A stretch of DNA of 64,000 nucleotides. It comes from Halorubrum salipaludis (GTDB taxonomy: Archaea > Halobacteriota > Halobacteria > Halobacteriales > Haloferacaceae). The position numbers and the translations under genes were made by a program. The notes below the pieces were generated by a model that saw only the letters and a list, made by a program, of their open reading frames with translations, did not search any database and had not been told where the DNA came from. Below are positions 1 to 64,000 of the stretch, one piece after another; positions within the stretch are counted from its first letter, which is position 1; each line of letters begins with the position of its first letter. The DNA lies in the NCBI RefSeq assembly GCF_002286985.1, contig NZ_NSKC01000005.1:186001-250000 (forward strand). The letters run 5' to 3'.

Positions 1-14
1 GGCTGGATCACCCC

Positions 15-1055
15 ATGAAGGCCGTCCAGTTCGACTCCCATGGCGACCGCGACGTGATCGAATACGGCGAGTTCCCGGACCCCGAGCCGGACCGCGGCGA
101 GGTCCTCGTCGACGTCAAGGCGGGCGCGCTGAACCACCTTGATATCTGGACGCGACGCGGGATGCCCGGCATCGACCTGGAGATGCCGCACATCCCCGGC
201 AGCGACGCGGCCGGCGTCGTCGAGGCCGTCGGCGAGGGCGTGACGCGCTTCGAGCCCGGCGATCGCGTCGCCGTGAGCGCCGGCGTCTCCTGCGGCGAGT
301 GCGAGTTCTGCCGCCACGGCGAGGAGTCGCTGTGTCCCTCCTTCCACATCATCGGCGAGCACGTCCGCGGCGTCCACGCCGAGCGCGCGGCCGTGCCCGC
401 CGAGAACCTCGTGCCGGTCCCATCGGGCGTCGACTGGGAGGTCGCGGGCTCCGCCTCCCTCGTCTTCCAGACCGCGTGGCGGATGCTCCAGACCCGCGCC
501 GATATCGAGGCCGGCGAGAAGGTGCTCGTCCTGGGCGCCTCCGGCGGCGTCGGCCACGCCGCGGTGCAGATCGCGGACCACGCCGGCTGCGAGGTGTTCG
601 CGACCGCCTCCACCGAGGAGAAGCTCTCGCACGCCGAGGAGTGCGGCGCCGACCACGTCATCGACTACGAGGCGAACGACTTCGCCGAGGAGATCGCCGA
701 ACTGACCGACCGCCGCGGCGTCGACGTCGTCGTCGACCACATCGGCGAGGCGACGTACCCGAACTCGCTGAAGTCGATGGCGAAGGGCGGTCGGCTCGTC
801 ACCTGCGGCGCGACCACCGGCCCGAACCCCGACGCCGGACTCAACCGGATCTTCTGGAACCAGCTGTCCGTGATCGGCTCGACGATGGCGACCCCCGGCG
901 AGGTCGACGACGTGCTGGAGCTCGTCTGGGACGGCACGTTCGAGCCGCGCGTCCGCGAGACGCTCCCGATGAGCGAGGCCGCGCGCGCCCACGAGATGAT
1001 CGAGAACCGTGAGGGCTTTGGCAAAGTGGTCGTTAGACCGGACAGTGAGCTCTGA
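15..1055 (+). CDS. Zinc-type medium-chain dehydrogenase/reductase (alcohol dehydrogenase or quinone reductase like)
   Basis: A 346-residue MDR-superfamily oxidoreductase, full family length. The N-terminal GroES-like half carries the structural zinc cysteines C93, C96, C99 and C107. The nucleotide-binding half has the Rossmann motif GASGGVG at 174-180. The usual catalytic-zinc residues are absent: ALNHLD stands where CGxCxTD would be, and GSDAAG replaces the GHE motif. It therefore probably binds only structural zinc, as in quinone-reductase-like members that use NAD(P)H. The substrate cannot be told. The next gene starts inside its last codons, so the two are probably co-transcribed. The 14 bases before the start are all that is visible upstream, so the promoter is outside the window. 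Confidence 0.9.
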   Translation: MKAVQFDSHGDRDVIEYGEFPDPEPDRGEVLVDVKAGALNHLDIWTRRGMPGIDLEMPHIPGSDAAGVVEAVGEGVTRFEPGDRVAVSAGVSCGECEFCRHGEESLCPSFHIIGEHVRGVHAERAAVPAENLVPVPSGVDWEVAGSASLVFQTAWRMLQTRADIEAGEKVLVLGASGGVGHAAVQIADHAGCEVFATASTEEKLSHAEECGADHVIDYEANDFAEEIAELTDRRGVDVVVDHIGEATYPNSLKSMAKGGRLVTCGATTGPNPDAGLNRIFWNQLSVIGSTMATPGEVDDVLELVWDGTFEPRVRETLPMSEAARAHEMIENREGFGKVVVRPDSEL

Positions 1056-1383
1056 AGACGACGGCGACGCCGGCGAGAGCACGGACGGCGGCTACGTCCA
1101 CGTGCCGGGCGAGGTCGGCGACGACGGGGGCACCCCGGGCAGAGACGACACCGGGGACTCCGAGCCCGAGGCCGACGGCTTCGGCCGGAAGGGGTGGGCG
1201 CTGACGGCGGTGCTTTTCACCTGCATCCTCGTCATCCCCGGCATCATCTACGTGTACCCGTACGCCGCGGGGGCGCTCGGCTTCTCGTTTTTCGCGACGT
1301 ACCTCGCCCTGCCGCTCGTCCCGGCGGTCCTACTCGGGCTGGTCGCCGTCTGGTCGATGACCGCGGCGACGCGGGACCAGTAG
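1045..1383 (+). CDS. Small haloarchaeal membrane protein with two transmembrane helices
   Basis: A 112-residue protein of unknown function. The first 45 residues are acidic and glycine-rich. Two strongly hydrophobic segments follow, about residues 50-68 (starting [10 protein letters not shown]) and 76-103, and a short polar tail ends in ATRDQ. I chose the GTG at 1045, which overlaps the end of the dehydrogenase by 11 bases; an in-frame codon at 1009 would add 12 residues that duplicate the upstream gene's coding space. It resembles small haloarchaeal DUF membrane proteins, but I cannot name the family with certainty. The overlap suggests translation coupled to the upstream gene. Confidence 0.7.
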
Positions 1384-1477
1384 ACGGGCGCCGGTCGACG
1401 GCGCCGCGGTGGCGCCGCTCTCCCGCCCCCGCGCGCCGAACGACAACCGTTTTGAACGACACCCGCGCAGTAGCGAT

Positions 1478-2056
1478 ATGTTGATCACCGTCTCCGGCCC
1501 GCCGGGAAGCGGGAAGAGCACGAACGCAGCGGCCCTCGCCGATCGACTCGACCTCGATCACGTCTCCGGCGGGGACATCTTCCGCGAGATGGCGGCCGAA
1601 CGCGACATGACGCCCGTCGAGTTCAACGAGTTCGCGGAGGAGGACCCCCAGATCGACCGGGACCTGGACCGCCGGCTCCACGAGATCGCCGCGACCCGCG
1701 ACGACCTCGTGCTGGAGTCGCGGCTCGCCGGCTGGCTCTCCGCGGACCACGCCGACTTCCGGTTCTGGTTCGACGCCCCCGTCTCGACCCGCGCCGAGCG
1801 CATCGCCGAGCGCGAGGCGAAGCCGGTCGACCGCGCGAAGGCCGAGACGGAGCGCCGCGAGGCCTCCGAGCGGAAGCGGTACCGCGAGTACTACGACGTC
1901 GACATCGACGACCTGTCGATCTACGACGCCGCGTACAACACCGCTCGGTGGGGGCCGGAGCCGTTCATCGACGTCCTCGTCGCGACCATCGACGCGTACG
2001 ACCCCGAGACAGACGAGGGGAAGGCGCCGATCGAGGGCGTGAGCTACGACTTCTGA
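1478..2056 (+). CDS. cmk: (d)CMP kinase, archaeal AAA-type cytidylate kinase
   Basis: A 192-residue cytosolic nucleoside monophosphate kinase that phosphorylates CMP/dCMP with ATP. The P-loop GPPGSGKST lies at residues 7-15, and the substrate-side motif [10 protein letters not shown] follows at about 33-42, typical of archaeal cytidylate kinases. ESRLAGW and an arginine-rich lid region around residue 110 are also visible. I chose the ATG directly before LITVSGPPG; an upstream in-frame codon would add a 23-residue leader rich in arginine and proline that does not look like this family. It is followed after 35 bases by cbf5 on the same strand, a neighbour relationship I recall from other haloarchaea. 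Confidence 0.92.
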
Positions 2057-2091
2057 CCGCCGAACACCCGTTACACTCTCTACACCCCCGC

Positions 2092-3096
2092 ATGACTCGA
2101 CACGCAGACGACACCGATTCCGACGACGACTCCGAATCCGATCGCGGCGAGGATCCCCTCCGAGCCCCGCCCGACCAGCGGTCGGTCCCGGAGCTGCTCC
2201 GGTTCGGCGTCGTCAACGTCGACAAGCCCGCCGGCCCCTCCTCCCACCAGCTCTCCGCGTGGGTGCGCGACGCGATCAACGAGACGCTGGCGGCGCTGGA
2301 CCCGGACGGTCCCCGGATCGACGGGGTCGCACATGCCGGGACGCTCGACCCCAAGGTCACGGGCTGTCTCCCGACGCTGACCGGCGACGCGACCCGCGCC
2401 GCGCAGGTGTTTCTGGAGGGCAGCAAGGAGTACGTCTCGGTGCTGGAGCTCCACGGGTCGCCCCCCGCAGACTTCCGCGACGTGGTCGCCGAGTTCGAGG
2501 CGGAGATCTACCAGAAGCCGCCGCGCAAGAGCGCGGTGACCCGCCGGCTCCGCACCCGCACGATCCACGACCTCGACGTGCTGGCGGTCGACGACCGACA
2601 GGCCCTCCTCCGGATCCGGTGCGAGTCCGGGACGTATATCCGGAAGCTGTGTCACGACATCGGCCTCGCGACCGGCGTCGGCGCGCACATGGGCCACCTC
2701 CGACGCACCGCCACCGACCCCTTCGACGACGGCGACTTACACCCCTTACAGGACCTCGTCGACGGGCTGGCGTGGGCCGAGGCGGGCGACGAGGAGCTCC
2801 TCCGCGAGGTCGTCCGCCCCGCCGAGGACGCGCTGGTCCACCTTCCGAGCGTGACGATCGCACCCTCCGCCGCGCGCAACGTCGCCACCGGCGCGCCCGT
2901 CTACGCCCCCGGCGTGATCGAGGCGGACGGCGTCGACGCCGACGAGGGCCCGGACGAGAACGGCGACGGAAGCGACGACGCCCCGCTCGTCGCCTGCCAC
3001 ACTCCAGACGGTTCCGCGGTGTGTCTCGGCCGGCTGGTCGGCGATCCGGAGGCCGAATCTGGCGTCGTCGTCTCGCTGGAGCGCGTGCTCGTCTGA
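2092..3096 (+). CDS. cbf5: rRNA pseudouridine synthase Cbf5/TruB, H/ACA RNP catalytic subunit
   Basis: A 334-residue pseudouridine synthase. In archaea it converts uridine to pseudouridine in rRNA guided by H/ACA RNAs (with Nop10, Gar1 and L7Ae) and can modify tRNA U55. After an acidic N-terminal extension (1-30), NVDKPAGPSSHQ (42-53) and the catalytic loop HAGTLDPKVTG (81-91) with aspartate D86 are clear. The RNA-binding motif around YIRKLCHDIG follows. The last ~100 residues form a PUA domain interrupted by an acidic, asparagine/aspartate-rich insert typical of halophiles. The chosen ATG begins the acidic extension; an earlier in-frame start would overlap cmk. tRNA-Pro lies 74 bases downstream. 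Confidence 0.95.
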   Translation: MTRHADDTDSDDDSESDRGEDPLRAPPDQRSVPELLRFGVVNVDKPAGPSSHQLSAWVRDAINETLAALDPDGPRIDGVAHAGTLDPKVTGCLPTLTGDATRAAQVFLEGSKEYVSVLELHGSPPADFRDVVAEFEAEIYQKPPRKSAVTRRLRTRTIHDLDVLAVDDRQALLRIRCESGTYIRKLCHDIGLATGVGAHMGHLRRTATDPFDDGDLHPLQDLVDGLAWAEAGDEELLREVVRPAEDALVHLPSVTIAPSAARNVATGAPVYAPGVIEADGVDADEGPDENGDGSDDAPLVACHTPDGSAVCLGRLVGDPEAESGVVVSLERVLV

Positions 3097-3134
3097 GGGC
3101 GTCGGAGTCGGCGGAGACGAGTGAAACGAAGTCC

Positions 3135-3141
3135 TTAATTA
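3135..3141 (+). promoter_or_regulatory. TATA box of tRNA-Pro
   Basis: TTAATTA sits 30-36 bases before the mature tRNA 5' end, in an otherwise GC-rich gap. The position fits an archaeal TBP site with a very short 5' leader trimmed by RNase P. Confidence 0.6.
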
Positions 3142-3170
3142 CCGGACTCTCATTTTTCCGGATGCAGACA

Positions 3171-3241
3171 GGGACCGTGGGGTAGTGGTATCCTATGCGG
3201 ATGGGGTCCGTATGACCTGAGTTCGACTCTCAGCGGTCCCA
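3171..3241 (+). tRNA. tRNA-Pro(GGG)
   Basis: A 71-base tRNA. Acceptor arms GGGACCG and CGGTCCC pair over 7 bp, followed by discriminator A. The D arm keeps A14 and G18-G19 with a short three-pair stem. The anticodon stem TGCGG/CCGTA encloses ATGGGGT, so the anticodon is GGG (proline codons CCC/CCU). The T stem CTGAG/CTCAG encloses TTCGACT. The 3' CCA is not encoded (the genome continues CTTCG) and there is no intron. Confidence 0.97.
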
Positions 3242-3300
3242 CTTCGACTTTTCACACCGTCAGCGGCGCCGACACCTCCTTCGCGAACGACTTCGGAACT

Positions 3301-3936
3301 TCAGACCCCCTCGACGAGCTGTCGCAGTTGGTCGGGCGACAGCGCGCCGCGCGCCGTCCGGCCCTCGTACTCGAACGTCGGGACGCCGCCGACCTTCGCG
3401 TCCCGCGCTTCGGCGAACGCGCTCCGAAGCCGCGCGCGGCGGTCCTCGTCGCGGATCGCGCTCCGTATCTCGTTGCCCTCGATTCCGACCCCCTCGGCGA
3501 GATCGGCGAGCACGTCTGCGTCCCCGATCTCCCGCCCGTCGACCCAGAGCGCCTCGAATATGGCCTCGTCGAAGTCGAGCCACCGGTCCGGACGCGCCTC
3601 GCTCACGTACAGCGAGGCGACCTGCGCGTCGAACGAGTCCACGCGCTCGGGGAGGTCGTCGAGGTCGAGCATCGCCTCGGCGCCGTACTCGTCGCGCAGA
3701 CGATCTACGTCCCGGCGGACCCGCTCGAAGTACCCCTCGTCTTTCCCGTCGTCGATCGAGTGGATGATCTCGCCGTCGGGGCCCCGCTTGTGACCGCGGA
3801 GGTCGTAGGGACGCCAGCCGATCGCGAGCTCGCGGTCCCGCGTCTCCTGGTACGCCGCGAGCGACCGGCGACCGAGGTAACAGAACGGGCAGACGTAATC
3901 CGAGTAGATCGCGACGGCGTCGTCAGAATCGTCCAT
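3301..3936 (-). CDS. DsbA/FrnE-family thiol oxidoreductase
   Basis: A 211-residue thioredoxin-fold protein of the DsbA/FrnE group (2-hydroxychromene-2-carboxylate isomerase-like). The redox centre CPFC is at residues 16-19 in the context IYSDYVCPFCYLG, and the cis-proline loop GGVPTF is at 183-188. An alpha-helical insertion lies between. There is no signal peptide or lipobox, so it is probably cytosolic and acts on disulfides or as an isomerase; the substrate is unknown. I chose the ATG at MDDSDDAVA; a longer reading would add a basic 51-residue stretch that overlaps the promoter area of rfcL on the other strand. It is divergent from rfcL. Confidence 0.88.
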   Translation of the reverse strand: MDDSDDAVAIYSDYVCPFCYLGRRSLAAYQETRDRELAIGWRPYDLRGHKRGPDGEIIHSIDDGKDEGYFERVRRDVDRLRDEYGAEAMLDLDDLPERVDSFDAQVASLYVSEARPDRWLDFDEAIFEALWVDGREIGDADVLADLAEGVGIEGNEIRSAIRDEDRRARLRSAFAEARDAKVGGVPTFEYEGRTARGALSPDQLRQLVEGV

Positions 3937-4121
3937 CACCGTCCGATACGGCCGCCGACCTGATAAGCGTCCGAGTGACCTGGGCGGTACCGCGAGCGGT
4001 GTGTCGGCCGGGGGAAGCGGCCGAGCCGGTAGCGGACCGGGAACGGTCGAGAGGGGCGACCGGCTCCGGTCGCTCCTGGCGCTCCGCAACCACTAAACGC
4101 GGCTCGCTCCTTGCACCGGTA

Positions 4122-5642
4122 ATGGCCGACTGGACGGAGAAGTACCGCCCGAGCACGCTCTCGGAGGTCCGCGGCAACGACAAGGCCCGCGACGCGTTCG
4201 CGGAGTGGGCGCGGTCGTGGGACGACCACCGCGAGGCCGTCGTCCTCCACGGGAGCCCGGGCGTCGGGAAGACGAGCGCGGCCCACGCGCTCGCGAACGA
4301 CATGGGGTGGGAGACGGTCGAGCTGAACGCCTCCGACCAGCGCACCGCAGACGTCATCGAGCGCTTTGCGGGACGGGCCGCGCGCAACGCCACCCTCGGC
4401 GGGAGCGCGGCGGGCGGCGGCGCGGCCGGGGGCGACACGGCCTCCCGCCAGCTCGTCATCCTGGACGAGGCCGACAACATCCACGGCAACTACGACCGCG
4501 GCGGGGCCTCGGCGATCACGAAGCTGGTCAAGGAGTCGGGCCAGCCCATCGTCCTCATCGCCAACGACTACTACGACATGGCGCGCGGGCTCCGGAACGC
4601 GACACAGGAGATCGAGTTCCGCGACGTCTCCGCGCGCTCCATCGTCCCCGTCCTCCGCGACGTGTGTCGGAAGGAGGGGATCGAGTTCGAGTCCGACGCC
4701 TTAGAGCGGATCGCGGAGCGCAACCGCGGCGACCTCCGCGGCGCGATCAACGACCTGCAGGCCGCCACCGAGGGCCGGGACGCGATTGCGGTCGAGGACG
4801 TGGTCACCGGCGACCGCGACAAGGCGCTCGGCCTGTTCCCGTTCCTCGACGCGGTCCTCAAAGAGGAGTCGGCGGAGGAGGCGCTCCAGTCGGCGTACGC
4901 GGTCGACGAGACGCCCGACGACCTCACGAAGTGGATCGAGAACAACGTCCTCGACGTGTACGAGCCGATGGAGGCGGTCCGCGCGTACGACTTCCTCGCG
5001 AACGCCGACGTGTGGCTGGGGCGCGTCCGCGCCACGCAGAACTACTCGTACTGGCGCTACGCCACCGACAACGCTGCCGCGGGCGTCGCCGCCGCGCGCG
5101 ACGGGGAGAAGGGCGGGTGGACCCGCTACGGCCGCCCGCAGTTCTGGTCGTCCTCGGACGCCACCGCGGACGAGGTGGTCGGGCAGATCGCGGCCGCGAG
5201 CGGGTGCAGCGTCGCGACCGCGCGCCGCGAGGTGCTCCCGTTCCTGCAGGCGGTCACCCACCACTGTAAGCCCCGGGAGCTGACGGTCGCGATGGCGGCG
5301 GCCTACGACCTCGACGAGGCGGGCGTCGCCTTCGTCACCGGCTCCGGCGAGTCGACGAACAAGGTGGAATCGATCGTCGAGGACGCGCAGGCGCTCCGCG
5401 AGGAGCGGATGGAGGACCACGCCGAGGGCGCCTTCGCCGGGGGGCGCCGCGCGGCGAACGAGTCCGATTCGGCCGACGGCGACGGCGGGGTCGACGGATC
5501 CGACGGGGCCACCGAGAGCGGAGACGACGGCACAGCTGCCGACCAGACGGCGCTCGGTGACGACGGGACCGCTGACGACGGCGCTGCCGGCGAGGACACC
5601 GACGGCGACGACGGGCAGGCGGGGCTGGGCGACTTCGTCTGA
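4122..5642 (+). CDS. rfcL: Replication factor C large subunit
   Basis: A 506-residue AAA+ clamp-loader subunit that, with RfcS, loads PCNA onto primed DNA. Walker A GSPGVGKT is at 44-51, ELNASDQRT at 67-75, and the Walker B stretch LVILDEADNIHG at 111-122. The middle and C-terminal collar region is followed by a long acidic Asp/Gly/Ser-rich linker (about residue 440 on). The protein ends in QAGLGDFV, which fits a PIP box (QxxLxxF) for docking onto PCNA. The start is the ATG before ADWTEKYRPS, a sequence conserved at the N-terminus of this family; earlier in-frame codons give an unlikely basic leader. Confidence 0.96.
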   Translation: MADWTEKYRPSTLSEVRGNDKARDAFAEWARSWDDHREAVVLHGSPGVGKTSAAHALANDMGWETVELNASDQRTADVIERFAGRAARNATLGGSAAGGGAAGGDTASRQLVILDEADNIHGNYDRGGASAITKLVKESGQPIVLIANDYYDMARGLRNATQEIEFRDVSARSIVPVLRDVCRKEGIEFESDALERIAERNRGDLRGAINDLQAATEGRDAIAVEDVVTGDRDKALGLFPFLDAVLKEESAEEALQSAYAVDETPDDLTKWIENNVLDVYEPMEAVRAYDFLANADVWLGRVRATQNYSYWRYATDNAAAGVAAARDGEKGGWTRYGRPQFWSSSDATADEVVGQIAAASGCSVATARREVLPFLQAVTHHCKPRELTVAMAAAYDLDEAGVAFVTGSGESTNKVESIVEDAQALREERMEDHAEGAFAGGRRAANESDSADGDGGVDGSDGATESGDDGTAADQTALGDDGTADDGAAGEDTDGDDGQAGLGDFV

Positions 5643-5698
5643 GCGAGCGGCGAACGGACGAGATCTGGCGGTAGAAGTCCGCGGTTACGGTTGCGGTA

Positions 5699-6904
5699 TC
5701 ACTCGCTCTGCGGCGTCTCCGAGCCGCTCCGAGAGCTGACCTCGGCGGATTCCGAGGCGGGACTCTCGTTCGGTTCGGGATCGACGGCGCCGGTCCCCTC
5801 GGGGTCGGTGAGGTCGACGCCGGTGAACTCGAACCGGGCGCCGCCCGCCCGGCTCTCCGCCACCGACACCTCCCAGCCGTGGGCCTCCGCGATGCGGTCG
5901 ACGATGGAGAGCCCGAACCCGGTCCCGTCGGTGTCGGTCGAGTGGCCCGGATCGAACACGGCGTCGCGGTCCGACGGGTCGATCCCCGCGCCGTCGTCGG
6001 CGACGTAAAAGCCGTCCGGCAGCCGACCCACGAACACCCGGAGCGACGGGTCGGTCTCGGACTCGTCGGTCTCGCCAGCGTCGCCTTCGAACGCGTCAGG
6101 CTCGGAGTCGGATCCTCGCCCGCCGCCGAAGGCGTCCGGATCGATCCCGTCGCTCGCTCGCTCGGCGCTCCCGTCGCCGATATCGATCGAGATGTCGTCA
6201 CCCGCCCCGTGTTCGATCGCGTTGCGGAAGAGGTTCTCCAGCGCCTGCCGGAGTCGCCCGCGGTCGCACTCGATCCACGGGAGCGGGTCGGCCACGACGA
6301 GATCGACGGCCTCCGGCGCGCCGATCGTCCGCCACGCCTGATCCACGACGGTCCGGAGGTCGATCGTCGCGGTCTCCTCGACCGTTCGCCCCTCGCGGGC
6401 GAGCGCGAGGAGGTCCCCGATGAGGTCGTCCATGTAGTCGAGGGCGTCCTGAGCGCGGTCCAGCCGCTCGTCGGCCTCCTCGCCGTCGAACTCCCGAGCT
6501 AGTTCGATGTTCCCCACCGCGACCGAGAGCGGATTCCGCAGGTCGTGCGACACGACGCTGGCGAACTCCTCTAACCGCTCGCGCTGCTGTTCGAGCTGTT
6601 TGCGGCGCTGGACCCGGTCGTCGGCGGGGAAGAGGTAGCCGACGACGTCGCCGTCCTCGTCGCGCGCTCCGCGCTCGTGGATCCACTCGCAGTCGTCCCC
6701 GACCGACAGTCGATACGTCACGTCGACCGGGCCCTCGTCGAGCGCGTCGCGGAGCCGGCTCCTGTCCTCCGACTCGACGACCCGGAGCCAGTCGGACCGC
6801 GGCAGCGCCTCCGGGTTCAGCCGCGACTCGCCGGCGGCCTCGACGACGAGCTGCGTCGGATCGCCGTCCGGTCGCCGATACGCGACCCCCGGCCGACTCC
6901 CCAT
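5699..6904 (-). CDS. Soluble PAS-type sensor histidine kinase
   Basis: A 401-residue histidine kinase without membrane segments, so a cytosolic sensor. A degenerate PAS-like region covers about residues 20-100 (WLRVVESEDRSRLRDAL, then WIHERGARDEDGDVVGYLF). A short coiled-coil linker (QRRKQLEQQRERLEEF) leads to the phospho-acceptor H120 in VVSHDLRNPL. The HATPase_c domain shows an N box ENLFRNAIEHG, a G1 box ADDGAGI and a G2 box GTGFGLSIVD, with an acidic insert between N and G1. The tail is acidic. I chose the ATG at MGSRPGVAYR because a TATA-like motif lies just upstream and within the longer reading. No response regulator is adjacent. Confidence 0.88.
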   Translation of the reverse strand: MGSRPGVAYRRPDGDPTQLVVEAAGESRLNPEALPRSDWLRVVESEDRSRLRDALDEGPVDVTYRLSVGDDCEWIHERGARDEDGDVVGYLFPADDRVQRRKQLEQQRERLEEFASVVSHDLRNPLSVAVGNIELAREFDGEEADERLDRAQDALDYMDDLIGDLLALAREGRTVEETATIDLRTVVDQAWRTIGAPEAVDLVVADPLPWIECDRGRLRQALENLFRNAIEHGAGDDISIDIGDGSAERASDGIDPDAFGGGRGSDSEPDAFEGDAGETDESETDPSLRVFVGRLPDGFYVADDGAGIDPSDRDAVFDPGHSTDTDGTGFGLSIVDRIAEAHGWEVSVAESRAGGARFEFTGVDLTDPEGTGAVDPEPNESPASESAEVSSRSGSETPQSE

Positions 6905-6938
6905 CGGCTGCGTCACACGTGATACACCCAACTGTTGG

Positions 6939-6946
6939 ATAATAAA
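6939..6946 (-). promoter_or_regulatory. TATA box of the soluble histidine kinase gene
   Basis: On the minus strand this reads TTTATTAT, 35-42 bases before the chosen start. It supports the shorter start at MGSRPG, since a start at 6991 would lie upstream of this promoter. Confidence 0.5.
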
Positions 6947-7120
6947 CCTTTCTCGTGTATCAGCTTTGTTACTGGAGACGACGGCATCCAATCAACATTA
7001 TCTGGCACTCAAACCCGTTAAAAGAGGGCCTTTCGGACAAAAACAAATCTCCTCGATAGTTCGGACACGTCTCTTATCACGGACAAAACACGTGTCTGAC
7101 AGCCTGATCGCGGAAGTCGG

Positions 7121-7128
7121 TTTTAATC
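7121..7128 (+). promoter_or_regulatory. TATA box of the second alcohol dehydrogenase
   Basis: TTTTAATC ends 22 bases before the ATG, the spacing expected for a leaderless haloarchaeal transcript. Upstream, GACACGT (7064-7070) and ACGTGTC (7090-7096) form an inverted repeat that could be a regulator site. Confidence 0.55.
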
Positions 7129-7150
7129 GCCTCCGGATCGTGGGGCCGGT

Positions 7151-8230
7151 ATGCGCGCCGCGATCCTCCGCGAGTACGGCGAACCGCTGGACGTCCGCGA
7201 GGTCCCCGACCCGGAGCCCGGCCCGGACGGCGCCGTGGTTCGCGTCGCGGCCTGCGGCGTCTGTCGGAGCGACTGGCACGCGTGGGCCGGCCACGGCGAG
7301 TGGGCCGACGACCGCGTCCCCCGCGGACAGGTGCTCGGCCACGAGCCCGCCGGCGAGGTGGTCGCGGTTGGCGACGCGGTCGAGCGCTTCGCGCCGGGCG
7401 ACCGCGTCGTCGTCCCCTTCTCGCTCGGCGACGGCACCTGTCCGCGCTGCCGGCGCGGACACGGGAACGTCTGCGACGACGGACGGGCGCTCGGCTTCGA
7501 GCCCGACGCCCCCGGCGCGTTCGCCGAGCGCGTCGCCGTCCCGGACGCCGACTACAACCTCGTCGAGCGCCCGCCGTGGCTCGGGGCCACCGCGGCGGCC
7601 GCGCTCGGCTGCCGGTACATGACGGCGTACCACGCCCTCGCGGAGCGGGCCGAACTCGGCGGCGGCGAGTGGCTGGCCGTCCACGGCTGCGGCGGCGTCG
7701 GGCTCTCCGCGGTCCAACTGGGCGACGCGCTCGGCGCCCGGACCGTCGCGGTCGACGTCGACGACGAGGCCCTCTCGTTCGCCCGCGATCTGGGCGCCGA
7801 CGAGACCGTGAACCCGACCGATCTCGGCGACGGCGAGACCGCGGTGCCGGACCGGATTCGCGACCTGACCGACGGCGGGGCGACCGTCTCGGTCGACGCG
7901 CTCGGGATCGCCGAGACGTGCCGGAACTCGGTCCGGTCCGTGCGCCCCCGGGGGACGCACGTGCAGGTCGGGCTGACCACCGAGGCCGAGCGCGGCGAGG
8001 TGTCGCTCCCGACCGACTGGATGACCCGCTGGGAGGTGTCGTTCGTCGGCTCGCGCGGGATGCCCCCGACGAGCTACGACGACCTGTTCGCCCTGATCGA
8101 AGCGACCGACGTGGACCCCGCCGCGCTGGTGAGCGACGATCTGGCGCTCTCGGCGGTCTCCGACCGGCTCGCCGCGATGGACGAGTACGACGCGCGCGGC
8201 GTTGAGGTCGTCACCGACTTCGCGAACTGA
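7151..8230 (+). CDS. Zinc-dependent alcohol dehydrogenase
   Basis: A 359-residue MDR-family dehydrogenase with both zinc sites largely intact. Catalytic-zinc ligands are visible as C38 in CGVCRSDWH, H64-E65 in GHEPAG, and a third cysteine in LGCRYMTAYHA. The structural zinc loop has C97, C100 and C108, with aspartate D94 where the first cysteine usually stands, a substitution also seen in some archaeal enzymes. The Rossmann motif is GCGGVGLSAVQ. It is expected to oxidise an alcohol or polyol with NAD(P); the substrate is unknown. Unlike the dehydrogenase at the left edge, it keeps the full catalytic site. It is monocistronic, convergent with the ABC importer operon, and preceded by a good TATA box. 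Confidence 0.93.
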   Translation: MRAAILREYGEPLDVREVPDPEPGPDGAVVRVAACGVCRSDWHAWAGHGEWADDRVPRGQVLGHEPAGEVVAVGDAVERFAPGDRVVVPFSLGDGTCPRCRRGHGNVCDDGRALGFEPDAPGAFAERVAVPDADYNLVERPPWLGATAAAALGCRYMTAYHALAERAELGGGEWLAVHGCGGVGLSAVQLGDALGARTVAVDVDDEALSFARDLGADETVNPTDLGDGETAVPDRIRDLTDGGATVSVDALGIAETCRNSVRSVRPRGTHVQVGLTTEAERGEVSLPTDWMTRWEVSFVGSRGMPPTSYDDLFALIEATDVDPAALVSDDLALSAVSDRLAAMDEYDARGVEVVTDFAN

Positions 8231-8254
8231 CGGTCCGCGGGACGGGGCCGCGTC

Positions 8255-9181
8255 TCACTCCTCGCTCCCGGAGCCGATCCCGGGGATGGCGACCCGGTCT
8301 TCGACGCGCTCCATCAGCTTCGACGCGGTGAGGACCAAGGCGAGGTACGTCACGCCGGTCACGACGAAGATGAGGGTGTACCGGAACGTCTCGGAGGCGA
8401 TCTGGTCGGCCCGGTAGTAGAGCTCGGGGACCGTGATGAAGCCCGCCAGCGACGAGTACTTGATCAGGTAGACGAACTCGTTGGTCCACGACGGGATCGC
8501 GTACCGGAGCCCCTGCGGGAGCACGACGTAGTAGATCGTCTCCAGCTTCGACAGGCCGATCGCGCGGCCAGCGGTGATCTGCCCCTCCTCGACGCTCTCT
8601 AAGGCGCCGCGGATGTACTCCGCCTGGTAGGCCGCCCCGTTGAGCGTGAACCCGAGGATCGCCACCCAGACCACGTCCCGCGCGAACACGCCCGAGAGCG
8701 CGCCGGGGACGTAGCTCGCGAGGTTGAGCCCGTAGTAGAGCACGAACAGCTGCGCGAGGAGGGGCGTCCCGCGCAACAGCTCCGTGTACCCCAGCGAGAC
8801 CCACGCCGAGAACCGGCCGTACACGCGGGCCACCGCCAGCGGGACGGCGAGGACGAAGCCGACCGCGAGGCTCACGGCGGTGATCACGACCGTGAGCCAC
8901 GTCCCCCGGGCCAGCTCCGGCGTGAGCTCGACGACGAACGCGGCGTCGGACGCGTACGCGGCGAGGCCCGGGATCGCCGCCAGCGTCGCCTCGACGGCGC
9001 CCGCCGGAACGAGCGGCTGTCCGACCGGCACGAGGACGCCCCCGAGCCATCGGTTGACCCAGCTCACGACGAGCCAGCCCCAGAACAGCGCCCCGGCGGC
9101 GACGAGGAGGAGCCGGCCGACCGAGCGATCGGAGTCGGCCACGCGTTCCCGGACCGTCGCGGGTCTCGTCGCGCTCGCCAT
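8255..9181 (-). CDS. Polar amino acid ABC transporter permease (second subunit)
   Basis: A 308-residue inner-membrane subunit of a His/Glu/Gln-type importer. After a cytosolic start and one additional hydrophobic N-terminal segment (about 25-45), the BPD_transp_1 core carries five or so helices. The cytoplasmic coupling motif reads YIRGALESVEEGQITAGRAIG, then QGLRYAIPSW. The ATG shares its A with the TGA of the upstream ATPase gene (TGATG), which fixes the start and implies translational coupling. A longer in-frame reading through the ATPase gene on this strand is an artefact of high GC. It pairs with the permease at 9924-10760, so the channel is heterodimeric. Confidence 0.93.
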   Translation of the reverse strand: MASATRPATVRERVADSDRSVGRLLLVAAGALFWGWLVVSWVNRWLGGVLVPVGQPLVPAGAVEATLAAIPGLAAYASDAAFVVELTPELARGTWLTVVITAVSLAVGFVLAVPLAVARVYGRFSAWVSLGYTELLRGTPLLAQLFVLYYGLNLASYVPGALSGVFARDVVWVAILGFTLNGAAYQAEYIRGALESVEEGQITAGRAIGLSKLETIYYVVLPQGLRYAIPSWTNEFVYLIKYSSLAGFITVPELYYRADQIASETFRYTLIFVVTGVTYLALVLTASKLMERVEDRVAIPGIGSGSEE

Positions 9182-9927
9182 CAGTCGTGACTCGCGATCC
9201 GTTCGAGGAACCGGCCGGTCCGTTCCTCCTCGGGGTGATCGAACAGCTGTTCCGGCGGTCCCCGCTCGACCACGCGGCCGTCGTCCAAGAACACGATCTC
9301 GTCGGCGACCTCGCGGGCGAAGCTCATCTCGTGGGTGACCACGAGCATCGTCATCCCCTCGTCGACGAGCCCGTGCATCACCTCCAACACCTCGCCGATG
9401 AGCTCGGGGTCGAGCGCGCTCGTCGGCTCGTCGAACAGCATGAGCTTCGGCTCCATCGCCAGCGCGCGGGCGATGCCGACCCGCTGCTGTTGGCCCCCGG
9501 ACAGCTCCGCGGGGTACGAGTCGAACTGCTCGCCGAGCCCGACGCGCTCCAGCTGCGCCTCGGCGCGCTCGCGGGCCGCCGTCTCCGAGAGGCCGAGCAC
9601 GCGCCGCGGGCCGAGCGCGACGTTGCCCACCGCGGTGAGGTGCGCGAACAGGTTGAACCCTTGGAACACCATCCCGACCTCGCGGCGGAGCTCGTCGACG
9701 TCGAGGTCCGGCGAGAGCACCTCCTCGCCGTCCAGCAGGATCGACCCCTCCTGCGCCTCCGCGAGCCGGTTGACGCAGCGCAGCATGGTCGATTTCCCGG
9801 AGCCGGAGGGACCGATCAGGACGGTCACGTCGCCCCGGTCCATCTCGAAGGAGACCTCTTCGAGGACCTTCTCCTCGCCGTACCACTTCGAGACGTCCGA
9901 CACGCGGAGGAACTCGTCGTCACTCAC
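9181..9927 (-). CDS. Polar amino acid ABC transporter ATP-binding protein (GlnQ-like)
   Basis: A 248-residue ABC ATPase that powers uptake of a polar amino acid. Walker A GPSGSGKST is at 39-47, and the Q-loop reads GMVFQGFNLF. The signature is LSGGQQQRVGIARAL, Walker B is LMLFDEPTSALDPE, and the H-loop is VVTHEM. The length and GFNLF sequence fit the PAAT family (HisP/GlnQ). Four-base overlap with the upstream permease (ATGA at 9924-9927) and a one-base overlap downstream place it in the middle of a tightly coupled four-gene operon. Confidence 0.95.
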   Translation of the reverse strand: MSDDEFLRVSDVSKWYGEEKVLEEVSFEMDRGDVTVLIGPSGSGKSTMLRCVNRLAEAQEGSILLDGEEVLSPDLDVDELRREVGMVFQGFNLFAHLTAVGNVALGPRRVLGLSETAARERAEAQLERVGLGEQFDSYPAELSGGQQQRVGIARALAMEPKLMLFDEPTSALDPELIGEVLEVMHGLVDEGMTMLVVTHEMSFAREVADEIVFLDDGRVVERGPPEQLFDHPEEERTGRFLERIASHD

Positions 9928-10760
9928 GCCGACTCCCCCTCCGGGATCGCGTAGTAGTCGCCGAGGTAGTCGAGCGCGCGGTTCGTCGTGAACGTGAGGA
10001 CGAAGTAGATTGCACTGATGAAGAGGACCACTTCGAGCACCGCGGTCGTCTGCTCCGAGAACAGGTCGTACCCCCGTGTGAGCAGCTCAGCGAGCCCGAT
10101 AGCGAACACGATGCTGGTGTCTTTCAAGACGATCGTGAACTCGTTTTGGAACCCCGGGATCGACCGGCGCAGGGCCTGCGGAACGACGACGTACCGGACC
10201 GCCTCGAACCGCGAGAGCCCGATCGAGCGTCCCGCCTCGAGCTGTCCCTCGTCGACGCTCGAAAGGGTCGCCCGGAAGATCTGCGACTGGTACGCGGCGC
10301 TGCGCAGGCCGAGCCCTAAGATTCCGGCGGTCATCGCCGAGGAGATCGTGGCGACGCCGAGGTTGATCTGCGGGACGCCGACGACGAAGTACATCACGAT
10401 GAGGATCACGACGATCGGGGTCCCGCGGAGCACGATCCCGACCGTGCTGACTGCCCGTTTGAGGTAGCCGTCGCCGTACACCTCGACCGCGCCGGCCGGG
10501 AACCCGACGACGAACCCGAGCAGGATCGACGCGACCGTGAGCCCGATCGTCAACAGGGCGCCGACGCCGAGGTAGTCGGCGTTCCGGAACACGAACTCCC
10601 AGTCCACGGCCTCGCCGACGAACGACCAGTCGGCGGACTGCCCGACGGGCGCGAGCGTCGCGAGCCCGTCGCCGGCCGAGATCGGGAGGCCGCCGCACGC
10701 CGGGAGTTCGACCGCGGCGCTGGCGGCCGCGGCGAGCGCGAGCGTCGCCGGATCCGACAT
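9924..10760 (-). CDS. Polar amino acid ABC transporter permease (first subunit)
   Basis: A 278-residue permease of the HisM/GltK type. An N-terminal hydrophobic segment (SDPATLALAAAASAAVELPA) is followed by a linker and the BPD_transp_1 core, with coupling-loop motif FRATLSSVDEGQLEAGRSIG and PQALRRSIPG. The gene starts one base after the binding-protein stop codon and its own stop overlaps the ATPase start by four bases. Together with the permease at 8255-9181 it should form the heterodimeric channel. Confidence 0.93.
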   Translation of the reverse strand: MSDPATLALAAAASAAVELPACGGLPISAGDGLATLAPVGQSADWSFVGEAVDWEFVFRNADYLGVGALLTIGLTVASILLGFVVGFPAGAVEVYGDGYLKRAVSTVGIVLRGTPIVVILIVMYFVVGVPQINLGVATISSAMTAGILGLGLRSAAYQSQIFRATLSSVDEGQLEAGRSIGLSRFEAVRYVVVPQALRRSIPGFQNEFTIVLKDTSIVFAIGLAELLTRGYDLFSEQTTAVLEVVLFISAIYFVLTFTTNRALDYLGDYYAIPEGESA

Positions 10761-10761
10761 C

Positions 10762-11559
10762 CTACTCCTGACCGAACCAGGTGCTCGTGATCTCGCTGTA
10801 CGTCCCGTCGTCGCGGACGGTCGCGAGCCCGTCGTTCAGCGCCGACTGGAACTCCGACTCGCCCTGCCGGATGCCGAAGCCGAACTGCTCGCCGGTCTCC
10901 TCGATGAACGCGACCTCCACGTCGCGGTTGGCCGCGAACGTCTCCGCGACGGGCAGGTCGATGACGACGGCGTCGACGTTCTCGTTCTCGAGGTCCTCGA
11001 CCGCGAACACGTAGCTGTCGTACGAGGAGTAGTCGTCCTCGGAGATGATCTCGGGGTCGATGAGGTTCGACGACACCTGGTCCGCGCCGGTGGTCCCGGA
11101 CTGCGCGCCCACGCGGACGCCTTCGAAGTCCTCCCACGACGACGGCTGGAAGTCGCCGCCCTCGCGCACGAGGATCGCCTGGTCGGACTCCCAGTAGGGG
11201 TCGGAGAAGGCGATCGTCTCTTGGCGGTCCTCGGTGATCGTCATCGCGGCGGCGATCACGTCGATCTCCTCGTTCTGGGTGAGCGCGGGGATGAGCGAGT
11301 CGAACTCGAAGGTGGCCCACTCGCCCAGCTCGTAGTCGGTCTCCGCGACGACGGCCTCCAGCAGGTCGATGTCGAAGCCGACCAGCTCGCCGTCCTGCTG
11401 CATCTCGAACGGCGGGAAGCCGGGCGCGGTGCCCGGGGTGATCGTGGTGCTGTCGTCGCCGAGGCAACCGGCGACGCCGGTCAGTCCGACGGCGCTTGCG
11501 CCACCGGTCAGCTTCAGGTACGTCCGACGGCTCACGTCCGTCTCCGTGCGGTATGACAT
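10762..11559 (-). CDS. Polar amino acid ABC transporter substrate-binding lipoprotein
   Basis: A 265-residue family-3 solute-binding protein and first gene of the importer operon. The N-terminus has a Tat signal (RRTYLKLTGG from residue 11) and a lipobox TGVAGC with C32, so it is exported folded and lipid-anchored outside the cell. The SBP_bac_3 core is recognisable by DIDLLEAVVAETDYE, VIAAAMTITEDRQETIAFSDPYW-type sequence and VGAQSGTTG. The closest functional class is glutamine/histidine/arginine binding, but the ligand cannot be read from sequence. I chose the ATG at MSYRTETDV, which gives the normal distance to the twin arginines; a start at 11646 would add 29 unlikely residues. Confidence 0.93.
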   Translation of the reverse strand: MSYRTETDVSRRTYLKLTGGASAVGLTGVAGCLGDDSTTITPGTAPGFPPFEMQQDGELVGFDIDLLEAVVAETDYELGEWATFEFDSLIPALTQNEEIDVIAAAMTITEDRQETIAFSDPYWESDQAILVREGGDFQPSSWEDFEGVRVGAQSGTTGADQVSSNLIDPEIISEDDYSSYDSYVFAVEDLENENVDAVVIDLPVAETFAANRDVEVAFIEETGEQFGFGIRQGESEFQSALNDGLATVRDDGTYSEITSTWFGQE

Positions 11560-11666
11560 ACCGGTGGGTGAACGGGAACTGATTTCAACCTTTCCTCCTC
11601 GGGCGGGTCGTCCGCCCGACGGAGCCTCAGACGGGTCGACCGGCACTCAGACGGATTGGCCGGCAC

Positions 11667-12560
11667 TCAGTCGCCGCGCACCGGGCCCGCCGTCGTCCCC
11701 TCCGACCCGACGCCCCTGACCGCCCACGCGGCGCCGAGCGCGAGAGCAGCGGCGACGCCGAGCGCGACGAGGTTGAGCCGCTGCCAGAACGCGGTGTACA
11801 ACACCAGATCGCGGCCTAAAAGCAGGGTGGCGACCAGCGCGGCCATCGAGCCGGCGGCGAGCAGGCGAACCGTCGCCGCGGTCGACCGATCGAGCCCCGG
11901 GTAGCCGGTCCGAACGGCCTCCGTGGCGTACGCGACGGCCGCGACGAGGCCGAGGTGACCGGCGAGTCCGGTCACGTAGAAGCCCGCCTGCGCGCCCGGC
12001 GCGTAGGTGACGAAGGGGACCGCACGCGAGAACACCGCGCTGGCGACGATTCCGACCGCGGCGACCCCGATCGCGGCCCGGAGCAGTCTCGGGGAGCCGC
12101 GGCCGCCGCCCCAGATCGTGGCCAGCCCGAGCAGGGTGAAGATCCCCAGCGCGACGATCAGGTGGGCCGCGTGCGTCGACACCGTGTACCCGCCGGGAAC
12201 GAGCCCGCCGAGGGTAACTGTGAGGGCGCCGACCGTGATCTGCAGCGGGAGGATCGCGACCGCGAGCGTCGCGGCCAGCCGGGTCCGACGGTCGAGGCCC
12301 CCGAGCCACGTCCATCCGGCGACGCCGATGATGAGGAAGCCGGTGACCATCGCCCACACGCGGTGGAACCACTCGATGAAGTCCGGGTTGATCGTCAGCG
12401 CCGGGATGAGCTGGTCGGAGCAGAGCGGCCACTGGGCCTGACACGCCAGCCCGGACCCGGTCGCCGCGGTGTAGACCCCGAGCGAGAACAACACCAGCGT
12501 CATCCCGGTCGTCGCCGCCGCGTATCGCCTGAACGTCAGCCACGCGGGCCGAAGACTCAT
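11667..12560 (-). CDS. ctaA: Heme A synthase (COX15/CtaA family)
   Basis: A 297-residue polytopic membrane protein with about eight transmembrane helices that oxidises the C8 methyl of heme O to the formyl group of heme A for terminal oxidases. Candidate heme-ligand histidines are H66 (EWFHRVW) and H130/H133 (STHAAHLIV). The cysteine pair C40 and C47 in the first external loop has the spacing of the CtaA redox pair. The start is the ATG before SLRPAWLTF. It is transcribed alone; its upstream gap holds a decayed copy of the structured repeat. Confidence 0.9.
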   Translation of the reverse strand: MSLRPAWLTFRRYAAATTGMTLVLFSLGVYTAATGSGLACQAQWPLCSDQLIPALTINPDFIEWFHRVWAMVTGFLIIGVAGWTWLGGLDRRTRLAATLAVAILPLQITVGALTVTLGGLVPGGYTVSTHAAHLIVALGIFTLLGLATIWGGGRGSPRLLRAAIGVAAVGIVASAVFSRAVPFVTYAPGAQAGFYVTGLAGHLGLVAAVAYATEAVRTGYPGLDRSTAATVRLLAAGSMAALVATLLLGRDLVLYTAFWQRLNLVALGVAAALALGAAWAVRGVGSEGTTAGPVRGD

Positions 12561-12631
12561 TGGTCGAGTTCGGACGCGAGCGCACTTAGACCGTTCGGCC
12601 GCTCCGAGGAGCCGGGAACGCGGCGGCGGCC

Positions 12632-12762
12632 CAATTATAAGCAGGTTCGCGGCTGGCGCGCGCCCTCGAGTGGCCGCCGGCAGGCGACCGCGAGGAGCGC
12701 GTTCGAGGGGTCGGGGAGGCGCGAGGTGCGGTCGCTGAGGAGTGTAACTGGGAGGTCGCTGT
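12632..12762 (-). repeat. Decayed copy of the structured intergenic repeat (copy D)
   Basis: This stretch begins with ATTATAAGCAGG and contains GGGGAGGCGCGAGGTGCGGT. Both parts line up, in the same order, with the inverted copy at 59742-60090 (CTTATAAAAACCAGCGG and GGGGAGGTGTGTGGTGCGGT). The long stem and the invariant block are missing or eroded, so I read it as a remnant of the same element. No gene is visible in the 262-base gap. Confidence 0.5.
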
Positions 12763-12822
12763 TCGACGGATCCCCGGCCGCATTCTCGCCCGTGGTATCG
12801 GAACACGTCGGCCGCTGTACCG

Positions 12823-13254
12823 TCACGAGAGATACCAACCGAACAGGAGCGGGCTTACTAACAGCGTCAGCGGGACGGCGATCCAGACCTGTCCCGCGAA
12901 CACGTTGTACTGGCCAAGCGTGACCGATACGGGCGTGTTCTCGACGTAGCCCACGAGGAATTCGAAGCCGACAGTGAAGACGGTCCAGAGAACGCCCACC
13001 AGAAGCAGCTCTACTTGCGTATACTCGACAGCCGTCCACTGGAAGTAGCCGAACGAGATTCCGAGAATGGCGAGGACCAACATCGCCGTACTCAGCACGT
13101 GGCCCGGATACTCCCCGACGCGGGGTATCAGCACCACCTCCCTGAAGCCGCCGTTCAGGACGGCAACGACCGCCATCAGCGCCCAGACCCCTAACGGATA
13201 GAGGAGTAGCTGTGGTCGAACTGACTGAGAGCCGATCGGTGTTAGCGCGATCAT
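12823..13254 (-). CDS. Hypothetical four-helix membrane protein
   Basis: A 143-residue protein that I do not recognise. Four hydrophobic helices are visible at about residues 15-35 (LLLYPLGVWALMAVVAVL), 52-70, 80-100 (LLLVGVLWTVFTVGFEFLVG) and 118-140. The short external loops contain FREVVLIPRVGEYPGH. Its codon use is more AT-tolerant than that of its neighbours and the protein is far less acidic, which could mean acquired DNA. It sits next to the decayed repeat, with no operon partner. Start ATG at MIALTPIG. Confidence 0.75.
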   Translation of the reverse strand: MIALTPIGSQSVRPQLLLYPLGVWALMAVVAVLNGGFREVVLIPRVGEYPGHVLSTAMLVLAILGISFGYFQWTAVEYTQVELLLVGVLWTVFTVGFEFLVGYVENTPVSVTLGQYNVFAGQVWIAVPLTLLVSPLLFGWYLS

Positions 13255-13462
13255 ACCCGGAGATCACAACGTATGAGGAGAAATAGTGTGTGGAGAGCTC
13301 CGCTCTACGGGTTTCGGTGTCGCCATCGAATGCGTTTGATGACTACAACCGCCCTCGACCCGCGGCATGTCCCCGGTACTGAGCGATCGAGGACGTGACA
13401 CCGTCACCGCTGAGGAGTTCAACAACGCGAATCACGAGCGACGGCGCCACCCGACCGTCGAT

Positions 13463-13918
13463 TCAGCCGGACAGCTCCCGCTTCGCTCTCCGCGCCCGCT
13501 CCGACATCTCCTCGTTCCCCTCGACGTCGGCGAGGGTCTCGACCGCCTCCAACTGCCGCACCGAGTCGTCGAGGAACGAGAGCACGTCGCCGGTGTAGGC
13601 GTACACCATGTAGTCGTCGCTCATCACGTCGACGATCGCCTGCGGGCCGAGCCCCTCGGCGCGCAGTTCGAGGACGTACCGCATGAACTTCTCCTCCGGG
13701 CAGCCGCAGTAGGGGTTCGCCTGACAGTCGCAGTCGAGGAAGTCCTCCGCGAAGTCCAAGATCCGGTCCCGCGTCGTCTCGTCCAGCTTCGAGAGCCCGT
13801 CGCCGGTGAACAGCATGTCGAGCGTCGCGCCGGCGAAGGCCCCCTTCGGGATGTTCGTCTCCAGCTGGGAGGCGAGCTGCCGGTGGTTCTTCACGTAGAT
13901 CTTGTCGGTGAACGCCAC
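13463..13918 (-). CDS. Conserved haloarchaeal protein with a cysteine cluster (DUF5814-like)
   Basis: A 151-residue cytosolic protein. The middle contains the cysteine cluster CDCQANPYCGCPE (about residues 62-74), which could bind zinc or an iron-sulfur cluster. The rest is mostly helical and ends in a basic helix ERARRAKREL. It starts with GTG (VAFTDKIYVKNHR). It resembles the DUF5814 domain that I recall from haloarchaeal helicase-associated proteins, but that assignment is from memory and uncertain. It stands alone upstream of tRNA-His, on the opposite strand. Confidence 0.7.
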   Translation of the reverse strand: MAFTDKIYVKNHRQLASQLETNIPKGAFAGATLDMLFTGDGLSKLDETTRDRILDFAEDFLDCDCQANPYCGCPEEKFMRYVLELRAEGLGPQAIVDVMSDDYMVYAYTGDVLSFLDDSVRQLEAVETLADVEGNEEMSERARRAKRELSG

Positions 13919-14043
13919 GGTTGCCCGCCGATACGCCGGCTGGGAGTAAAAACGGCGTGGTCGTCACGGCGGTCGCCGGGCCGACCAGCTGTGACGATCA
14001 CCGGACGACACCGCGTCACACGCCCGTCCGGGAGTCGTAACGG

Positions 14044-14052
14044 TTATTTATC
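14044..14052 (+). promoter_or_regulatory. TATA box of tRNA-His
   Basis: TTATTTATC, in an AT-rich patch ending about 25 bases before the tRNA 5' end. Confidence 0.5.
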
Positions 14053-14076
14053 AAAGCGGGATAGATATCGACGCGT

Positions 14077-14150
14077 GTCCGGGTTAGGGTAGTGGACTAT
14101 CCTTCAGCCTTGTGGAGGCTGAGACGCGGGTTCAATTCTCGCACCCGGAC
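14077..14150 (+). tRNA. tRNA-His(GTG)
   Basis: A 74-base tRNA. The anticodon stem CAGCC/GGCTG encloses TTGTGGA, giving anticodon GTG. The acceptor arms TCCGGGT and ACCCGGA form 7 bp. A G encoded immediately 5' of position 1 pairs with the discriminator C73, so the histidine identity element G-1:C73 is genomically encoded. The T stem GCGGG/CTCGC holds one G-T pair. The 3' CCA is not encoded. A TATA-like TTATTTATC lies about 30 bases upstream. Confidence 0.97.
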
Positions 14151-14185
14151 CTTTTGCGGACCGCAGCCTTCGAACAGCGACGGAG

Positions 14186-14920
14186 CTACAGCTCGATCTC
14201 CGCTCCGTCCTCCGGCACCAGTACGTCCTCTGTCTCCGACCGCAGCTCCTCGCGCGAGAGCAGACAGTGGTTGATCGCCTCCATGTGGACCACGGCGACC
14301 GCGGCGTCGGTGGCCTCGCGGACGGCGGCGACGTCTTCGACCCCCATGGTGATCGGTTCTCCCTCGTTGAACCGCGCCGCGCCGCCGTTCAGGACGACCG
14401 CGTCGGGCTCGTACCGGGTCAGCGTCTCCGCGACCGGCTCGTACCAGACCGTGTCGCCGGCGAGGTACAGCGTCTCGTCGCCCTCGAGGACGAACCCGGA
14501 GACCGGCCCCATCCGCTCGGCCAGGTCCCCGTGCCCGTGACGGCCGGGGGTTCGGTGGAGCGTGACGCCGGCGAACGACGCCGCGTCCTCGACGGGGCGC
14601 ACGTCGGTGAACCCCTCCTCGACGAACGCGTCCGCCTCGGCGGGCTGACAGAACAGCGGGACGTCCGGGTCCAGTTCGTCCCTCGCCGCGTCGTCGAAGT
14701 GGTCGGGGTGGCGGTGGGTGACGATCACCGCGTCGTGGGAGCGGTCGACGTCGGGCATCGGAACGAGGGGGTTCGCGCGGTCGTTCGGCGTGTTGTCGAT
14801 CGGCGGTAACGCGCCCTGCGACGCGAACAGCGGATCGACGAGGAAGGTCGTCTCACCGACGGTCGCGAGGACCGTGGCGTTCCGGACGAGGGTGACGCTG
14901 ACAGTGGAGTTCGTCGGCAT
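14186..14920 (-). CDS. Metallo-beta-lactamase-fold hydrolase (UlaG-like)
   Basis: A 244-residue cytosolic MBL-fold protein. The metal site THRHPDHFD gives H69, H71, D73 and H74. Further ligands are expected at the histidine of TPGRHGHGD and at GDTVWYEP (GDT motif). Together these fit the UlaG/L-ascorbate-6-phosphate lactonase-like group of binuclear metal hydrolases. The N-terminal SVTLVRNATVLATVGETTFLVDP is the usual first beta-sandwich of this subgroup. The true substrate is unknown. Single gene between tRNA-His and the antiporter. Confidence 0.88.
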   Translation of the reverse strand: MPTNSTVSVTLVRNATVLATVGETTFLVDPLFASQGALPPIDNTPNDRANPLVPMPDVDRSHDAVIVTHRHPDHFDDAARDELDPDVPLFCQPAEADAFVEEGFTDVRPVEDAASFAGVTLHRTPGRHGHGDLAERMGPVSGFVLEGDETLYLAGDTVWYEPVAETLTRYEPDAVVLNGGAARFNEGEPITMGVEDVAAVREATDAAVAVVHMEAINHCLLSREELRSETEDVLVPEDGAEIEL

Positions 14921-14987
14921 GTAACGACGGCTTCGCCGAGCGGCGGGTTGTCACTTGCGACGGGGGTGATTTGGCTCCGCCGCCGCA

Positions 14988-15968
14988 TCACCCGAAGATC
15001 CGCAGGAGACCGAGCGCCCACCGGGTCAGCTCGGAGCAGACGAAGAGGGCGCCCTCGGTGCGGGAGAGCCGCCGCCCCGACCACAGCGCACCGACCATGA
15101 CGACCGTGAGAACCGTCAGCCAGAGGAGCGTCTCGATCGCCGCGCCGCCGACCGCGAGCGGACGGACGAGCGACGCGATCCCCAGGATCCCGAGCAGGTT
15201 GAACACGTTGCTCCCGACGACGTTGCCCACGGACATCCCGACGTGACCCTGTCGCATCGCGACGAGCGACACCGCGAGTTCCGGCGTCGAGGTCCCCGCG
15301 GCGACGATCGTCCCGCCGATCGCCCAGTCGGAGACGCCGGCGCCCCGCGCGAGCGCCGACGCCGACTCGACCATGAAGTGGCCGCTGACCAAGACGAGCG
15401 CCAGTCCGCCGACGAGCAGGAGCCCGTCGCGGGCCCGGTGTGAGAACCCTGTCGGGAGCGCGCCGGTGACCCGAGAGTCGGTGTACTCGGTCTCGATCGA
15501 GTGCGTCGTGCGCTCGTCCCGGACGACGTAGGCCGTGTACGCGGCGAACAGTCCCGCCAGCAGCGCGCCCTCGACGCCGGTCACGGTCCGGTCGAAGAGG
15601 ACCGCGAATCCCGCCACCGTCGAGAGGACCAGCGCGACGCCGTCGCGGTGGACCAGCGAGCGCTCGACCGGGATGACCCGAAGCAGCGACACCGCGCCGA
15701 GGATGAACGCGAGGTTGTAGGCGTTCGAGCCGACGACGTTGCCGACGCCGATCTCGCCGAGCCCCGCCAGCGCGGCGTCGACCGTCACGACGAGCTCGGG
15801 CGTCGAGGTCCCCATCGCGACGATCGTCAGCCCGATCGTCAGCTCGCTGACGCCGAACCGGCGGGCGATCCGGACCGTCGAGTCGACGAGGGCGCGGGCG
15901 CCGATCCACAGACCGATGACGGTGACCGCGATGATCGCGAACTGGACGGCTGACCCTCCGAGCGCCAT
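14988..15968 (-). CDS. Calcium/sodium antiporter (CaCA family, YrbG-like)
   Basis: A 326-residue membrane antiporter with about ten helices in two inverted repeats. The two alpha-repeat signatures are both present: GTSTPELVVTV with GNVVGSNAYN in the first half and GTSTPELAVSL with GNVVGSNVFN in the second. These carry the ion-binding Glu, Ser and Asn residues. It exports Ca2+ (or another cation) in exchange for Na+ or H+. The start is the ATG before ALGGSAVQF; a 28-residue longer reading would run into the opposite promoter. The extra-helix spacing between halves includes a hydrophilic loop (VVRDERTTHSIETEY). Confidence 0.92.
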   Translation of the reverse strand: MALGGSAVQFAIIAVTVIGLWIGARALVDSTVRIARRFGVSELTIGLTIVAMGTSTPELVVTVDAALAGLGEIGVGNVVGSNAYNLAFILGAVSLLRVIPVERSLVHRDGVALVLSTVAGFAVLFDRTVTGVEGALLAGLFAAYTAYVVRDERTTHSIETEYTDSRVTGALPTGFSHRARDGLLLVGGLALVLVSGHFMVESASALARGAGVSDWAIGGTIVAAGTSTPELAVSLVAMRQGHVGMSVGNVVGSNVFNLLGILGIASLVRPLAVGGAAIETLLWLTVLTVVMVGALWSGRRLSRTEGALFVCSELTRWALGLLRIFG

Positions 15969-16111
15969 GTGGGTAGTCGTTCTTGCATGCGGTGTTAAAA
16001 CCGATCCCCGGGGACGGGGCGGGGTCCACTCCACGCCGGACCCGTAACGCACCGTGTACTTTTGTGTCGGTCTGGCGTCGTATCGCCCGTTATGGACGAA
16101 CGTGGGACGCC

Positions 16112-16753
16112 GTGAGACGACGCGAACTGCTCCGGACGGGCGCCGGAATCGGCGCCGTCGGTCTCGCCGGGGTCGCGGGGTGTGCGGGCGGGAGCGACGC
16201 CCCGGCCTTCGAGGAGGGGTTCGAAGGGGACATCGGCGAGTGGCTGTTCGACGCCGCGATCGGTCCCGAGGTGGACATCGACGAGTTCGACTGGGAGGTG
16301 TCGTTTTCCGAGGCGGAGGCGTCCTCCGGAGACCGCTCGCTCCGGATCTGGAACCAGGGCGACTACGACGACGGGGTCACGTGGGCGACCCATCCGATAC
16401 CCGTCGAGTCGGGAAGCTCGTACGAAATCGAGGTGAGCGGGCGGTTCTGGAGCGAGTCGGAATCGTTCAACACGATCCGGCACGCGCTGATGCGCCTCGG
16501 CCCGGAGCCGCCGGAGGCGGAGGAGGACTTCCCGCAGCCCGGCCTCAACACGACGGAGCTCGGCGAGACGCCGTACGGCGGGCTCCGCGACGCGCTGTGG
16601 CTCGCCGACGGCTGGCGGGAGTACGCCTTCGAGTGGACCACTCCCGAGCTGTCGACCGACACGCTCCACCTCGCCGTCGGCACGGCGGTGATCTGGGAGG
16701 CCGACGCGACCCACTACGTCGACGACCTCGCGGTGACCGTCGAGACGCGGTGA
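16112..16753 (+). CDS. Tat-exported lipoprotein with a jelly-roll-like domain
   Basis: A 213-residue protein starting with GTG (VRRRELLRTG). A Tat-type twin-arginine start and lipobox LAGVAGC with C24 mark a surface lipoprotein. The remainder is rich in tryptophan and beta-strand patterns: FEEGFEGDIGEWLF, SGDRSLRIWNQGDYDDG, SYEIEVSGRFWSESE and YAFEWTTPELSTDTLHLAVG. This looks like a carbohydrate-binding or galactose-binding-type jelly roll. That is inference; no catalytic motif is seen. It stands alone and converges with nhaC. Confidence 0.75.
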   Translation: MRRRELLRTGAGIGAVGLAGVAGCAGGSDAPAFEEGFEGDIGEWLFDAAIGPEVDIDEFDWEVSFSEAEASSGDRSLRIWNQGDYDDGVTWATHPIPVESGSSYEIEVSGRFWSESESFNTIRHALMRLGPEPPEAEEDFPQPGLNTTELGETPYGGLRDALWLADGWREYAFEWTTPELSTDTLHLAVGTAVIWEADATHYVDDLAVTVETR

Positions 16754-17071
16754 CCGCGTCGTACGCGTCCGCGTCGCGCCGAGCTGATCGGTCCGACGAG
16801 CGCCGCCGCTCCCGAGCGTCGGAATGTCGCCCGCAACACTAACGACCGGTCTCATCTCCGGCGGCGTGCCGCGTCGACCGGGAAACCCTCGTGGCGGGCG
16901 GTCGCCTGCGCGGCGACGGGCGGGTCGCGTCAGCGACCGGATGTCACGCGCCTGGGTTCTCCGCGCGGTCATCGCTCCCATCGGGGAGTACTCGGGCGGG
17001 GACTGAGGGCGCGCATCCGACGGTAGCCGGCGGTCGTATATAAGGTGCCGGCCTGTCGGCCTGCCGGCCGC
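16754..17071. other. Convergent intergenic gap with no gene
   Basis: A 318-base gap between the 3' ends of the lipoprotein gene and nhaC. I see no supported coding frame. Near the right end, TCGTATATAAGG is TATA-like, and it is followed by repeated GCCGGC palindromes (GGTGCCGGCC, CTGCCGGCCG) that may form a hairpin at the end of nhaC. Confidence 0.5.
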
Positions 17072-18751
17072 TCAGTCGTCCTGTTCCGTTCCGGCGACCA
17101 CCACGCGCTCGCCGTCGTCCGTCTGCGGCTCCGAGACCGACACCGGATCGATCCCGCGGCGGGCGGCGTCGAACTCGGAGAGGGCGTAGACGAGCCCGGC
17201 GAGCAGGGCGGCGCCGAGCGGGAGCAGGGCGAGCGGCGTCACCCGGGTGAACCCCCAGAGGACCAACAGGAGGACGACCACGGCGGCGACGGTGACCGCG
17301 TAGTAGATCTGGGTGCGGACGTGGTCGATCAGGTCGGCCCCCGTGAACGTCGCCGAGAGGACGGTGGTGTCGGAGATCGGCGAGCTGTGGTCGCCGAAGA
17401 TGGCGCCGGAGAAGATGACGCCGACCATCGCCGCCACGAGGGTGTGCCCCGCCGCGCCGCCGCCGCTGATCTCCCACGCGATCGGGATCGCGATGGGGGT
17501 GACGATCCCCATCGTGCCCCACGAGGTGCCGGTCGAGAAGGCGATGACGCCGGCGACGACGAACACGAGCGCGGGCAGCAGGGCCCCCGAGACGGAGCCC
17601 ACGGCCGCGGTCGCGACGTAGTCGCCCGTGCCGAGCGCGTCGATCGCCTCGCCGATCCCCCACGCGAGCACGAGGATGGAGGCCGCGGTGAGCATGATGC
17701 CGAACCCGTCGATCGTGTACTCGCTCGCGTCGCCGACCCCGAAGATCCCGTACGCCTTCCCGAGGACGAAGCCGCTGGCGACCATCGCGAACGACCCGAT
17801 CATCAGCGCCACCTCGTAGGAGGCGTTGAGCGCGGCGTCCCACAGCCGCCCGCCGGCCGCCCCGAACTCCCCGGCGAGGAGGTCGCCGCCGAACCCGACG
17901 GGCGAGAACTCGCCGGACCACAGCGCGGTCGCGACCGTCACCGCAATCAGGACCGCCACGGGGACGAAGAAGTTGACGAGCCGGGGGGTCGACGCCGGCG
18001 GCTCGCCGAGTTCGCCGGCCACGTCCTGCATGGGGACCGCCTCGTCCCGAGTCACCTTTCCGGAGGTCCACGACCGGTTCTCGGCGGTCAGCATCTCGCC
18101 GTAGTCGCGGCCGGATCCCACGATCAGAAGCACCATCACGATCGCGAGGATCGCGTACATGTTGAACGGGATGGAGGAGACGAACACCTCGAAGGTTCCG
18201 GGGCGGTTCGCCTCGGCGACGCCGGCGGCCTCGTACCCGTCCGAGATGAGCGACAGCTGGAACGCGACCCACGAGGAGATCCCCAGCGTCGCCACGGGCG
18301 CGGCGGTGGAGTCGACGATGTACGAGAGCTTCTCGCGGGAGATCCGGAGGCGGTCGGAGACGTCCTTCATCGCCGAGCCGGCGATCGCGGTGTTGGCGTA
18401 GTCGTCGAAGAAGAGGACGATCCCGAGCCCCCACGCGACGAGCCCGGCCTGCCGCTGGGAGTCGAGCCGTTCGAGCGCCCAGTCGCGGACCGCGGCGGTG
18501 CCGCCGAGGTTCCACACCATGGCGACGCCGGACCCGAGCAGCAGGGTGAACACGAGGATCGTCGCCTGAAACTCGTTCGAGACCGCCGCGACGATCCACT
18601 CGAACGTCTGGACGATCCCCAGCCCGCCCGTGACGATCACCGCCCCGGACCAGATCCCGAGGAACAGCGACAGCACGGCCTTTCGGGTGATCACTGCTAA
18701 CACGATCGCGAGCACCGGCGGCGCGACGGACAGCGCTCCGAAATCGGTCAT
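17072..18751 (-). CDS. nhaC: NhaC-family Na+/H+ antiporter
   Basis: A 559-residue polytopic membrane protein with about 11-12 helices that exchanges Na+ for H+ (or an organic substrate) across the cytoplasmic membrane. Family features include the N-terminal PPVLAIVLAVITRKAVLSL, the LFFDDYANTAIAG segment with paired aspartates, STAAPVATLGISSWVAF, SWGTMGIVTPIAIP and FGDHSSPISDTTVL near the C-terminal half. The cytosolic tail is acidic. The start is the ATG before TDFGALSVAPP, 24 bases downstream of a clear TATA box. It is divergent from asd, sharing an intergenic promoter region of 145 bases. Confidence 0.93.
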   Translation of the reverse strand: MTDFGALSVAPPVLAIVLAVITRKAVLSLFLGIWSGAVIVTGGLGIVQTFEWIVAAVSNEFQATILVFTLLLGSGVAMVWNLGGTAAVRDWALERLDSQRQAGLVAWGLGIVLFFDDYANTAIAGSAMKDVSDRLRISREKLSYIVDSTAAPVATLGISSWVAFQLSLISDGYEAAGVAEANRPGTFEVFVSSIPFNMYAILAIVMVLLIVGSGRDYGEMLTAENRSWTSGKVTRDEAVPMQDVAGELGEPPASTPRLVNFFVPVAVLIAVTVATALWSGEFSPVGFGGDLLAGEFGAAGGRLWDAALNASYEVALMIGSFAMVASGFVLGKAYGIFGVGDASEYTIDGFGIMLTAASILVLAWGIGEAIDALGTGDYVATAAVGSVSGALLPALVFVVAGVIAFSTGTSWGTMGIVTPIAIPIAWEISGGGAAGHTLVAAMVGVIFSGAIFGDHSSPISDTTVLSATFTGADLIDHVRTQIYYAVTVAAVVVLLLVLWGFTRVTPLALLPLGAALLAGLVYALSEFDAARRGIDPVSVSEPQTDDGERVVVAGTEQDD

Positions 18752-18774
18752 TGTCACGTACTGCCACGGGGGAG

Positions 18775-18783
18775 TATATAAAT
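18775..18783 (-). promoter_or_regulatory. TATA box of nhaC
   Basis: On the minus strand this reads ATTTATATA, 24-32 bases before the nhaC ATG. It implies a leaderless or nearly leaderless transcript. Confidence 0.65.
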
Positions 18784-18896
18784 GTCGCGTGCCGCGACGC
18801 CGGTCCGGGACGCGAGGTCGTCCGACCGCCGGCGGTGGCCGGCGGAATCGGCACGTATCCGAACGCACTTACGTCCCTGTCACGGACCCACGCGCA

Positions 18897-19943
18897 ATGT
18901 CTGTACGAGTCGGCATCCTCGGCGCCACCGGCGCCGTGGGCCAGCGGTTCATCCAGCTCCTCGACGACCACCCGACGTTCGACCTCGCCGCGGTCACCGC
19001 CAGCGCGGACAGCGCCGGCGAGACCTACCGCGAGGCCGCCAAGTGGCGCGTGAACACCCCGATCCCGGACGACGTCGCCGAGATGGAGGTCGCCGAGACG
19101 ACCCCAGCGGGAATCGCGGACGACGACGTGGACCTGCTCTTCTCGTCGCTCCCCTCGGGCGTCGCGGCCGAGGTCGAGCCGGCGTTCTTAGAGGAGGGGT
19201 ACGTCGTCTCCTCGAACTCCTCGAACGACCGCATGGCGACGGACGTTCCCCTCACCATCCCCGAGATCAACCCCGGGCACCTCGACCTGATCGAGGTCCA
19301 GCGCGACGAGCGCGGCTGGGACGGCGCCCTCGTGAAGAACCCGAACTGCTCGACGATCACGATGGTCCCGACGCTCGCCGCGATCGACGAATTCGGCCTA
19401 GAGAGCGTCCGTGTCTCCACCCTGCAGGCCGTCTCCGGCGCCGGCTACTCCGGCGTCACCTCAATGGAGATCATCGACAACGCGATCCCGCACATCGGCG
19501 GCGAGGAGGAGAAGATGGAGACGGAGTCGCGCAAGCTCCTCGGCGAGTTCGACGGCGCGGAGGTCCACCTCCACGGCGCCGACGTGGCCGCCTCCTGTAA
19601 CCGGATCCCCACGCTCGACGGCCACTTGGAGAACGTCTTCGCCGAGTTCGCCGAGGACCCCTCGCCAGCGGACCTCCGCGAGGCGATGCGCTCGTTCGAG
19701 GGCGCCGGCGACCTCCCCAGCTCGCCCGACCAGCTCATCAAGGTGTTCGGCGACGACGAGCCCGAGCGCCCGCAGCCCCGCCTCGACCGCACGTACGCGG
19801 ACGGGATGGGCATCGTCGCCGGCGGCGTGCAGGCGACGGACGCCGGCGCGAAGTACAACTGCCTCGCGCACAACACGATCCGCGGCGCCGCGGGCGCCTC
19901 GCTGCTCAACGGCGAGCTGCTCGTCGAGGAAGGGTACGTCTAA
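18897..19943 (+). CDS. asd: Aspartate-semialdehyde dehydrogenase
   Basis: A 348-residue enzyme that reduces aspartyl phosphate to aspartate semialdehyde with NADPH, the branch point to lysine, threonine and methionine. The dinucleotide motif [10 protein letters not shown] is at 9-18, and the catalytic cysteine is C151 in KNPNCSTIT. The dimer/substrate region [18 protein letters not shown] follows. The sequence type is the archaeal/fungal class of ASADH. The ATG before [11 protein letters not shown] is preferred because upstream in-frame codons run into the divergent promoter. Confidence 0.96.
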
Positions 19944-19979
19944 CGGGGCGACTACGGCGACCCCGCCGTTTTCCCGCAG

Positions 19980-19987
19980 TTTAAATA
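19980..19987 (+). promoter_or_regulatory. TATA box of the methyltransferase gene
   Basis: TTTAAATA ends 24 bases before the ATG, directly in the gap after asd. It shows that the methyltransferase has its own promoter. Confidence 0.65.
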
Positions 19988-20011
19988 GCGGTGCTCCGGT
20001 ACCCGGTTTGC

Positions 20012-20638
20012 ATGGTCGATAAGGACGCCGTCCGTCGCGGGTACGACGCTCTCGCCGAGGCGTACGCCGCGGATCGGACCGAAGACGGCCGCGGACGCGA
20101 GGTCCTCTCCCGGTTCGTCCGCGAACTGCCCGAGTCGGCGCGCGTCTTGGACGCCGGCTGCGGACAGGGGTCGCCGGTCCTCCGGGACCTGGCCGCGACG
20201 GCGACCGCGGTCGGGACGGACATCTCGCGCACGCAGCTGCGGCTGGCCGCCGAGAACGCCCCCGCGGCGGCGCTCGCGCAGGGGGACATCGCCGCGCTCC
20301 CGTTCCGCGACGGCGCGTTCGACGCGGTGACGGCCTACCACTCGCTGATCCACGTCCCGCGCGAGCAACACCGAGAAGTCGTCGACGAGTTCGCCCGCGT
20401 CCTCGACGAGGGCGGTCGCTTGCTCTGTTCGGAGGGGCCCGAGGAGTGGACCGGGACGAACCCGGACTGGCTCGACACCGGCGTCGAGATGCAGTGGCAC
20501 ATCGCGGGGGCGGAGGCGACGCGGGAGCACCTCCGGAACGCGGGGTTCGCCGTCGAACGGGAGTGGGGAGTCGGCGACTCGCTGGAGGACGGCGACGACG
20601 CGGACTGGACGTTCTTCGCGGCGCGGCTGGCGGAATGA
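20012..20638 (+). CDS. Class I SAM-dependent methyltransferase
   Basis: A 208-residue Methyltransf_11/25-type enzyme. SAM-binding motif I is VLDAGCGQGSP (45-55), then GTDISRTQL and AQGDIAALPFRDGAFDAV, and motif IV-like AYHSLIHVPRE. There is no clue to the methyl acceptor. The TATA box 25 bases upstream supports this ATG over the upstream GTG. It converges with the fatty-acid fusion gene, separated by a 21-base gap that contains a hairpin. Confidence 0.88.
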   Translation: MVDKDAVRRGYDALAEAYAADRTEDGRGREVLSRFVRELPESARVLDAGCGQGSPVLRDLAATATAVGTDISRTQLRLAAENAPAAALAQGDIAALPFRDGAFDAVTAYHSLIHVPREQHREVVDEFARVLDEGGRLLCSEGPEEWTGTNPDWLDTGVEMQWHIAGAEATREHLRNAGFAVEREWGVGDSLEDGDDADWTFFAARLAE

Positions 20639-20643
20639 GCCGC

Positions 20644-20662
20644 TAGGGGCCGCCGGCCCCTA
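20644..20662. terminator. Symmetrical hairpin between convergent genes
   Basis: TAGGGGCC and GGCCCCTA pair over 8 bp around the loop GCC. It lies exactly between the methyltransferase stop and the stop of the hydroxyacyl-CoA dehydrogenase fusion, and overlaps the latter's stop codon. It could act as a bidirectional 3'-end signal; archaeal termination usually also needs a T run, which is not seen here. Confidence 0.35.
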
Positions 20663-22648
20663 CTTCCCCTCGAACTCGGGCTCGCCGTCGCCCATGAACG
20701 CCGTGACGCCCTCCATGAGGTCGTCGGTGTTCATCACGTGGCCGAAGCCCATCGCCTCCACTTCGAGGCCGGCCTCGCCGTCCGTGCGGCCGGCGTGCAT
20801 CGCGCGCTTCGTGTACTTCTGGGCGATCGGCGGGCCGGCGGCGAGCTGCTCGGCCAGCTCCCACGCGCGCTCGTCGAGCTCGTCGCCCGGGACCACGTCG
20901 TTGAGGAACCCGTACCCCTCTAGCGTCTCGGCGTCGTAGCGCTCGGCGGTGAAGATAATCTCCTTGGCGCGCCCCTCGCCGACGATCCGGGCGAGCCGCT
21001 GGGTGCCGCCCCACCCCGGGAGGAGGCCGAGGTTGTGCTCCGGCTGGCCCAGCTCCGAGCGCTCGGAGGCGACGCGCATGTCGGCCGCGGTCGCGAGCTC
21101 CATCCCGCCGCCGAGGCAGTAGCCGTCGATGGCGGCGACCACGGGCTTGTCCGACTCTTCGAGCTTCCCGAACGTCTGCTGTCCCTGCCGCGAGAGCTCG
21201 ACCGCGTTGATCGGGTCCGCGCCGCCGGCGGCCATGCTCTGTACGTCGGCGCCCGCGGAGAACGCGCGGTCGCCCGCGCCGGACAGCAGGATCGCCCGCA
21301 CCTCGTCGTCCGCGTCGAGGCGGTCGATCGCGTCCGCGAGCTCGTCGAGCAGCTCCCCGCTGATCGTGTTCATCCGGTGCGGGCGGTCGATCTCGACGTG
21401 GCCGACCCGGCCCTCGACGGCGACGTTGAGGGTGTCGTAGCCGGCGAGCGCGTCGTCGCCCTCGCCGTCGGCGTCCCCGCCGCTTTCGCCGTGGAACCCG
21501 CCCGCCTCGGCGGCCTCGCGGAGGTGGTCAGTCGCCTCGTAGCGCGCCTCGCCGGTCTCCTCGTGGAGGTCGTCGAGCACGTCCACGAGGCCGGCGAGCC
21601 CCTCGGCGTCGGCGAGCTTCGCGGGGCCGTCCGGGAAGCCGGCGCCGAGCATCACCGCGCGGTCGATCGCGGGCGGGTCGGCCACGTCGTTCCCGACGAG
21701 GCCGGCGACCTCGTTGGCCATCACGGCGAGCAGGCGCCTCCGCACGTCGGCGTCGATCGCGTCCGAGGGGATCTGCGCGCCGCCGTCCTCGTAGTCGTAG
21801 AAGCCGGAGCCGGTCTTCTTCCCCAGCTCCTCGGCCTCGACCTTCTCGACGAGCAGCGGGCAGGGTCGGTAGGCGTCACCGAGCACCTCGTGCATGTACT
21901 CCAAGACGTGATACCCCACGTCGATGCCGACCTGGTCCGCGAGCTCGAACGAGCCCATCGGCAGGCCCATGTCGAACTTCGTCGTGGAGTCGACCGCCTC
22001 CATCGTCGCGTCGCCGGACTCGACGATCCACGCCGCCTCGTTCATCAGGGGGACCAGAATCCGGTTGACGATGAAGCCGGGGCTGTCCTTCCGGACGCGG
22101 ACGGGGGTCTTCTCCATCGACTCCGCGAGCCCCTCGATCAGTTCGAGGGTCTCCTCGGAAGTGTGTTTCCCGGAGATGACCTCGACGAGGTCCATCCGCA
22201 CCGGCGGGTTGAAGAAGTGCATCCCGCAGAAGCGCTCGGGGCGGTCGGTGACCTCGGAGAGCTCGGTGATAGAGAGGCTGGAGGTGTTGGTGACGAAGAC
22301 GGCCTCGTCGGGGGCGTACTCGACGACCTCGTCGTACACGTCCTTCTTGATCGCCATCTTCTCCGGGACGACCTCGATCACCACGTCGGCGTCGGCCAGG
22401 GAGTCCCCGAGGTCGACGAAGGTCTCCACGCGGTCGAGCGCGGCCTCCGCCTCCTCGTCGCCGATCCGGTCCTTCTCGGCGAGCTTGCCGAGCGACCACT
22501 CGATCTGGTCGTAGCCGTCCTGAACGAACTCCTCTTCGATGTCCCGGAGGGCAACGTCGTAGCCGGCGAGCGCGGCCACCTCCGCGATGCCGTGTCCCAT
22601 GTTTCCGGCGCCGAGAACCGTTACGCGCTGGACGTCTTCGAGCTGCAT
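20660..22648 (-). CDS. 3-hydroxyacyl-CoA dehydrogenase / enoyl-CoA hydratase fusion
   Basis: A 662-residue bifunctional beta-oxidation enzyme. Residues 8-380 are 3-hydroxyacyl-CoA dehydrogenase: NAD motif GAGNMGHG (13-20), NTSSLS (121-126) and catalytic H144 in GMHFFNPPV, then the dimerisation domains. After an acidic Gly/Asp linker (384-400), residues 403-662 are a crotonase-fold enoyl-CoA hydratase with FSAGADVQSM, GGGMELATAADMR and GQPEHNLGLLPGWGGTQRL, keeping both expected glutamates. The domain order (dehydrogenase first) is reversed relative to bacterial FadB/FadJ, as in other archaeal fusions. The start is the ATG before QLEDVQRVTVLGAG. Confidence 0.94.
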   Translation of the reverse strand: MQLEDVQRVTVLGAGNMGHGIAEVAALAGYDVALRDIEEEFVQDGYDQIEWSLGKLAEKDRIGDEEAEAALDRVETFVDLGDSLADADVVIEVVPEKMAIKKDVYDEVVEYAPDEAVFVTNTSSLSITELSEVTDRPERFCGMHFFNPPVRMDLVEVISGKHTSEETLELIEGLAESMEKTPVRVRKDSPGFIVNRILVPLMNEAAWIVESGDATMEAVDSTTKFDMGLPMGSFELADQVGIDVGYHVLEYMHEVLGDAYRPCPLLVEKVEAEELGKKTGSGFYDYEDGGAQIPSDAIDADVRRRLLAVMANEVAGLVGNDVADPPAIDRAVMLGAGFPDGPAKLADAEGLAGLVDVLDDLHEETGEARYEATDHLREAAEAGGFHGESGGDADGEGDDALAGYDTLNVAVEGRVGHVEIDRPHRMNTISGELLDELADAIDRLDADDEVRAILLSGAGDRAFSAGADVQSMAAGGADPINAVELSRQGQQTFGKLEESDKPVVAAIDGYCLGGGMELATAADMRVASERSELGQPEHNLGLLPGWGGTQRLARIVGEGRAKEIIFTAERYDAETLEGYGFLNDVVPGDELDERAWELAEQLAAGPPIAQKYTKRAMHAGRTDGEAGLEVEAMGFGHVMNTDDLMEGVTAFMGDGEPEFEGK

Positions 22649-22775
22649 ACCGGAACGGTCGGAACCGTCATGGTTGAACGTTTCCATCTTCCAAACGAAA
22701 AACGCACTGTAAGTTTATCGCTCCTCGGGATCGCGAGAGAAACGCACTCCCGTCTCCGGCCCCAACCGCCCCCCG

Positions 22776-23372
22776 ATGAACGAGCGAGTCGCGGTGACCC
22801 TGCGCGAGGACCCGACGATGGCGCGGCTGATCGACCGGCACGGCCCGCTGAGGGTCGAGCCCGCCGGCGACGAGTTCGCGCGCCTCTGTACCTCGATCGT
22901 GAACCAGCAGCTCTCGACCGCGTCCGCGGCGGCCATCCACGAGCGGTTCCTCGACGCCCTCGGCGGCGACCCGACGCCCGACCGCGTCCTCGCGGCCGAC
23001 GAGGACCGGCTCCGCGAGACCGGGCTCAGCGGCACGAAGGTCGAGTACCTGCGCGAGGTCGCCGGGGCCTTCAGCGACGGCGACCGCGACCTCACGCGCG
23101 AGGGGCTCGCCGACGCGAGCGACGAGGAGGTCGTCGCCGCGCTCACCGAGATCCGGGGCGTCGGGGAGTGGACCGCCCGGATGTACCTGATCTTCGCGCT
23201 GGGCCGCGAGGACGTGCTCCCGCTCGGCGACCTCGCGGTGCGGAAGGGGATAGAGCAGGTGTACAACGACGGCGAGGAGCTGACCCGCGCGGAGATGCGC
23301 GAGATCGGCGACGCGTGGCGGCCCTACCGGAGCTACGGGACGCGGTACGTCTGGGCGGAGTACGAGTCGTAG
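22776..23372 (+). CDS. HhH-GPD DNA glycosylase (AlkA-like, 3-methyladenine type)
   Basis: A 198-residue base-excision-repair glycosylase. The helix-hairpin-helix is LTEIRGVGEWTARMY (123-137) and the catalytic aspartate is D152 in LPLGDLAVRKG. The N-terminal SIVNQQLSTASAAAI is the usual intercalation helix of AlkA/Mag1-like enzymes. There is no iron-sulfur cysteine cluster, which separates it from EndoIII/MutY. It should remove alkylated purines. It is divergent from the fatty-acid fusion, and a TTTATC motif at 22714-22719 may serve as promoter. Confidence 0.92.
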   Translation: MNERVAVTLREDPTMARLIDRHGPLRVEPAGDEFARLCTSIVNQQLSTASAAAIHERFLDALGGDPTPDRVLAADEDRLRETGLSGTKVEYLREVAGAFSDGDRDLTREGLADASDEEVVAALTEIRGVGEWTARMYLIFALGREDVLPLGDLAVRKGIEQVYNDGEELTRAEMREIGDAWRPYRSYGTRYVWAEYES

Positions 23373-23388
23373 CCGCCCTCGGCCGGCG

Positions 23389-23745
23389 TCACTCCTCGCC
23401 CGACGCCGCGTACGTCTCTAGTTCGGTAAGCCGCTCGTCGCTGATCGAGAACACGTCCACGAACGCGAACACCTCGTCGCCCTCGGCGTCGAGCAGCCGC
23501 CCGCGGACGGCGACGCCGGGTCCTTTTGGGAACACCGCGTCGACGGCGTGGGTCGTGTCGGTCATCGGGCGCTCGTCGCGCATGAACGCGACGAAGCGGT
23601 CGCGCCCCTCGAAGGTGCGGTCGGGGCGTCGCTGGACGAAGCCGGGGTCGAGCAGGGCCGCGAGGCGGTCGTACTCGCCGGCGTCGAGCGCGTCGTAGTA
23701 CGCCCGGACGAGCCGAGCCGGATCGTCCGTTTCGGACACCGTCAC
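23389..23745 (-). CDS. NTF2-like/SnoaL-fold protein
   Basis: A 118-residue single-domain protein of the nuclear transport factor 2 superfamily: LVRAYYDALDAGEYDRLAAL, then the RTFEGRDRFVAFMRDERP segment and a C-terminal beta-sheet. Such proteins bind small ligands or act as isomerases; the ligand is unknown. It begins with GTG at 23745, which overlaps the TGA of the PhoU-RCK gene (GTGA). Translation is therefore coupled, suggesting a functional link with that gene. Confidence 0.8.
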   Translation of the reverse strand: MTVSETDDPARLVRAYYDALDAGEYDRLAALLDPGFVQRRPDRTFEGRDRFVAFMRDERPMTDTTHAVDAVFPKGPGVAVRGRLLDAEGDEVFAFVDVFSISDERLTELETYAASGEE

Positions 23746-24947
23746 GCCGCGAGCGCCTCGAACTCCGCGGCCGAGGTGCGAGTCCCCTTCGAGATGACGG
23801 CGTCCCCGGCGCGGAGGGTGGTGTCGATGTCGTGGCCGACGAGCCACCCCTCGTCGGGGCGCCGGATCGCGATGACGCTCGTCGAGATGTCGGTCGCGGG
23901 GATCCCCGCTTCGACCAGCGTCCCGTCGAGGTCGCTCCCCTCGCCGACCACGGTCCGGGTGATGATCTCGTCGGACTCCTGGACCGCCATCTCCACGACC
24001 GGGTGGACGCCGATGTCGCGCATGACCCCCTCGGTGATCTCTAAGGCGGCGTCGGAGATCTCCTCGGTGGCGACGCCGAGGTGGATCAGCCCGCGCAGCG
24101 AGACGGGGTCGTCGGCCTCGCGGGCGGCCCGGAGCGTCCACGCCTCGAACCGCGACTGGAGCGCGTCGACCTCGATCTCCAGGTTCGACACCTCCTCGGC
24201 GAGCGCCTCGTTGTCGAAGAGGACGGAGCCGTACGCCAGGTCGACCGCCAGCTCCGAGAGGTTCTTCATCAGCACGATGGAGTCGACCGCGCGCTCCAAG
24301 TCGTCGATGGCCGGCTCCGGGGGGTCGCTCGGTTCGAACGGGTCGCCGGTCAGCGTCGGGTGGACGTCGGCGACGCCCGTCTCGGGCCCGCGGAGGAGCG
24401 TCACGTCGCCGGCCTCGATCCGGGTCTTCGGCCCGGGATTGAACACCCAGTCGTCGTCGCGCCGGATCGCGATGACGCGCACGCCCGTCTTTGACTCCAG
24501 GTCGATGTCCTTCAGCGTCCGCCCCGCGTACGCCGAGTCGGGCGAGACGGTGGCGCGGACGAGGGTCTCGACGCCCTCGGTGAGCGCGCCCCGCATCGCG
24601 TCGGGGAGGCCGATCTCCTCGGTGACGATCTTGGCGATGTCGCCGGCGGCGTCGGAGATCTTGTCGGCCGCGCCGACCACGCCGAGCACCGGCGCGAGCG
24701 TCTCGGCCTCGTCGGGGCTCCGCGCCGCGAGCATGAGGCTCATCCGCGCGCGCATCTGGAGCACGTCCATCCGGTGTTCGAGTTCGACGACCTCGTGGGC
24801 GATCGTCGGGCTCCCGTGGAGGACCGCGGAGTACGACAGGTCGATCAACAGCTCGGCGGTGTCTTTCATCTCCACGAGCAGGTCCTTCACGCTCGCCGGC
24901 TCGTACCGGACCGACAGCGGCCCGTCCCGCCCGTCGAATCGTCCCAT
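23742..24947 (-). CDS. Tandem PhoU-RCK_C protein (potassium-channel-associated regulator)
   Basis: A 401-residue cytosolic protein built as a duplication: PhoU-like helical bundle (about 20-115), TrkA-C/RCK_C domain (about 120-195), a second PhoU-like bundle (about 215-315) and a second RCK_C (about 320-395). The RCK_C halves match each other (GVRVIAIRRDDDWVFNPGP and TSVIAIRRPDEGWLVGHDI). No membrane helix or Rossmann RCK_N domain is present, so it is not a channel itself. Such proteins probably sense a nucleotide or ion and regulate K+ or anion transporters encoded elsewhere. It overlaps the NTF2-like gene by 4 bases. Confidence 0.85.
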   Translation of the reverse strand: MGRFDGRDGPLSVRYEPASVKDLLVEMKDTAELLIDLSYSAVLHGSPTIAHEVVELEHRMDVLQMRARMSLMLAARSPDEAETLAPVLGVVGAADKISDAAGDIAKIVTEEIGLPDAMRGALTEGVETLVRATVSPDSAYAGRTLKDIDLESKTGVRVIAIRRDDDWVFNPGPKTRIEAGDVTLLRGPETGVADVHPTLTGDPFEPSDPPEPAIDDLERAVDSIVLMKNLSELAVDLAYGSVLFDNEALAEEVSNLEIEVDALQSRFEAWTLRAAREADDPVSLRGLIHLGVATEEISDAALEITEGVMRDIGVHPVVEMAVQESDEIITRTVVGEGSDLDGTLVEAGIPATDISTSVIAIRRPDEGWLVGHDIDTTLRAGDAVISKGTRTSAAEFEALAA

Positions 24948-25016
24948 GCCTCTCCCTCTCCGGCTCCGAGTAAAAGGCTTGTCACGGATCGCCGACAGCG
25001 CCTCGAAACCGAGGGC

Positions 25017-25559
25017 TCAGGCGGCGTCGCCGGCGACGTAGGCGACCGAACGCGGCTCCGGATCGCCGCCCTCGGTCGGCTCGGTCGCCGGGACCGGCTC
25101 GGCGAGGTCGACGAGCGCGAGCCACCGCAGGAGCCGGTCGGCGCGCCCGCGCCACGTCGCCTCCCAGTTCGGGTCGCGGGCGCGGTCGTGTCGGGGCACC
25201 GACTCCCGCGTCGCCGCGAACAGGTCGTCGGGCGTGAGCGGGTCCGCGGCGGAGGCCGCTCGCAGGGCGGCGAGCGCCTCGGGAACGAGGAGGACGCCCT
25301 CCTGGAGCCCCTCGCGGACCAGCTCCGGGGTCGGCTCCGCGTCGGTCCTGACGAACCCGCGCGGCGTCTCCCGGGCCAGTCCGAGCGCGCGCAGGAACGC
25401 CAGCCAGTCGTTGGCGGTCTGTCGGTCCGAGAGCCCCCGGCGCTCGCGGAGCCGGGCGCAGCAGTCGTCGGTGCTCCCGGGGACGAGCGGGACCGCCCGC
25501 TGGAACGCGCGGAGGTCGTCGAGCTCGTCGGGAGGCTCGGGGACGGGCTTCAGACGCAT
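25017..25559 (-). CDS. Haloarchaeal hypothetical protein downstream of mch
   Basis: A 180-residue cytosolic protein that I do not recognise. The segment LRERRGLSDRQTANDWLAFLRALGLARETPRGFVRT (in short pieces: helix, turn, helix and wing) could be a winged helix. A tryptophan-rich helix NWEATWRGRADRLLRWLALV follows, and the tail is acidic. It starts 13 bases after the mch stop on the same strand, so it is co-transcribed with mch. Function is unknown. Confidence 0.75.
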   Translation of the reverse strand: MRLKPVPEPPDELDDLRAFQRAVPLVPGSTDDCCARLRERRGLSDRQTANDWLAFLRALGLARETPRGFVRTDAEPTPELVREGLQEGVLLVPEALAALRAASAADPLTPDDLFAATRESVPRHDRARDPNWEATWRGRADRLLRWLALVDLAEPVPATEPTEGGDPEPRSVAYVAGDAA

Positions 25560-25572
25560 TTGCTCGACCGCC

Positions 25573-26511
25573 TCAGCGGTAGCCGAACGACTCCGCGAGC
25601 AGCTCCTCGTCGGTCTCGCCGACCGTGTAGACGGGACCGTCGATCACGTCGACGGTGACCTTCGCGGGGGCGAAGACGCGCTCGTCGACCTCGTAGAAGT
25701 CCCAGTCGGCGTCCTCGAACACCTCGACGAAGGGGGTCCCGTACTCCTCGCGGGCGGTCGAGACGATCTGGTCGAAGCGGTCGTCGTCGCGCGCGACCTG
25801 CAGGTGGACCTCGCCGCCGTACGCGAGGGCGTCGTTCGTCCGCCCCATCGCTACGTCCTCGTCGCGGGTGGCCGGGGCCATCGGCGCCGAGCCCGAGGCG
25901 TGGAGCACGTCGGTCGGCTCGTAGCCGAGCTCCAGCAGGCGGAACACGGCGAGCTCCGCGGCGCGGGCCGCGGTCGCGACCGAGCCCGCGGTGGAGCCGG
26001 TGGCGTACGCCGGCAGGAACACGCCCTCGGCGTCGACCTCGGCGAGGTCGGCGACGTGCTCGGCGACCTCCTCGGTCGGGAGCGTCGTCGACTCGACCGC
26101 GAGCGTCGCGAACTCGGAGGAGTCGTAGTAGCCGACGCGCTCGAACTCGGCCTCCTGACCGACGAGCGCGCGGGCCGGCCCCGAGCCGAGCCCCTCGAAG
26201 CCGGAGTCGAACGCGAGCTCCCAGCCCGCCTTCTGCGAGCAGAGCAGCGCGACGGCGGGGTGGTCGGTCGACAGTTCGACGTACTGGCGCGGCGCGCCCG
26301 CGACCTCGCCCATGCGGGTTCGGAGGTTCGCGAGGCCGGCGGTCTGGATCTCGGCGAGCAGCAGTCCCGCCTCGACGCCGCCCGCGGCGTCGACGCCGAA
26401 GTCGACGACGGTGGCGCCGTTGTCCAGCTCGTAGCCGACGACGTCGAGCTCGCCGGCGAAGTCGAGCGCCTCGTCGACGAGCTCGATCGCGGTCCGGTTG
26501 ATGCTTTCCAT
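25573..26511 (-). CDS. mch: Methenyltetrahydromethanopterin cyclohydrolase homologue
   Basis: A 312-residue homologue of the methanogen C1 enzyme that interconverts methenyl- and formyl-tetrahydropterin. The length and motifs are full: VDFGVDAAGGVEAGLLLAEIQ, CSQKAGWEL, GSGPARAL, LPAYATGSTAGSVATAARAAE and HASGSAPMAPATRDEDVAMGRTNDALAYGG in parts. Haloarchaea are not methanogens and use folate-type C1 carriers, so the physiological pterin (tetrahydrofolate or another) is an inference. It is the first gene of a two-gene operon with the hypothetical protein at 25017. Start ATG at MESINRTAIEL. Confidence 0.95.
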   Translation of the reverse strand: MESINRTAIELVDEALDFAGELDVVGYELDNGATVVDFGVDAAGGVEAGLLLAEIQTAGLANLRTRMGEVAGAPRQYVELSTDHPAVALLCSQKAGWELAFDSGFEGLGSGPARALVGQEAEFERVGYYDSSEFATLAVESTTLPTEEVAEHVADLAEVDAEGVFLPAYATGSTAGSVATAARAAELAVFRLLELGYEPTDVLHASGSAPMAPATRDEDVAMGRTNDALAYGGEVHLQVARDDDRFDQIVSTAREEYGTPFVEVFEDADWDFYEVDERVFAPAKVTVDVIDGPVYTVGETDEELLAESFGYR

Positions 26512-26579
26512 GGCGGACCCTTCTCGCTCCCGCAGTAAGTGGTTTGTCAGTCGTCGGCGTCGCCAGCGGTGGCGGCGTT

Positions 26580-26912
26580 TCAGTTACCGCCGGCCCCGGC
26601 GGCGACCGGCTCGACGCGGAACACGTACCCCTCGTACGCGTCGTCCAGGTTCACCGGCGACTCGTCGCCGGCGTGGTCCGCACAGAGGAACGCGGTCGCC
26701 TCCACGGCGCCCGCCCCGGTCTCCTCTTGGTACCGCTCGGTGACCGAAAACGCCACGGGCTCGGCGCAGCCGCGGCGGTGGCACTCGGCCGGCGGGTCGG
26801 CGGTCGGGTCCGCCTCGTCGCCGCGCTCTCGGGCCTCCGAGATGTCCCGCCGTATCTGTCTGCGCTCCTCGTCACGCGCCTGCTTGTCGCGCCCCGACTT
26901 GGTGTCTGCCAT
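26580..26912 (-). CDS. Small haloarchaeal protein with a probable zinc site
   Basis: A 110-residue cytosolic protein. A charged helical N-terminus (RDKQARDEERRQIRRDI) is followed by CHRRGCAEPVAF and later FLCADHAGD, giving two Cys/His pairs (CxxxxC and CxxH) suited to zinc. I do not recognise a named family. It precedes the zinc-ribbon protein at 26979 in the same orientation, separated by 66 bases. Confidence 0.7.
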   Translation of the reverse strand: MADTKSGRDKQARDEERRQIRRDISEARERGDEADPTADPPAECHRRGCAEPVAFSVTERYQEETGAGAVEATAFLCADHAGDESPVNLDDAYEGYVFRVEPVAAGAGGN

Positions 26913-26978
26913 GCGTCACCATCTCGCTTCAGCGGGATAACGCTACGGGCGACGCTGACGGCGGAGTCGCCAGCGGCC

Positions 26979-27434
26979 CTACCAGAACCCGCCGTCCGAG
27001 CCATCGCCGCCCCCGTCCGGTCCCTCGGGACCGCCCGGCCCCCGCGGCCCGCTCGGACGGGGATCGGGATCGATCTCCACCAGCTCGCTCTCGGCGCGCG
27101 GGTCGATCTCGCGCCCCTCGTCGTACCGGACGAACGAGAGGTAGAACGGCTCGCCGCAGCCGGTCCCCTCGGGGTCCGGCTCGCGGTACGGCTCCTCGCT
27201 GCCCGCGTCCGACCCGCGAACGCCGTCGTGCGGGTCCCAGTCGACGCCCTCGCTCTCGCCGCAGACGAACCGGACGCCGTCGGCGTCGTCGCCCTCGAAC
27301 GGCGCCGTCGGAGCGACGTACTCCCACCCCTCGAGGGGGTACGGCGTCACCGCCTTGTCCGCGAGGTAGCCGTCGCGCTCCAGCTCGACGAGGGTCCCGC
27401 AGTGCGGACAGTAGTAGGTGACCGGATAGCCCAT
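26979..27434 (-). CDS. Haloarchaeal zinc-ribbon protein
   Basis: A 151-residue protein. The N-terminal CPHCG (about residues 8-12) and later cysteines in FVCGESEG and GTGCGEPFYLSF form a split zinc ribbon of roughly 85 residues. The C-terminus is a low-complexity Pro/Gly/Asp tail (GPRGPGGPEGPDGGGDGS). No enzymatic motif is seen. The start MGYPVTYYCPHCG lies 20 bases downstream of a TATA box, ruling out the in-frame start at 27503. Confidence 0.72.
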   Translation of the reverse strand: MGYPVTYYCPHCGTLVELERDGYLADKAVTPYPLEGWEYVAPTAPFEGDDADGVRFVCGESEGVDWDPHDGVRGSDAGSEEPYREPDPEGTGCGEPFYLSFVRYDEGREIDPRAESELVEIDPDPRPSGPRGPGGPEGPDGGGDGSDGGFW

Positions 27435-27453
27435 GCGGATCGTACGGCCGTCG

Positions 27454-27461
27454 TTTATAAA
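27454..27461 (-). promoter_or_regulatory. TATA box of the zinc-ribbon gene
   Basis: TTTATAAA-like on the minus strand, 20-27 bases before the ATG of the zinc-ribbon protein. Confidence 0.55.
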
Positions 27462-27517
27462 GGCGCGTCGGCGGGAGAGAGACAGCGGGAGTACGTGAAT
27501 CATTGCGGTGAGTCGGT

Positions 27518-27989
27518 TGTTTATAAATCGGATTGTGGTGGTGGCGGGTGCTTATACGTGATCGTCGGCTCTGGAGTGACGGCCTGCAAAGCCCCAGTCG
27601 CTGCGGGCGGCGCACGCTCGCTGCGCTCCTCGGTCGCTCGTTTCACTCGCTCCCTGCGGTGCTTACGTCGTCATCAGAACGCGAAGCGTTCTGATTGGCT
27701 CACGAGAGCTCTGCTCTCGTGAACGCCTGCGCCGCCCGCAGCGACTGCCCCTTTGAGTCCCGCCCCGCACAGCACAGCACCGCACCTCACACCTCCCCAG
27801 CCTCGTCACCGGACTACGTCCGGTTGCAAGCGAGAGCTTCGCTCTCGCCCTGTCGCTGGCGCCTTATAAGGCGCCAGCGACTCCCTCGCGCGTGCGAGTC
27901 GCGCCCTCCGGGCGCTCCTCGGCACGCGCCACCGCAACGGTTGTTTATAACCGACTGTCGCCGCCGCTCGTGCTTTTTAAATACTGTAT
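27518..27989 (+). repeat. Structured intergenic repeat, copy A
   Basis: A noncoding element filling most of the 681-base gap between the zinc-ribbon and peroxiredoxin genes. In order: TTTATAAATC and CTTATAC TATA-like motifs; TGCAAAGCCCCAG; an 18-bp stem (27595-27612 with 27730-27747) enclosing two hairpins (27674-27694, 27701-27721); the block CTGCCCCTTTGAGTCCCGCC shared with the other copies; hairpins at 27808-27824 and 27830-27848; a perfect 30-base palindrome at 27852-27881 centred on TTATAA; a nested hairpin at 27888-27929; and a TTTATAA...TTTAAATA end. Stop codons and structure argue against coding. The flanks 27435-27517 and 27990-28116 show only promoter-like AT patches. Confidence 0.85.
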
Positions 27990-28116
27990 CGCCGATACCG
28001 ATCTGCAATATCCACTCCCGCTATCGATCGTCGGTGGGTCCGTACGGAGCGGAGCCACATCCGAGCGCGCCTCCCCCGTGAGGCCTCGCGGGTGTCAAAA
28101 CCCGATCGCATCCGTC

Positions 28117-28584
28117 TCAGTCCTGCAGCGCCTCGATATCCTCGAGGATCTCGACCGCGTGGTCCTCGGGGGAGACGCCCTCGTAGGCGAGGACGACGGT
28201 CCCCCCGTCGTCGAGCACGTACGTGTTCCGGAACACGCCGTCGAAGGTGTTGCCGAACATCTGCTTCTCGCCGTAGGAGTCGTACGCGCTCGCGACCGCG
28301 CCGTCGGGGTCGGAGAGCAGCGCGAACGGGAGGTCGTACTCCTCGGCGAACGGCTCGAGGTCGTCGACGGGGTCGTCGCTGATCCCGACGACCGCGATGT
28401 CGGCGCCCTCGAAGGCGTCCCACTCGTCGCGGAAGCTACACGCCTCGGCGGTACAGCCCGGCGTGTCTGCCCGCGGGTAGAAGTAGACGACCGTGTAGCG
28501 CGCCGCGGACGGGTCGACGGTGACGGTGGCGCCGTGCTGGTCGGACAGCGTGATCTCGGGTGCGGAATCGCCCGGTTCGAGCAT
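28117..28584 (-). CDS. bcp: Peroxiredoxin (BCP/PrxQ type)
   Basis: A 155-residue thiol peroxidase that reduces H2O2 and organic hydroperoxides. The peroxidatic cysteine is C44 in YPRADTPGCTAEAC, with a resolving cysteine C49 five residues later, the PrxQ arrangement. GVFRNTYVLDDGGTVVLAYEGV is the usual C-terminal region. Cytosolic. It is divergent from the 7TM histidine kinase and lies next to repeat copy A. Confidence 0.94.
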   Translation of the reverse strand: MLEPGDSAPEITLSDQHGATVTVDPSAARYTVVYFYPRADTPGCTAEACSFRDEWDAFEGADIAVVGISDDPVDDLEPFAEEYDLPFALLSDPDGAVASAYDSYGEKQMFGNTFDGVFRNTYVLDDGGTVVLAYEGVSPEDHAVEILEDIEALQD

Positions 28585-28630
28585 ACGTCTCGTGGTTTCG
28601 CCCCGGTATTAGGATGTTCGGTCCGATTCC

Positions 28631-28638
28631 TTTTTATC
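28631..28638 (+). promoter_or_regulatory. TATA box of the 7TM histidine kinase
   Basis: TTTTTATC, ending 25 bases before the ATG; leaderless spacing. Confidence 0.6.
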
Positions 28639-28663
28639 TGTCACAGTCGTTCGCCCGGTATCG

Positions 28664-31027
28664 ATGGAGTGGCAACCGGCGCCGTACACGGCGCCGTTAC
28701 TGGTGGCGTCGCTCGCGTCGTTTGCCTTCGCCGCCTACGCGGTCTGGAACCGGTCAAAGCGAGAGGCCCCGCTCCTGCGGAGCTTCGTCGGAGTCACGGT
28801 CGCGAGCGGCGTCTGGTCGCTGGCGTACGCGGGGCAGCTGTCGGCGACGACGCTGTCGGCGACCCTGTCGTGGAACCGCCTCGTCTGGGTCGGGATCGCG
28901 ATGCTCGCCGTCGCCTGGCCCGCGTTCGTGTTCGCGTACGTCGGCTGGGTGTCGTGGCTCCGCCCCCGCCGGCTCCTCCTCCTCTGTCTCGTCCCCGCGA
29001 CCGTCGTCGGCGGTGTCTTCCTCGTCGGCGCCGACCCCCTCTTCTACACGTCCCCCGCGCTCGACGGCGCGAACGGATACCTCGTCATGGAGTACGCGCC
29101 GACCTCTGCGCTCATCGGGTTCATGACGTACAGCTACGCCGTGAACCTGTTCACGTTCGGCGTGCTCGGCTACGCCGCGCTCGCGCGGGACGGCGTGTTC
29201 CGGTGGCAGGCCGTGCTGTTGCTCGTCGCGGGGGTCGCGCCGATGTCCGTCGGCGTCGTCGGGATCAGCGGGGCACTCGGTCCCCGGTTCGTCGACCTCA
29301 CCCCGGTCACGTTCGCGGCCACCTCCGGGCTGCTCGGGTGGGTCGTGTTCCGCTACCGGCTCCTCGACCTCTCGCCGATCGCCCGCGACGCGGTGTTCAC
29401 AAATCTCTCTGACGGCGTCGTGGTGGTCGACGGCGACGACCGGGTCGTCGACATGAACCGGCCGGCCCGAGGGCTGTTCCCCGGCGCGACGATCGGCTGT
29501 GACGTCGAAGAGGCGTTCGCCCGGGCGCCGGCGGTGGTCGACCTCGCGTCGTCCGGGAGCGGCGACGGTGACCGGGAGGGGGGCGACCCTGCGTCCGGGA
29601 CGGGCCCGGACGAAGATCTCAGGGTGACGATCGACGGGGGGTCGGAGCCGCGCTTCCTGACCGTCGCCGCCCACTCGATCGCCCCGACTGGATCCGGGTT
29701 CGGTCCGGTGCTTCGGAGCGGCCCGGAATCCGAAGCCGCCCCGAGCGCCCCGGGCGGTTCGGGGGACGGGACCGTGCTCCTGTTCCGCGACATCACCGAG
29801 CGCGAGACCCTCCAGCGGCGCTATCGGGCGCTCATCGAGAAGTCGCCGAACGTCATCGCGGTCTGCGGGACCGACGGGCTGCTCCGGTACGTGAGCCCGT
29901 CGATAGAGCGCCTGCTCGGCCACGCCCCCGCGGAGATCGAGGGGCGACCGGTGATCGATCTGGTCCATCCCGACGACCGGCGGGAGGCCCAGGCCGCGTT
30001 CGAGCGCGCCTTCGAGACCGACGACCAGCAGCTGCTCGACCACCGGATCGCCCACGCGAACGGGAACTGGCGGCAGTTCGAAACGACGGTCGAGCGGCTG
30101 TTCGAGGACACCCAAGAGGTGGTCATCACCGCCACCGACGTGACCGAGAGCCGGCGGTACGAACAGCGCCTCCAGGTCCTCAATCGGGTGCTCCGACACG
30201 ACCTCAAAAACGACACGAACGTCATCGGCGGCTACGCGGACCTCCTGCGGGACCACGTCGACGCCGACGGCGACGAGTACCTCGACGTCATCGACCGGAA
30301 GGTGGAGACGCTGACGCACCTCAGCGACCAGGCCCGCGAGATCGACGTGGCGCTCCACAGCGACGGGGCGCGGACGGAGATCGACCTGTCGCCGCTGGTC
30401 ACGCGGCTCTGCGGCTCGCTGGAGTCGTCGTTCCCGGAGACGACGGTGACCGTGTCGACGCCGGACTCCGCGGTGGTGTGCGCCGACGAGCTGTTGGAGT
30501 CCGCGGTCCGGAACGTGTTGGAGAACGCGGTCGTCCACAACGACGGGGACCAACCCATCGTCGAGGTGAGCGTCGACCGCGACGGCGAGGGGTTCCGGGT
30601 CGCCGTCGCGGACAACGGTCCCGGGATCCCGCCGGTCGAGCGGAGCGTGTTCTCGGAGGCGCGCGAGACGGCGCTCGAACACGCGAGCGGGCTCGGGCTC
30701 TGGCTCGTCCACTGGATCGTCACGGAGTCCGGCGGGGAGCTGGAGATCCACACCCGCGAGCCGACGGGGACGCTGGTCACGATGTGGTTCCCGACGCCGG
30801 ACGGCGCTTCGGCGGCGGGCGACGAGGAGCCTGCGGGCGACGGGGGGTTTGCGGGCGACGGGGAGTTCGCGGACAACGGAGAGTCCGCGGACGGCGTGGC
30901 GTCGACCAATGACGGCGCGAAGTCGACTGCGAACCGCGAGCCCGCGGAGACTCGCCCGCGGGGGGTCGACGGCGACGCTGGCAGAGAACCGGGCTCGGAT
31001 CCCCGGCGGCGACGCGACGGCGGGTAA
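28664..31027 (+). CDS. Membrane sensor histidine kinase with an N-terminal 7TM domain and PAS domains
   Basis: A 787-residue sensor kinase. Residues 8-230 form the seven-helix 'histidine kinase N-terminal 7TM' region common in haloarchaea. A first, poorly conserved PAS-like region (about 240-375) carries an acidic insert. A second PAS (about 385-495) reads YRALIEKSPNVIAV to ITATDVTESRRYE. The phospho-acceptor is H512 in VLRHDLKND, followed by HATPase_c with ENAVVHNDG, VADNGPGIPP and HASGLGLWLVHWIV. After about residue 710 comes a hydrophilic, repetitive Asp/Glu/Gly tail with short repeats like GDGGFAGDGEFAD. No response regulator is adjacent. The stimulus is unknown. Confidence 0.9.
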   Translation: MEWQPAPYTAPLLVASLASFAFAAYAVWNRSKREAPLLRSFVGVTVASGVWSLAYAGQLSATTLSATLSWNRLVWVGIAMLAVAWPAFVFAYVGWVSWLRPRRLLLLCLVPATVVGGVFLVGADPLFYTSPALDGANGYLVMEYAPTSALIGFMTYSYAVNLFTFGVLGYAALARDGVFRWQAVLLLVAGVAPMSVGVVGISGALGPRFVDLTPVTFAATSGLLGWVVFRYRLLDLSPIARDAVFTNLSDGVVVVDGDDRVVDMNRPARGLFPGATIGCDVEEAFARAPAVVDLASSGSGDGDREGGDPASGTGPDEDLRVTIDGGSEPRFLTVAAHSIAPTGSGFGPVLRSGPESEAAPSAPGGSGDGTVLLFRDITERETLQRRYRALIEKSPNVIAVCGTDGLLRYVSPSIERLLGHAPAEIEGRPVIDLVHPDDRREAQAAFERAFETDDQQLLDHRIAHANGNWRQFETTVERLFEDTQEVVITATDVTESRRYEQRLQVLNRVLRHDLKNDTNVIGGYADLLRDHVDADGDEYLDVIDRKVETLTHLSDQAREIDVALHSDGARTEIDLSPLVTRLCGSLESSFPETTVTVSTPDSAVVCADELLESAVRNVLENAVVHNDGDQPIVEVSVDRDGEGFRVAVADNGPGIPPVERSVFSEARETALEHASGLGLWLVHWIVTESGGELEIHTREPTGTLVTMWFPTPDGASAAGDEEPAGDGGFAGDGEFADNGESADGVASTNDGAKSTANREPAETRPRGVDGDAGREPGSDPRRRRDGG

Positions 31028-31103
31028 CGACCCCGCACCGTGGCGGAACGGGCGGCGTTCGCCCTCCGCAACCTCTTTGCGGTCGGTCGACGAACCCGGT
31101 GAC

Positions 31104-32012
31104 ATGAGTCACGGATCCCTAGACGACGACGCGGTCGAGAGCTACCGGGAGGCCGGTGCGGTGTTGGTCGAGGCGATGAACGAGGCCCGCGAGATGGTCG
31201 AGCCGGGGCGGACCCACCTCGAGGTCGCCGAGTGGACGGAGGACTTCATCCGGGAACAGGGGGCCGGCCTCGCGTTCCCCGTCAACATCAGCGTCGACCC
31301 CGAGGCCTCCCACGCCACGCCGGGCCGAGACGACGACACCGAGTTCGGCGAGGAGATGGTGTGTCTGGACGTGGGAGTCCACGTCGACGGCTACATCGCC
31401 GACGCCGCGGTCACGGTCGACCACACGGGCACCCCCGAGCTGGTCGAGGCCGCCGAGATGGCGCTGGAGGCCGCCGTCGACGAGGCCGGGCCGGGCGTCG
31501 AGGTCGGCGTGGTCGGCGGCGCGATCGAGGACGTGATCCGCGGCTACGGCTACACGCCCGTGTTGAACCTCTCCGGGCACGGCGTCGAGCGCTACGACGC
31601 GCACACCGGCCCCACCGTTCCGAACCGGGGCGTCGACCGCTCGGTCGAGCTGGAGCCCGGACAGGCGGTCGCCATCGAGCCGTTCGCCACCGACGGCCGC
31701 GGGAAGGTCGGCGAGGGGACCGAAGAGGAGATCTTCGAGCGCCAGGGCTCCGCGAGCGTCCGCGACCGCCGCGCGCGACAGGCCTTAGAGGAGATCGAGG
31801 CGTTCGACGACCTCCCGTTCGCGGCGCGGTGGCTTGAGGGCGACCGCGCGGAGATGGCCCTGCGCCGGCTGAAGCAGGCGAACGCGGTAAAGGGGTACCC
31901 CGTCCTGAAGGAGGCCGACGACGCCCTCGTGAGTCAGGCGGAACACACCCTCCTGATCACCGAGGATGGCGTCGAGGTGACGACGGCGGGCATCCACGGC
32001 TTCGACGACTGA
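31104..32012 (+). CDS. map: Methionine aminopeptidase, type II
   Basis: A 302-residue pita-bread metallopeptidase that removes the initiator methionine from nascent proteins. Metal ligands are D89 and D100 (LDVGVHVDGYIAD), H159 (LSGHGVERY), E192 (AIEPFA) and the last glutamate in SQAEHTLLI; H70 is the substrate-side histidine. The roughly 60-residue insertion before H159 to E192 and the overall length mark archaeal type II. The TGA shares its final bases with the ATG of the HIT gene (TGATG), so the two are co-translated. Start at the ATG of MSHGSLDDDAV. Confidence 0.95.
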   Translation: MSHGSLDDDAVESYREAGAVLVEAMNEAREMVEPGRTHLEVAEWTEDFIREQGAGLAFPVNISVDPEASHATPGRDDDTEFGEEMVCLDVGVHVDGYIADAAVTVDHTGTPELVEAAEMALEAAVDEAGPGVEVGVVGGAIEDVIRGYGYTPVLNLSGHGVERYDAHTGPTVPNRGVDRSVELEPGQAVAIEPFATDGRGKVGEGTEEEIFERQGSASVRDRRARQALEEIEAFDDLPFAARWLEGDRAEMALRRLKQANAVKGYPVLKEADDALVSQAEHTLLITEDGVEVTTAGIHGFDD

Positions 32013-32581
32013 TGGACCGGATCTACGCTCCCTGGCGGATCGAGTGGGTCGAGCGCGATTCCGACCCGATCGACGGCTGCCCGTTCTGTGTCCTGCCCGA
32101 GCGCGAGGACGCCCGCGAGGCCCGGGTCGTCGCCCGCAGCGAGCGCAACTACGTCCTGTTGAACAACGCGCCGTACAACCCGGGCCACGCCATGGTGATC
32201 CCGGACGAACACCGCGAGGACCCCACCGACCTCGACGACGCGACCCTCCTCGATCACGCGAAGCTGAAGGCGGCGACGCTCGCGGCGCTGCGCCGCGACG
32301 TTGACCCCGACGGAGTGAACACCGGACAGAACCTCGGCGCCTCGGCGGCCGGCGGCTCGATCGACCACCTCCACACCCACGTCGTCCCCCGATGGAACGG
32401 CGACACGAACTTCATGCCCGTCACGGGCGACACGAAGGTGATCGTGGAGGCGATCGACCGCACCTACGAGCACCTCCACGCCGGGTTCGCCGCCGGCGAC
32501 GACGTGGTCGACGAGGTGGGCGACGCAGACGCCGGCGAAGCGGTCGAGCTGTCGTTCGATCTCGGCGCCGGCGACCGCTGA
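32012..32581 (+). CDS. HIT-family nucleotide-binding hydrolase
   Basis: A 189-residue histidine-triad protein. The HIT motif HLHTHVVPRW carries H119, H121 and H123, and a zinc-like pair CPFC is at 23-26. NNAPYNPGHAMVIP is the usual strand preceding the triad. Such enzymes hydrolyse nucleoside phosphoramidates or Ap4A-like compounds. The C-terminus is an acidic haloadaptive extension. Coupled to map by a one-base overlap. Confidence 0.92.
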   Translation: MDRIYAPWRIEWVERDSDPIDGCPFCVLPEREDAREARVVARSERNYVLLNNAPYNPGHAMVIPDEHREDPTDLDDATLLDHAKLKAATLAALRRDVDPDGVNTGQNLGASAAGGSIDHLHTHVVPRWNGDTNFMPVTGDTKVIVEAIDRTYEHLHAGFAAGDDVVDEVGDADAGEAVELSFDLGAGDR

Positions 32582-32602
32582 GCTCGTCGCTCGACCCGTT
32601 TC

Positions 32603-33037
32603 TCAACACTCGCTCCCGCCGAACTCCATCCCGGTCGGGTTCGACGCGGGCGCCTCCGGGTGGCGGATCCGGAAGAACAGCGCGCTCTCAGCGGCGTCGC
32701 TCTCGGCACAGGTCACCTCGTAGGTCTCCTCGTACGTCCGGCCGTCGACCCGGACCCGCGCGTCGATCTCGTCGCCGTTCCGCACTCGCGCGAGGTCCTC
32801 GACGGTCAGCTCGGCGTACTCGTCGTCGCCCGGCGGTCTGGGAGCCACGTCGGCGGCGCCGTCGACGAGGGCGTCGCCGTGGGAGGTGCGAAGAGTGAAG
32901 TCGACGTGATACGCGCGCTCGCGGCGGTTGACGACGGCGAACCGGAACGGGACTCCCGGTCCGCGGAGGGCGCTACAGCCGGCCGTGAGGAGGGCGCCTC
33001 CGGCGGCGAACCTCCGGAGGAATCGACGGCGGTGCAT
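32603..33037 (-). CDS. Small Tat-exported lipoprotein
   Basis: A 144-residue protein with twin arginines at the start (MHRRRFLRRFAAGGALL) and lipobox LTAGC (C20), so it is a surface lipoprotein. The mature part has an immunoglobulin-like pattern of beta strands (FAVVNRRERAYHVDFTLRT, YAELTVEDLARVRNGDEID) and two further cysteines (VTCAESD and the penultimate residue) that could form a disulfide. No family name recognised. It converges with the HIT gene and lies beside the tungstate importer operon. Confidence 0.72.
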   Translation of the reverse strand: MHRRRFLRRFAAGGALLTAGCSALRGPGVPFRFAVVNRRERAYHVDFTLRTSHGDALVDGAADVAPRPPGDDEYAELTVEDLARVRNGDEIDARVRVDGRTYEETYEVTCAESDAAESALFFRIRHPEAPASNPTGMEFGGSEC

Positions 33038-33087
33038 CTCGTCGCAGTTCGCTGCCGTCGTTCAAAAGGCTCCGGGTCGGCTGGGGC

Positions 33088-33839
<752 letters not shown>

Positions 33840-33840
<1 letters not shown>

Positions 33841-34562
33841 CACCGCGTCACCCCGCTGTCGCCGAAGTGCACGACCACGGCGTTGACGGTCAACACGAGC
33901 GCGACGAGGACCGCGCCGAGGATCATCGCCGTCTCGTACTGCCCCTGCCGCGCCTCGAGCTGGATGGCGGTGGTCAGCGTCCGGGTCTTCGAGATCCCGT
34001 CCGCGCTCGTGATGTTGCCGCCCACGATGAGCACCGAGCCGACCTCGCTGACGGCGCGGCCGAACCCGGCCAAGATCGCGGTGGCGATCCCGTAGCGCGC
34101 CTCCTTCAAGACGACCAGGGCCGCGTCGAGGCGCGTGCCGCCGAGCGCGCGCGCGGCGTCTCGGACGCCCTCGTCGACCCCGGAGACGGCCGCCAACGTG
34201 ATGGCCGTGATCGGCGGCGTCGCGAGCACGAACTGTGACATGATCATCGCCTCCCGGGTGAAGACGAGATCGAGCGATCCGAGGGGGCCCTGATTGGACA
34301 CGGCGAAGAGCACGATCAGTCCGACGACCACGCTCGGGAACCCCATCCCCGTGTTGACGACGGACTTCACGAACCCCTTTCCGGGGAAGTCGGCGAAGCC
34401 GATCGCGACGGCGACCGGCACGCTGAACAGCGTGCTCAGCGCCACCGCGGTGACGCTCACGTACAGCGAGACGAAGACGATGCTTCGGACGTACCCCTCC
34501 CTGAACGGGAGGTCGAGGAGCGCGGGCGCCAGCTCCGGGATCGCCGCGAGAGACACGCTCAC
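33840..34562 (-). CDS. tupB: Tungstate-type ABC transporter permease
   Basis: A 240-residue permease with about five or six helices. The coupling region reads [27 protein letters not shown], typical of TupB/WtpB-like permeases, and [19 protein letters not shown] is a family hallmark. It overlaps tupA by 4 bases (ATGA at 34559-34562) and tupC by one base. It should form a homodimeric channel. Confidence 0.9.
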
Positions 34563-35503
34563 TCGTCGGCGGAGTCGCTACTCCAACCTTCCGGAACGTA
34601 CTGCCCGAAGTTCGGGTCCTCCGAGACGGCCTCGGGGAAGAACAGCTGCTCGCCGTTCACCTCGTAGCCCGAGATGGACTCCTGCACGCCGGGGCTCGTG
34701 ATCCACCCGATGTACGCCATCGCGAGGTCGTAGTTGACCCCGTCGTGGACGCCAGGGTTGGCCGCCATGACCCCGTACGGGTTCGCGAGGATCTCCGGTC
34801 CGCCCTCGATCGGCCCCTGCACGAGGATCGCGAGATCGATCTCGGAGCGCTGCGAGATGAAGGTGCCCCGGTCGGAGAGCGTGTACGCGCCCTGCTGGGT
34901 GGCGGCGTTGAGCGCCTCCCCCATCCCGGTGCCGGTCTCCTGGTACCAGTCGCCGCCCGGCTCGGTGCCGGCCGCCTCCCAGAGGGTCAGCTCCTTGGCG
35001 TGGGTGCCGGAGTTGTCGCCGCGAGAGACGAACGTCTCGCCGGCCTCCGCGATCGCCGCGAGCGCGTCGGTCGCGGAGCCCGTCCCCCGAATCCCCGCCG
35101 GGTCGCTCTCGGGCCCGACGATCACGAAGTCGTTGAACATCAGGTCGCGGCGGTTCACGCCGTAGCCGTTTCGCAGGAACTCGTCTTCGAGCCCGCGGGC
35201 GTGGACCATCACGGCGTCGGCGTCGCCGTTCCGGGCCGACTCCAGGGCCGCGCCGGTCCCCTGCGCCACGGCGTCGACGGTCACGCCGTACAGATCCTCG
35301 AAGTCGGTGTGGATCTCGTCGAGCAGACCGGTGTCGTAGGTGCTCGTCGTCGTCGTGAGCGTGAGCTCCTCGCCGGCCACGGCGGGCCGGTCGTCGCTGC
35401 CGGCGCCGGACTCGCCGCCGAGTCCTAGTCGGGCGCACCCCGCGGTGCTCGCGACCGCGCCCGCACCGAGCGCGGCGACGAATCGCCTCCGATGTATCGT
35501 CAT
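34559..35503 (-). CDS. tupA: Tungstate-type ABC transporter substrate-binding lipoprotein
   Basis: A 314-residue periplasm-type binding protein. A Tat signal (HRRRFVAAL) and lipobox STAGC (C23) anchor it at the surface. The mature start [16 protein letters not shown] is the TupA signature; the serine and threonines coordinate the oxyanion. [15 protein letters not shown] and [15 protein letters not shown] complete the fold. The likely ligand is tungstate, possibly molybdate. I chose the ATG at MTIHRRRF; a TATA box lies about 25 bases upstream. Confidence 0.92.
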
Positions 35504-35526
35504 AGACACATCGACGAACCGATGCC

Positions 35527-35567
35527 GGATATACCTTCTGCCGCGGCCGTAATCGGGACCGGTTACG
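35527..35567. promoter_or_regulatory. tupA promoter and operator-like inverted repeat
   Basis: GGATATACC (35527-35535) is the TATA box of tupA on the minus strand. Just upstream, CGTAATCGGGACCGGTTACG (35548-35567) is an imperfect palindrome with perfect outer arms CGTAA and TTACG. GGTTACG recurs at 35613-35619. In this divergent gap such half-sites are good candidates for binding by the ModE-like regulator. Confidence 0.45.
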
Positions 35568-35676
35568 AGACGCCGGTGGTCGACGGTACTCCCCGAAGAC
35601 GGGGTCGGAGACGGTTACGTCGAGGCGGCCGCGGTCGGAGGGAAAGCGCCAACACCGCGGGGGACGACCACGGGGT

Positions 35677-36465
35677 ATGGACGAGTCGGCGGACGGGGAC
35701 GGGAGAGCAACCGGGCGCACGGAAACGGACGGCGGGGCCGGCCGCGGTCGGGCCGCGCTCATCGGGGACGGCGTCGAGTTCGACGGGCGCGACGCCGCGC
35801 TCCTGCGCGCGGTCCACGAGGCGGGCTCGGTGGCGGGCGCGGCCGCCGACCTCGGCCGGTCCCGCGCCCGCGCCCTCTCGCGGATCGAGGCGTTGGAGGA
35901 CGCGTTCGGGACGCTCGTCGAACGCCGGCGCGGGGGCTCCGGCGGCGGCGGAAGCCGGCTCTCGGCGGGCGGCCGCGACCTCCTCGACCGGTACGATCGC
36001 CTGCAGGCCGTGCTCGCCGCGACCGCGAGCGTGCCCGAGACGGTGCTCGACGGGACCGTCGCGAGCGTCGACGGCGAACTGGCCGACGTGGACACTGCGG
36101 TCGGACGGGTACGCGGGCTCCACGGGGACGGAGACGGCGCGGGCGACGCCCGCGACGGCGCGGCGGTCGGCGACGCGGTACAGGTCAGGATCGGCGCGGA
36201 CGCGGTGACGATTTATAAGGGAGACGTGGGCGTGGACCCGGATGCGACGAGCGCCCGGAACCGCCTGCGCGGCGCGGTCGTCGGCGTCGAGGCGGGCGAG
36301 ACGGTGTCGACGGTGCGGGTGGCGGTGGGCGAGGTCGAGTTTCGGGTGTTGATCACGGCCGAGAGCGCGGCGCGGTTGGACCTAGTCGACGGAGAGGAGG
36401 TGGCGATCCGGTGGAAGGCGACCGCGACGCGGATCGTGGCGCACGCGGCGGCGTCTCGCTCGTAA
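35677..36465 (+). CDS. ModE-like regulator with TOBE domain
   Basis: A 262-residue transcription factor divergent from tupABC. The winged-helix part (about 35-105) reads DGRDAALLRAVHEAGSVAGAAADLGRSRARALSRIEALEDAFG, matching the ModE N-terminal HTH in segments. The C-terminal part (about 165-255) has TOBE-like strands (SARNRLRGAVVGVEAGETVSTVRVAVGEVEFRVLIT), the oxyanion-binding fold. A first, weaker TOBE-like stretch lies at about 120-165. It probably senses tungstate or molybdate and represses the importer. The acidic N-terminus is a haloadaptive leader. Confidence 0.85.
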   Translation: MDESADGDGRATGRTETDGGAGRGRAALIGDGVEFDGRDAALLRAVHEAGSVAGAAADLGRSRARALSRIEALEDAFGTLVERRRGGSGGGGSRLSAGGRDLLDRYDRLQAVLAATASVPETVLDGTVASVDGELADVDTAVGRVRGLHGDGDGAGDARDGAAVGDAVQVRIGADAVTIYKGDVGVDPDATSARNRLRGAVVGVEAGETVSTVRVAVGEVEFRVLITAESAARLDLVDGEEVAIRWKATATRIVAHAAASRS

Positions 36466-36538
36466 ACGAAACCCTCAGTGAACGGGCGACGGGGAGAGGT
36501 CGATCGAACTCCGCGTTCCGGCAGGATCGCCGCTCTGC

Positions 36539-38332
<1,794 letters not shown>

Positions 38333-38508
38333 CAGTGATCGCCCCGAGAAAGTCGGTTACCTATCGTTCCGCCCGGCCGTCAGTTAAGCCTTTCAAAACG
38401 CGCCCGGCCGAAGCGCGGGGGAGGAGCACCGCGATCGCCGCGGCTCGCCCCGCTGACCGGCGTCGCGGCGTCTCGAACCCGTCTGTCGCCCGTCCGACGC
38501 CCCGTGGA

Positions 38509-38516
38509 GTTTAAGA
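38509..38516 (+). promoter_or_regulatory. TATA box of the PRC-barrel/NOB1 operon
   Basis: AGTTTAAG, about 24-31 bases before the ATG of the PRC-barrel gene; it fixes the start at MVDILAENL, because the longer in-frame reading begins within it. Confidence 0.6.
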
Positions 38517-38539
38517 CCGTTGCCCGGGACCGTGCGAAC

Positions 38540-38785
38540 ATGGTCGACATCCTCGCGGAGAACCTCTCCGGGAAGGCGGTGATGAGCGCGGACGGAACCG
38601 AACTCGGGGACCTGTACAACATCACGATGGACCTCAAGTCGGGCGAGCTCGCCGACCTGCTCGTGAGTCCCCACGAGCACCTCAGCCCGGAGCGCTCGGG
38701 CTTCGACGTCGACGAGATGGGCCGCCTGAAAGTGCCGGTTGCGAACGTGCAGGCGGTGAAAGACTACATCGTCGTCGCCCGCTAA
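38540..38785 (+). CDS. PRC-barrel domain protein
   Basis: An 81-residue single PRC-barrel protein: ILAENLSGKAVMSADGTELGDLYNITMDLKSGELADLLVSP in consecutive segments, then VPVANVQAVKDYIVV. PRC-barrels act as small RNA- or protein-binding modules, for example in RimM and photosynthetic reaction-centre H subunit. Its TAA overlaps the ATG of the NOB1 gene (TAATG), so it is translated together with an rRNA-maturation endonuclease; a role in ribosome biogenesis is a reasonable inference. Confidence 0.88.
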   Translation: MVDILAENLSGKAVMSADGTELGDLYNITMDLKSGELADLLVSPHEHLSPERSGFDVDEMGRLKVPVANVQAVKDYIVVAR

Positions 38786-39243
38786 TGGAAGTCCTCGACA
38801 CCTCGGCGTTCATCCACGAGTACACCACCGACGACGACGTGGTCTCGGTGCCCGAAGTGCACGACGAGCTCACCGGCGAGGGGGCGCTCCGGTTCGACGC
38901 GATGGAGGGCTCCGGGATGACGATCCACGTCCCGGCCCCGGAGGTCCTCGACAACGTCCGGCGCGCCGCGCGCGGCTCCGGCGACGCCGCGGAGCTGTCG
39001 GACACGGACACCCGGCTGATCGCGACCGCGCTCGAACTGAGCGCGACGCTCGTCACCGACGACTACGCGATGCAGAACGTCGCCGAACGCCTCGACATCG
39101 CCGTCGAGGCGATCGCGCGCGACGGCATCTCCGAGGAGCGCGAGTGGCGGTTCCAGTGCGTCGGCTGTAACCGCACCTTCGACGAGAACAAGGAGCGATG
39201 TCCGATCTGCGGGAGCGACCTGACGCGGAAGAACCCGGCGTGA
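38785..39243 (+). CDS. NOB1-family rRNA-maturation endonuclease
   Basis: A 152-residue PIN-domain endonuclease plus zinc ribbon. PIN acidic residues are D5 (LDTSAFIHEY), E29 region, D73/D75 (LSDTDTRLIA) and D92/D93 (LVTDDYAMQNVA). The zinc ribbon uses C125, C128, C139 and C142 (QCVGCNRTF and CPICGSDL). Eukaryotic and archaeal NOB1 cleaves the 3' end of pre-16S/18S rRNA. It follows the PRC-barrel gene with a two-base overlap. Confidence 0.93.
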   Translation: MEVLDTSAFIHEYTTDDDVVSVPEVHDELTGEGALRFDAMEGSGMTIHVPAPEVLDNVRRAARGSGDAAELSDTDTRLIATALELSATLVTDDYAMQNVAERLDIAVEAIARDGISEEREWRFQCVGCNRTFDENKERCPICGSDLTRKNPA

Positions 39244-39532
39244 GCGAGTGAACGGGCGGCCCGCCACCGTCTGACAGCGATCGGAATCATCGGGCCGAGA
39301 GCACCCGAGCCGTTCGTTCAGTGGAATTTCTCTCTGACACATTTAAAATATCGATACTGTTTAATTGTGACATACTCAACTATAACGAGGCGTTCGGCGT
39401 GGTCGGGACGGGAGGACGGCGCGCGCCGGCGCCCGCGACGCGTGTTGACGCCGGCATCGACACGCACCGCCCGAGGTGAACCGTCCGAACGAACGACGTC
39501 GTAGTCGCCGCACACACAGAGGGGACAAGACC
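39244..39532. promoter_or_regulatory. AT-rich promoter and long leader of the tail-tube-like gene
   Basis: This 289-base gap has no supported gene. It contains two TATA-like motifs, TTTAAAATA (39342-39350) and GTTTAATTG (39359-39367), in a strikingly AT-rich patch. The next ATG is about 165-190 bases further on, and a purine-rich GAGGGGAC lies 8-15 bases before it. This suggests a leadered transcript with a Shine-Dalgarno-like site, unlike the leaderless neighbours. Confidence 0.5.
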
Positions 39533-40111
39533 ATGCTACCGACCATCGGACGGCGGACAGTGCTGCAAACGATCGGCGTCGCCGGCGCGCTGGGACTCGC
39601 GTCCGGCGCGGCGGAGGTGGAGACGGAGACGGAGGCGACCGCCGAGGCCGCCGCGCTGAACCGACACGACGCGCTGCGGACCGGCCGGTTCGAAGTCGAA
39701 CTCGACGGCGAGGCGGTGTCCGGCTGGCAGACCGTCACCATCCCGAGTCGCTCCACGGAACAGGACGAGTACCGCGAGGGCAACGACGCCGACTACGAGA
39801 AGAAGGTCTGGGGACAGACGACGTTCGACGACCTCGAGATGGAGCGGGGGCTCCAGCGCGAGGACGTCAACCGCCTCTACGACTGGCACGAAGCCGTCAG
39901 AGCGGGGAAGGCCGACGAGGGGCGGAAGGAGATCGCGGTGAAACTGCTCGACGGGCGAGGCGGAAATCCGGAGCCGCTCCTCGAGTGGCGGTTCGAAGAG
40001 GCCTGGATCAAGGAGTACAGCCCGCCCGAGCTCGACGCGAGCGCCGACGGGGACGTGGCGACCGAATCGATCACGGTCGCGTTCGACCGAATGGTCCGAG
40101 AGGAGATCTGA
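39533..40111 (+). CDS. Tat-tagged phage tail-tube-like (T4 gp19/Pvc1-type) protein
   Basis: A 192-residue protein. Residues 1-28 look like a Tat signal: IGRRTVLQTIGVAGALGLASGAA, with twin arginines R7-R8 and a hydrophobic core, but no lipobox cysteine. Residues 48-190 match the contractile tail-tube fold of gp19/Afp1/Pvc1: FEVELDGEAVSGWQTV, EYREGNDADYEKKVWGQ, LEMERGLQREDVNRLYDWHEAV, EIAVKLLDGRGGNPEPLLEW and AWIKEYSPPELDASADG. Usual family length is about 145, which equals the mature part. No sheath, baseplate, AAA or spike gene lies nearby, so it is an orphan. The start is the ATG with an upstream GAGGGGAC; an in-frame GTG at 39476 would bury the signal. Confidence 0.85.
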   Translation: MLPTIGRRTVLQTIGVAGALGLASGAAEVETETEATAEAAALNRHDALRTGRFEVELDGEAVSGWQTVTIPSRSTEQDEYREGNDADYEKKVWGQTTFDDLEMERGLQREDVNRLYDWHEAVRAGKADEGRKEIAVKLLDGRGGNPEPLLEWRFEEAWIKEYSPPELDASADGDVATESITVAFDRMVREEI

Positions 40112-40162
40112 GGCCCTCCGGGAGGGCGGCGTACCGGCCCTTCCGCGTCGCTACCCGCCGGA

Positions 40163-41146
40163 TCAGTCGGTCGACGCCTCGTTCGCGTCGCCCCTTCGCG
40201 ACTCGGCCTCGATCTCGACCGCGCTCGGCCCGCCCTCCTCGCCGGGGACGGCCTCCCGGAGCGCCCCGGCGTCGACGGCGGGCAGCCGGTCGCGGAGCCG
40301 CCCCGCGACGGTCCGGGCCTCCGCGATCTCGACCTCGGCGACCGCCCGGACGAGCGCGGCCGCGCGCTCTGCCCGGTCCCGGCGCCACGACTCCTCACGC
40401 GACTGGTACGTGCGGATGGCGCGGAGGAACTCCCCCTCCGAAAACTCCGGCCAGTACGGCGCACAGAAGTAGACGGCGGCCTCGTTGCCGTTCGCGTGCC
40501 ACGGGAGGAAGTTCGAGGTGCGCTCGTCGCCGCCGGTCCGCACGATGAGGTCGACGTCGCGGACCGGGCGATCGTACAGCCGGTCCTCGACCGTCTCGAC
40601 GTCGACGTCATCGGGGTCGAGGTCGCCCGCGTCGACGTCGCGCGCGATCGTCCGGGCGGCGTCGAGCAGCTCGGTCCGGCCGCCGTACGCCAGTGCGACG
40701 TTCAGCGTGAACCGGTCGTTGTCGGCGGTGCGGCGCTCCGCGTAGTCGACCGCGTCGCGCACGCGCTCGGGGAGGCGGTCGACGTCGCCGATCGCGCGAA
40801 CGCGGACCCCCTGCTCGTGGACGCGGTCGGCGTCGGCGAACTCCCGGAGCTTGGCCTCAAGCAGGTCGAAGAGGGGCGCTAACTCCTCGTCCGGTCGCTC
40901 GAAGTTCTCGGTCGAGAAGGCGTACAGCGTCAGCTCCGCGACGCCGAGATCCGCGCACCAGTCGAGCACCCGCTCGGTGGTGGCGGCGCCTGCGCGGTGC
41001 CCGTCGGGGGCGTCGCCGCCGCGTTCGCGGGCGTACCGGCGGTTCCCGTCCTGGATGATCGCGACGTGCGTCGGCACGTCCCCGATCTGTCGGCGGAGGT
41101 GGCGGCGGTACGCGCGCTCGACGAGCTCGCGGAGGCGGTCCAACAT
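40163..41146 (-). CDS. uppS: Cis-prenyltransferase (polyprenyl diphosphate synthase)
   Basis: A 327-residue enzyme that extends allylic diphosphate with isopentenyl units to make the lipid carrier for protein glycosylation. The catalytic aspartate is D33 in IIQDGNRRYA; TLYAFSTENFERPDEEL, NVALAYGGRTEL, DLIVRTGGDERTSNFLPW and YWPEF are the remaining conserved regions. The last ~75 residues are an acidic and alanine-rich extension beyond the bacterial length, usual in haloarchaea. Divergent from the LWR-salt gene. Confidence 0.95.
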   Translation of the reverse strand: MLDRLRELVERAYRRHLRRQIGDVPTHVAIIQDGNRRYARERGGDAPDGHRAGAATTERVLDWCADLGVAELTLYAFSTENFERPDEELAPLFDLLEAKLREFADADRVHEQGVRVRAIGDVDRLPERVRDAVDYAERRTADNDRFTLNVALAYGGRTELLDAARTIARDVDAGDLDPDDVDVETVEDRLYDRPVRDVDLIVRTGGDERTSNFLPWHANGNEAAVYFCAPYWPEFSEGEFLRAIRTYQSREESWRRDRAERAAALVRAVAEVEIAEARTVAGRLRDRLPAVDAGALREAVPGEEGGPSAVEIEAESRRGDANEASTD

Positions 41147-41177
41147 ACGGGTCGACCGAGTCGACCGAGCGGTATGT

Positions 41178-41184
41178 ACTTTTA
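41178..41184 (+). promoter_or_regulatory. TATA-like box of the LWR-salt gene
   Basis: ACTTTTA, ending 26 bases before the ATG; leaderless spacing. Confidence 0.45.
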
Positions 41185-41210
41185 CCCTCCGGCCGGTCAG
41201 ATCACGGCCG

Positions 41211-41594
41211 ATGAACGCCGCCTACGTCTTCGCCGTCGCGTTCCGGCTCGATCCGGACGCGGCGGCGGTCGACCCCGACCGGTTCGAGACGACGCTGGAG
41301 ATCCCCGCGAGCGAGCCCGGGGCGGCGGGCTGGCTGTTCTTCCGCGATCGCCTCTGGCGCGGCGAGATCGGCGACGAGCCGTCGTTTCGGCGGCTGGCGG
41401 CGGAGCGGCTCGGCCTCGCGGACGCCGCGAGCGCCGAGGTCGTCGCCGCCGACTTCCGCGAGCTCCGGACGGACCGCGACCACCTCGACGCGCTGAAACG
41501 CGAGGTCGCCGCGGACCTCGACCGGTTCAACGCCGACTCCGTCGACGAGGTCCTGCACAAGTACCTCGGGTCGTCGATCCACGTGCGGGAGTGA
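41211..41594 (+). CDS. LWR-salt protein
   Basis: A 127-residue small cytosolic protein of the haloarchaeal LWR-salt family, named for the LWR motif, here at residues 48-50 in GWLFFRDRLWRGEIG. The N-terminal AYVFAVAFRLDPDAA and the C-terminal VDEVLHKYLGSSIHVRE also fit the family. Function is unknown; the family is restricted to halophilic archaea as far as I recall. It has its own TATA box and is followed after 62 bases by a HAD gene with a separate promoter. Confidence 0.88.
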   Translation: MNAAYVFAVAFRLDPDAAAVDPDRFETTLEIPASEPGAAGWLFFRDRLWRGEIGDEPSFRRLAAERLGLADAASAEVVAADFRELRTDRDHLDALKREVAADLDRFNADSVDEVLHKYLGSSIHVRE

Positions 41595-41624
41595 GTCGAG
41601 AGCGGACCACAGGCCCCCACAACG

Positions 41625-41632
41625 CACTTATC
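41625..41632 (+). promoter_or_regulatory. TATA-like box of the HAD phosphatase gene
   Basis: CACTTATC, ending 24 bases before the ATG; leaderless spacing. Confidence 0.45.
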
Positions 41633-41656
41633 ACCCGGCCGCTTACGGACGGCCCC

Positions 41657-42307
41657 ATGGTCGCCGACTACGACTTCCACCTGTTCGACCTCGACGGGAC
41701 GCTCGTCGACGCGGAGTGGTCGTACACCCGCGGCGTCTTCGACCGCGTCGGCGACCGGCTCGGTCGTCCCTTCTCGGACCGGGAGGCGTACGTCCTCTGG
41801 CACGGGCTCGGCGGCCCCCGCGGCGACACCCTCCGCGAGCTCGGGGTCGACCCCGACGCGTTCTGGCCGGCGTTCCACGCCGAGGAGGACCCGATCGCCC
41901 GCGCGGAGGCGACGTACCTCCACGACGACGCCGCCCGCCTGCTCGACAGCGTCGACGACGCCGGCGGGCCGACGGGGCTCGTCACCCACTGCCAGCAGTT
42001 CCTCGCGGAGCCGGTGCTCGACCGGCTCGACCTCGACGGCCGGTTCGACGCGGTCGTCTGCTGTACCGACGAGACGGGCTGGAAGCCGGACCCGGCCCCC
42101 ATCGAGCTGGCGATGGCGGACCTCGGCGTCGACCCCCGGACCGACCGCGGCTACTACGCCGGCGACGGCGAGAGCGACGTGGGCGCCGCGTGGAACGCGG
42201 GGCTCGACGCGGTCCACGTCGAGCGCGTGGGCCACGAGGACCGCGGCCGGTGCGTGCTGGGCGACCGGCGCGTCAGCCGGCTCGACGAACTGGTCGGACC
42301 GACGTGA
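41657..42307 (+). CDS. HAD-superfamily hydrolase (phosphoglycolate-phosphatase-like)
   Basis: A 216-residue HAD phosphatase. Motif I is FDLDGTLVDAE with nucleophile D11 and acid/base D13. A four-helix cap (about 15-85) follows, then motif II GLVTHCQQ, motif III lysine in GWKPDPAP and motif IV GDGESDVGAAWNAG. This is subfamily IA, cap C1. Substrate is unknown; phosphoglycolate and related sugar phosphates are typical. Confidence 0.9.
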   Translation: MVADYDFHLFDLDGTLVDAEWSYTRGVFDRVGDRLGRPFSDREAYVLWHGLGGPRGDTLRELGVDPDAFWPAFHAEEDPIARAEATYLHDDAARLLDSVDDAGGPTGLVTHCQQFLAEPVLDRLDLDGRFDAVVCCTDETGWKPDPAPIELAMADLGVDPRTDRGYYAGDGESDVGAAWNAGLDAVHVERVGHEDRGRCVLGDRRVSRLDELVGPT

Positions 42308-42365
42308 GGGCGCCGCGGTCGCCCGCGACCGAAACGGTCGTGAGGCGGCGGGTGGAACCGAGCCC

Positions 42366-42752
42366 ATGACGAAGTGGCTCCACAGCGGCCGCCGCCGCGA
42401 CCTGTGCGCGCTGCTGTACGAGGCCGGCGAGCTGCGGGCGCAGTCGCTGAAGAGCCGGCTCGAATCGCACTACGACGAGCGGATCGATCCGGGCTCCTTC
42501 TACGCGACGCTGACCTCCCTCGTGGAGTCGGGGTTCCTCGACCGGCGGACCGAGGGGATCGCCGACGTGTACGCCCTCACCGACGCGGGCGAGCGCGCGC
42601 TCCTCGACCACTACGACTGGCTCTCGGCGAAGGTCGGAGACGGAGACGGCGAGGGAGACGGAGACACTGTCGGCGACGGCATCAGCGACGACGACAGTGA
42701 CGACGACAGCGACGACGGCGCCGGCGATGACGGCCCCGATCTCAAGGATTAA
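42366..42752 (+). CDS. PadR-family winged-helix regulator
   Basis: A 128-residue transcription factor. The wHTH region is LCALLYEAGELRAQSLKSRLESHYDERIDPGSFYATLTSLVESGFLDRRTEGIADVYALTDAGERAL in consecutive segments, closest to PadR/PhoR-type transcription factors. The last ~40 residues are almost all Asp/Gly/Ser (DDDSDDDSDDGAGDDG), an extreme acidic tail. It lies 25 bases before nikR in the same orientation. Confidence 0.82.
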   Translation: MTKWLHSGRRRDLCALLYEAGELRAQSLKSRLESHYDERIDPGSFYATLTSLVESGFLDRRTEGIADVYALTDAGERALLDHYDWLSAKVGDGDGEGDGDTVGDGISDDDSDDDSDDGAGDDGPDLKD

Positions 42753-42777
42753 CAAGATCGGTGCGTTCAGTTAATAT

Positions 42778-43245
42778 ATGACGGTCGTCAGCGTCTCGAT
42801 GCCGGAGGAGTTGCTGGAGCGAATCGACGGGTTCGCGGACGAACACGGGTATACCGGGCGCAGCGAGGTCGTCCGCGAGGCCTCGCGAAACCTCCTCGGA
42901 GAGTTCGAGGACGCGACGTTGGAGGACCGCGACCTGATGGCGGTGGTGACCGTGCTGTTCGACTACGAGACCACGAGCGTCGAGGAGCGGATGATGCGGC
43001 TCCGCCACGAGAACGAGGGGCTCGTCGCCTCCAACGTCCACAGCCACGTCGGCTCGCGGTACTGCATGGAGCTGTTCGTGCTCGAGGGGCGGTTGGAAGA
43101 CATCTCGACGTTCGTCGGGAAGATCCGCGCGACGAAGGACACGCTCACGGTCGACTACAGCGTGACGCCGGTCGACGAGTTCGGCGCCGACGCCGACCCC
43201 GCGGCGGCGGACGGTCACGGCCACGGTCACGGTCACGACCACTGA
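42778..43245 (+). CDS. nikR: NikR-type nickel-responsive regulator
   Basis: A 155-residue ribbon-helix-helix repressor with an ACT-like metal domain. The DNA-binding RHH is [33 protein letters not shown] in segments. Nickel ligands have the exact NikR spacing: a histidine in [11 protein letters not shown], then HSH 11 residues later (VHSHVG) and the cysteine in GSRYCME. The C-terminus is HGHGHGHDH, an extra metal-binding tail not usual in NikR. It should repress nickel uptake when nickel is abundant. No nickel transporter is in the window. Confidence 0.9.
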
Positions 43246-43273
43246 TCAGGGGGACCGAAGTGGCCGTCCGTTT

Positions 43274-44362
43274 TCAACCTCCTCCGCCATCCGTCTCCGC
43301 GTCCGCGAGCACGCCGACGAACGGCACCGCGAACCCGACGGCGTAGCCGGCGAGGTGCGCGAACACGTTGCTTCCGAACGGGACGAGCACCAGCGATCCG
43401 ATCACGCCGGCGGCCGCGACGCTCGCGCCCGTGACGTACAGGAGCTCTCGCTCCGGAGACAGGCCGAGCCCCGTCACCCGCGGGCGACCGGTCGCGAGGG
43501 ACAGCCCGGCCGCGGCGACGACCGCGCCGACCGCGAACAGCGATCCCACGGCCGGCAGCGGCGGGAAGTAGCCGACGCCGCTCGGCGCGAGGTGCGCGAG
43601 CGCGAGCGACGCGAAGACGGCGACGACCGACCACCGCGGGTCGATGTCGGCGGGCGACCCGCGTCGAGTTTGGTTCCGGTTGCCGCCCCGGTCCTGGTCC
43701 CCGCCCCGGTCCTGGTCCCCGCCCCGGTCTCGGTCGCCGTTCCGCTCCCGGTCGCCGTCTCGCTCCCACTCCGCCGCGAGCGCCGCGAACCAGACGACCA
43801 CGAGGTAGCCGAGGAGCGCGCTGTTCACGTCGGAGAAGCCGGCGGTCGGCGCGTCGGTCATCCCGCCGAGCGCGACGACGGTCGCCCACGCGGAGACGAG
43901 CGGGACGACCGCGAGGTAGACCGCGACCGAGCCGAGGAGCCGCCGGCGCCAGCCGGCGACGACCGAGAGGGGATACGCGACCGCGACGAGCAGCCAGTAG
44001 TTGACGACGTTGTCGGCGAGGTGGACCGGGTCGGCGTGGACGAAGCTCGACGCGAACGCGGTCCACAGCGACCACCGGTTCTCGAGCACGCCCTCGGTCG
44101 CCAGCGAGAACCGCCACGCCTCGACGCCGGGGAGGAGGCTCACGCCGACGAGCAGCGCCGGCAGCGGGAGCGTCACGAGCGCCAGCTCCGCGGCTGGCCG
44201 CGACCGAACCGCGGCGAGGACCGACGCGAGCAGCCCGCGAAGGGTGGGGGGCTTGGCGGAGCCGCCGTGGCGACTCGCCGGATCCCGGTCGCGGTTTGTC
44301 GGATCCCGGTCGCGGCTCGCCGATTCTCGAACGCGTTCGCCCGGACCGCCGTCTCCCGACAT
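43274..44362 (-). CDS. Rhomboid-family intramembrane serine protease-like protein
   Basis: A 362-residue membrane protein with about seven helices after a hydrophilic, repetitive N-terminus (RDRDPTNRDRDPAS). Rhomboid features: ASSFVHADPVHLADNVVNY (TM2 His/Asn), a serine in GFSDVNSALLGY (GxS with Asp in place of the last Gly of GxSG) and the TM6 histidine in FAHLAGYAVGF. The Ser-His dyad is thus present but the GxSG motif is altered. A hydrophilic loop contains GGDQDRGGDQDRGG, from an 18-base tandem repeat. I chose the ATG at 44362; a GTG directly abutting the Cdc48 stop (44371) is the alternative. It is the downstream partner of the Cdc48 gene. Confidence 0.82.
   Translation of the reverse strand: MSGDGGPGERVRESASRDRDPTNRDRDPASRHGGSAKPPTLRGLLASVLAAVRSRPAAELALVTLPLPALLVGVSLLPGVEAWRFSLATEGVLENRWSLWTAFASSFVHADPVHLADNVVNYWLLVAVAYPLSVVAGWRRRLLGSVAVYLAVVPLVSAWATVVALGGMTDAPTAGFSDVNSALLGYLVVVWFAALAAEWERDGDRERNGDRDRGGDQDRGGDQDRGGNRNQTRRGSPADIDPRWSVVAVFASLALAHLAPSGVGYFPPLPAVGSLFAVGAVVAAAGLSLATGRPRVTGLGLSPERELLYVTGASVAAAGVIGSLVLVPFGSNVFAHLAGYAVGFAVPFVGVLADAETDGGGG
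43683..43736 (+). repeat. 18-base tandem repeat inside the rhomboid-like gene
   Basis: CCGCCCCGGTCCTGGTCC occurs at 43683-43700 and again at 43701-43718, with a partial third unit to 43736. It encodes the RGGDQD repeats in a hydrophilic loop and probably varies in copy number by slippage. Confidence 0.8.
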
Positions 44363-44371
44363 GTCGCCCAC

Positions 44372-46675
44372 CTACGGCGTCGCCGGGCGGACGCTCTCCA
44401 GCGCCGCCGCGAAGTCGTCGGCGGTGACGCCGACCTCGTCGGCGTGGTCGTTGGCCGCCGCGCCGTGTTCCTCGGCGACGCGCTCGATGGCGATCAGGGC
44501 GGCCTCCCGGCACAGCGACGCGAGCTCGGCGCCGGAGTACCCCTCGGTCTCGTCGGCGAGGTGCTCGAGGTCGACGCCCTCGAGGAGGGGCTTCTCGCGG
44601 GTGTGAACGTCCAGGATCTTCCGGCGCGCGTCGCGGTCCGGCTCGGGGACCTCGATGTGCGTCTCCAGTCGGCCGGGCCGGAGCAGCGCGGGGTCGAGCG
44701 ACTTGCGGCGGTTCGTCGCCGCGAGCACGACGAGGTTCGGGTTGTCGCTCGCGCGGTCCAGCTCCGTCAGGAGCTGGGAGACCACGCGCTCGCCGACCCC
44801 GGAGCCGTCGCCGCCCGCGCCGTCGCGGTCGGCCGCGATCGCGTCGATCTCGTCGAAGAAGACGATCGCTGGCGCCGCCTGCCGGGCGCGGTCGAAGAGG
44901 TCTCGGACCGCCTTCTCCGACTCGCCGACGTAGCGGTCGAGCAGCTCCGGGCCGGCCACCTGGATGAAATTCACGCCGCTCTCGCCCGCGATCGCGCGGG
45001 CGAGCAGGGTCTTCCCGGTGCCCGGCGGGCCGTGGAGCAGGACCCCCGTCGGCGGGTCGGCGTCGGCGGCCTCGAAGAGGGGGCCGTACGTCAGCGGCCA
45101 CGTCACCGCGCGCTCCAGCTTCTCCTTCGCCTCGGGGAGCCCGCCCACGTCCGCGAAGTCGGTGGTCGGCTGTTCGGCGACGTACTCGCGCATCGCGCTC
45201 GGCTCGACGCTCGCGTGGGCCGCCTCGAAGTCGGCCTTCCCGACGGTCACGTCGTCGAGGGCCTCGGCATCCGACTCGCGGGCGCGCCGCAGCGCGGTCA
45301 TCGCCGCCTCCTGCGTGAGCCCCTCGATGTCGGCGCCGACGAAGCCGTGGGTCCGCGCCGCGATCCGGTCGAGGTCCACGTCGTCCGCGAGCGGCATCCG
45401 CCGCGTGTGCACGTCGAGGATCTGCCGGCGGCCGGCCTCGCCGGGGACGCCGATCTCGATCTCGCGGTCGAACCGGCCGCCCCGCCGGAGCGCGGGGTCC
45501 AAGGTGTCGACGCGGTTTGTCGCGCCGATGACGATCACGTCGCCGCGGGCGTCGAGCCCGTCCATCAGCGAGAGCAGCTGGCCGACGACGCGGTTCTCCA
45601 CGTCGCCGCCGTCGTCCCGTTTCCCCGCGATCGAGTCGATCTCGTCGAAGAAGATGATCGCCGGGGCGTCCTCGCTCGCGCGCTCGAACACCTCCCGCAG
45701 GCGCTCCTCCGACTCGCCTTTGTACTTCGACATGATCTCCGGGCCGTCGACGGTGATGAACGTCGCGTCGACCTCGTTGGCGACGGCGCGGGCGATCAGC
45801 GTCTTCCCGGTGCCCGGCGGGCCGTGGAGCAGGACGCCCTTCGGCGGATCGATCCCGAGCCGGGTGAACACGCCGGGCTCCGAGAGGGGGAGCTCGATCG
45901 TCTCGCGCACCAGCTCCAGCTCCTCGTCGAGCCCGCCGATGTCCTCGTACGTCGCGCCCGCGGTGTGCTCGGCCGGGGGCTCGGCGGCGTCGCCGGCGGG
46001 TCGGGCGTCGGTTCCGGGGGCGCCGGGGGCGTCGGTTCCGGGGGTGTCAGGGGTGTCGGCGCTCCCGGTTCCGGGAGATCGGTCCGCGGGGGAGCCGGTT
46101 CCGGCCCGGGCTCCGGACGTGGATTGGCGATCCTGTCCGCCGCTCACGCTGCCCCGAGATCCGCCCTCGTCCCCGTATCGCACCGACACGTCGGTCCGGT
46201 TCGTGACGCGCACCGTGCCCGCCGGGTCGGTCTCGGCGACGACGAACCGGATCCCGCCGAGCCGCTCGACGTGGACCGCCTCGCCCTCGGTGACGGGTCG
46301 GTCGCGGAGGTCGCGGGCGAGCGCGCGCTCGACCACCTCGCGGCTCACGTCGACGTCGGCGAGCTCCGCGGGCGCGGCGAGGATGACCCGGTCGGCGTCC
46401 CCGACGTCGACGGCGGCGACGGTGACGGTGTCGCCGACCTTCACGCCGGCGTTCGCGCGGGTGTCGGCGTCGATGAGGACGGAGCCCTCTTGCGCGTCCG
46501 CGCCGCCGGGCCACACCTTCGCGACGGCGGTGCGCTCGCCGCGGATCTCGACGGTGTCGCCGCTGAGGAGGCCGAGTCGCTTCCGGGAGGATTCGGGGAG
46601 CCGAGCGATGCCCCGGCCCGCGTCCCGCTTCTCGGCGGCACGCACCGTGAGCCGGAGGCCGTCGGTGTCGTTCAT
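44372..46675 (-). CDS. Cdc48/VAT-type double AAA+ ATPase
   Basis: A 767-residue unfoldase. The N-domain (1-165) is followed by an unusually long, Pro/Gly/Thr/Asp-rich spacer (about 168-238) not found in VAT. D1 has Walker A GPPGTGKT (285-292), pore loop SKYKGESE and Walker B FFDEID (342-347). D2 has Walker A GPPGTGKT (549-556), DRYVGESEK and FFDEIDAIA. It extracts and unfolds proteins, probably feeding the archaeal proteasome. The stop codon abuts or nearly abuts the rhomboid-like gene on the same strand. It is divergent from endA. Confidence 0.94.
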
Positions 46676-46793
46676 ACGCTCCGTTCCGGCGGCTGACCCT
46701 TTATCCTTGCCCGGCGGGCCTCCGCTGACGCCGAACGTGCCCGCCCCGCCGCCGACCGCAACCCCCTTACCCCGCCCGGACCCGTCGTTCGGT

Positions 46794-48023
46794 ATGCAAC
46801 CGACAGGGCACCTGCGCGGCGACGCGGTCCGCGTCGGCGGCGACGCCCGCCAGCGGTTCCACGACTCCGGCGGCTACGGGCGTCCGCTCGACGGCAACGA
46901 GATCGCGCTCTCGCGGGTCGAGGCCGCCCACCTGCTGTTCCGCGGCGACCTCTCGGGAATCGCGCTCGACGACGGCGGGAGCCGCGGCGGCGACGGGAAC
47001 GGCGACGGGGGAGGCGAAGTCGGCTTCGAGCGCTTCTTCGTCGAGTGTGCGGCCGCGGCCGACCGCTTCGCGGTGCGCTACCTCGTGTACGCCGACCTGC
47101 GCGACCGCGGCTTCTACCTCTCGCCGGCCCGCGAGCCGTGGCCCGGCGGCGACGTCGACGCCCCGGACGCGGTGGATTTCATCGCCTACGAGCGCGGCTC
47201 GACCCCCGACACGGGGAACGTGAAGTACCCCGTGCAGGTCGTCGGCGAGCGCGAGTCGCTGTCGGCGGCGGGGCTCGCCGGGCGCACCCTCGCGGTCGTC
47301 GACGAGGAGTCCGACATCACGTACTTCGCGGCGACCGAGGGGACGATCGCGGGCGCGACAGACTACGAGCCCCCGGACCGCCTGACGGGCGTCCTCCTCG
47401 CCGACCGCGTCGTCGTCTGGGACGCCCCCGAGGGACTGTACGACTCCGGCTTCTACGGCCAGCCCCTCACCGGCCGCGCCGCGGCGATCGAGGGCGCGGT
47501 CCAGCTCTCCTTAGTCGAGGCGGCGTCGCTCGCGGCAGACGGCGTGCTGTCGCTGTCGGCGTCGGTGGACGCGGCGGGCGGGAAGAGCGGCGAAGCGGCC
47601 GGCACGGGAACCCCGGAGGCGGACGGCCCCGCGGCCGCGATCGTCGCCCGCGGCCGCGACGTGGAGGGCGAGCGCTTCGACCGCCGGCTCGCCGTGTACA
47701 GGCGCCTCCGCGGGGCCAACGCGGTTCCGAAGACCGGCTTCAAGTTCGGCGCCGACTTCCGGACGTACCTCGACGTGGAGACGGTCGAGGACCTCCCCCA
47801 CTCCGAACACCTCGTGCGCGTCGTCGAGGGCGACCACCGCTTCTCGCCGCGCGAGCTCTCGCTCGACGTGCGGCTCGCGGGCGGCGTGCGCAAGGAGATG
47901 GTGTTCGCGCTGACGGAAGTGGCAGGAGACGGCCGAAGCGACGAGGTCGCGGAGCCCGCCGAGGACGACCCGGTCCCCGACGCCGACGTGGAGTGGCTCT
48001 CGATCGGGCGGCTGACGCCGTGA
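46794..48023 (+). CDS. endA: tRNA-splicing endonuclease EndA (two-domain, fused form)
   Basis: A 409-residue enzyme that cleaves introns at bulge-helix-bulge sites in pre-tRNA. It contains two EndA-like halves: a degenerate N-terminal half ([17 protein letters not shown], then [21 protein letters not shown]) and an active C-terminal half with [37 protein letters not shown] and [11 protein letters not shown], which holds the Tyr/His/Lys triad. This is the epsilon- or (alpha2)-type fused architecture, active as a dimer. Two acidic glycine-rich inserts lengthen it. The start is the ATG before [11 protein letters not shown]. It is divergent from the Cdc48 gene. Confidence 0.94.
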
Positions 48024-48050
48024 CTTCCGCGTCGGAATGAGCGGAACCCT

Positions 48051-48056
48051 TTTTTG
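48051..48056 (+). terminator. T-run downstream of endA
   Basis: TTTTTT lies 28 bases after the endA stop and 22 bases before the next ATG. It may end the endA transcript (archaeal T-rich termination), or it could form part of the promoter of the LURP-one gene. Confidence 0.35.
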
Positions 48057-48078
48057 ACGCCTCGCCGTCCCCGCGTCT

Positions 48079-48681
48079 ATGCCATTGCCCTCCGCGTCCG
48101 AGCCCGAGCCGAGCGCCTACGACATCTCCACGGTCGACCTCAGCGACGACCGCTACGAGGTGAAGCAGTCGGCGATCCGGAACAAGTACACCGTCCGCGA
48201 CGGCGCCGGGAACGTCGTCCTGCGCGGGAAACAGAAGATGTTCAAGCTGAAAGAGGAGTTCCCGTTCGTCGACGGCGACGGCGAGGACGCGTTCTCAGTG
48301 AAGGCCGGCGGCATCATGGACGTCGCGGGCAACTACGCCATCACCGACGCGGGCACCGGCGAGGAGGTCGTCGTGTTAGACGAGGACTACTCGCTGTTCG
48401 TCGAGAACTGGACGGTCCGCGACCCCGAGACGGGGGAGGCGCTGGCGACGATTCAGTCGAAGAACAAGCTCCTCTCGGCGCTCCGGCACCTCGTCGGCGC
48501 CGCGAATCTCTTCCCGAACAAGTACGAGATTTTCGACGCCGACGGCGGGCACGTCGGCGACATCGAGGGGCAGTTCTCGCTGCGCGACACCTACACCGTC
48601 ACCGTCGACGACGCGAGCGACGTGCCGAAGGAGGCGGTGATCGCCGCCGCGTGCGTCCTCGATGCACTGGAGAACAAGTAG
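48079..48681 (+). CDS. LURP-one-related (LOR)/scramblase-like protein
   Basis: A 200-residue cytosolic beta-barrel protein of the LURP-one/tubby-like superfamily: YEVKQSAIRNKYTVRDGAG, VLRGKQKMFKLKEEF, FPNKYEIFDADGGHVGDIEG and FSLRDTYTVTVDD are the barrel strands, and the C-terminal helix VIAAACVLDAL is the hydrophobic core helix. Bacterial, plant and archaeal members are related to phospholipid scramblases and may bind lipids; the exact role is unknown. Monocistronic. Confidence 0.88.
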   Translation: MPLPSASEPEPSAYDISTVDLSDDRYEVKQSAIRNKYTVRDGAGNVVLRGKQKMFKLKEEFPFVDGDGEDAFSVKAGGIMDVAGNYAITDAGTGEEVVVLDEDYSLFVENWTVRDPETGEALATIQSKNKLLSALRHLVGAANLFPNKYEIFDADGGHVGDIEGQFSLRDTYTVTVDDASDVPKEAVIAAACVLDALENK

Positions 48682-48798
48682 CAACGGTCGCAGCATCTGG
48701 GAAGACTGGACACTGTCCCGCAGGTGAGGCGCACAAACGCGGTTCAGCGATAAAGTGGTCTGAAACGGCCGGCCGATGGGATCTGCGAACTGATCTAT

Positions 48799-48987
48799 TC
48801 ACGTCAGGAATATAAACGGAATTGCGAGAAGAGCCCCAATAAAAACGAGTGCAGAGAATACGTTCCACGATTGAGTGGTAATACTGTAAAGTAAGCCCAC
48901 AAGAATGGAGACATACCCAACAGAGACGAGAGACAATATTGTCTCCCTATTGAGGAGTCCATCTTCTCTTCCATTTCTCAGTACCAT
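48799..48987 (-). CDS. Small two-helix membrane protein in an AT-rich patch
   Basis: A 62-residue protein, MVLRNGREDGLLNRE followed by two hydrophobic helices (about 17-36 and 42-61), ending IPFIFLT. The surrounding DNA (about 48780-49080) is much more AT-rich than the window and uses codons (ATA, TTA, AGA) rare elsewhere here. A TTTTTATTT motif about 25-33 bases before its ATG supports expression. No family is recognised; it may be a recent acquisition. Confidence 0.6.
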   Translation of the reverse strand: MVLRNGREDGLLNRETILSLVSVGYVSILVGLLYSITTQSWNVFSALVFIGALLAIPFIFLT

Positions 48988-49150
48988 ACTATCACTCCAA
49001 TAAGAGGAAATAAAAATGCAGTGCCACCGAATTGTACGAACACTGAGTCCCCTGTACTGAGCAATTCGTGAGGTTTTACCGAACGGGTTGTTCCCCGTCT
49101 TTTTCCTGTCGAAACGTTATCGTCGGAGGGCGAACGAGACTCAGAGACTA

Positions 49151-49357
49151 ATGATCGACGACATTTTCGAAGCGGTCTTCGATGTCCTGCTCGGATTCAT
49201 TCCGAACGTCGTGTTGGGGGCGATCGCGCTGGTCGTCGGTCTCGTGACGACGGCCGTGGGAATCGCGACGCTGAGCGATCCCGGAATGGCGGGCGAAGCG
49301 CTGACGATCGTCGGCCTGTCGGTGGTGGCCGGCGTCCTGATCCTCTGGCGTCGGTAG
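49151..49357 (+). CDS. Small two-helix membrane protein
   Basis: A 68-residue protein with two hydrophobic helices (FIPNVVLGAIALVVGLVTT and AGEALTIVGLSVVAGVLIL) joined by a short loop, ending in RR. I chose the ATG at MIDDIFEAVF; upstream in-frame codons give a basic leader. No family is recognised with certainty. It converges with serS. Confidence 0.65.
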   Translation: MIDDIFEAVFDVLLGFIPNVVLGAIALVVGLVTTAVGIATLSDPGMAGEALTIVGLSVVAGVLILWRR

Positions 49358-49383
49358 CGGTTCGTCGATCGCGACCGGCTCGC

Positions 49384-50754
49384 TCACTCCCCGCCCAGCT
49401 TCGACTCGCCGACCGAGTCGTGGCCCTCTATCACTTCCGTCCCGCCCATGTACGGGCGCAGCGCCTCGGGGACGGTGACGGTGCCGTCGTCGTTCTGGTA
49501 GTACTCCAAGATGGCGACGACGATCCGCGGGACCGCGAGCCCCGACCCGTTCAGGGTGTGGAGGAACTCCGCGGACTCGTGGTGCTCCTCGCGGTATCGG
49601 ATCTGCGCGCGACGCGCCTGGAACTCCTCGAAGTTCGAGACGGAGGAGACCTCCAGCCAGCGGCCTCCCTGCTCGGGGCCCTCGTCCATGTCGTCTCCGG
49701 GCGCCCACACCTCGATGTCGTACTTCTTCGCCTGCGTGAACCCGAGGTCGCCGGTGCACATCTCGAGGATGCGGTAGGGTAACTCGAGGCGACGCAGCAC
49801 CTCCTCGGCCTCGTCGACGAGCCCCTCGAAGCGCTCGTCGCTCTCCTCGGGCCGGACGAAGTTCACCATCTCCACCTTGTTGAACTGGTGGACGCGGACG
49901 ATGCCGCGGGTCTCGGTGCCGTGCTCGCCCGCCTCCTGCCGGAAGTTCGGCGTGTACGCCTGGTACTTGAGCGGGAGGTCCTCGCCCAGCAGGATCTCGT
50001 CGCGGTGGAGGTTCGTGACGGGCACCTCCGCGGTCGGGAGCAGCCAGAGGTCGTCGTCGTCGTACTCGTCCTCGTTGGTCCCCTCGACGCGGTAGGCGTC
50101 CTCGGTGAACTTCGGGAGCTGGCCGGTGCCCCGCATCGACGCGGAGTTGACCGGGATCGGCGGGAACACGTCCTCGTATCCCTGCTCTCGGTGCACGTCG
50201 AGCATGAACTGGATCAGCGCGTGCTCCAACCGGGCGCCGTCGCCCTTCGCGACGTAGAAGCCGCCGCCGGCGACCTTCGCGCCGCGCTCGAAGTCGAGGA
50301 TCTCGAGGTCCTCGCCCAGGTCGTAGTGCGGCTCCACGTCGGTCGGGAGATCGCGGAGGTCGTCGAACCCCTCGCGGCGCCGCTCGACGTTCTCCGACTC
50401 GTCTTCGCCGATCGGCACCGACTCCTGCGGGATCTGGGGGAGCTCGAGCAGCGACGCCTCCAGTTCGGCCTCCAGCTCGTCGGCGCGCTCCTCGATATCC
50501 TGGAGCTCCGCTTTGAGCTCCTGCGAGCGCTCGATCGCCTCCTGGGCCGCCTCCTCGTCGCCGGCCTGTTTGAGGTCGCCGATCTTCGAGGAGACCTCGT
50601 TGCGCTCGTGGCGCAGGTCGTCGCCGCGGCTCTTCAGATCCCGCCACTCCTCGTCGACGTCGAGTATCCGGTCTAAGTCCACGTCGACGCCCTTGTTGGC
50701 GAGCGCCTCGCGGACGACCTCGGGGTTCTCCCGGACGAACTGTCGAGACAGCAT
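49384..50754 (-). CDS. serS: Seryl-tRNA synthetase
   Basis: A 456-residue class II synthetase of the common (bacterial-type) SerRS form. The N-terminal long coiled coil (about 30-110) grips tRNA-Ser. Motif 2 is [21 protein letters not shown] and motif 3 is [19 protein letters not shown], with serine-binding TAEVPVTN and [16 protein letters not shown] regions also present. The start is the ATG before [13 protein letters not shown]. It is divergent in orientation from the DUF11 protein's neighbour region, sharing no operon. Confidence 0.96.
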
Positions 50755-50879
50755 TTGACGGGAGTTCCGCGGGGCGACCCAAAACCGTATCGGAGCGTCG
50801 GCACCGGTTGGCATGGAGCCTAAAAGTGATCAGAGCGGATAACCGCCCGACTGCGGTTTCCGGCCGAGCCGGTGTCCGC

Positions 50880-52964
50880 CTAGTTGGTGATCACGTGAGC
50901 GACGCAGTCCTCGTCCACCAAAGTCCCGTCGGCGGACAGCCGAGCGCAGTTCTGGACGCCGTCAGAGCCGCCGGGGAACTGGTCGACCGGTACGACTTCG
51001 ACCGTCAACACGAGCGTCGGCAGACACTGGCCCGCGCTGAGTCCGCTGCCGTTCTGATGCGTGGCGGTGACCGTTCCGCCGCTCGCCGAGGCGCTCCAGC
51101 CGCTTCCGGACGCCGAGACGAACGTAATCCCGTTCGGCAGGGTGTCCGTGACGGTCAGCTGCCCGTCGCAGGTCTGCTCTTGGAGCATGCAGACGTCGAT
51201 CTCGTAGGTCGACTGCTGGCCGTACTGGAACTGGCCGCCGGTCGTCTTCTCGATGTTGAGCCCGTCACAGGAACTCTGCGGGGGCTGGACCGCGACGCTG
51301 ACGCAGCTCCGGTTGTTCCTGGCGTTCGCGTCGTCCGATTCGATGCTCGCGCAGTTGCGGATCGCGTCGCCGGTCTCGTCTATCGAGCCGATCTCGACTT
51401 CGAGGACGAGCGTCGGGAGGCAGTCGCCGGGCGCCAATCCGCCGCTGTTCTGATGTTCCGCGGTGACGACGCCGCCCGATTCGCTGATCGACCAGCCGCT
51501 GCCGTCGGCGTCGAGGAACGTCACGCCGCTCGGCAGCGCGTCGACGACCGGGACCGGACCCCGGCAGCGCCCGTCGCCCTCGTTGCAGACGGTGATCTGG
51601 AACTCGGTCGTGTCGCCGGGCGCGACGCTGTCCGCCTCGTGGATCTTCTCGATGGCCAGGTCGCAGTCGCCCCCGGTGCCGGTCGTATCGATCGGGACGC
51701 TGACGCAGCTCCGGTTGTTGTCCGAGTTCGCGTCGTCGTACTTGAGGCTCGCACAGTTGCGGACCGCGTCACCGACCTCGTCTATCGAGCCGACCTCGAC
51801 TTCGAGCGTGAGCGTCGGCAGGCAGTCGCCCGGAGCCAAGCCGCTGCTGTTCGGATGTTCCGCGTCCACGACGCCGCCGGTCTCGCTGACCGACCAGCCG
51901 CTCCCGCTCCCGCCGAGGAACGTCACGCCGCCCGGCAGCGAGTCGACGACCGGAACCGGGCTGCGACAGCGCTCTCCGCCGACGTTACAGACGGTGATCT
52001 CGAACTCGGTCGTGCCGCCGGGCGCGACCGCCTCGCCGTCGTGTTCCTTCCGTATCGAGAGGTCACAGGCGCCGCCGACGGTATCCGTGTCGACGGGAAC
52101 GCTAATGCAGTCTCGGTTGTTGGTCGAGTCGGCGTCGTCGCTCTTGATGCTCGCGCAGTTGCGGATCGCGTCGCCGGTCTCGTCTATCGAGCCGATCTCG
52201 ACTTCGAGGACGAGCGTCGGGAGGCAGTCGCCGGGAGCTAAGCCGCCGCTGTTCTGGTGTTCCGCGGAGACGACGCCGCCCGATTCGCTGATCGACCAGC
52301 CGCCCCCGCTTCCGCTGAGGAACGTCACGCCGCCCGGCAGCGTGTCACCGACCGGGACCGGCCCTCGGCAGAGCCCGTCGCCCTCGTTGCAGACGGTGAT
52401 CGCGAACTCCGTCGCGCTACCGGGCACGGCGAGGTCACCGCGGTGCTCCTTCGATATCGACAGGTCGCACTCGCCGGTTCCCGTGACCGGGACGGTGACG
52501 CAGTCGGTCTTGTAGCTCAGGTCCGGGTCGCCCTGTTCGACCGTGACGCAGTTGCGGACCGCGTCGCCGACTTCGTCCGGAGATCCCACGTCGACCGCGA
52601 GAGTCAGCGTCGGCAGACAATCCCCGGGGTTCAGACCGCTCGCGTTGGGGTGCTCACAGGTCACGACCCCGCCGCTCTCGGTGCAGGTCCAGTCGGTCCC
52701 CGTGTCCGCGGCGTACGTCACGCCGTTCGGGAGGTCGTCCGTGACGGTTACTGTGTCCTCGCAGCTGCCGTCGCCGTCGTTACAGACGGTGATCTCGAAC
52801 TCGGTTGCGGTCCCGTACGAGACGGAATCGCCGACGTGTTCCTTAGTGACCGACAGGTCACACCGTCGGCGAGGCGGCCACGTACAGCCGGCCAGCGAGA
52901 TCGCGCCGCCCACGCCGACCGTCTGAAGGACGCGTCGCCGGTTGATCGATCGCTTGTCTGTCAT
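50880..52964 (-). CDS. Surface lipoprotein with five cysteine-rich DUF11 repeats
   Basis: A 694-residue protein. A Tat signal (INRRRVLQTVGVGG) and lipobox SLAGC (C27) anchor it outside the cell. The rest is five tandem DUF11 (CARDB/Ig-like) repeats of about 130 residues, each following the plan CDLxIxKEH, TEFxITVCNxGDGxC, LPxGVTF, GGVVxAEHxNxxGLxPGDCLPTL, GDAxRNC and a final C. Each repeat has six cysteines at fixed positions, suggesting three disulfides per repeat, unusual for a haloarchaeal protein. Repeats 2 and 4 share a 90-base identical DNA stretch, showing recent gene conversion or duplication. No C-terminal anchor is present. A TATA box lies 20 bases upstream. Confidence 0.88.
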   Translation of the reverse strand: MTDKRSINRRRVLQTVGVGGAISLAGCTWPPRRRCDLSVTKEHVGDSVSYGTATEFEITVCNDGDGSCEDTVTVTDDLPNGVTYAADTGTDWTCTESGGVVTCEHPNASGLNPGDCLPTLTLAVDVGSPDEVGDAVRNCVTVEQGDPDLSYKTDCVTVPVTGTGECDLSISKEHRGDLAVPGSATEFAITVCNEGDGLCRGPVPVGDTLPGGVTFLSGSGGGWSISESGGVVSAEHQNSGGLAPGDCLPTLVLEVEIGSIDETGDAIRNCASIKSDDADSTNNRDCISVPVDTDTVGGACDLSIRKEHDGEAVAPGGTTEFEITVCNVGGERCRSPVPVVDSLPGGVTFLGGSGSGWSVSETGGVVDAEHPNSSGLAPGDCLPTLTLEVEVGSIDEVGDAVRNCASLKYDDANSDNNRSCVSVPIDTTGTGGDCDLAIEKIHEADSVAPGDTTEFQITVCNEGDGRCRGPVPVVDALPSGVTFLDADGSGWSISESGGVVTAEHQNSGGLAPGDCLPTLVLEVEIGSIDETGDAIRNCASIESDDANARNNRSCVSVAVQPPQSSCDGLNIEKTTGGQFQYGQQSTYEIDVCMLQEQTCDGQLTVTDTLPNGITFVSASGSGWSASASGGTVTATHQNGSGLSAGQCLPTLVLTVEVVPVDQFPGGSDGVQNCARLSADGTLVDEDCVAHVITN
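51342..51431 (-). repeat. 90-base stretch identical to 52146-52235 (repeats 4 and 2)
   Basis: The 90 bases here and at 52146-52235 are identical, although flanking bases of the same repeats differ at many positions. This indicates recent exchange between repeats of the DUF11 protein gene. Confidence 0.9.
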
Positions 52965-53347
52965 CGGAACCGCCGCTCCTCCGATAAAATTCGGGCGTTG
53001 CCGACGAGTTGGTCCGTCTCACGGCCGCGACTCCGCGGACCCGATCGTGATCGAGTTCGAGGCGACCGAGTCCGAGTGGATCGAGTCCAAGGAAAGCCGC
53101 ATTGGCGGCGTCGTTGGCACGGGAAGATACCGTTTCCGTTGAGCTGGTGTGTGGCTGTCATATTCACGCATGAAATCAGACCCTACCGATCGGTAAGTGT
53201 AGGATATAATTTATGATTATTCCTATGAGTAGATGGGCACGATATATATACCTGTCGTGGAGACGATCGACGAGCGGCTCTTTCCTGTCGCTACCGAGCG
53301 GCATCTTCGGGAGCGGCGGTTCGCTCACGAGACCCGCCGCTTCCCGG
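52965..53347. other. Intergenic region with an AT-rich island, no gene
   Basis: A 383-base gap. Left part: promoter of the DUF11 gene. Right of about 53160: an AT-rich island with overlapping TATA-like motifs (GGATATAATTTATG, ACGATATATATACC). Short frames exist but none has a conserved-looking product. The island could be a promoter for an unseen small RNA or a remnant of foreign DNA. Confidence 0.5.
52984..52990 (-). promoter_or_regulatory. TATA box of the DUF11 lipoprotein gene
   Basis: TTTTATC on the minus strand, 20-26 bases before the ATG. Confidence 0.55.
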
Positions 53348-53587
53348 TCAGGGGAGTATCGTGAAGCTCGCGTACAGCATGAACAGCGCGAGACCGGCGA
53401 CGATGATCCCCATCACGCGCATCAGTAGGATCCGCGTCCCGCTCGGTTCGATCGTCTGTGTCGAGCCGTCTGGGGAGCGCAGGTTCCATCGGGTCATTCG
53501 ACGGGGGAACGCCGCCATCGCCAGCGCGCCCGCGGCAACGAGGAGGGGGACGACGGCGAAGAACAGTCGGAAGGGAGCGGGGAACAT
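53348..53587 (-). CDS. Small two-helix membrane protein (DUF6199-like)
   Basis: A 79-residue protein with a helix at about 5-28 (LFFAVVPLLVAAGALAMAAF), a polar middle carrying WNLRSPDGSTQTIEPSGTRILLMRV, and a second helix at about 56-78. The layout resembles the small DUF6199 membrane family, but this is from memory and uncertain. No operon partner. Confidence 0.65.
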   Translation of the reverse strand: MFPAPFRLFFAVVPLLVAAGALAMAAFPRRMTRWNLRSPDGSTQTIEPSGTRILLMRVMGIIVAGLALFMLYASFTILP

Positions 53588-53703
53588 GGCCGAGGGTACG
53601 ACGCGAACGCCCCGAAAATCTTACGCCTTCTGAGCGTTTCCGCGGGGCTCGCGACCGCTTCGAGCGATGCCGTTAGTTCTTGGTCGGGGTCGGAACGCTA
53701 TCC

Positions 53704-54195
53704 TCAGTACCCGCCCGGCAGCCCGAAGACCACGGCGAGCGCGAACAGCGGCACCGCGGCGACGACCGCGTACCACAGCCCGGCGGCGACGAGGAGGACC
53801 CACGTCGAGACGCCGTACCCGGTCGGGTCCCAGTCGACGCCGAGCCGCGGGAGCCCGAACACGGCGACCGCCGGGGCGGCGACCGCCGTGAGGGCCCCGC
53901 CGACCAGCGCGGTCTCGACGAGCGCGTTGCTCCAGGCGGCCCCGGCCGAGTCGACGAACCCGACCGTGAGTAGGACGCCGGCGAGGTACGGGACCGAGAG
54001 CGCCAGCGCGACGCCGACGTACGACGGTACGAGCCGGCCCGCGGGCGGGAGCGAGCGGAACAGTGCCCGGAACCGCGCCGCGATCAGGAAGGGGGACCAG
54101 AGCACCGCGGCGACGACGCCGGGGAAGACGAACAGCGCGAGCGTGAACAGCCAGCCGGTCAGCTCACCGGCGACGCTGGCGAGACCGAGGACCAT
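53704..54195 (-). CDS. Hypothetical polytopic membrane protein
   Basis: A 163-residue protein with four to five hydrophobic helices: about 10-35 (GWLFTLALFVFPGVVAAVLW), 57-80 (GVALALSVPYLAGVLLTVGF), 88-112 and 130-160. I do not recognise the family; the pattern is reminiscent of Yip1/DUF-type haloarchaeal membrane proteins. I chose the ATG at MVLGLASV; a far longer frame on this strand runs antisense to pyrC and is an artefact. Divergent from pyrC. Confidence 0.7.
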   Translation of the reverse strand: MVLGLASVAGELTGWLFTLALFVFPGVVAAVLWSPFLIAARFRALFRSLPPAGRLVPSYVGVALALSVPYLAGVLLTVGFVDSAGAAWSNALVETALVGGALTAVAAPAVAVFGLPRLGVDWDPTGYGVSTWVLLVAAGLWYAVVAAVPLFALAVVFGLPGGY

Positions 54196-54248
54196 ACGCC
54201 GTCTCTCGTCGGACGTGTCAAACGCTTTGTGGTGGGTCGAACCACCAC

Positions 54249-54256
54249 GATTTAAG
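54249..54256 (+). promoter_or_regulatory. TATA box of pyrC
   Basis: GATTTAAG, 24-31 bases before the ATG; leaderless spacing. Confidence 0.6.
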
Positions 54257-54279
54257 CGCCGCGCCGCGAGCGCGTACCC

Positions 54280-55626
54280 ATGCTCATCACGGGTGCGGAG
54301 CTGGCCGACGGGCGGGTCCGCGACGTTCGGGTCCGAGGCGGGACGGTCGACGCGGTGGAACCGACGAACGCTGGACTCGACGCCGACGCGGGGGAGCGCG
54401 TCGTCGACGCGCGGGGGCGCCACCTCCTCCCCGGCGCCGTCGACGTCCACGTCCACTTCCGCGAGCCGGGCGCGAGCCACAAGGAGACGTGGACGTCGGG
54501 CTCGCGGGGCGCGGCCGCGGGCGGGGTCACCACCGTCGTCGACCAGCCGAACACCTCGCCGCCGACCGTCGACGGCGACGCCTTCGACGAGAAGGCCGCC
54601 CTCGCCGCGCCGTCGCTCGTCGACTACGGGATCAACGGCGGCGTCACCGGCGACTGGGACCCGGAGAGCCTCTTCGAGCGCCCCCTGTTCGCGCTCGGCG
54701 AGGTGTTCCTCGCGGACTCGACCGGCGACATGGGGATCGCACTGGACCTGTTCGAGGACGCGCTCGCCGAGGCGGCCGCCCGCGACGTGCCGGTCACGGT
54801 CCACGCCGAGGACGAGACCCTGTTCGACGAGGGCGCGCTCGACGGCGACCTCGGCGGGGTCGGCACCGCCGCGACCGCCGACGCCTGGTCCGCCTACCGG
54901 ACCGCCGAGGCGGAGGCCGCGGCGGTCGAGCGCGCGCTCGACGCCGGCGCTGAGAGCGACGCGCAGGTGCACATCGCCCACACGTCGACGCCCGAGGGGA
55001 TCGACGCGGTCGCGGAGGCACGGGCGGACGCGACCGGGGACGCGCCGCCCACCTGCGAGGTGACGCCGCACCATCTCTTCCTCTCGCGCGAGGACGCGGG
55101 GCGGCTCGGGACCTTCGGGCGCATGAACCCGCCCCTGAGGTCCGAGAAGCGCCGCGCGGCCGTCTTCGAGCGGCTCCGCGACGGCGACGTCGACGTGGTT
55201 GCCACTGACCACGCGCCCCACACGGTCGCGGAGAAGCGACAGGGACTCACCGACGCGCCGAGCGGCGTGCCCGGTGTGGAGACCCTCTACCCGCTCCTCT
55301 TGGAGTCAGTCCGGAAGGGGAACCTCTCCTTGGAGCGCGTCCGCGACGTGGTCGCCGCCAACCCCGCGTCGATCTTCGGGATCGAGGGGAAGGGCCGGAT
55401 CGAGCCCGGCGCCGACGCGGACCTCGTGGTCGTCGACCTGACGAACCCCCGCGAGATCGAGGCCGGCGCGCTCCACGGCGCGGCCGGCTGGACCCCCTTC
55501 GAGGGGCTGCTCGGCGTGTTCCCGGAGCTGACCACCGTCCGCGGCGAGGTCGTCTACGAGCGCGACCCGGTCACCGGCGCGGAGTCGTTCGGCGAGCCGG
55601 TCGGCCGGAACGTGCGGGAGGCGTAG
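54280..55626 (+). CDS. pyrC: Dihydroorotase
   Basis: A 448-residue amidohydrolase that cyclises carbamoyl aspartate to dihydroorotate in pyrimidine synthesis. Metal ligands HVHFREPG give H57 and H59, with further histidines in TPHHLFLSRED and the aspartate in VVATDHAPHT. The position where class II enzymes carry the carboxylated lysine reads GEVFLADSTGDMG, fitting class I dihydroorotases that lack it. PPLRSEKRRAAVF and GVPGVETLYPLL are conserved late regions. It is followed by a long repeat-bearing gap. Confidence 0.95.
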   Translation: MLITGAELADGRVRDVRVRGGTVDAVEPTNAGLDADAGERVVDARGRHLLPGAVDVHVHFREPGASHKETWTSGSRGAAAGGVTTVVDQPNTSPPTVDGDAFDEKAALAAPSLVDYGINGGVTGDWDPESLFERPLFALGEVFLADSTGDMGIALDLFEDALAEAAARDVPVTVHAEDETLFDEGALDGDLGGVGTAATADAWSAYRTAEAEAAAVERALDAGAESDAQVHIAHTSTPEGIDAVAEARADATGDAPPTCEVTPHHLFLSREDAGRLGTFGRMNPPLRSEKRRAAVFERLRDGDVDVVATDHAPHTVAEKRQGLTDAPSGVPGVETLYPLLLESVRKGNLSLERVRDVVAANPASIFGIEGKGRIEPGADADLVVVDLTNPREIEAGALHGAAGWTPFEGLLGVFPELTTVRGEVVYERDPVTGAESFGEPVGRNVREA

Positions 55627-55762
55627 CGGAGGCGGGCGTGGGATCGGCGGATCGGCGCCGTCGGAACCCTATTACACGCACTATTCGGTTCTGAACGGGC
55701 GGTCGCCTGGGAGTGCTTCTCGATCGATAGCGGGAGTGGGTATATCGAGACGGTGGGTCGGA

Positions 55763-56256
55763 TGTTTATAAGTGGTTGAGCCGGGTCGTTGGCGGGTGTT
55801 TATAAGTGTTCGTCGATAGTACGATGACGGCCTCCAAAGCCCCAGTCGCTCGATTGTAAGTGGTCGCTGATGACTCTACGATGAAGACTCCCAAAGCCCC
55901 AGCCGCGCTCGGCTCCCACAGCTCGCTGCGCTCCTCGCCCGCTCACTTCGTTCGCGGCCTGCGGTGCTTGCGTCGCTGGGGTTCGCCGAGCGCGACTGCC
56001 CCTTTGAGTCCCGCCCCGCACAGCACCGCAGCCTCACGCCTCCCCAGCCTCGTCGGCCGGCGCTTATAAGCGCCGGCCGACTCCAGCGAGGGACGGAGTC
56101 CCTCGAGCAACCGGGCTTCGCCCGGTGACAGCCGGACGTAGTCCGGCGACCTCGCGCGTGTTGCTCGGCCGCAGGGCGGCCTCGCAGGCACGCGCCAACT
56201 GCATCTTCTTTATAAACGATTGTCGCCGTCGCTCACAGTCGTTTAAATATTGTATT
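55763..56256 (+). repeat. Structured intergenic repeat, copy B
   Basis: The second full copy, in the 753-base gap between pyrC and the PGF-CTERM gene. TTTATAA motifs at 55763-55771 and 55799-55805 head the element. CCAAAGCCCCAG occurs twice (55834-55845 and 55890-55901). The long stem is 55900-55912 with 55986-55998 (12 of 13 pairs). Next is CTGCCCCTTTGAGTCCCGCC, identical to the other copies. Downstream are a perfect 30-base palindrome at 56052-56081 centred on TTATAA, and hairpins at 56088-56104, 56110-56126, 56131-56147 and a nested one to about 56195. TTTATAA...TTTAAATA ends it as in copy A. Flanks 55627-55762 and 56257-56379 hold no gene. Confidence 0.85.
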
Positions 56257-56379
56257 TCGCCACCATCTTGCGAGACTTACTCCCGTCGTCGATCAAAATG
56301 CAGGTTCGGTCTGTTATCTGATTCAGGTGGATACCGATAGAAACGACGCCTCTCGACGTGCTCTCTCACCCTCGCTCCG

Positions 56380-58497
56380 CTACGCTCCCCGCCGGCCGCG
56401 ACGCGCCAGCGCTCCGCTGGCGAGAACCACCGAGAGGAGCGCGACCGCCGGCCCGAACCCGGGCGCCCCGTCGACCGGGATCGGGCCGTCGCCCTCGACC
56501 GCCACCGTCGTCGACGCCTCGTCGGTCAGGCCGACGGCGCTCACCGTCACCTCTCCGGCTCCGCTAACTGTGATTTCTTGCTCGATCGTCGCCTCTTCCC
56601 CGGCGTCCAGCCGCACCGGGACGGTGGCGATCGTCTCGCCGCCGACCCGGAACTCGATCTCGCCGCCGGCGGGGACGGTCGCGTCGTTGCCGACGGTCGC
56701 GGTCGCGACGACCGACTCGCCGGCGTCGACCCGGCTGCTGTCGACCGAGACCCCGCGGACGCTCGGGCGGGCGGGCTCGGAGACGGCCACGGTCAGGCGC
56801 TCGCTCCCGATCCGGACCTCGTGCTCGCCCGGCTCGTCGAAGCGGTGTTCGAAGCGCTCGACCGTCTCCTCCCCGCCGTCGAGCGACCCCGACCGGTTCG
56901 CGACCGGCTCGCCGTCAACCGACAGCGTCAGGTCGTAGCTCCCGGCCGCGCCGCCCGTGTTGGACGCGACGACGGAGAGCGCCAGCGACTCGCCGCCGAC
57001 CAGCTCGACGGGGTCGCGGGCGACGGTCCGGTTCCGGTACTCGCCGGTCGCCCGCACGCCGTCGTCCGCGAGCGCGTAGCCGACCTGCGCGGGCGTCTCG
57101 CCGAACGCCGCCGCGTGGGCGTCCCGGTCCCACGTCTCCGCTGTCGTCTCCGTGGTCGTCAGGCGCTCCGCGTCGGCGCGGACCTCGGTCGCGGTCGCGT
57201 CGTCCGCGCCCTCGGCGGCCGCCGCCTCGACCGCGTCGAGGATATCCTCGTTGGTGATCGGTCCGTCGGCCTCGTTCAGCTCGCGGAGGACCGTCGCCAG
57301 CGACGCGGCGCCGTCGGTCTCGGCGCGGAGCCGGCGGTCGATCTCGCCGGCGACGAGCGCACCCTTCGTGTAGTCGGCGTTCCCCTCCCACGTGTTCGGG
57401 TCGGCGAGGACTGACGAGGCGTCGGGCTCGCGCTCGCCGCGCGCCAACGTGGCCTCGAACTCGTCGAAGTCGGCGGCGCCGCGCTGGAGCGCGAACAGCG
57501 CGGCGTAGTGGGTCGCGCTCGCCTCCGTGATCCACCGCCCGCTCGACTCCGTGCGATACGCCTGTCGGGTGTGGACGTACTCGTGGGTCCAGACGTCCGC
57601 GGCCGTGCCCGCGGGCTCCTCGTCGCGGACCCACAGATCCGCGTCGCCGGTCTGGAGCCCGCGGACCGCCCACGACACCTCGCCCGTGGGCGCGGCGATC
57701 GCGACCACCTCCGCGCCGCGGGCGCCGACCTGCAGCGCGGTCGACGCGTCCGCGAAGACGCCGAACACCTCGTCGGGCGTCGCGACCGGCTCCGCCGCGT
57801 CGGGGACGATCAGCCGGTACCGCTGGCCCGCGGCCTCGCGGACGTGCTCCTCGTGCGGCCCCAGGAACGCCATCGACCGGGAGGCGACGCCCTCGCCCGC
57901 GACGACCGTCTCCCGGTCGAGCCGGACCTGTCCCTCGTACTCGCCGGTGTACGACCACGCCGCGCCGACGCGGGGCGTCCGGACGAGCGCCCACTCGCCG
58001 GCGTCGACGAAGCGGTAGGTGCCGTCGACCGCGAGGGGCCCCTCCCCCTCGACCGTGTCGTTCGCTTCGGTCGCGTAGGTGAGCGAGGGGTCCGCGGTCT
58101 CGCCGTCCCACTCCCAGACGGAGCCCTCGCTCCCGTCGTCGTCGGCCGGCTCGAACCCGTCGGCCTCGACCGCGCCGCCGTCGGCGACGCTAAGCAGGGT
58201 CACTTCGAGCTCGGTGACGCGGTCGGGGATCTCCGCCCGCGTCGTGACGCCGACCGTCCCGCGCTCGTCGGTCTGGGCGAGCTCGCTTCGCAGCCGGATC
58301 ACGTCGCCGTCGTCGGTCTGTGCCACCGCCTCCGAACCGCCCGGAGACCGGTCCGAGAACGACTCGACCGCGGGGTTCGCAGCTTCCGTCGCGCCGGGAG
58401 CGCCCCCGACCACTGCCAGCGAGGCGATCAGGAGCGCGGCGACGGCACACGCGACGGCGGCGGTTCGAACGCCGGCGGACGACGCGGACCGACTCAT
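56380..58497 (-). CDS. Secreted gluzincin-like metallopeptidase with PGF-CTERM anchor
   Basis: A 705-residue exported protein. A signal segment (residues 8-35, TAAVACAVAALLIASLAVVGG) is followed by a large N-terminal beta domain and a peptidase-like domain with HEYVH (305-309) and a downstream glutamate in RWITEASATHYAAL (E325), the zinc-ligand pattern of gluzincins. Two Ig-like beta domains follow (about 515-590 and 590-670). The tail PGFGPAVALLSVVLASGALARRGRR is a PGF-CTERM signal: archaeosortase A target, cut and lipid-anchored to the S-layer side. The 15-residue spacing between HEYVH and E325 is shorter than in classical M1. The start is at MSRSASSAG. Confidence 0.85.
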   Translation of the reverse strand: MSRSASSAGVRTAAVACAVAALLIASLAVVGGAPGATEAANPAVESFSDRSPGGSEAVAQTDDGDVIRLRSELAQTDERGTVGVTTRAEIPDRVTELEVTLLSVADGGAVEADGFEPADDDGSEGSVWEWDGETADPSLTYATEANDTVEGEGPLAVDGTYRFVDAGEWALVRTPRVGAAWSYTGEYEGQVRLDRETVVAGEGVASRSMAFLGPHEEHVREAAGQRYRLIVPDAAEPVATPDEVFGVFADASTALQVGARGAEVVAIAAPTGEVSWAVRGLQTGDADLWVRDEEPAGTAADVWTHEYVHTRQAYRTESSGRWITEASATHYAALFALQRGAADFDEFEATLARGEREPDASSVLADPNTWEGNADYTKGALVAGEIDRRLRAETDGAASLATVLRELNEADGPITNEDILDAVEAAAAEGADDATATEVRADAERLTTTETTAETWDRDAHAAAFGETPAQVGYALADDGVRATGEYRNRTVARDPVELVGGESLALSVVASNTGGAAGSYDLTLSVDGEPVANRSGSLDGGEETVERFEHRFDEPGEHEVRIGSERLTVAVSEPARPSVRGVSVDSSRVDAGESVVATATVGNDATVPAGGEIEFRVGGETIATVPVRLDAGEEATIEQEITVSGAGEVTVSAVGLTDEASTTVAVEGDGPIPVDGAPGFGPAVALLSVVLASGALARRGRRGA

Positions 58498-58742
58498 GGG
58501 TACCGTACCGCACCCGCCGACCATAGGGCTGTTCGTGGGCGCGTTGACACGACGCGGTCGTCGGGCGGACCGGATCCGGCCAGTCCGGTCGGGCGGGAGA
58601 GTAAGGGGGAGGGAGCGTGTGACAGGTCCCTCCGTGGGAGCCGTGTGGGGGCGGGGGTATAGTTATGCGGTGCTTGAGGGGTCATTGCCACCCGTGTGTA
58701 ACCGCCTCCCGTGCGGAACCGCCTCCCGAGCGATCCCGGACC

Positions 58743-59681
58743 TCAGATCGCGCGGATCCGCGTCGTCCAGAAGTCGCGGAAGGCGTCGTCGAGCGCCTCC
58801 CGCGGCTTTCCGGTCGCGTCGGAGCGGTCGGTGACGTCGGCGTACTCCCGCATTTCGCCGAGCACGCTGCGCTCGCCGACGACGATCGTCCGGTCGATCG
58901 GCGGGTCGGCGGGGGAGTCGTCCCCGTCCGCGTCCCGCTCTCCGAGGTCCGCCAGCGCCGCGGTCGCCTTCTTCAGGTGGTCGTCGATCTGGCCCTCGCG
59001 CCGGCGCTCGAACCGGCCCTGCGAGAAGCCCCCCTTCGAGTGGGCCTCCTTCACCTCGGAGGTGAACCCCTCGAAGTCGACCCGCTCGTCGCCCTCGTAG
59101 ACGCCGAGCGCGAAGGTGTCCGACCGGACGAGCGCGAAGGCGAACCGACCCGTCGGGCGGAACCACGCGTCCTCGAGCCGGAACGCGTCGTCCCACCGGT
59201 CGAACGACTCCGGCTCGATCGGAGGGGAAAGCGCCGCGCTCACCGCGCCGGTGTCGTCGGCGACGACCACCGCGGGGGCCGCCCGGCGGACGAGTCGTGC
59301 CCGGTCGCCGAACCACTCCGCGACGCTCGTCGGCACCGCGTCCTCGTCCGGGACGAAGGCGGTGAGGAGCCCCTCGGGGTCGTCGCTTTCGATCGCGCGA
59401 AAGCGTCCGAGCGCGTCGGCCACTCGGGGACCTCGGAGGTCGCTGACGCGGCGGAACTCGACCGACTCCTCCTCGCTTTCGGTCCGGTTCAGGCGCTCCT
59501 CCAGCGACTCGATCCGGTGTTCGAGTTCGTTGACGCGCTCCTCGGCGCGCTGGCGGTCGGCGACCGCGTCCGACCGACGCTCCTCCTCGGCCTCGGCGCG
59601 GCGTTCGAGGTGGCGCTTCTCCTCTTCCAGCTCCTCGATCCGCTCTTTCAGCTCGGCGCGCCCGAGCAGCCTGTCGATCAT
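58743..59681 (-). CDS. Vms1/ANKZF1-like (VLRF1) peptidyl-tRNA hydrolase
   Basis: A 312-residue protein. An N-terminal coiled coil (about 8-70, highly charged) is followed by a release-factor-like domain (about 75-235) with GGFSQGR at 217-223; the glutamine Q221 is the position of the catalytic glutamine in Vms1/eRF1-type VLRF1 domains. A C-terminal portion (about 235-312) resembles eRF1 domain 3 (PIDRTIVVGERSVLGEMREYADV). Such proteins free nascent chains from stalled ribosomal subunits (ribosome quality control). The start is the ATG at MIDRLLGRAEL. It lies right before repeat copy C. Confidence 0.82.
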   Translation of the reverse strand: MIDRLLGRAELKERIEELEEEKRHLERRAEAEEERRSDAVADRQRAEERVNELEHRIESLEERLNRTESEEESVEFRRVSDLRGPRVADALGRFRAIESDDPEGLLTAFVPDEDAVPTSVAEWFGDRARLVRRAAPAVVVADDTGAVSAALSPPIEPESFDRWDDAFRLEDAWFRPTGRFAFALVRSDTFALGVYEGDERVDFEGFTSEVKEAHSKGGFSQGRFERRREGQIDDHLKKATAALADLGERDADGDDSPADPPIDRTIVVGERSVLGEMREYADVTDRSDATGKPREALDDAFRDFWTTRIRAI

Positions 59682-59741
59682 ACCCGAACGGCGACCCCCG
59701 ACGACCTAAAAGGTGCGTCTGTGGTGGATCCCTAACGAAAT

Positions 59742-60090
59742 TCGCTTATAAAAACCAGCGGTGGCGCGTGCCTCCGAGGCCGCCTCGCGGCCGAGGAGCA
59801 CGCGCGAGGGAGTCGCTGGCGGCGATAGCCGCCAGCGACAGGGCGAGAGCGAAGCTCTCGCTTGCAACCGGACGTAGTCCGGTGACGAGGTTGGGGAGGT
59901 GTGTGGTGCGGTGCTGTGCGGGGCGGGACTCAAAGGGGCAGCCTTGCGGGCGGCGTAGGTGACACAAGCACCGCAGGAACGAGCGAAGCGAGTGACGAGG
60001 AGCGCAGCGAGCGTACGCCGCCCGCAAGGCTGGGGCTTTGGAGGAGTTCGCCGTTGATCCACGGTCGAACACTTATAAACAACCGATAAC
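59742..60090 (-). repeat. Structured intergenic repeat, copy C (inverted)
   Basis: The third copy, on the minus strand, between the Vms1-like and DUF5802-like genes. Reading from 60090 to 59742: TTTATAAGTGTTCG, then TCCAAAGCCCCAGCC; a perfect 19-bp stem (60014-60032 with 59939-59957) enclosing GAGCGAAGCGAG-type hairpins; CTGCCCCTTTGAGTCCCGCC; hairpins ACCGGAC.../TCCGGT and GCGAGAGC.../GCTCTCGC; a 12-bp hairpin with GATA loop at 59812-59839 in the place of the TTATAA palindrome; nested hairpin; and a TTTTATAAGCG end. No coding sequence. The remaining flanks 59682-59741 and 60091-60129 are featureless. Confidence 0.85.
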
Positions 60091-60129
60091 GACGACGGAA
60101 ACACTGGAAACGGGAGCGACCTCGTAGTA

Positions 60130-60474
60130 CTACGCGTTCACGTGCGGCTCCCAGCCCTCCCACCGCAGCAGGGTCTCGGCGCGGTCGGCGTCCGCCAGCA
60201 ACACGTTCCGCCGGTCGGGGAGCGTCTCGTCGGCGATCTCTTGCGGGATCGCGAGCGTGCCGCTCGGGACGTCGTCGTCGCCGCCGACCGGGATGTGGCC
60301 GCCGCCGACCTTCATCACGAGGGGGGCGTCGAGCCGCTCGACCCCCTTGCCGTCCGCGTACAGCTGCTCGTTGACGTGCTCGTGGTCCGCCCGCTGGATG
60401 ACGGCGCGCTCGCCGTCGTGGGGTTCCACGTACAGTTCCCCCAGGTAGTAACCGCTCGAGAATCGCTCGAACAT
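60130..60474 (-). CDS. Haloarchaeal DUF5802-type protein
   Basis: A 114-residue small cytosolic protein beginning MFERFSSGYYLGELYVEP, a start I recall for haloarchaeal DUF5802 proteins. Two or three beta strands with YVEP...RAVIQRADHEHVNEQLY and a C-terminal helix follow. Function is unknown. I chose the ATG before FERFSS; eight residues upstream would be unlikely. A TATA-like CACTTATG lies about 30 bases upstream on the minus strand. Confidence 0.8.
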   Translation of the reverse strand: MFERFSSGYYLGELYVEPHDGERAVIQRADHEHVNEQLYADGKGVERLDAPLVMKVGGGHIPVGGDDDVPSGTLAIPQEIADETLPDRRNVLLADADRAETLLRWEGWEPHVNA

Positions 60475-60503
60475 ACTGTGCGTGGTAACCTCTGGCACGC
60501 CCA

Positions 60504-60513
60504 GACATAAGTG
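60504..60513 (-). promoter_or_regulatory. TATA box of the DUF5802-type gene
   Basis: CACTTATGTC on the minus strand, 30-39 bases before the ATG. Confidence 0.45.
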
Positions 60514-60589
60514 TTTCTCGCCCGTGATCGACCGTGATAATCGGGGGTGACCCGCGCCTCTCCCGGCCTTACTCCTCGTCTGACCGGCC

Positions 60590-61510
60590 TTACTCCCCGT
60601 CCGACCGCCGCGCGACCTCGTGGCGCCCGAATCCGTACCGCAGGCGGTTCGCGAGCCGCCGCGAGAAGCGTCCCTCGTTCCGGGAGTCGAACCGCTCGGC
60701 GAGCGCCTGATAGATGATGGGGACGGGAACCTCCTGTTCGAGCGCCTCCTGCACCGTCCACGTTCCCGTGGATCCGCCGGCGACGTGGTCCGCCACGTCG
60801 CCGAGATCCGACCCCTCCTCGCGGAACGCCTCCTCGCAGAGCTCGAGGAGCCACGACCGGATCACGGCGCCGTTGTTCCACGTGCGCGCCACCGACTCCA
60901 TGTCGAGGTCGTAGCGGCCGTCGGTGAGCAGCTCGAAGCCCTCGCCGTACGCCTGCATCAGCGCGTACTCGACGCCGTTGTGGACCATCTTCACGTAGTG
61001 GCCCGACCCCGACTCGCCCATGCGGTCGTGGCCGTCCGGGCCGGTCGCCACCGCGTCGAAGACGGGCACCAATGCCTCGTAGGCCCACTCCGGGCCGCCG
61101 ACCATCAGCGAGAAACCCGCTTCGGCGCTGGCGGGGCCGCCCGACGTGCCGCAGTCGAGGTACGCGGCGTCCGTCTCCTCGGCGCGCCGCACCGACGCCT
61201 GGAACTGCGAGTTCCCGCCGTCGACGACCACGTCGTCGGCGCCGAGGTGCGGCTCTAAGTCCGCGAGGGTGGCGTCGACCGCGTCGCCCGCGGGGACCAT
61301 GAGCCAGATCCGCTTGCCGTCCCCCTCGCCCGCCCTGTCCAGCCGATCGCAGAGGTCCGCGACCGAGTCCGCGGCGGTCGCGCCCGCCTCCGCCGCCTCC
61401 GCGGTCGCCTCCGCCGAGAGGTCGAACGCGACCACGTCGTGGCCCGCGTCGAGCGAGCGATTCACCACGATCTGCCCCATCCGCCCGAGTCCGATAACGC
61501 CGAGTTCCAT
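60590..61510 (-). CDS. gnd: Decarboxylating 6-phosphogluconate dehydrogenase (NAD-type, short form)
   Basis: A 306-residue enzyme that oxidises 6-phosphogluconate to ribulose 5-phosphate and CO2. The dinucleotide motif GLGRMGQ is at 7-13, and substrate/catalytic motifs are VDGGNSQF, DCGTSGGPASAEAGFSLMVGG and YVKMVHNGVEYALMQAY. The short length (about 300 rather than 470 residues) marks the NAD-preferring GndA/YqeC-like form. The start is the ATG before ELGVIGLGRMG; a 63-residue extension is unlikely. Divergent from the cupin gene. Confidence 0.94.
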   Translation of the reverse strand: MELGVIGLGRMGQIVVNRSLDAGHDVVAFDLSAEATAEAAEAGATAADSVADLCDRLDRAGEGDGKRIWLMVPAGDAVDATLADLEPHLGADDVVVDGGNSQFQASVRRAEETDAAYLDCGTSGGPASAEAGFSLMVGGPEWAYEALVPVFDAVATGPDGHDRMGESGSGHYVKMVHNGVEYALMQAYGEGFELLTDGRYDLDMESVARTWNNGAVIRSWLLELCEEAFREEGSDLGDVADHVAGGSTGTWTVQEALEQEVPVPIIYQALAERFDSRNEGRFSRRLANRLRYGFGRHEVARRSDGE

Positions 61511-61658
61511 GCGCGAGGGGTGGCGACCGGCCGCCGTAGTGGTTCCGGTTCGGGAGCCGCTGAAAGGTGCGCCCCCGCGGCCCGGCGGCCCCGCGCCCCC
61601 GCGGCCCTGCGGTCCGATACCCCGGAACCGTTTTCGCGCCGCTCCGCGATCACGCCCT

Positions 61659-62135
61659 ATGACACGCGTTAGCGAAGACAACCTCGACTGGACCGACACC
61701 GACCGCGGGGAGACGCGGTTCCGCCGGAAGCAGCTCGCGGCGGCCGCCGACGGCGACCGGATCGGGTGTAGCCTCTACGAGCTCCCGCCCGGCGCGAAGT
61801 CGTGGCCCTACCACTACCACACTGCCAACGAGGAGGCGATCTACGTGTTGTCCGGAAGCGCCACGCTTCGACACGACGGGAAACGGTTCCGGATCGAGGC
61901 CGGCGATTACGTCGCGTTCCCGGCGGGCGAGTCGGGCGCTCACCGCGTCGTCAACGAGGGCGACGAACCGGTCCGATATCTCGCACTGTCGACGATGACG
62001 GAGCCGGACGTGACGGTCTATCCCGACTCGGAGACGTTCGGCGTGTACGTCGGTTCCCCGCCCGGCGGCCGCGAAGAACGCTCGCTGTCGGGATACTACG
62101 AGATGGACGACGATGTCGACTACTGGGAGATGTAG
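61659..62135 (+). CDS. Cupin-domain protein
   Basis: A 158-residue single-domain cupin. Motif 1 is HYHTANEEAIYVLSG with H52, H54 and a glutamate, motif 2 is YVAFPAGESGAHRVVN with H95. It should bind a divalent metal; a small-molecule isomerase or dioxygenase role, or a sensing role, is possible. The C-terminus is acidic and aromatic (GYYEMDDDVDYWEM). The start is the ATG before TRVSEDNLD. Confidence 0.88.
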   Translation: MTRVSEDNLDWTDTDRGETRFRRKQLAAAADGDRIGCSLYELPPGAKSWPYHYHTANEEAIYVLSGSATLRHDGKRFRIEAGDYVAFPAGESGAHRVVNEGDEPVRYLALSTMTEPDVTVYPDSETFGVYVGSPPGGREERSLSGYYEMDDDVDYWEM

Positions 62136-62167
62136 CCGTCGGTAGGGGGCTCACGAGCCGTCGTCGC

Positions 62168-62226
62168 CCGCCTCCCGCGCCTCCTGCGCCTCCCGTGCCT
62201 GCCGCGCCTCCCGCGCCGGCCGCGCG
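62168..62226 (+). repeat. Short C-rich imperfect tandem repeat
   Basis: The stretch is made of near-copies of CGCCTCCCGC / CTGCGCCTCC, about six units of 9-10 bases, between the cupin and HTH_10 genes. Probably slippage-prone; no other role seen. Confidence 0.6.
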
Positions 62227-62235
62227 AACGCCCGC

Positions 62236-62243
62236 CTTATAAC
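62236..62243 (+). promoter_or_regulatory. TATA box of the HTH_10 regulator
   Basis: CTTATAAC, 53-60 bases before the ATG of the HTH_10 gene; this implies a leader of about 25-30 bases. Confidence 0.5.
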
Positions 62244-62295
62244 TCGAAACGCATGAAGAGGTACGGAGAGGGGCCGACGGGTGCTATCTACATCC

Positions 62296-63021
62296 ATGAC
62301 CCGACTGACGCTGCGGCTCGACTTCCCGAGCGGCTCGTGGCTCGGCGACGTCTCCCGGGCCCACCCCGACGCGACGCTCCGCGCGACCGAGACGGTCGCC
62401 GCCGCGGAGGGCGAGGTGACCGCGCTCGGCGTCGGCGGAACCGACCGCGCGGCGACTGTGGAGTCGCTTCGCGAGCACGACCGCGTGAACCGGGTCGACG
62501 TCGTCGACCGGACCGGGCCGGCGACCCGGCTCCGCGTCGTCGCGCCCGCCCCGCCGCCGCACGTCGCGGCCGCGCGGGAAGTCGGGCTCCCGATCGAGGA
62601 GCCGGTCTCGGTGACGGAGGGACGCTCGATCGTCGATCTCGTCGGCGACCGCTCCCGTCTCACCGCCTTCAGCCGCCGGCTCACCGGCGAGGGCGTCACC
62701 GTGGGAATCGAGGCGAGCGACGCCGACGGGGAGCCCGTCCTCACCGACACCCAGCGCGGCCTCGTCCTCGACGCCGTCGCCGCCGGCTACTACGACACGC
62801 CGCGGGAGTGCACGCTCACGGAGCTCGCCGAGTCGTGCGACCTCGCGAAGTCGACGTGCAGCGAGACGCTCCACCGCGCCGAGGGGCGGGTGTTGCGCCG
62901 GTTCGTGGACGGCGAGTTCGGCGCGAGGGATACCAGTGGGAATCCGATCGGCGAGAGATCCGATCCGAAGCACGAGGGCGACCCGGCGGAGTCCGCCGGG
63001 ATCGCCGCCTCGGAATCGTAA
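62296..63021 (+). CDS. HTH_10-family (bacterio-opsin activator-like) transcription regulator
   Basis: A 241-residue regulator. Residues 1-130 form a beta-rich N-terminal domain (LTLRLDFPSGSWLGDVSRA, then VNRVDVVDRTGPATRLRVVA) typical of the Bat-associated module. The C-terminal HTH_10 (about 153-210) reads LTDTQRGLVLDAVAAGYYDTPRECTLTELAESCDLAKSTCSETLHRAE in segments. No PAS or GAF domain is attached. The target is unknown. Start at the ATG of MTRLTLRLD; an upstream codon would lie before the promoter spacing. Confidence 0.88.
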   Translation: MTRLTLRLDFPSGSWLGDVSRAHPDATLRATETVAAAEGEVTALGVGGTDRAATVESLREHDRVNRVDVVDRTGPATRLRVVAPAPPPHVAAAREVGLPIEEPVSVTEGRSIVDLVGDRSRLTAFSRRLTGEGVTVGIEASDADGEPVLTDTQRGLVLDAVAAGYYDTPRECTLTELAESCDLAKSTCSETLHRAEGRVLRRFVDGEFGARDTSGNPIGERSDPKHEGDPAESAGIAASES

Positions 63022-63049
63022 CGGCGCTCGGTCGCCGAATCTGCGCGCG

Positions 63050-63054
63050 TTTTT
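63050..63054 (+). terminator. T-run after the HTH_10 gene
   Basis: GCGCGTTTTTG, 29 bases past the stop and shortly before the convergent gcvPB stop; a plausible T-rich archaeal 3' end signal. Confidence 0.3.
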
Positions 63055-63079
63055 GAACCGTCGTTCGGGAGCGAAAGCG

Positions 63080-64000
63080 CTACTCCCCGTCCAGCGCCTG
63101 CCACGAGAGCCGCGGGTTCCGCGCGGCGCCGACCTGGTCGATCCGGCCCGCGGCGGTGCGGTTCGGGGCCGCGTCGAGCGCCTCGTCCGAGTCGGCGTAC
63201 GCGAGGTTGAAGGCCTCCGCGAGGTCGTCGAGCGACGACCGCCCCTCGATCTCGGTCGGCTCGGTCAGCATCGCTTCCGGCACCATCTCCGGCCACTTCG
63301 TCGTCGGCGGGTGGACACCGAAGTCAAGCATGCGCTTTGCCACGTCGGCCGCGTCGCGGTCGCCCGCGGTCGCCGCGAACTCGTGGTGGAAGGGGCCGTA
63401 CGGCACGTCGAGCTCGAGCCGCTCCGCGAGGTAGTTCGCGTTGAGCACCGCCTTCGCGGCCGCGTCCGAGAGCCCCTCGTCGCCGAGCCGAGCGATGTAG
63501 GCGTACGTCTTGACGAGGACGAGCCAGTTGCCTCCGAAGCCGTGGACCTTCCCGATCGTCTCGTCGGGCTCGAAGGTCTCGTAGCCGTTCCCGCCCTCCC
63601 GCTCGCGGACCCGCGGAGCGGGGAGGAACTCGGCGAGCTCGTCGACGACGCCGACCGGTCCGGCGCCCGGTCCGCCGCCGCCGTGCGGGGTCGCGAACGT
63701 CTTGTGGACGTTGTAGTGCATCACGTCGAACCCCATGTCCCCGGGCCGGCCGCGGCCGAGCAGGGCGTTGAGGTTCGCACCGTCGTAGTAGAGGAGCCCG
63801 CCCGCGTCGTGGACGATGTCGGCGATCTCGGTGATGTCGCGCTCGAAGAGCCCGACCGTGTTCGGGTTCGTTAACATCAGGGCGGCGGTGTCGTCGCCGA
63901 CCGCCGCCTCCAGCGCCTCGACGTCGACCCGCCCGTCCTCGCCGGACGGGAGTTCGACCACGTCGTAGCCCGCCATCGCCGCGGTCGCGAAGTTCGTCCC
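63080..64000 (-). CDS. gcvPB: Glycine dehydrogenase (decarboxylating) subunit 2, partial
   Basis: The C-terminal 306 codons of GcvPB, one of the two P-protein subunits of the glycine cleavage system; its 5' part lies beyond the right edge. The coding frame is open to the last base (TNFATAAMAGYDVVELPS). The PLP-binding lysine is in MHYNVHKTFATPHGGGGPG. GPVGVVDELAEFLP and PHTTKW-like HPPTTKWPEM motifs agree. The upstream partner gcvPA is expected outside the window. Confidence 0.95.
   Translation of the reverse strand, partial: GTNFATAAMAGYDVVELPSGEDGRVDVEALEAAVGDDTAALMLTNPNTVGLFERDITEIADIVHDAGGLLYYDGANLNALLGRGRPGDMGFDVMHYNVHKTFATPHGGGGPGAGPVGVVDELAEFLPAPRVREREGGNGYETFEPDETIGKVHGFGGNWLVLVKTYAYIARLGDEGLSDAAAKAVLNANYLAERLELDVPYGPFHHEFAATAGDRDAADVAKRMLDFGVHPPTTKWPEMVPEAMLTEPTEIEGRSSLDDLAEAFNLAYADSDEALDAAPNRTAAGRIDQVGAARNPRLSWQALDGE

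Follow-up and report, generated by a model that had tools for sequence, protein, structure and literature searches.

An orphan injection-system tube protein with a predicted Tat signal in Halorubrum, and a tube–fibre operon in its haloarchaeal relatives

Introduction

In phages, contractile injection systems (CISs) and T6SSs, tail-tube proteins are known as components that assemble in the cytosol. Why, then, would a haloarchaeon encode one of them on its own, behind what looks like a signal for export? We addressed this question for a gene of Halorubrum salipaludis that lies in a 64,000-nucleotide stretch of contig NZ_NSKC01000005.1 (positions 186,001 to 250,000, forward strand), to which we refer in full as the window. 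The gene is an intact ORF of 192 aa at window positions 39533-40111 (+ strand). A first-pass annotation had read its product as a tail-tube protein that is sent out of the cell by the twin-arginine (Tat) route and might build a tube there, and we examined the fold, the signal, the genomic setting and the relatives of the protein.

Results

The mature protein carries a CIS-type tube domain

The gp19/Cis1 tail-tube domain occupies residues 46-192 (39668-40108, + strand), as placed by profile, PDB and model searches, and is separated from the N-terminal signal by a fast-changing acidic linker (residues 28-45; 39614-39667, + strand) that is of low confidence in the model. PF06841 matches the mature part with an E value of 7.9e-28 (97 bits against a cut-off of 28), the PHROG tail tube profile matches it at 2.5e-16, and the TIGR02241 match lies above its cut-off. 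The CIS1_fam match (E 3.9e-35, 121 bits) falls below the curated cut-off of 220, a miss that is uninformative because a haloarchaeal CIS tube whose locus does include a sheath misses as well (138 versus 220 bits). By sequence, the nearest solved structures are CIS tubes (7b5h, 7adz and Pvc1, 6j0b).

AlphaFold modelling of the mature part gave five agreeing models (73 to 80), with a mean pLDDT of 80 and a pTM of 0.73; for the full-length protein four of the five models were poor, and its PDB neighbours were the same. When the mature model was searched against the PDB, CIS inner tubes came out on top, with query TM scores of about 0.58-0.69 in the top ten and TM values of 0.66-0.73 for nine of the top ten or so. 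Profiles, PDB matches and model comparison thus agree with the gp19/Pvc1 fold first proposed for the mature part, and, as modelled, the window protein is a gp19/Cis1-type tube protein. It shares domain, fold and loop length with the Cis1 tubes of haloarchaeal CISs (the archaeal T6SS of Halogeometricum borinquense; PMC11566945) and with eCIS tubes (Pvc1 and Anabaena All3324). Those tubes assemble in the cytosol with their sheath, whereas the window protein adds a Tat signal and sits in a genome that has no sheath, gp25 or second tube, and so departs from the usual picture of a cytosolic tube without a signal peptide. The PDB fold search also relates the window tube to Hcp of the T6SS. Hcp does end up outside the cell, leaving through the T6SS itself and without a signal peptide.

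The tube gene is alone in its genome and sits at a variable site

Within the H. salipaludis genome (99.85% complete) we found a single gp19 domain, hence no second tube, together with no sheath, as searched with a haloarchaeal sheath, and no gp25; a CIS control genome (G173) was positive in both of the latter searches. The genome therefore differs from one with a contractile injection system in having neither sheath nor gp25 from the baseplate, and an intact CIS elsewhere is ruled out with respect to sheath, gp25 and second tube. The first-pass annotation had seen no CIS genes nearby, only NOB1 and cis-prenyltransferase; that description holds, and for these three components the absence extends to the whole genome. 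An origin from a prophage or virus was rejected, as neither 50,697 phage records nor an IMG/VR pattern scan gave a match and the nearest matches are CIS tubes.

The NOB1 gene (38785-39243, + strand) forms the upstream border of the insertion site and the cis-prenyltransferase gene (40163-41146, - strand), on the strand opposite to the tube gene, the downstream border; both neighbours are housekeeping genes. An AT-rich block with a putative TATA-like element (TTTAAAAT; 39342-39349, + strand) precedes the tube gene, is mostly kept in H. saccharovorum, and probably provides the gene with its own promoter. H. saccharovorum DSM 1137 (G219, locus L083) has an ortholog that is 92% identical and bears the same signal, and the distance from NOB1 to the prenyltransferase gene is 926 bp in the window and 952 bp in that species. 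Thirteen Halorubrum relatives whose NOB1 is closely similar (among loci L091-L104) have the aligned ends of the two genes 44-258 bp apart and no tube between them, so that either the tube gene was acquired in this lineage or all other lineages have lost it. Three more distant Halorubrum loci (L105-L107) have another gene of ~1.1 kb between NOB1 and the cis-prenyltransferase gene, which looks like a DUF2891 gene. Gains or losses of genes seem to have recurred at this site.

Between the window and H. saccharovorum, dN/dS of the tube gene is 0.35, compared with 0.06-0.15 for its neighbours. This value, and the restriction of the gene to two Halorubrum species, would suit a decaying remnant, a functionless tube gene caught by chance behind a Tat signal and now being lost. 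Yet neither copy is disrupted, the two are 92% identical and dN lies well below dS; the signal has stayed in frame and free of stops, and an independent-looking Tat-lipoprotein tube occurs in another genus. We consider decay quite unlikely; judged by these substitution rates, the gene is under purifying selection, though not tightly.

The N-terminus is a predicted Tat signal that is conserved in the ortholog

Residues 1-27 (MLPTIGRRTVLQTIGVAGALGLASGAA; 39533-39613, + strand) form the predicted Tat signal peptide, with the twin arginine at residues 7-8 (39551-39556, + strand). The arginines are followed by 19 uncharged residues, and small residues stand ahead of what is probably the SPase I site. 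Since a lipobox is missing, an exported protein would, once cleaved, either be set free or be retained by partners. The N-terminus passes a Tat rule of our own, modelled on TATFIND but distinct from that program, which places the twin-arginine motif and the core within the first 35 residues. Among segments taken from inside the proteins of the window, 13 of 2124 (~0.6%) passed this rule, as did 998 of 200,000 shuffles of the protein's own N-terminus (~0.5%), so that the signal is unlikely to be a product of chance. The short NCBIfam TAT_signal_seq profile did not report the window protein at E <= 1; with this profile, a relative from genome G115 (P0004) scored above the cut-off. Hence the twin-arginine signal proposed earlier is borne out by our rule and by its retention in the 92% identical ortholog, with the NCBIfam model silent.

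Could the true start lie further downstream, leaving a stray CIS tube in the cytosol and the upstream codons unused? Signal-less homologues do exist, and the close ones start, with MPDRHGP, at the equivalent of residue 42-43. These homologues, whose existence was to count against the signal, come from other operons or from CIS loci, which makes the signal a lineage-specific addition and not the outcome of a wrong start codon. Moreover, residues 35-46 (A-T-A-E-A-A-A-L-N-R-H-D), the 12 residues to the homologous start inclusive, contain no Met or Val, and their one Leu codon is CTG, which is not a listed start. The signal is also conserved, and most of its substitutions are silent: between the window and H. 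saccharovorum, three of its codons changed synonymously and one non-synonymously. A second genus, in addition, has a Tat-lipobox version. A cytosolic protein is thus very improbable, and we think it likely, from the sequence of the signal, that the window protein is exported.

The route itself would be ordinary, because 39-55% of the secreted proteins of haloarchaea go via Tat (PMC2945643). The window protein shares with those substrates the RR motif, a long and moderately hydrophobic core and small residues at the cut; it is the cargo that is unusual, being a CIS tube domain rather than an enzyme, binding protein or redox protein.

Orphan tubes form a clade with a haloarchaeal CIS tube

The closest relatives of the window tube include a CIS tube that adjoins a sheath gene in a Halobacteriales MAG (L084; 62% identity) and the signal-less orphan tubes of Natronosalvus (62-63% identity). 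We built a quick maximum-likelihood tree of 121 tube rows; among the rows labelled CIS, the presence of a sheath was checked for G173, L084 and a Haloferax larsenii plasmid. In this tree the window, H. saccharovorum, G115, both Natronosalvus, G016, G030, G028, G013 and L086 tubes fall in one clade with the L084 CIS tube (SH-aLRT 85-86, with an unstable long branch inside), and this clade lies next to other haloarchaeal Cis1 tubes.

The first-pass annotation had suggested a search of haloarchaea for the same fusion. Besides the H. saccharovorum ortholog with its identical type of signal, the search uncovered in G115, from another genus, a Tat-lipoprotein tube with the lipobox LSGC that is flanked by two transposase-like ORFs. 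The CIS tube has thus probably been reused for export more than once. At locus L065 the Tat-lipoprotein tube gene (8983-9543) stands between related transposase-like ORFs at 7476-8780 (- strand) and 10592-11896 (+ strand), a possible mobility route for the gene.

Sister orphans are encoded with an S74 fibre and a Tat-signal partner

At seven orphan loci the tube gene is followed, after an intergenic gap of 6-13 bp, by a gene for a Peptidase_S74 protein. S74 is a self-processing chaperone of trimeric tail fibres, and the PHROG matches of the S74 partners include tail fibre proteins. Five of these loci (both Natronosalvus, G028, G013 and G030) have a third gene, which shares 8-29 bp with the S74 gene; its product has a Tat signal followed at once by a G(Y/F)G(E/D)G-rich stretch, of a G(Y/F)GEGGFG-like kind. 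The three-gene units span L067:8971-10646, L068:7754-9429, L153:6878-8761, L154:2724-5322 and L072:602-2501. For this operon, which in Natronosalvus is on plasmid NZ_CP101160, existing annotation goes no further than 'phage tail protein' and 'tail fiber domain protein'; the Natronosalvus units adjoin genes for very large beta-propeller/beta-helix proteins. The C-terminal ~45 residues of the third gene product resemble a dockerin by eye, an identity that we do not adopt, as they have no Pfam or NCBIfam match. A ~45-residue C-terminal segment is common to many haloarchaeal proteins (L153:8363-8758; L175; G267, G268 and G345), and is also present in a multicopper-oxidase-like ORF of H. saccharovorum.

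Variants of this arrangement occur at two further loci. In G016 it is the S74 protein that bears the Tat signal, and next comes another S74 protein, this one with a lipobox-like AGC site. In a Halovenus MAG, S74 is followed by a fusion of CARDB-type regions with another tube domain at the C-terminus (L086:1190-2359); close to its first CARDB-like region, this fusion also contains a fragment, TYREGNDAEYEKKTWG, that resembles a tube loop. Only 24 of 392 genomes of the order have S74 genes, so the pairing of tube and S74 is not due to chance, with the statistic serving only as a guide because the loci share ancestry. Tube pairs occur on other contigs of G028 and G013 too, and the G016 and G030 genomes are incomplete (59% and 78%), so the module may not be confined to CIS-free genomes. 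Elsewhere, many haloarchaeal S74 proteins with no tube gene nearby have a Tat signal that lies inside the ORF, 30-110 residues from its beginning (L132, L135-L138, L140, L144 and L147); these form a family of probably exported trimeric fibres, and one that seems undescribed.

How far does the module speak for the window gene? The window tube falls in the same clade in the quick tree. In the operon, though, the tube is signal-less, S74 comes after it, and five genomes add a Tat protein of its own gene, whereas the window tube bears the signal itself and stands without partners: directly downstream lies the cis-prenyltransferase gene instead of S74, and neither S74 nor a third-gene partner was found anywhere in the H. 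salipaludis genome (E <= 1e-3). The analogy is therefore indirect. Export signals on the tube, the fibre or the third partner of one clade are nevertheless the pattern expected if the product works outside, and together with the CARDB-tube fusion they provide indirect evidence that the orphan tube clade acts outside the cell. Tat is able to carry signal-less partners in a folded three-component complex, as for PaoABC (PMC4273604), and by analogy the tube and S74 protein of the three-gene form perhaps hitchhike with the Tat-signal partner. S74 fibres are present in bacterial eCIS (PMC12923769), so that tube and S74 fibre already have a precedent as parts of one complete machine.

The stacking loop is intact in the window protein and shortened in several orphans

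The stacking of tail tubes depends on a long loop that links strands 2 and 3 and touches the N-terminus of the next ring (PMC9022992). In the window protein this loop comprises residues 72-92 (SRSTEQDEYREGNDADYEKKV; 39746-39808, + strand) by alignment and model, and its 21 aa are the full CIS length; the AlphaFold model places it, at low confidence, at residues 76-95 between strands 73-75 and 96-98. The aligned loop has only 7-10 residues in 4 of the 10 orphans and 17 in one, versus at least 19 in 110 of the 111 other tube rows, and several orphans probably cannot stack as a result. For the orphan family, a single ring or a monomer is the safer guess from the alignment. The window protein itself could stack if its extra N-terminal tail allows, since the loop contacts the N-terminus of the next ring and an added tail could hinder that contact. 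We regard a stacked hollow tube as rather unlikely here. Of the exported tube first proposed for this gene, the tube fold, the predicted Tat signal and the orphan state thus stand, joined by the extracellular leaning of the clade. The hollow fibre or conduit is conjecture for this protein, and a tube is not the common state of its family.

The same loop bears on whether the protein oligomerizes at all. An exported monomer, in which the tube fold is reused without rings as a small beta-barrel at the surface or for ligand binding, would fit the loss of the loop in those four orphans, against one of the 111 other rows, as well as the lack of partner genes in the window genome. The window copy, however, keeps the whole loop, and its tube domain is still 62-63% identical to the CIS tube and the operon orphans. 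We hold the monomer to be a possible, if less than likely, state, and judge the chances of an oligomeric ring outside the cell to be evenly balanced.

Discussion

Fold, ancestry, orphan state, the sequence and conservation of the signal, and the operon of the relatives come from computation; export, cleavage, ring formation and a surface role of the window protein are what we infer from them. In the scenario that we propose, a Cis1-type tube gene would have become separated from its injection cluster, acquired a Tat signal at its N-terminus, and inserted between NOB1 and the cis-prenyltransferase gene in an ancestor of H. salipaludis and H. saccharovorum. Tat carries folded proteins, and the tube domain would fold in the cytosol and cross the membrane by this route; once the signal is removed, an acidic N-terminal tail would precede the domain. 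The exported protein, either lodged between membrane and S-layer or set free, would most likely assemble into a hexameric ring or a short stack and act as a scaffold or adhesion element at the surface. In the sister lineages, the same tube clade would do this together with a trimeric S74 fibre and a partner that bears a Tat signal, the components perhaps being co-exported. Taken as a whole, the reading of the window protein as a Tat-exported, domesticated haloarchaeal CIS inner tube that acts outside as a ring or short-tube scaffold is, in our estimate, about as probable as its negation.

An exported tube subunit might instead serve in defence or competition, by disturbing the CIS or tail tubes of rivals or by entering the machine of another strain. 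Haloarchaeal CISs kill by contact (PMC11566945) and the fold is that of a CIS tube; the sister modules, however, pair the tube with fibres and not with immunity genes, and we find this role very improbable. A broader form of the scaffold reading would posit that haloarchaea have made of CIS inner tubes a kind of extracellular structure not described so far. It would consist of rings or hollow tubes exported by Tat, in some lineages tipped with an S74-matured trimeric fibre and accompanied by a Tat-exported partner, and the window gene would be its one-gene form with its own signal. We put this forward tentatively, as an idea that is more doubtful than not. A literature search, with subscription journals outside its reach, found no paper on a Tat-exported tube or on haloarchaeal S74 proteins, and no experiment on any member of the orphan tube clade. 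As far as that literature goes, the haloarchaeal unit of tube, S74 and Tat protein is undescribed.

Our analysis suggests that CIS tube parts are reused on the archaeal cell surface and, judging by gene order, that related orphans pair with a fibre and an exported partner in a small operon. If true, the Tat-sent tube and its sister operon would be a case of injection-machine parts reused as archaeal surface structures. This reading is open to concrete test in the culturable H. saccharovorum and Natronosalvus, and would offer a possible function for many of the orphans that haloarchaeal annotation lists as 'phage tail protein'.

Follow-up and report, generated by a model that had tools for sequence, protein, structure and literature searches.

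What kind of element occupies the intergenic DNA at positions 55722–56294 of the window, a stretch of 64,000 nucleotides from Halorubrum salipaludis, and does it change by the exchange of whole hairpins, as the original prediction proposed, or by simple drift? The element lies between a plus-strand gene (54280–55626), which we take to encode a dihydroorotase-like protein, and a minus-strand gene. Its anatomy, its relatives in other genomes, and the way in which the copies differ from each other are described below.

Anatomy of the window copy

The whole element, to which no strand is assigned, spans approximately 573 bp (approximately 55722–56294) and is bounded by terminal inverted repeats; its ends lie further out than those of the original prediction. 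The left terminal repeat, beginning GATCGATAGCGGGAGTGGGTAT, occupies 55722–55753 on the plus strand (row C23+241995), and the right one, located by terminal repeat comparison, occupies 56260–56294 on the minus strand. The outer left part contains a nearly palindromic TATA-like motif, TTTATAAG (55765–55772, plus strand), and a second TATA-like motif (55799–55806), with a further one, TTTATAAA, at the right end (56209–56216, minus strand). The motif CCAAAGCCCCAG is present twice, 57 bases apart as had been predicted, with the second occurrence starting at 55891 rather than 55890. The first opens an extra 57-bp tandem unit (55834–55890, plus strand); the second belongs to the last unit (55891–55902, plus strand), and its minus-strand reading, which includes a GGGG tract, forms the 3′ strand of stem P1.

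The P1/P2 stem, defined by pairing and covariation, is composed of 22-nt arms on the minus strand, the 3′ arm at 55892–55913 and the 5′ arm at 55985–56006. It incorporates the predicted stem at 55900–55912 and 55986–55998, in which 12 of 13 positions indeed pair; a stem with at least 12 of 13 pairs at the same spacing arose in only 1 of 60 shuffled elements. The interior (55914–55984, minus strand), which is inverted in some other copies, comprises a tandem G·A ladder and a terminal loop. A covariance model matches two other copies in the window, at 27587–27804 (minus strand) and 59887–60040 (plus strand). Their stems have 20 and 19 uninterrupted pairs and are wholly unlike the stem at 55892–56006, in agreement with the prediction that the latter is a different one.

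Both the conserved 20-base block and the palindrome of the original prediction are present. The block, CCTCACGCCTCCCCAGCCTC, which reads GAGGCTGGGGAGGCGTGAGG on the minus strand to which it is assigned, lies at 56032–56051, and the palindrome, an exchangeable hairpin without assigned strand, is a perfect 30-mer at 56052–56081. What had been read as a swapped order of hairpins is instead an inserted multi-hairpin module, CAGCG-hairpin-AGCAA-hairpin-GTGACAGC-hairpin-GCGA (56084–56149, no strand), which splits the sequence GACTC^CCTCGCG; in both of the other copies in the window, a module of another kind precedes the palindrome. A distal hairpin, GCGCGTG...CACGCGC, lies at 56154–56197 (minus strand). 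A candidate pseudoknot between 55959–55968 and 56022–56031 was rejected: the segments are complementary in this copy, but the inner strand is used by a covarying helix (alignment positions 110–114 and 151–155), and by eye no consistent covariation for it is seen in the alignment A1.

A haloarchaeal family with a conserved minus-strand fold

A search of the H. salipaludis genome with a 17-base pattern, allowing up to two mismatches, returned 128 matches, against 5 for the reversed control. Pattern matches in unrelated bacteria and in most viral contigs, which have no upstream motif, were dropped before counting (for example L032, L046, L067, L077, L079 and most of L143–L150). The alignment A1, and the covariance model R1 built from it, comprise 95 copies from this genome and named contigs, nearly all of them from Halorubrum; 116 distinct copies were reduced to 103 with the downstream block, 102 free of N and 95 that passed a filter on length and similarity, so that copies with inserts or missing blocks are omitted. 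The model has at least 134 matches in the H. salipaludis genome among the best 150 of 6168 candidates scored, at approximately 131 places, three of which match on both strands. With that many places in 3.5 Mb, the repeat would be a dominant intergenic feature of this genome.

Matches to R1 were found in 147 of 194 genomes and 53 of 65 genera sampled across the class. Each of the 22 genomes from this genus has 14–15 matches among the 15 candidates scored, and copy number ranges from 1 to 88 per genome among 30 chosen matching genomes. In a sample of the phylum, 18 of 148 genomes match, all from the same order, and the other classes of that sample gave no match. No Rfam family reaches its gathering threshold for the element, the only such matches in the window being two tRNAs; the best sub-threshold match, to the Twister-sister ribozyme, was rejected at 21.9 bits against 34 required. 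The family is thus a class-wide structured one that is not represented in Rfam, and no description of it was recognised in the literature searched at the level of titles and abstract openings; this large family has apparently not been described so far. A portion of the element is found in 18 plasmid records, none of which has most of it.

The minus strand (in window orientation) carries a conserved fold, and the hypervariable stem within it stays paired. In A1, 91.7% of alignment cells are paired and 28 of 38 pairs have changed on both sides, such compensatory change being a feature of structured RNA genes. Pair counts far exceed those of shuffled and slid controls, and covariation is 0.327, compared with 0.125 after shuffling; none of 500 shuffles scored as high, a count that is not a probability because related rows are not independent. 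Three copies with inverted interiors are kept in these figures and omitted from the strand and loop counts, which cover 92 Halorubrum copies. Fold energy is lower for the minus strand in every one of these copies; the same holds for 55 of the 61 matches outside the genus, a set in which a few places are present in two loci. The minus-strand structure consists, in order, of a CAAAG/CTTTG helix, a GGG/GGG internal loop (91 of 92 copies), the hypervariable stem, and two-pair steps that alternate with tandem GA/GA (87 and 86 of 92 copies). Between genera the P1 helix changes from CAAAG/CTTTG to GAAAG/CTTTC while the GGGG tracts are kept (58 and 60 of 61 matches). The choice of the minus strand follows mainly from the tandem G·A pairs, in place of which the plus strand would have TC/TC; wobble totals also favour it (76 versus 49, and 68 versus 24), although the test per column is weak (p = 0.65 and 0.05).

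Mosaic copies and rearrangement breakpoints

The copies are mosaics, in which hairpins have been replaced, inserted and inverted as units. A readable hairpin stands at the palindrome position in 101 of 106 sampled copies from the H. salipaludis genome, with 65 distinct sequences. The palindrome of the window copy recurs in eight sampled copies (itself included) that have eight different stem starts, and another version occurs in eight copies with six different stem starts. Four copies share a core that is 94.8–98.7% identical over 310–357 bp, and have unrelated flanks and diverged outer ends; L314 and C23:117809 are 98.9% identical over 360 bp, nearly reaching the terminal repeats.

A relative of approximately 90% DNA identity, G341, provided orthologous flanks. 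In one orthologous copy, compensatory changes in the stem are accompanied by a palindrome of entirely different sequence and by an additional module; in another, orthologous on both sides, the stem-loop is replaced by a two-hairpin module. Hairpin exchange, the central claim of the original prediction, is supported because hairpins are shared across different stems and because orthologous copies differ by whole hairpins; none of the orthologous copies compared differed by point divergence alone. The accompanying rejection of simple drift holds in so far as hairpins are replaced; the compensatory point changes in one and the same orthologous copy mean that exchange and point divergence both act. 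Inverted stem interiors occur in L022, L110 and L138, three of the 95 copies. The data are compatible with template switching, the other mechanism originally proposed, which is plausible in the family of the window copy at the level of such patterns.

The proposal that two element starts were joined at CCAAAGCCCCAG did not survive comparison, and a chimeric join there is rejected. This motif belongs to a tandem unit of approximately 57 bp, present once in 63, twice in 32, three times in 6, four times in 2 and five times in 3 of the 106 copies; 43 copies therefore have two to five units, and 57 bp is the commonest spacing (37 of 62). Two-hairpin modules with fixed ends and linkers and freely varying stems, such as TCGC-hairpin-GCTGCC-hairpin-CGCTG, occupy the same few sites in L052, L055, L056, L076, L095, L097, L135 and others, as if they were site-specific mobile units. 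Eleven copies (L058, L069, L074, L087, L092, L099, L103, L104, L114, L132 and L142) have a further module, starting with CCGGAAGACG, inserted downstream of the stem at a single site.

Copies also coincide with rearrangement breakpoints and inversions. One pair of contigs was compared, C23 of H. salipaludis and a 400-kb part of G341. A copy is no more than 1 kb away from 5 of 10 block ends in one count and from 4 of 8 in the other (p = 0.0007 and p = 0.027, respectively, relative to intergenic positions drawn at random); block end 265303, with an element approximately 2 kb away, was scored as not near a copy. At locus L208 two inverted copies enclose a small gene. Its orientation relative to its neighbour is as in H. 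salipaludis in two of six relatives (G341 and G065) and flipped in four (G097, G328, G330 and G334); in G341 the next gene is in a new position, and the element is matched at both junctions. Ordinary recombination between repeats is enough to account for these changes, and the repeat provides a specific cause for the speed with which gene order is lost in Halorubrum.

Both inverted ends are present in 30 of the 106 sampled copies, and terminal-repeat ends number 60 genome-wide, compared with 0 for a control pattern. Terminal inverted repeats, a length of approximately 420–570 bp and insufficient size to code are MITE-like traits, with both ends present in part of the copies. Among those of the 60 ends that were inspected, three end pairs without an R1 match are short derivatives (L360, L361 and L362) that have both terminal repeats and no complete stem domain; the junction in L360 and L362 falls at a repeated GGCTGGGG, which suggests deletion between direct repeats. 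Left and right terminal repeats do not covary (704 matches against 698.9 when shuffled; 1547 of 5000 shuffles as high). By eye, no target duplication was seen in the flanks looked at, and no empty site appeared in the regions compared between C23 and G341. The pyrC gene is present in 52 of 52 genomes, and among 30 loci compared only H. salipaludis has a copy directly downstream; this site says little about insertion because gene order beyond the gene also differs. The low-copy elements L220 and L221 have ordinary-looking neighbours by eye, with no autonomous gene apparent, and no mobilising or binding protein for the repeat was found.

Competing explanations and known systems

The element is most likely a REP/PATE-like DNA repeat that ectopic recombination maintains; the fuller description, a class-wide, non-coding, dispersed intergenic haloarchaeal DNA repeat that works as REPs and PATEs do, we hold to be about as probable as everything else combined. 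The many resident copies would be preserved and kept similar by gene conversion or ectopic homologous recombination, which would place a core in older shells; strand-switching inside hairpins would rewrite stems and flip interiors. The target of selection would be the single strand in its folded state, as DNA, where it would probably serve as a hairpin bound by a protein. Action at the DNA level is modestly preferred over RNA, and is the first choice because of the mosaicism, the inversions and the breakpoints. The near-identity of L314 and C23:117809 almost to the terminal repeats would also fit movement of the whole element, and TATA-like motifs at fixed spacing near both ends weigh against selection on DNA rather than RNA. 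These motifs are the starting point of the main rival, which is appreciably less probable though well worth considering: a multi-copy structured RNA, in which every copy would be transcribed from a TATA box within it and the transcript of the minus strand would fold into a functional RNA. Strong covariation on one strand, together with the conserved tandem G·A pairs and invariant internal loop, would fit such an RNA, as would the TTTATAA that 57 of 104 copies have 5–9 nt past their right end (71 of 104 anywhere within 45 nt; 1.8% by chance). Transcription of the copies is possible since TATA-like motifs sit near both ends, but the motifs, which also occur in the opposite direction, are absent from between one third and one half of the copies, and the spacing of the right one would put the start inside the distal hairpin. 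The lack of an Rfam match and of any orientation bias relative to the neighbouring genes in same-direction gaps (15 versus 13) likewise argue against an RNA.

Template switching that keeps palindromes perfect, with no selection on the fold, would make the structure a mutational artefact. Arm homogenisation and spacer inversion are signatures of template switching in the parts of two reports drawn on here (PMC8604942, PMC8794818), and the inverted interiors match them; such a process would, however, erase mismatches, and the nearly universal GGG/GGG and tandem GA/GA loops argue against it as the sole cause, as does the change of P1 between genera with GGGG tracts kept. We regard this explanation as improbable. 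A bidirectional terminator or insulator between convergent genes is still less probable. Among gaps of at least 150 bp, 47 of the 91 that contain a copy lie between convergent genes, compared with 21 of the 235 that contain none (p = 6e-16), as expected for terminators or for repeats purged from promoters, which would produce the bias equally; 44 of the 91 are not convergent, and a plain terminator needs no conserved loop. Movement in trans by an IS200/IS605-type Y1 transposase, as for REPIN/PATE-type elements, is similarly improbable: the element is hairpin-rich, strand-asymmetric and intergenic, and head-to-head pairs in other genera resemble REP doublets, but no Y1 match was detected in G006, G009, G011, G015 and G187 (same genus, at least 15 copies each) or in G026, despite its 76 copies. 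A currently required Y1 enzyme is largely refuted by copies abundant in Y1-free genomes, and an extinct or unrelated enzyme is possible. A more speculative and rather unlikely idea is a class of folded single-strand element specific to haloarchaea, in which four conserved G-tracts (in the 20-base block, GGGnGGG and both P1 arms) could assemble, in molar KCl, into a G-quadruplex below the tandem G·A ladder, at its base. It would be a structure-specific recombination site that flips and reshuffles gene blocks, with the hairpins being exchangeable parts. Of 92 Halorubrum copies, 89 have all four tracts; in other genera, 14 of 61 matches have all four and 47 have the last three.

The family works like REP/BIME or PATE elements, yet fails one tested defining feature of each, the Y1 link and the lack of inverted ends, respectively. 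Bacterial REP, BIME and REPIN elements are short, structured, high-copy intergenic repeats that often form head-to-head pairs and are absent from genes. The haloarchaeal copies are likewise structured, high-copy and intergenic (0 of 80 and 0 of 94 inside genes predicted with a home-made gene caller) and often head-to-head; their fold is much larger, the stem is hypervariable, the distribution is class-wide in haloarchaea and no dependence on a Y1 (RAYT-like) enzyme was detected. Head-to-head inverted pairs approximately 0–200 bp apart are common in other genera (L211, L212, L214, L216 and L217). Integron attC sites also keep a one-strand structure while the stem sequence varies, but they form tandem gene cassette arrays served by the IntI integrase, whereas the present copies are dispersed singly or in inverted pairs.

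The PATEs and SMRs of Haloquadratum walsbyi, as excerpts of their description present them, are palindrome-rich, transposase-free and high-copy, with small repeats that target other repeats; PATEs there are without terminal inverted repeats and related to IS605-type ends (PMC3119063). Measured against those excerpts, the present family is similarly haloarchaeal, transposase-free, palindrome-rich and high-copy, with apparent loss of the core between short direct repeats (see L360 and L362), and differs in its frequent terminal inverted repeats, covarying fold and abundance without Y1 transposase. Class I intergenic repeats of the Halorubrum virus HF2 consist of 56–58-bp units with TATA-like motifs, according to a partial account (PMC8707807). 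The 57-bp tandem unit with its TATA-like motif (55799–55806) is similar in length to the units in that account, but no DNA similarity was found, no phage record matches the element, and none of eight viral contigs with the short pattern matches R1.

The family constitutes a many-copy natural system for hairpin evolution, with compensatory change, template-switch-like inversion and replacement side by side. It probably also breaks genome assemblies, since several contigs of H. salipaludis end in a copy (C23:1–144, C26:4–128, C27:1–144 and C27:229672–229796).
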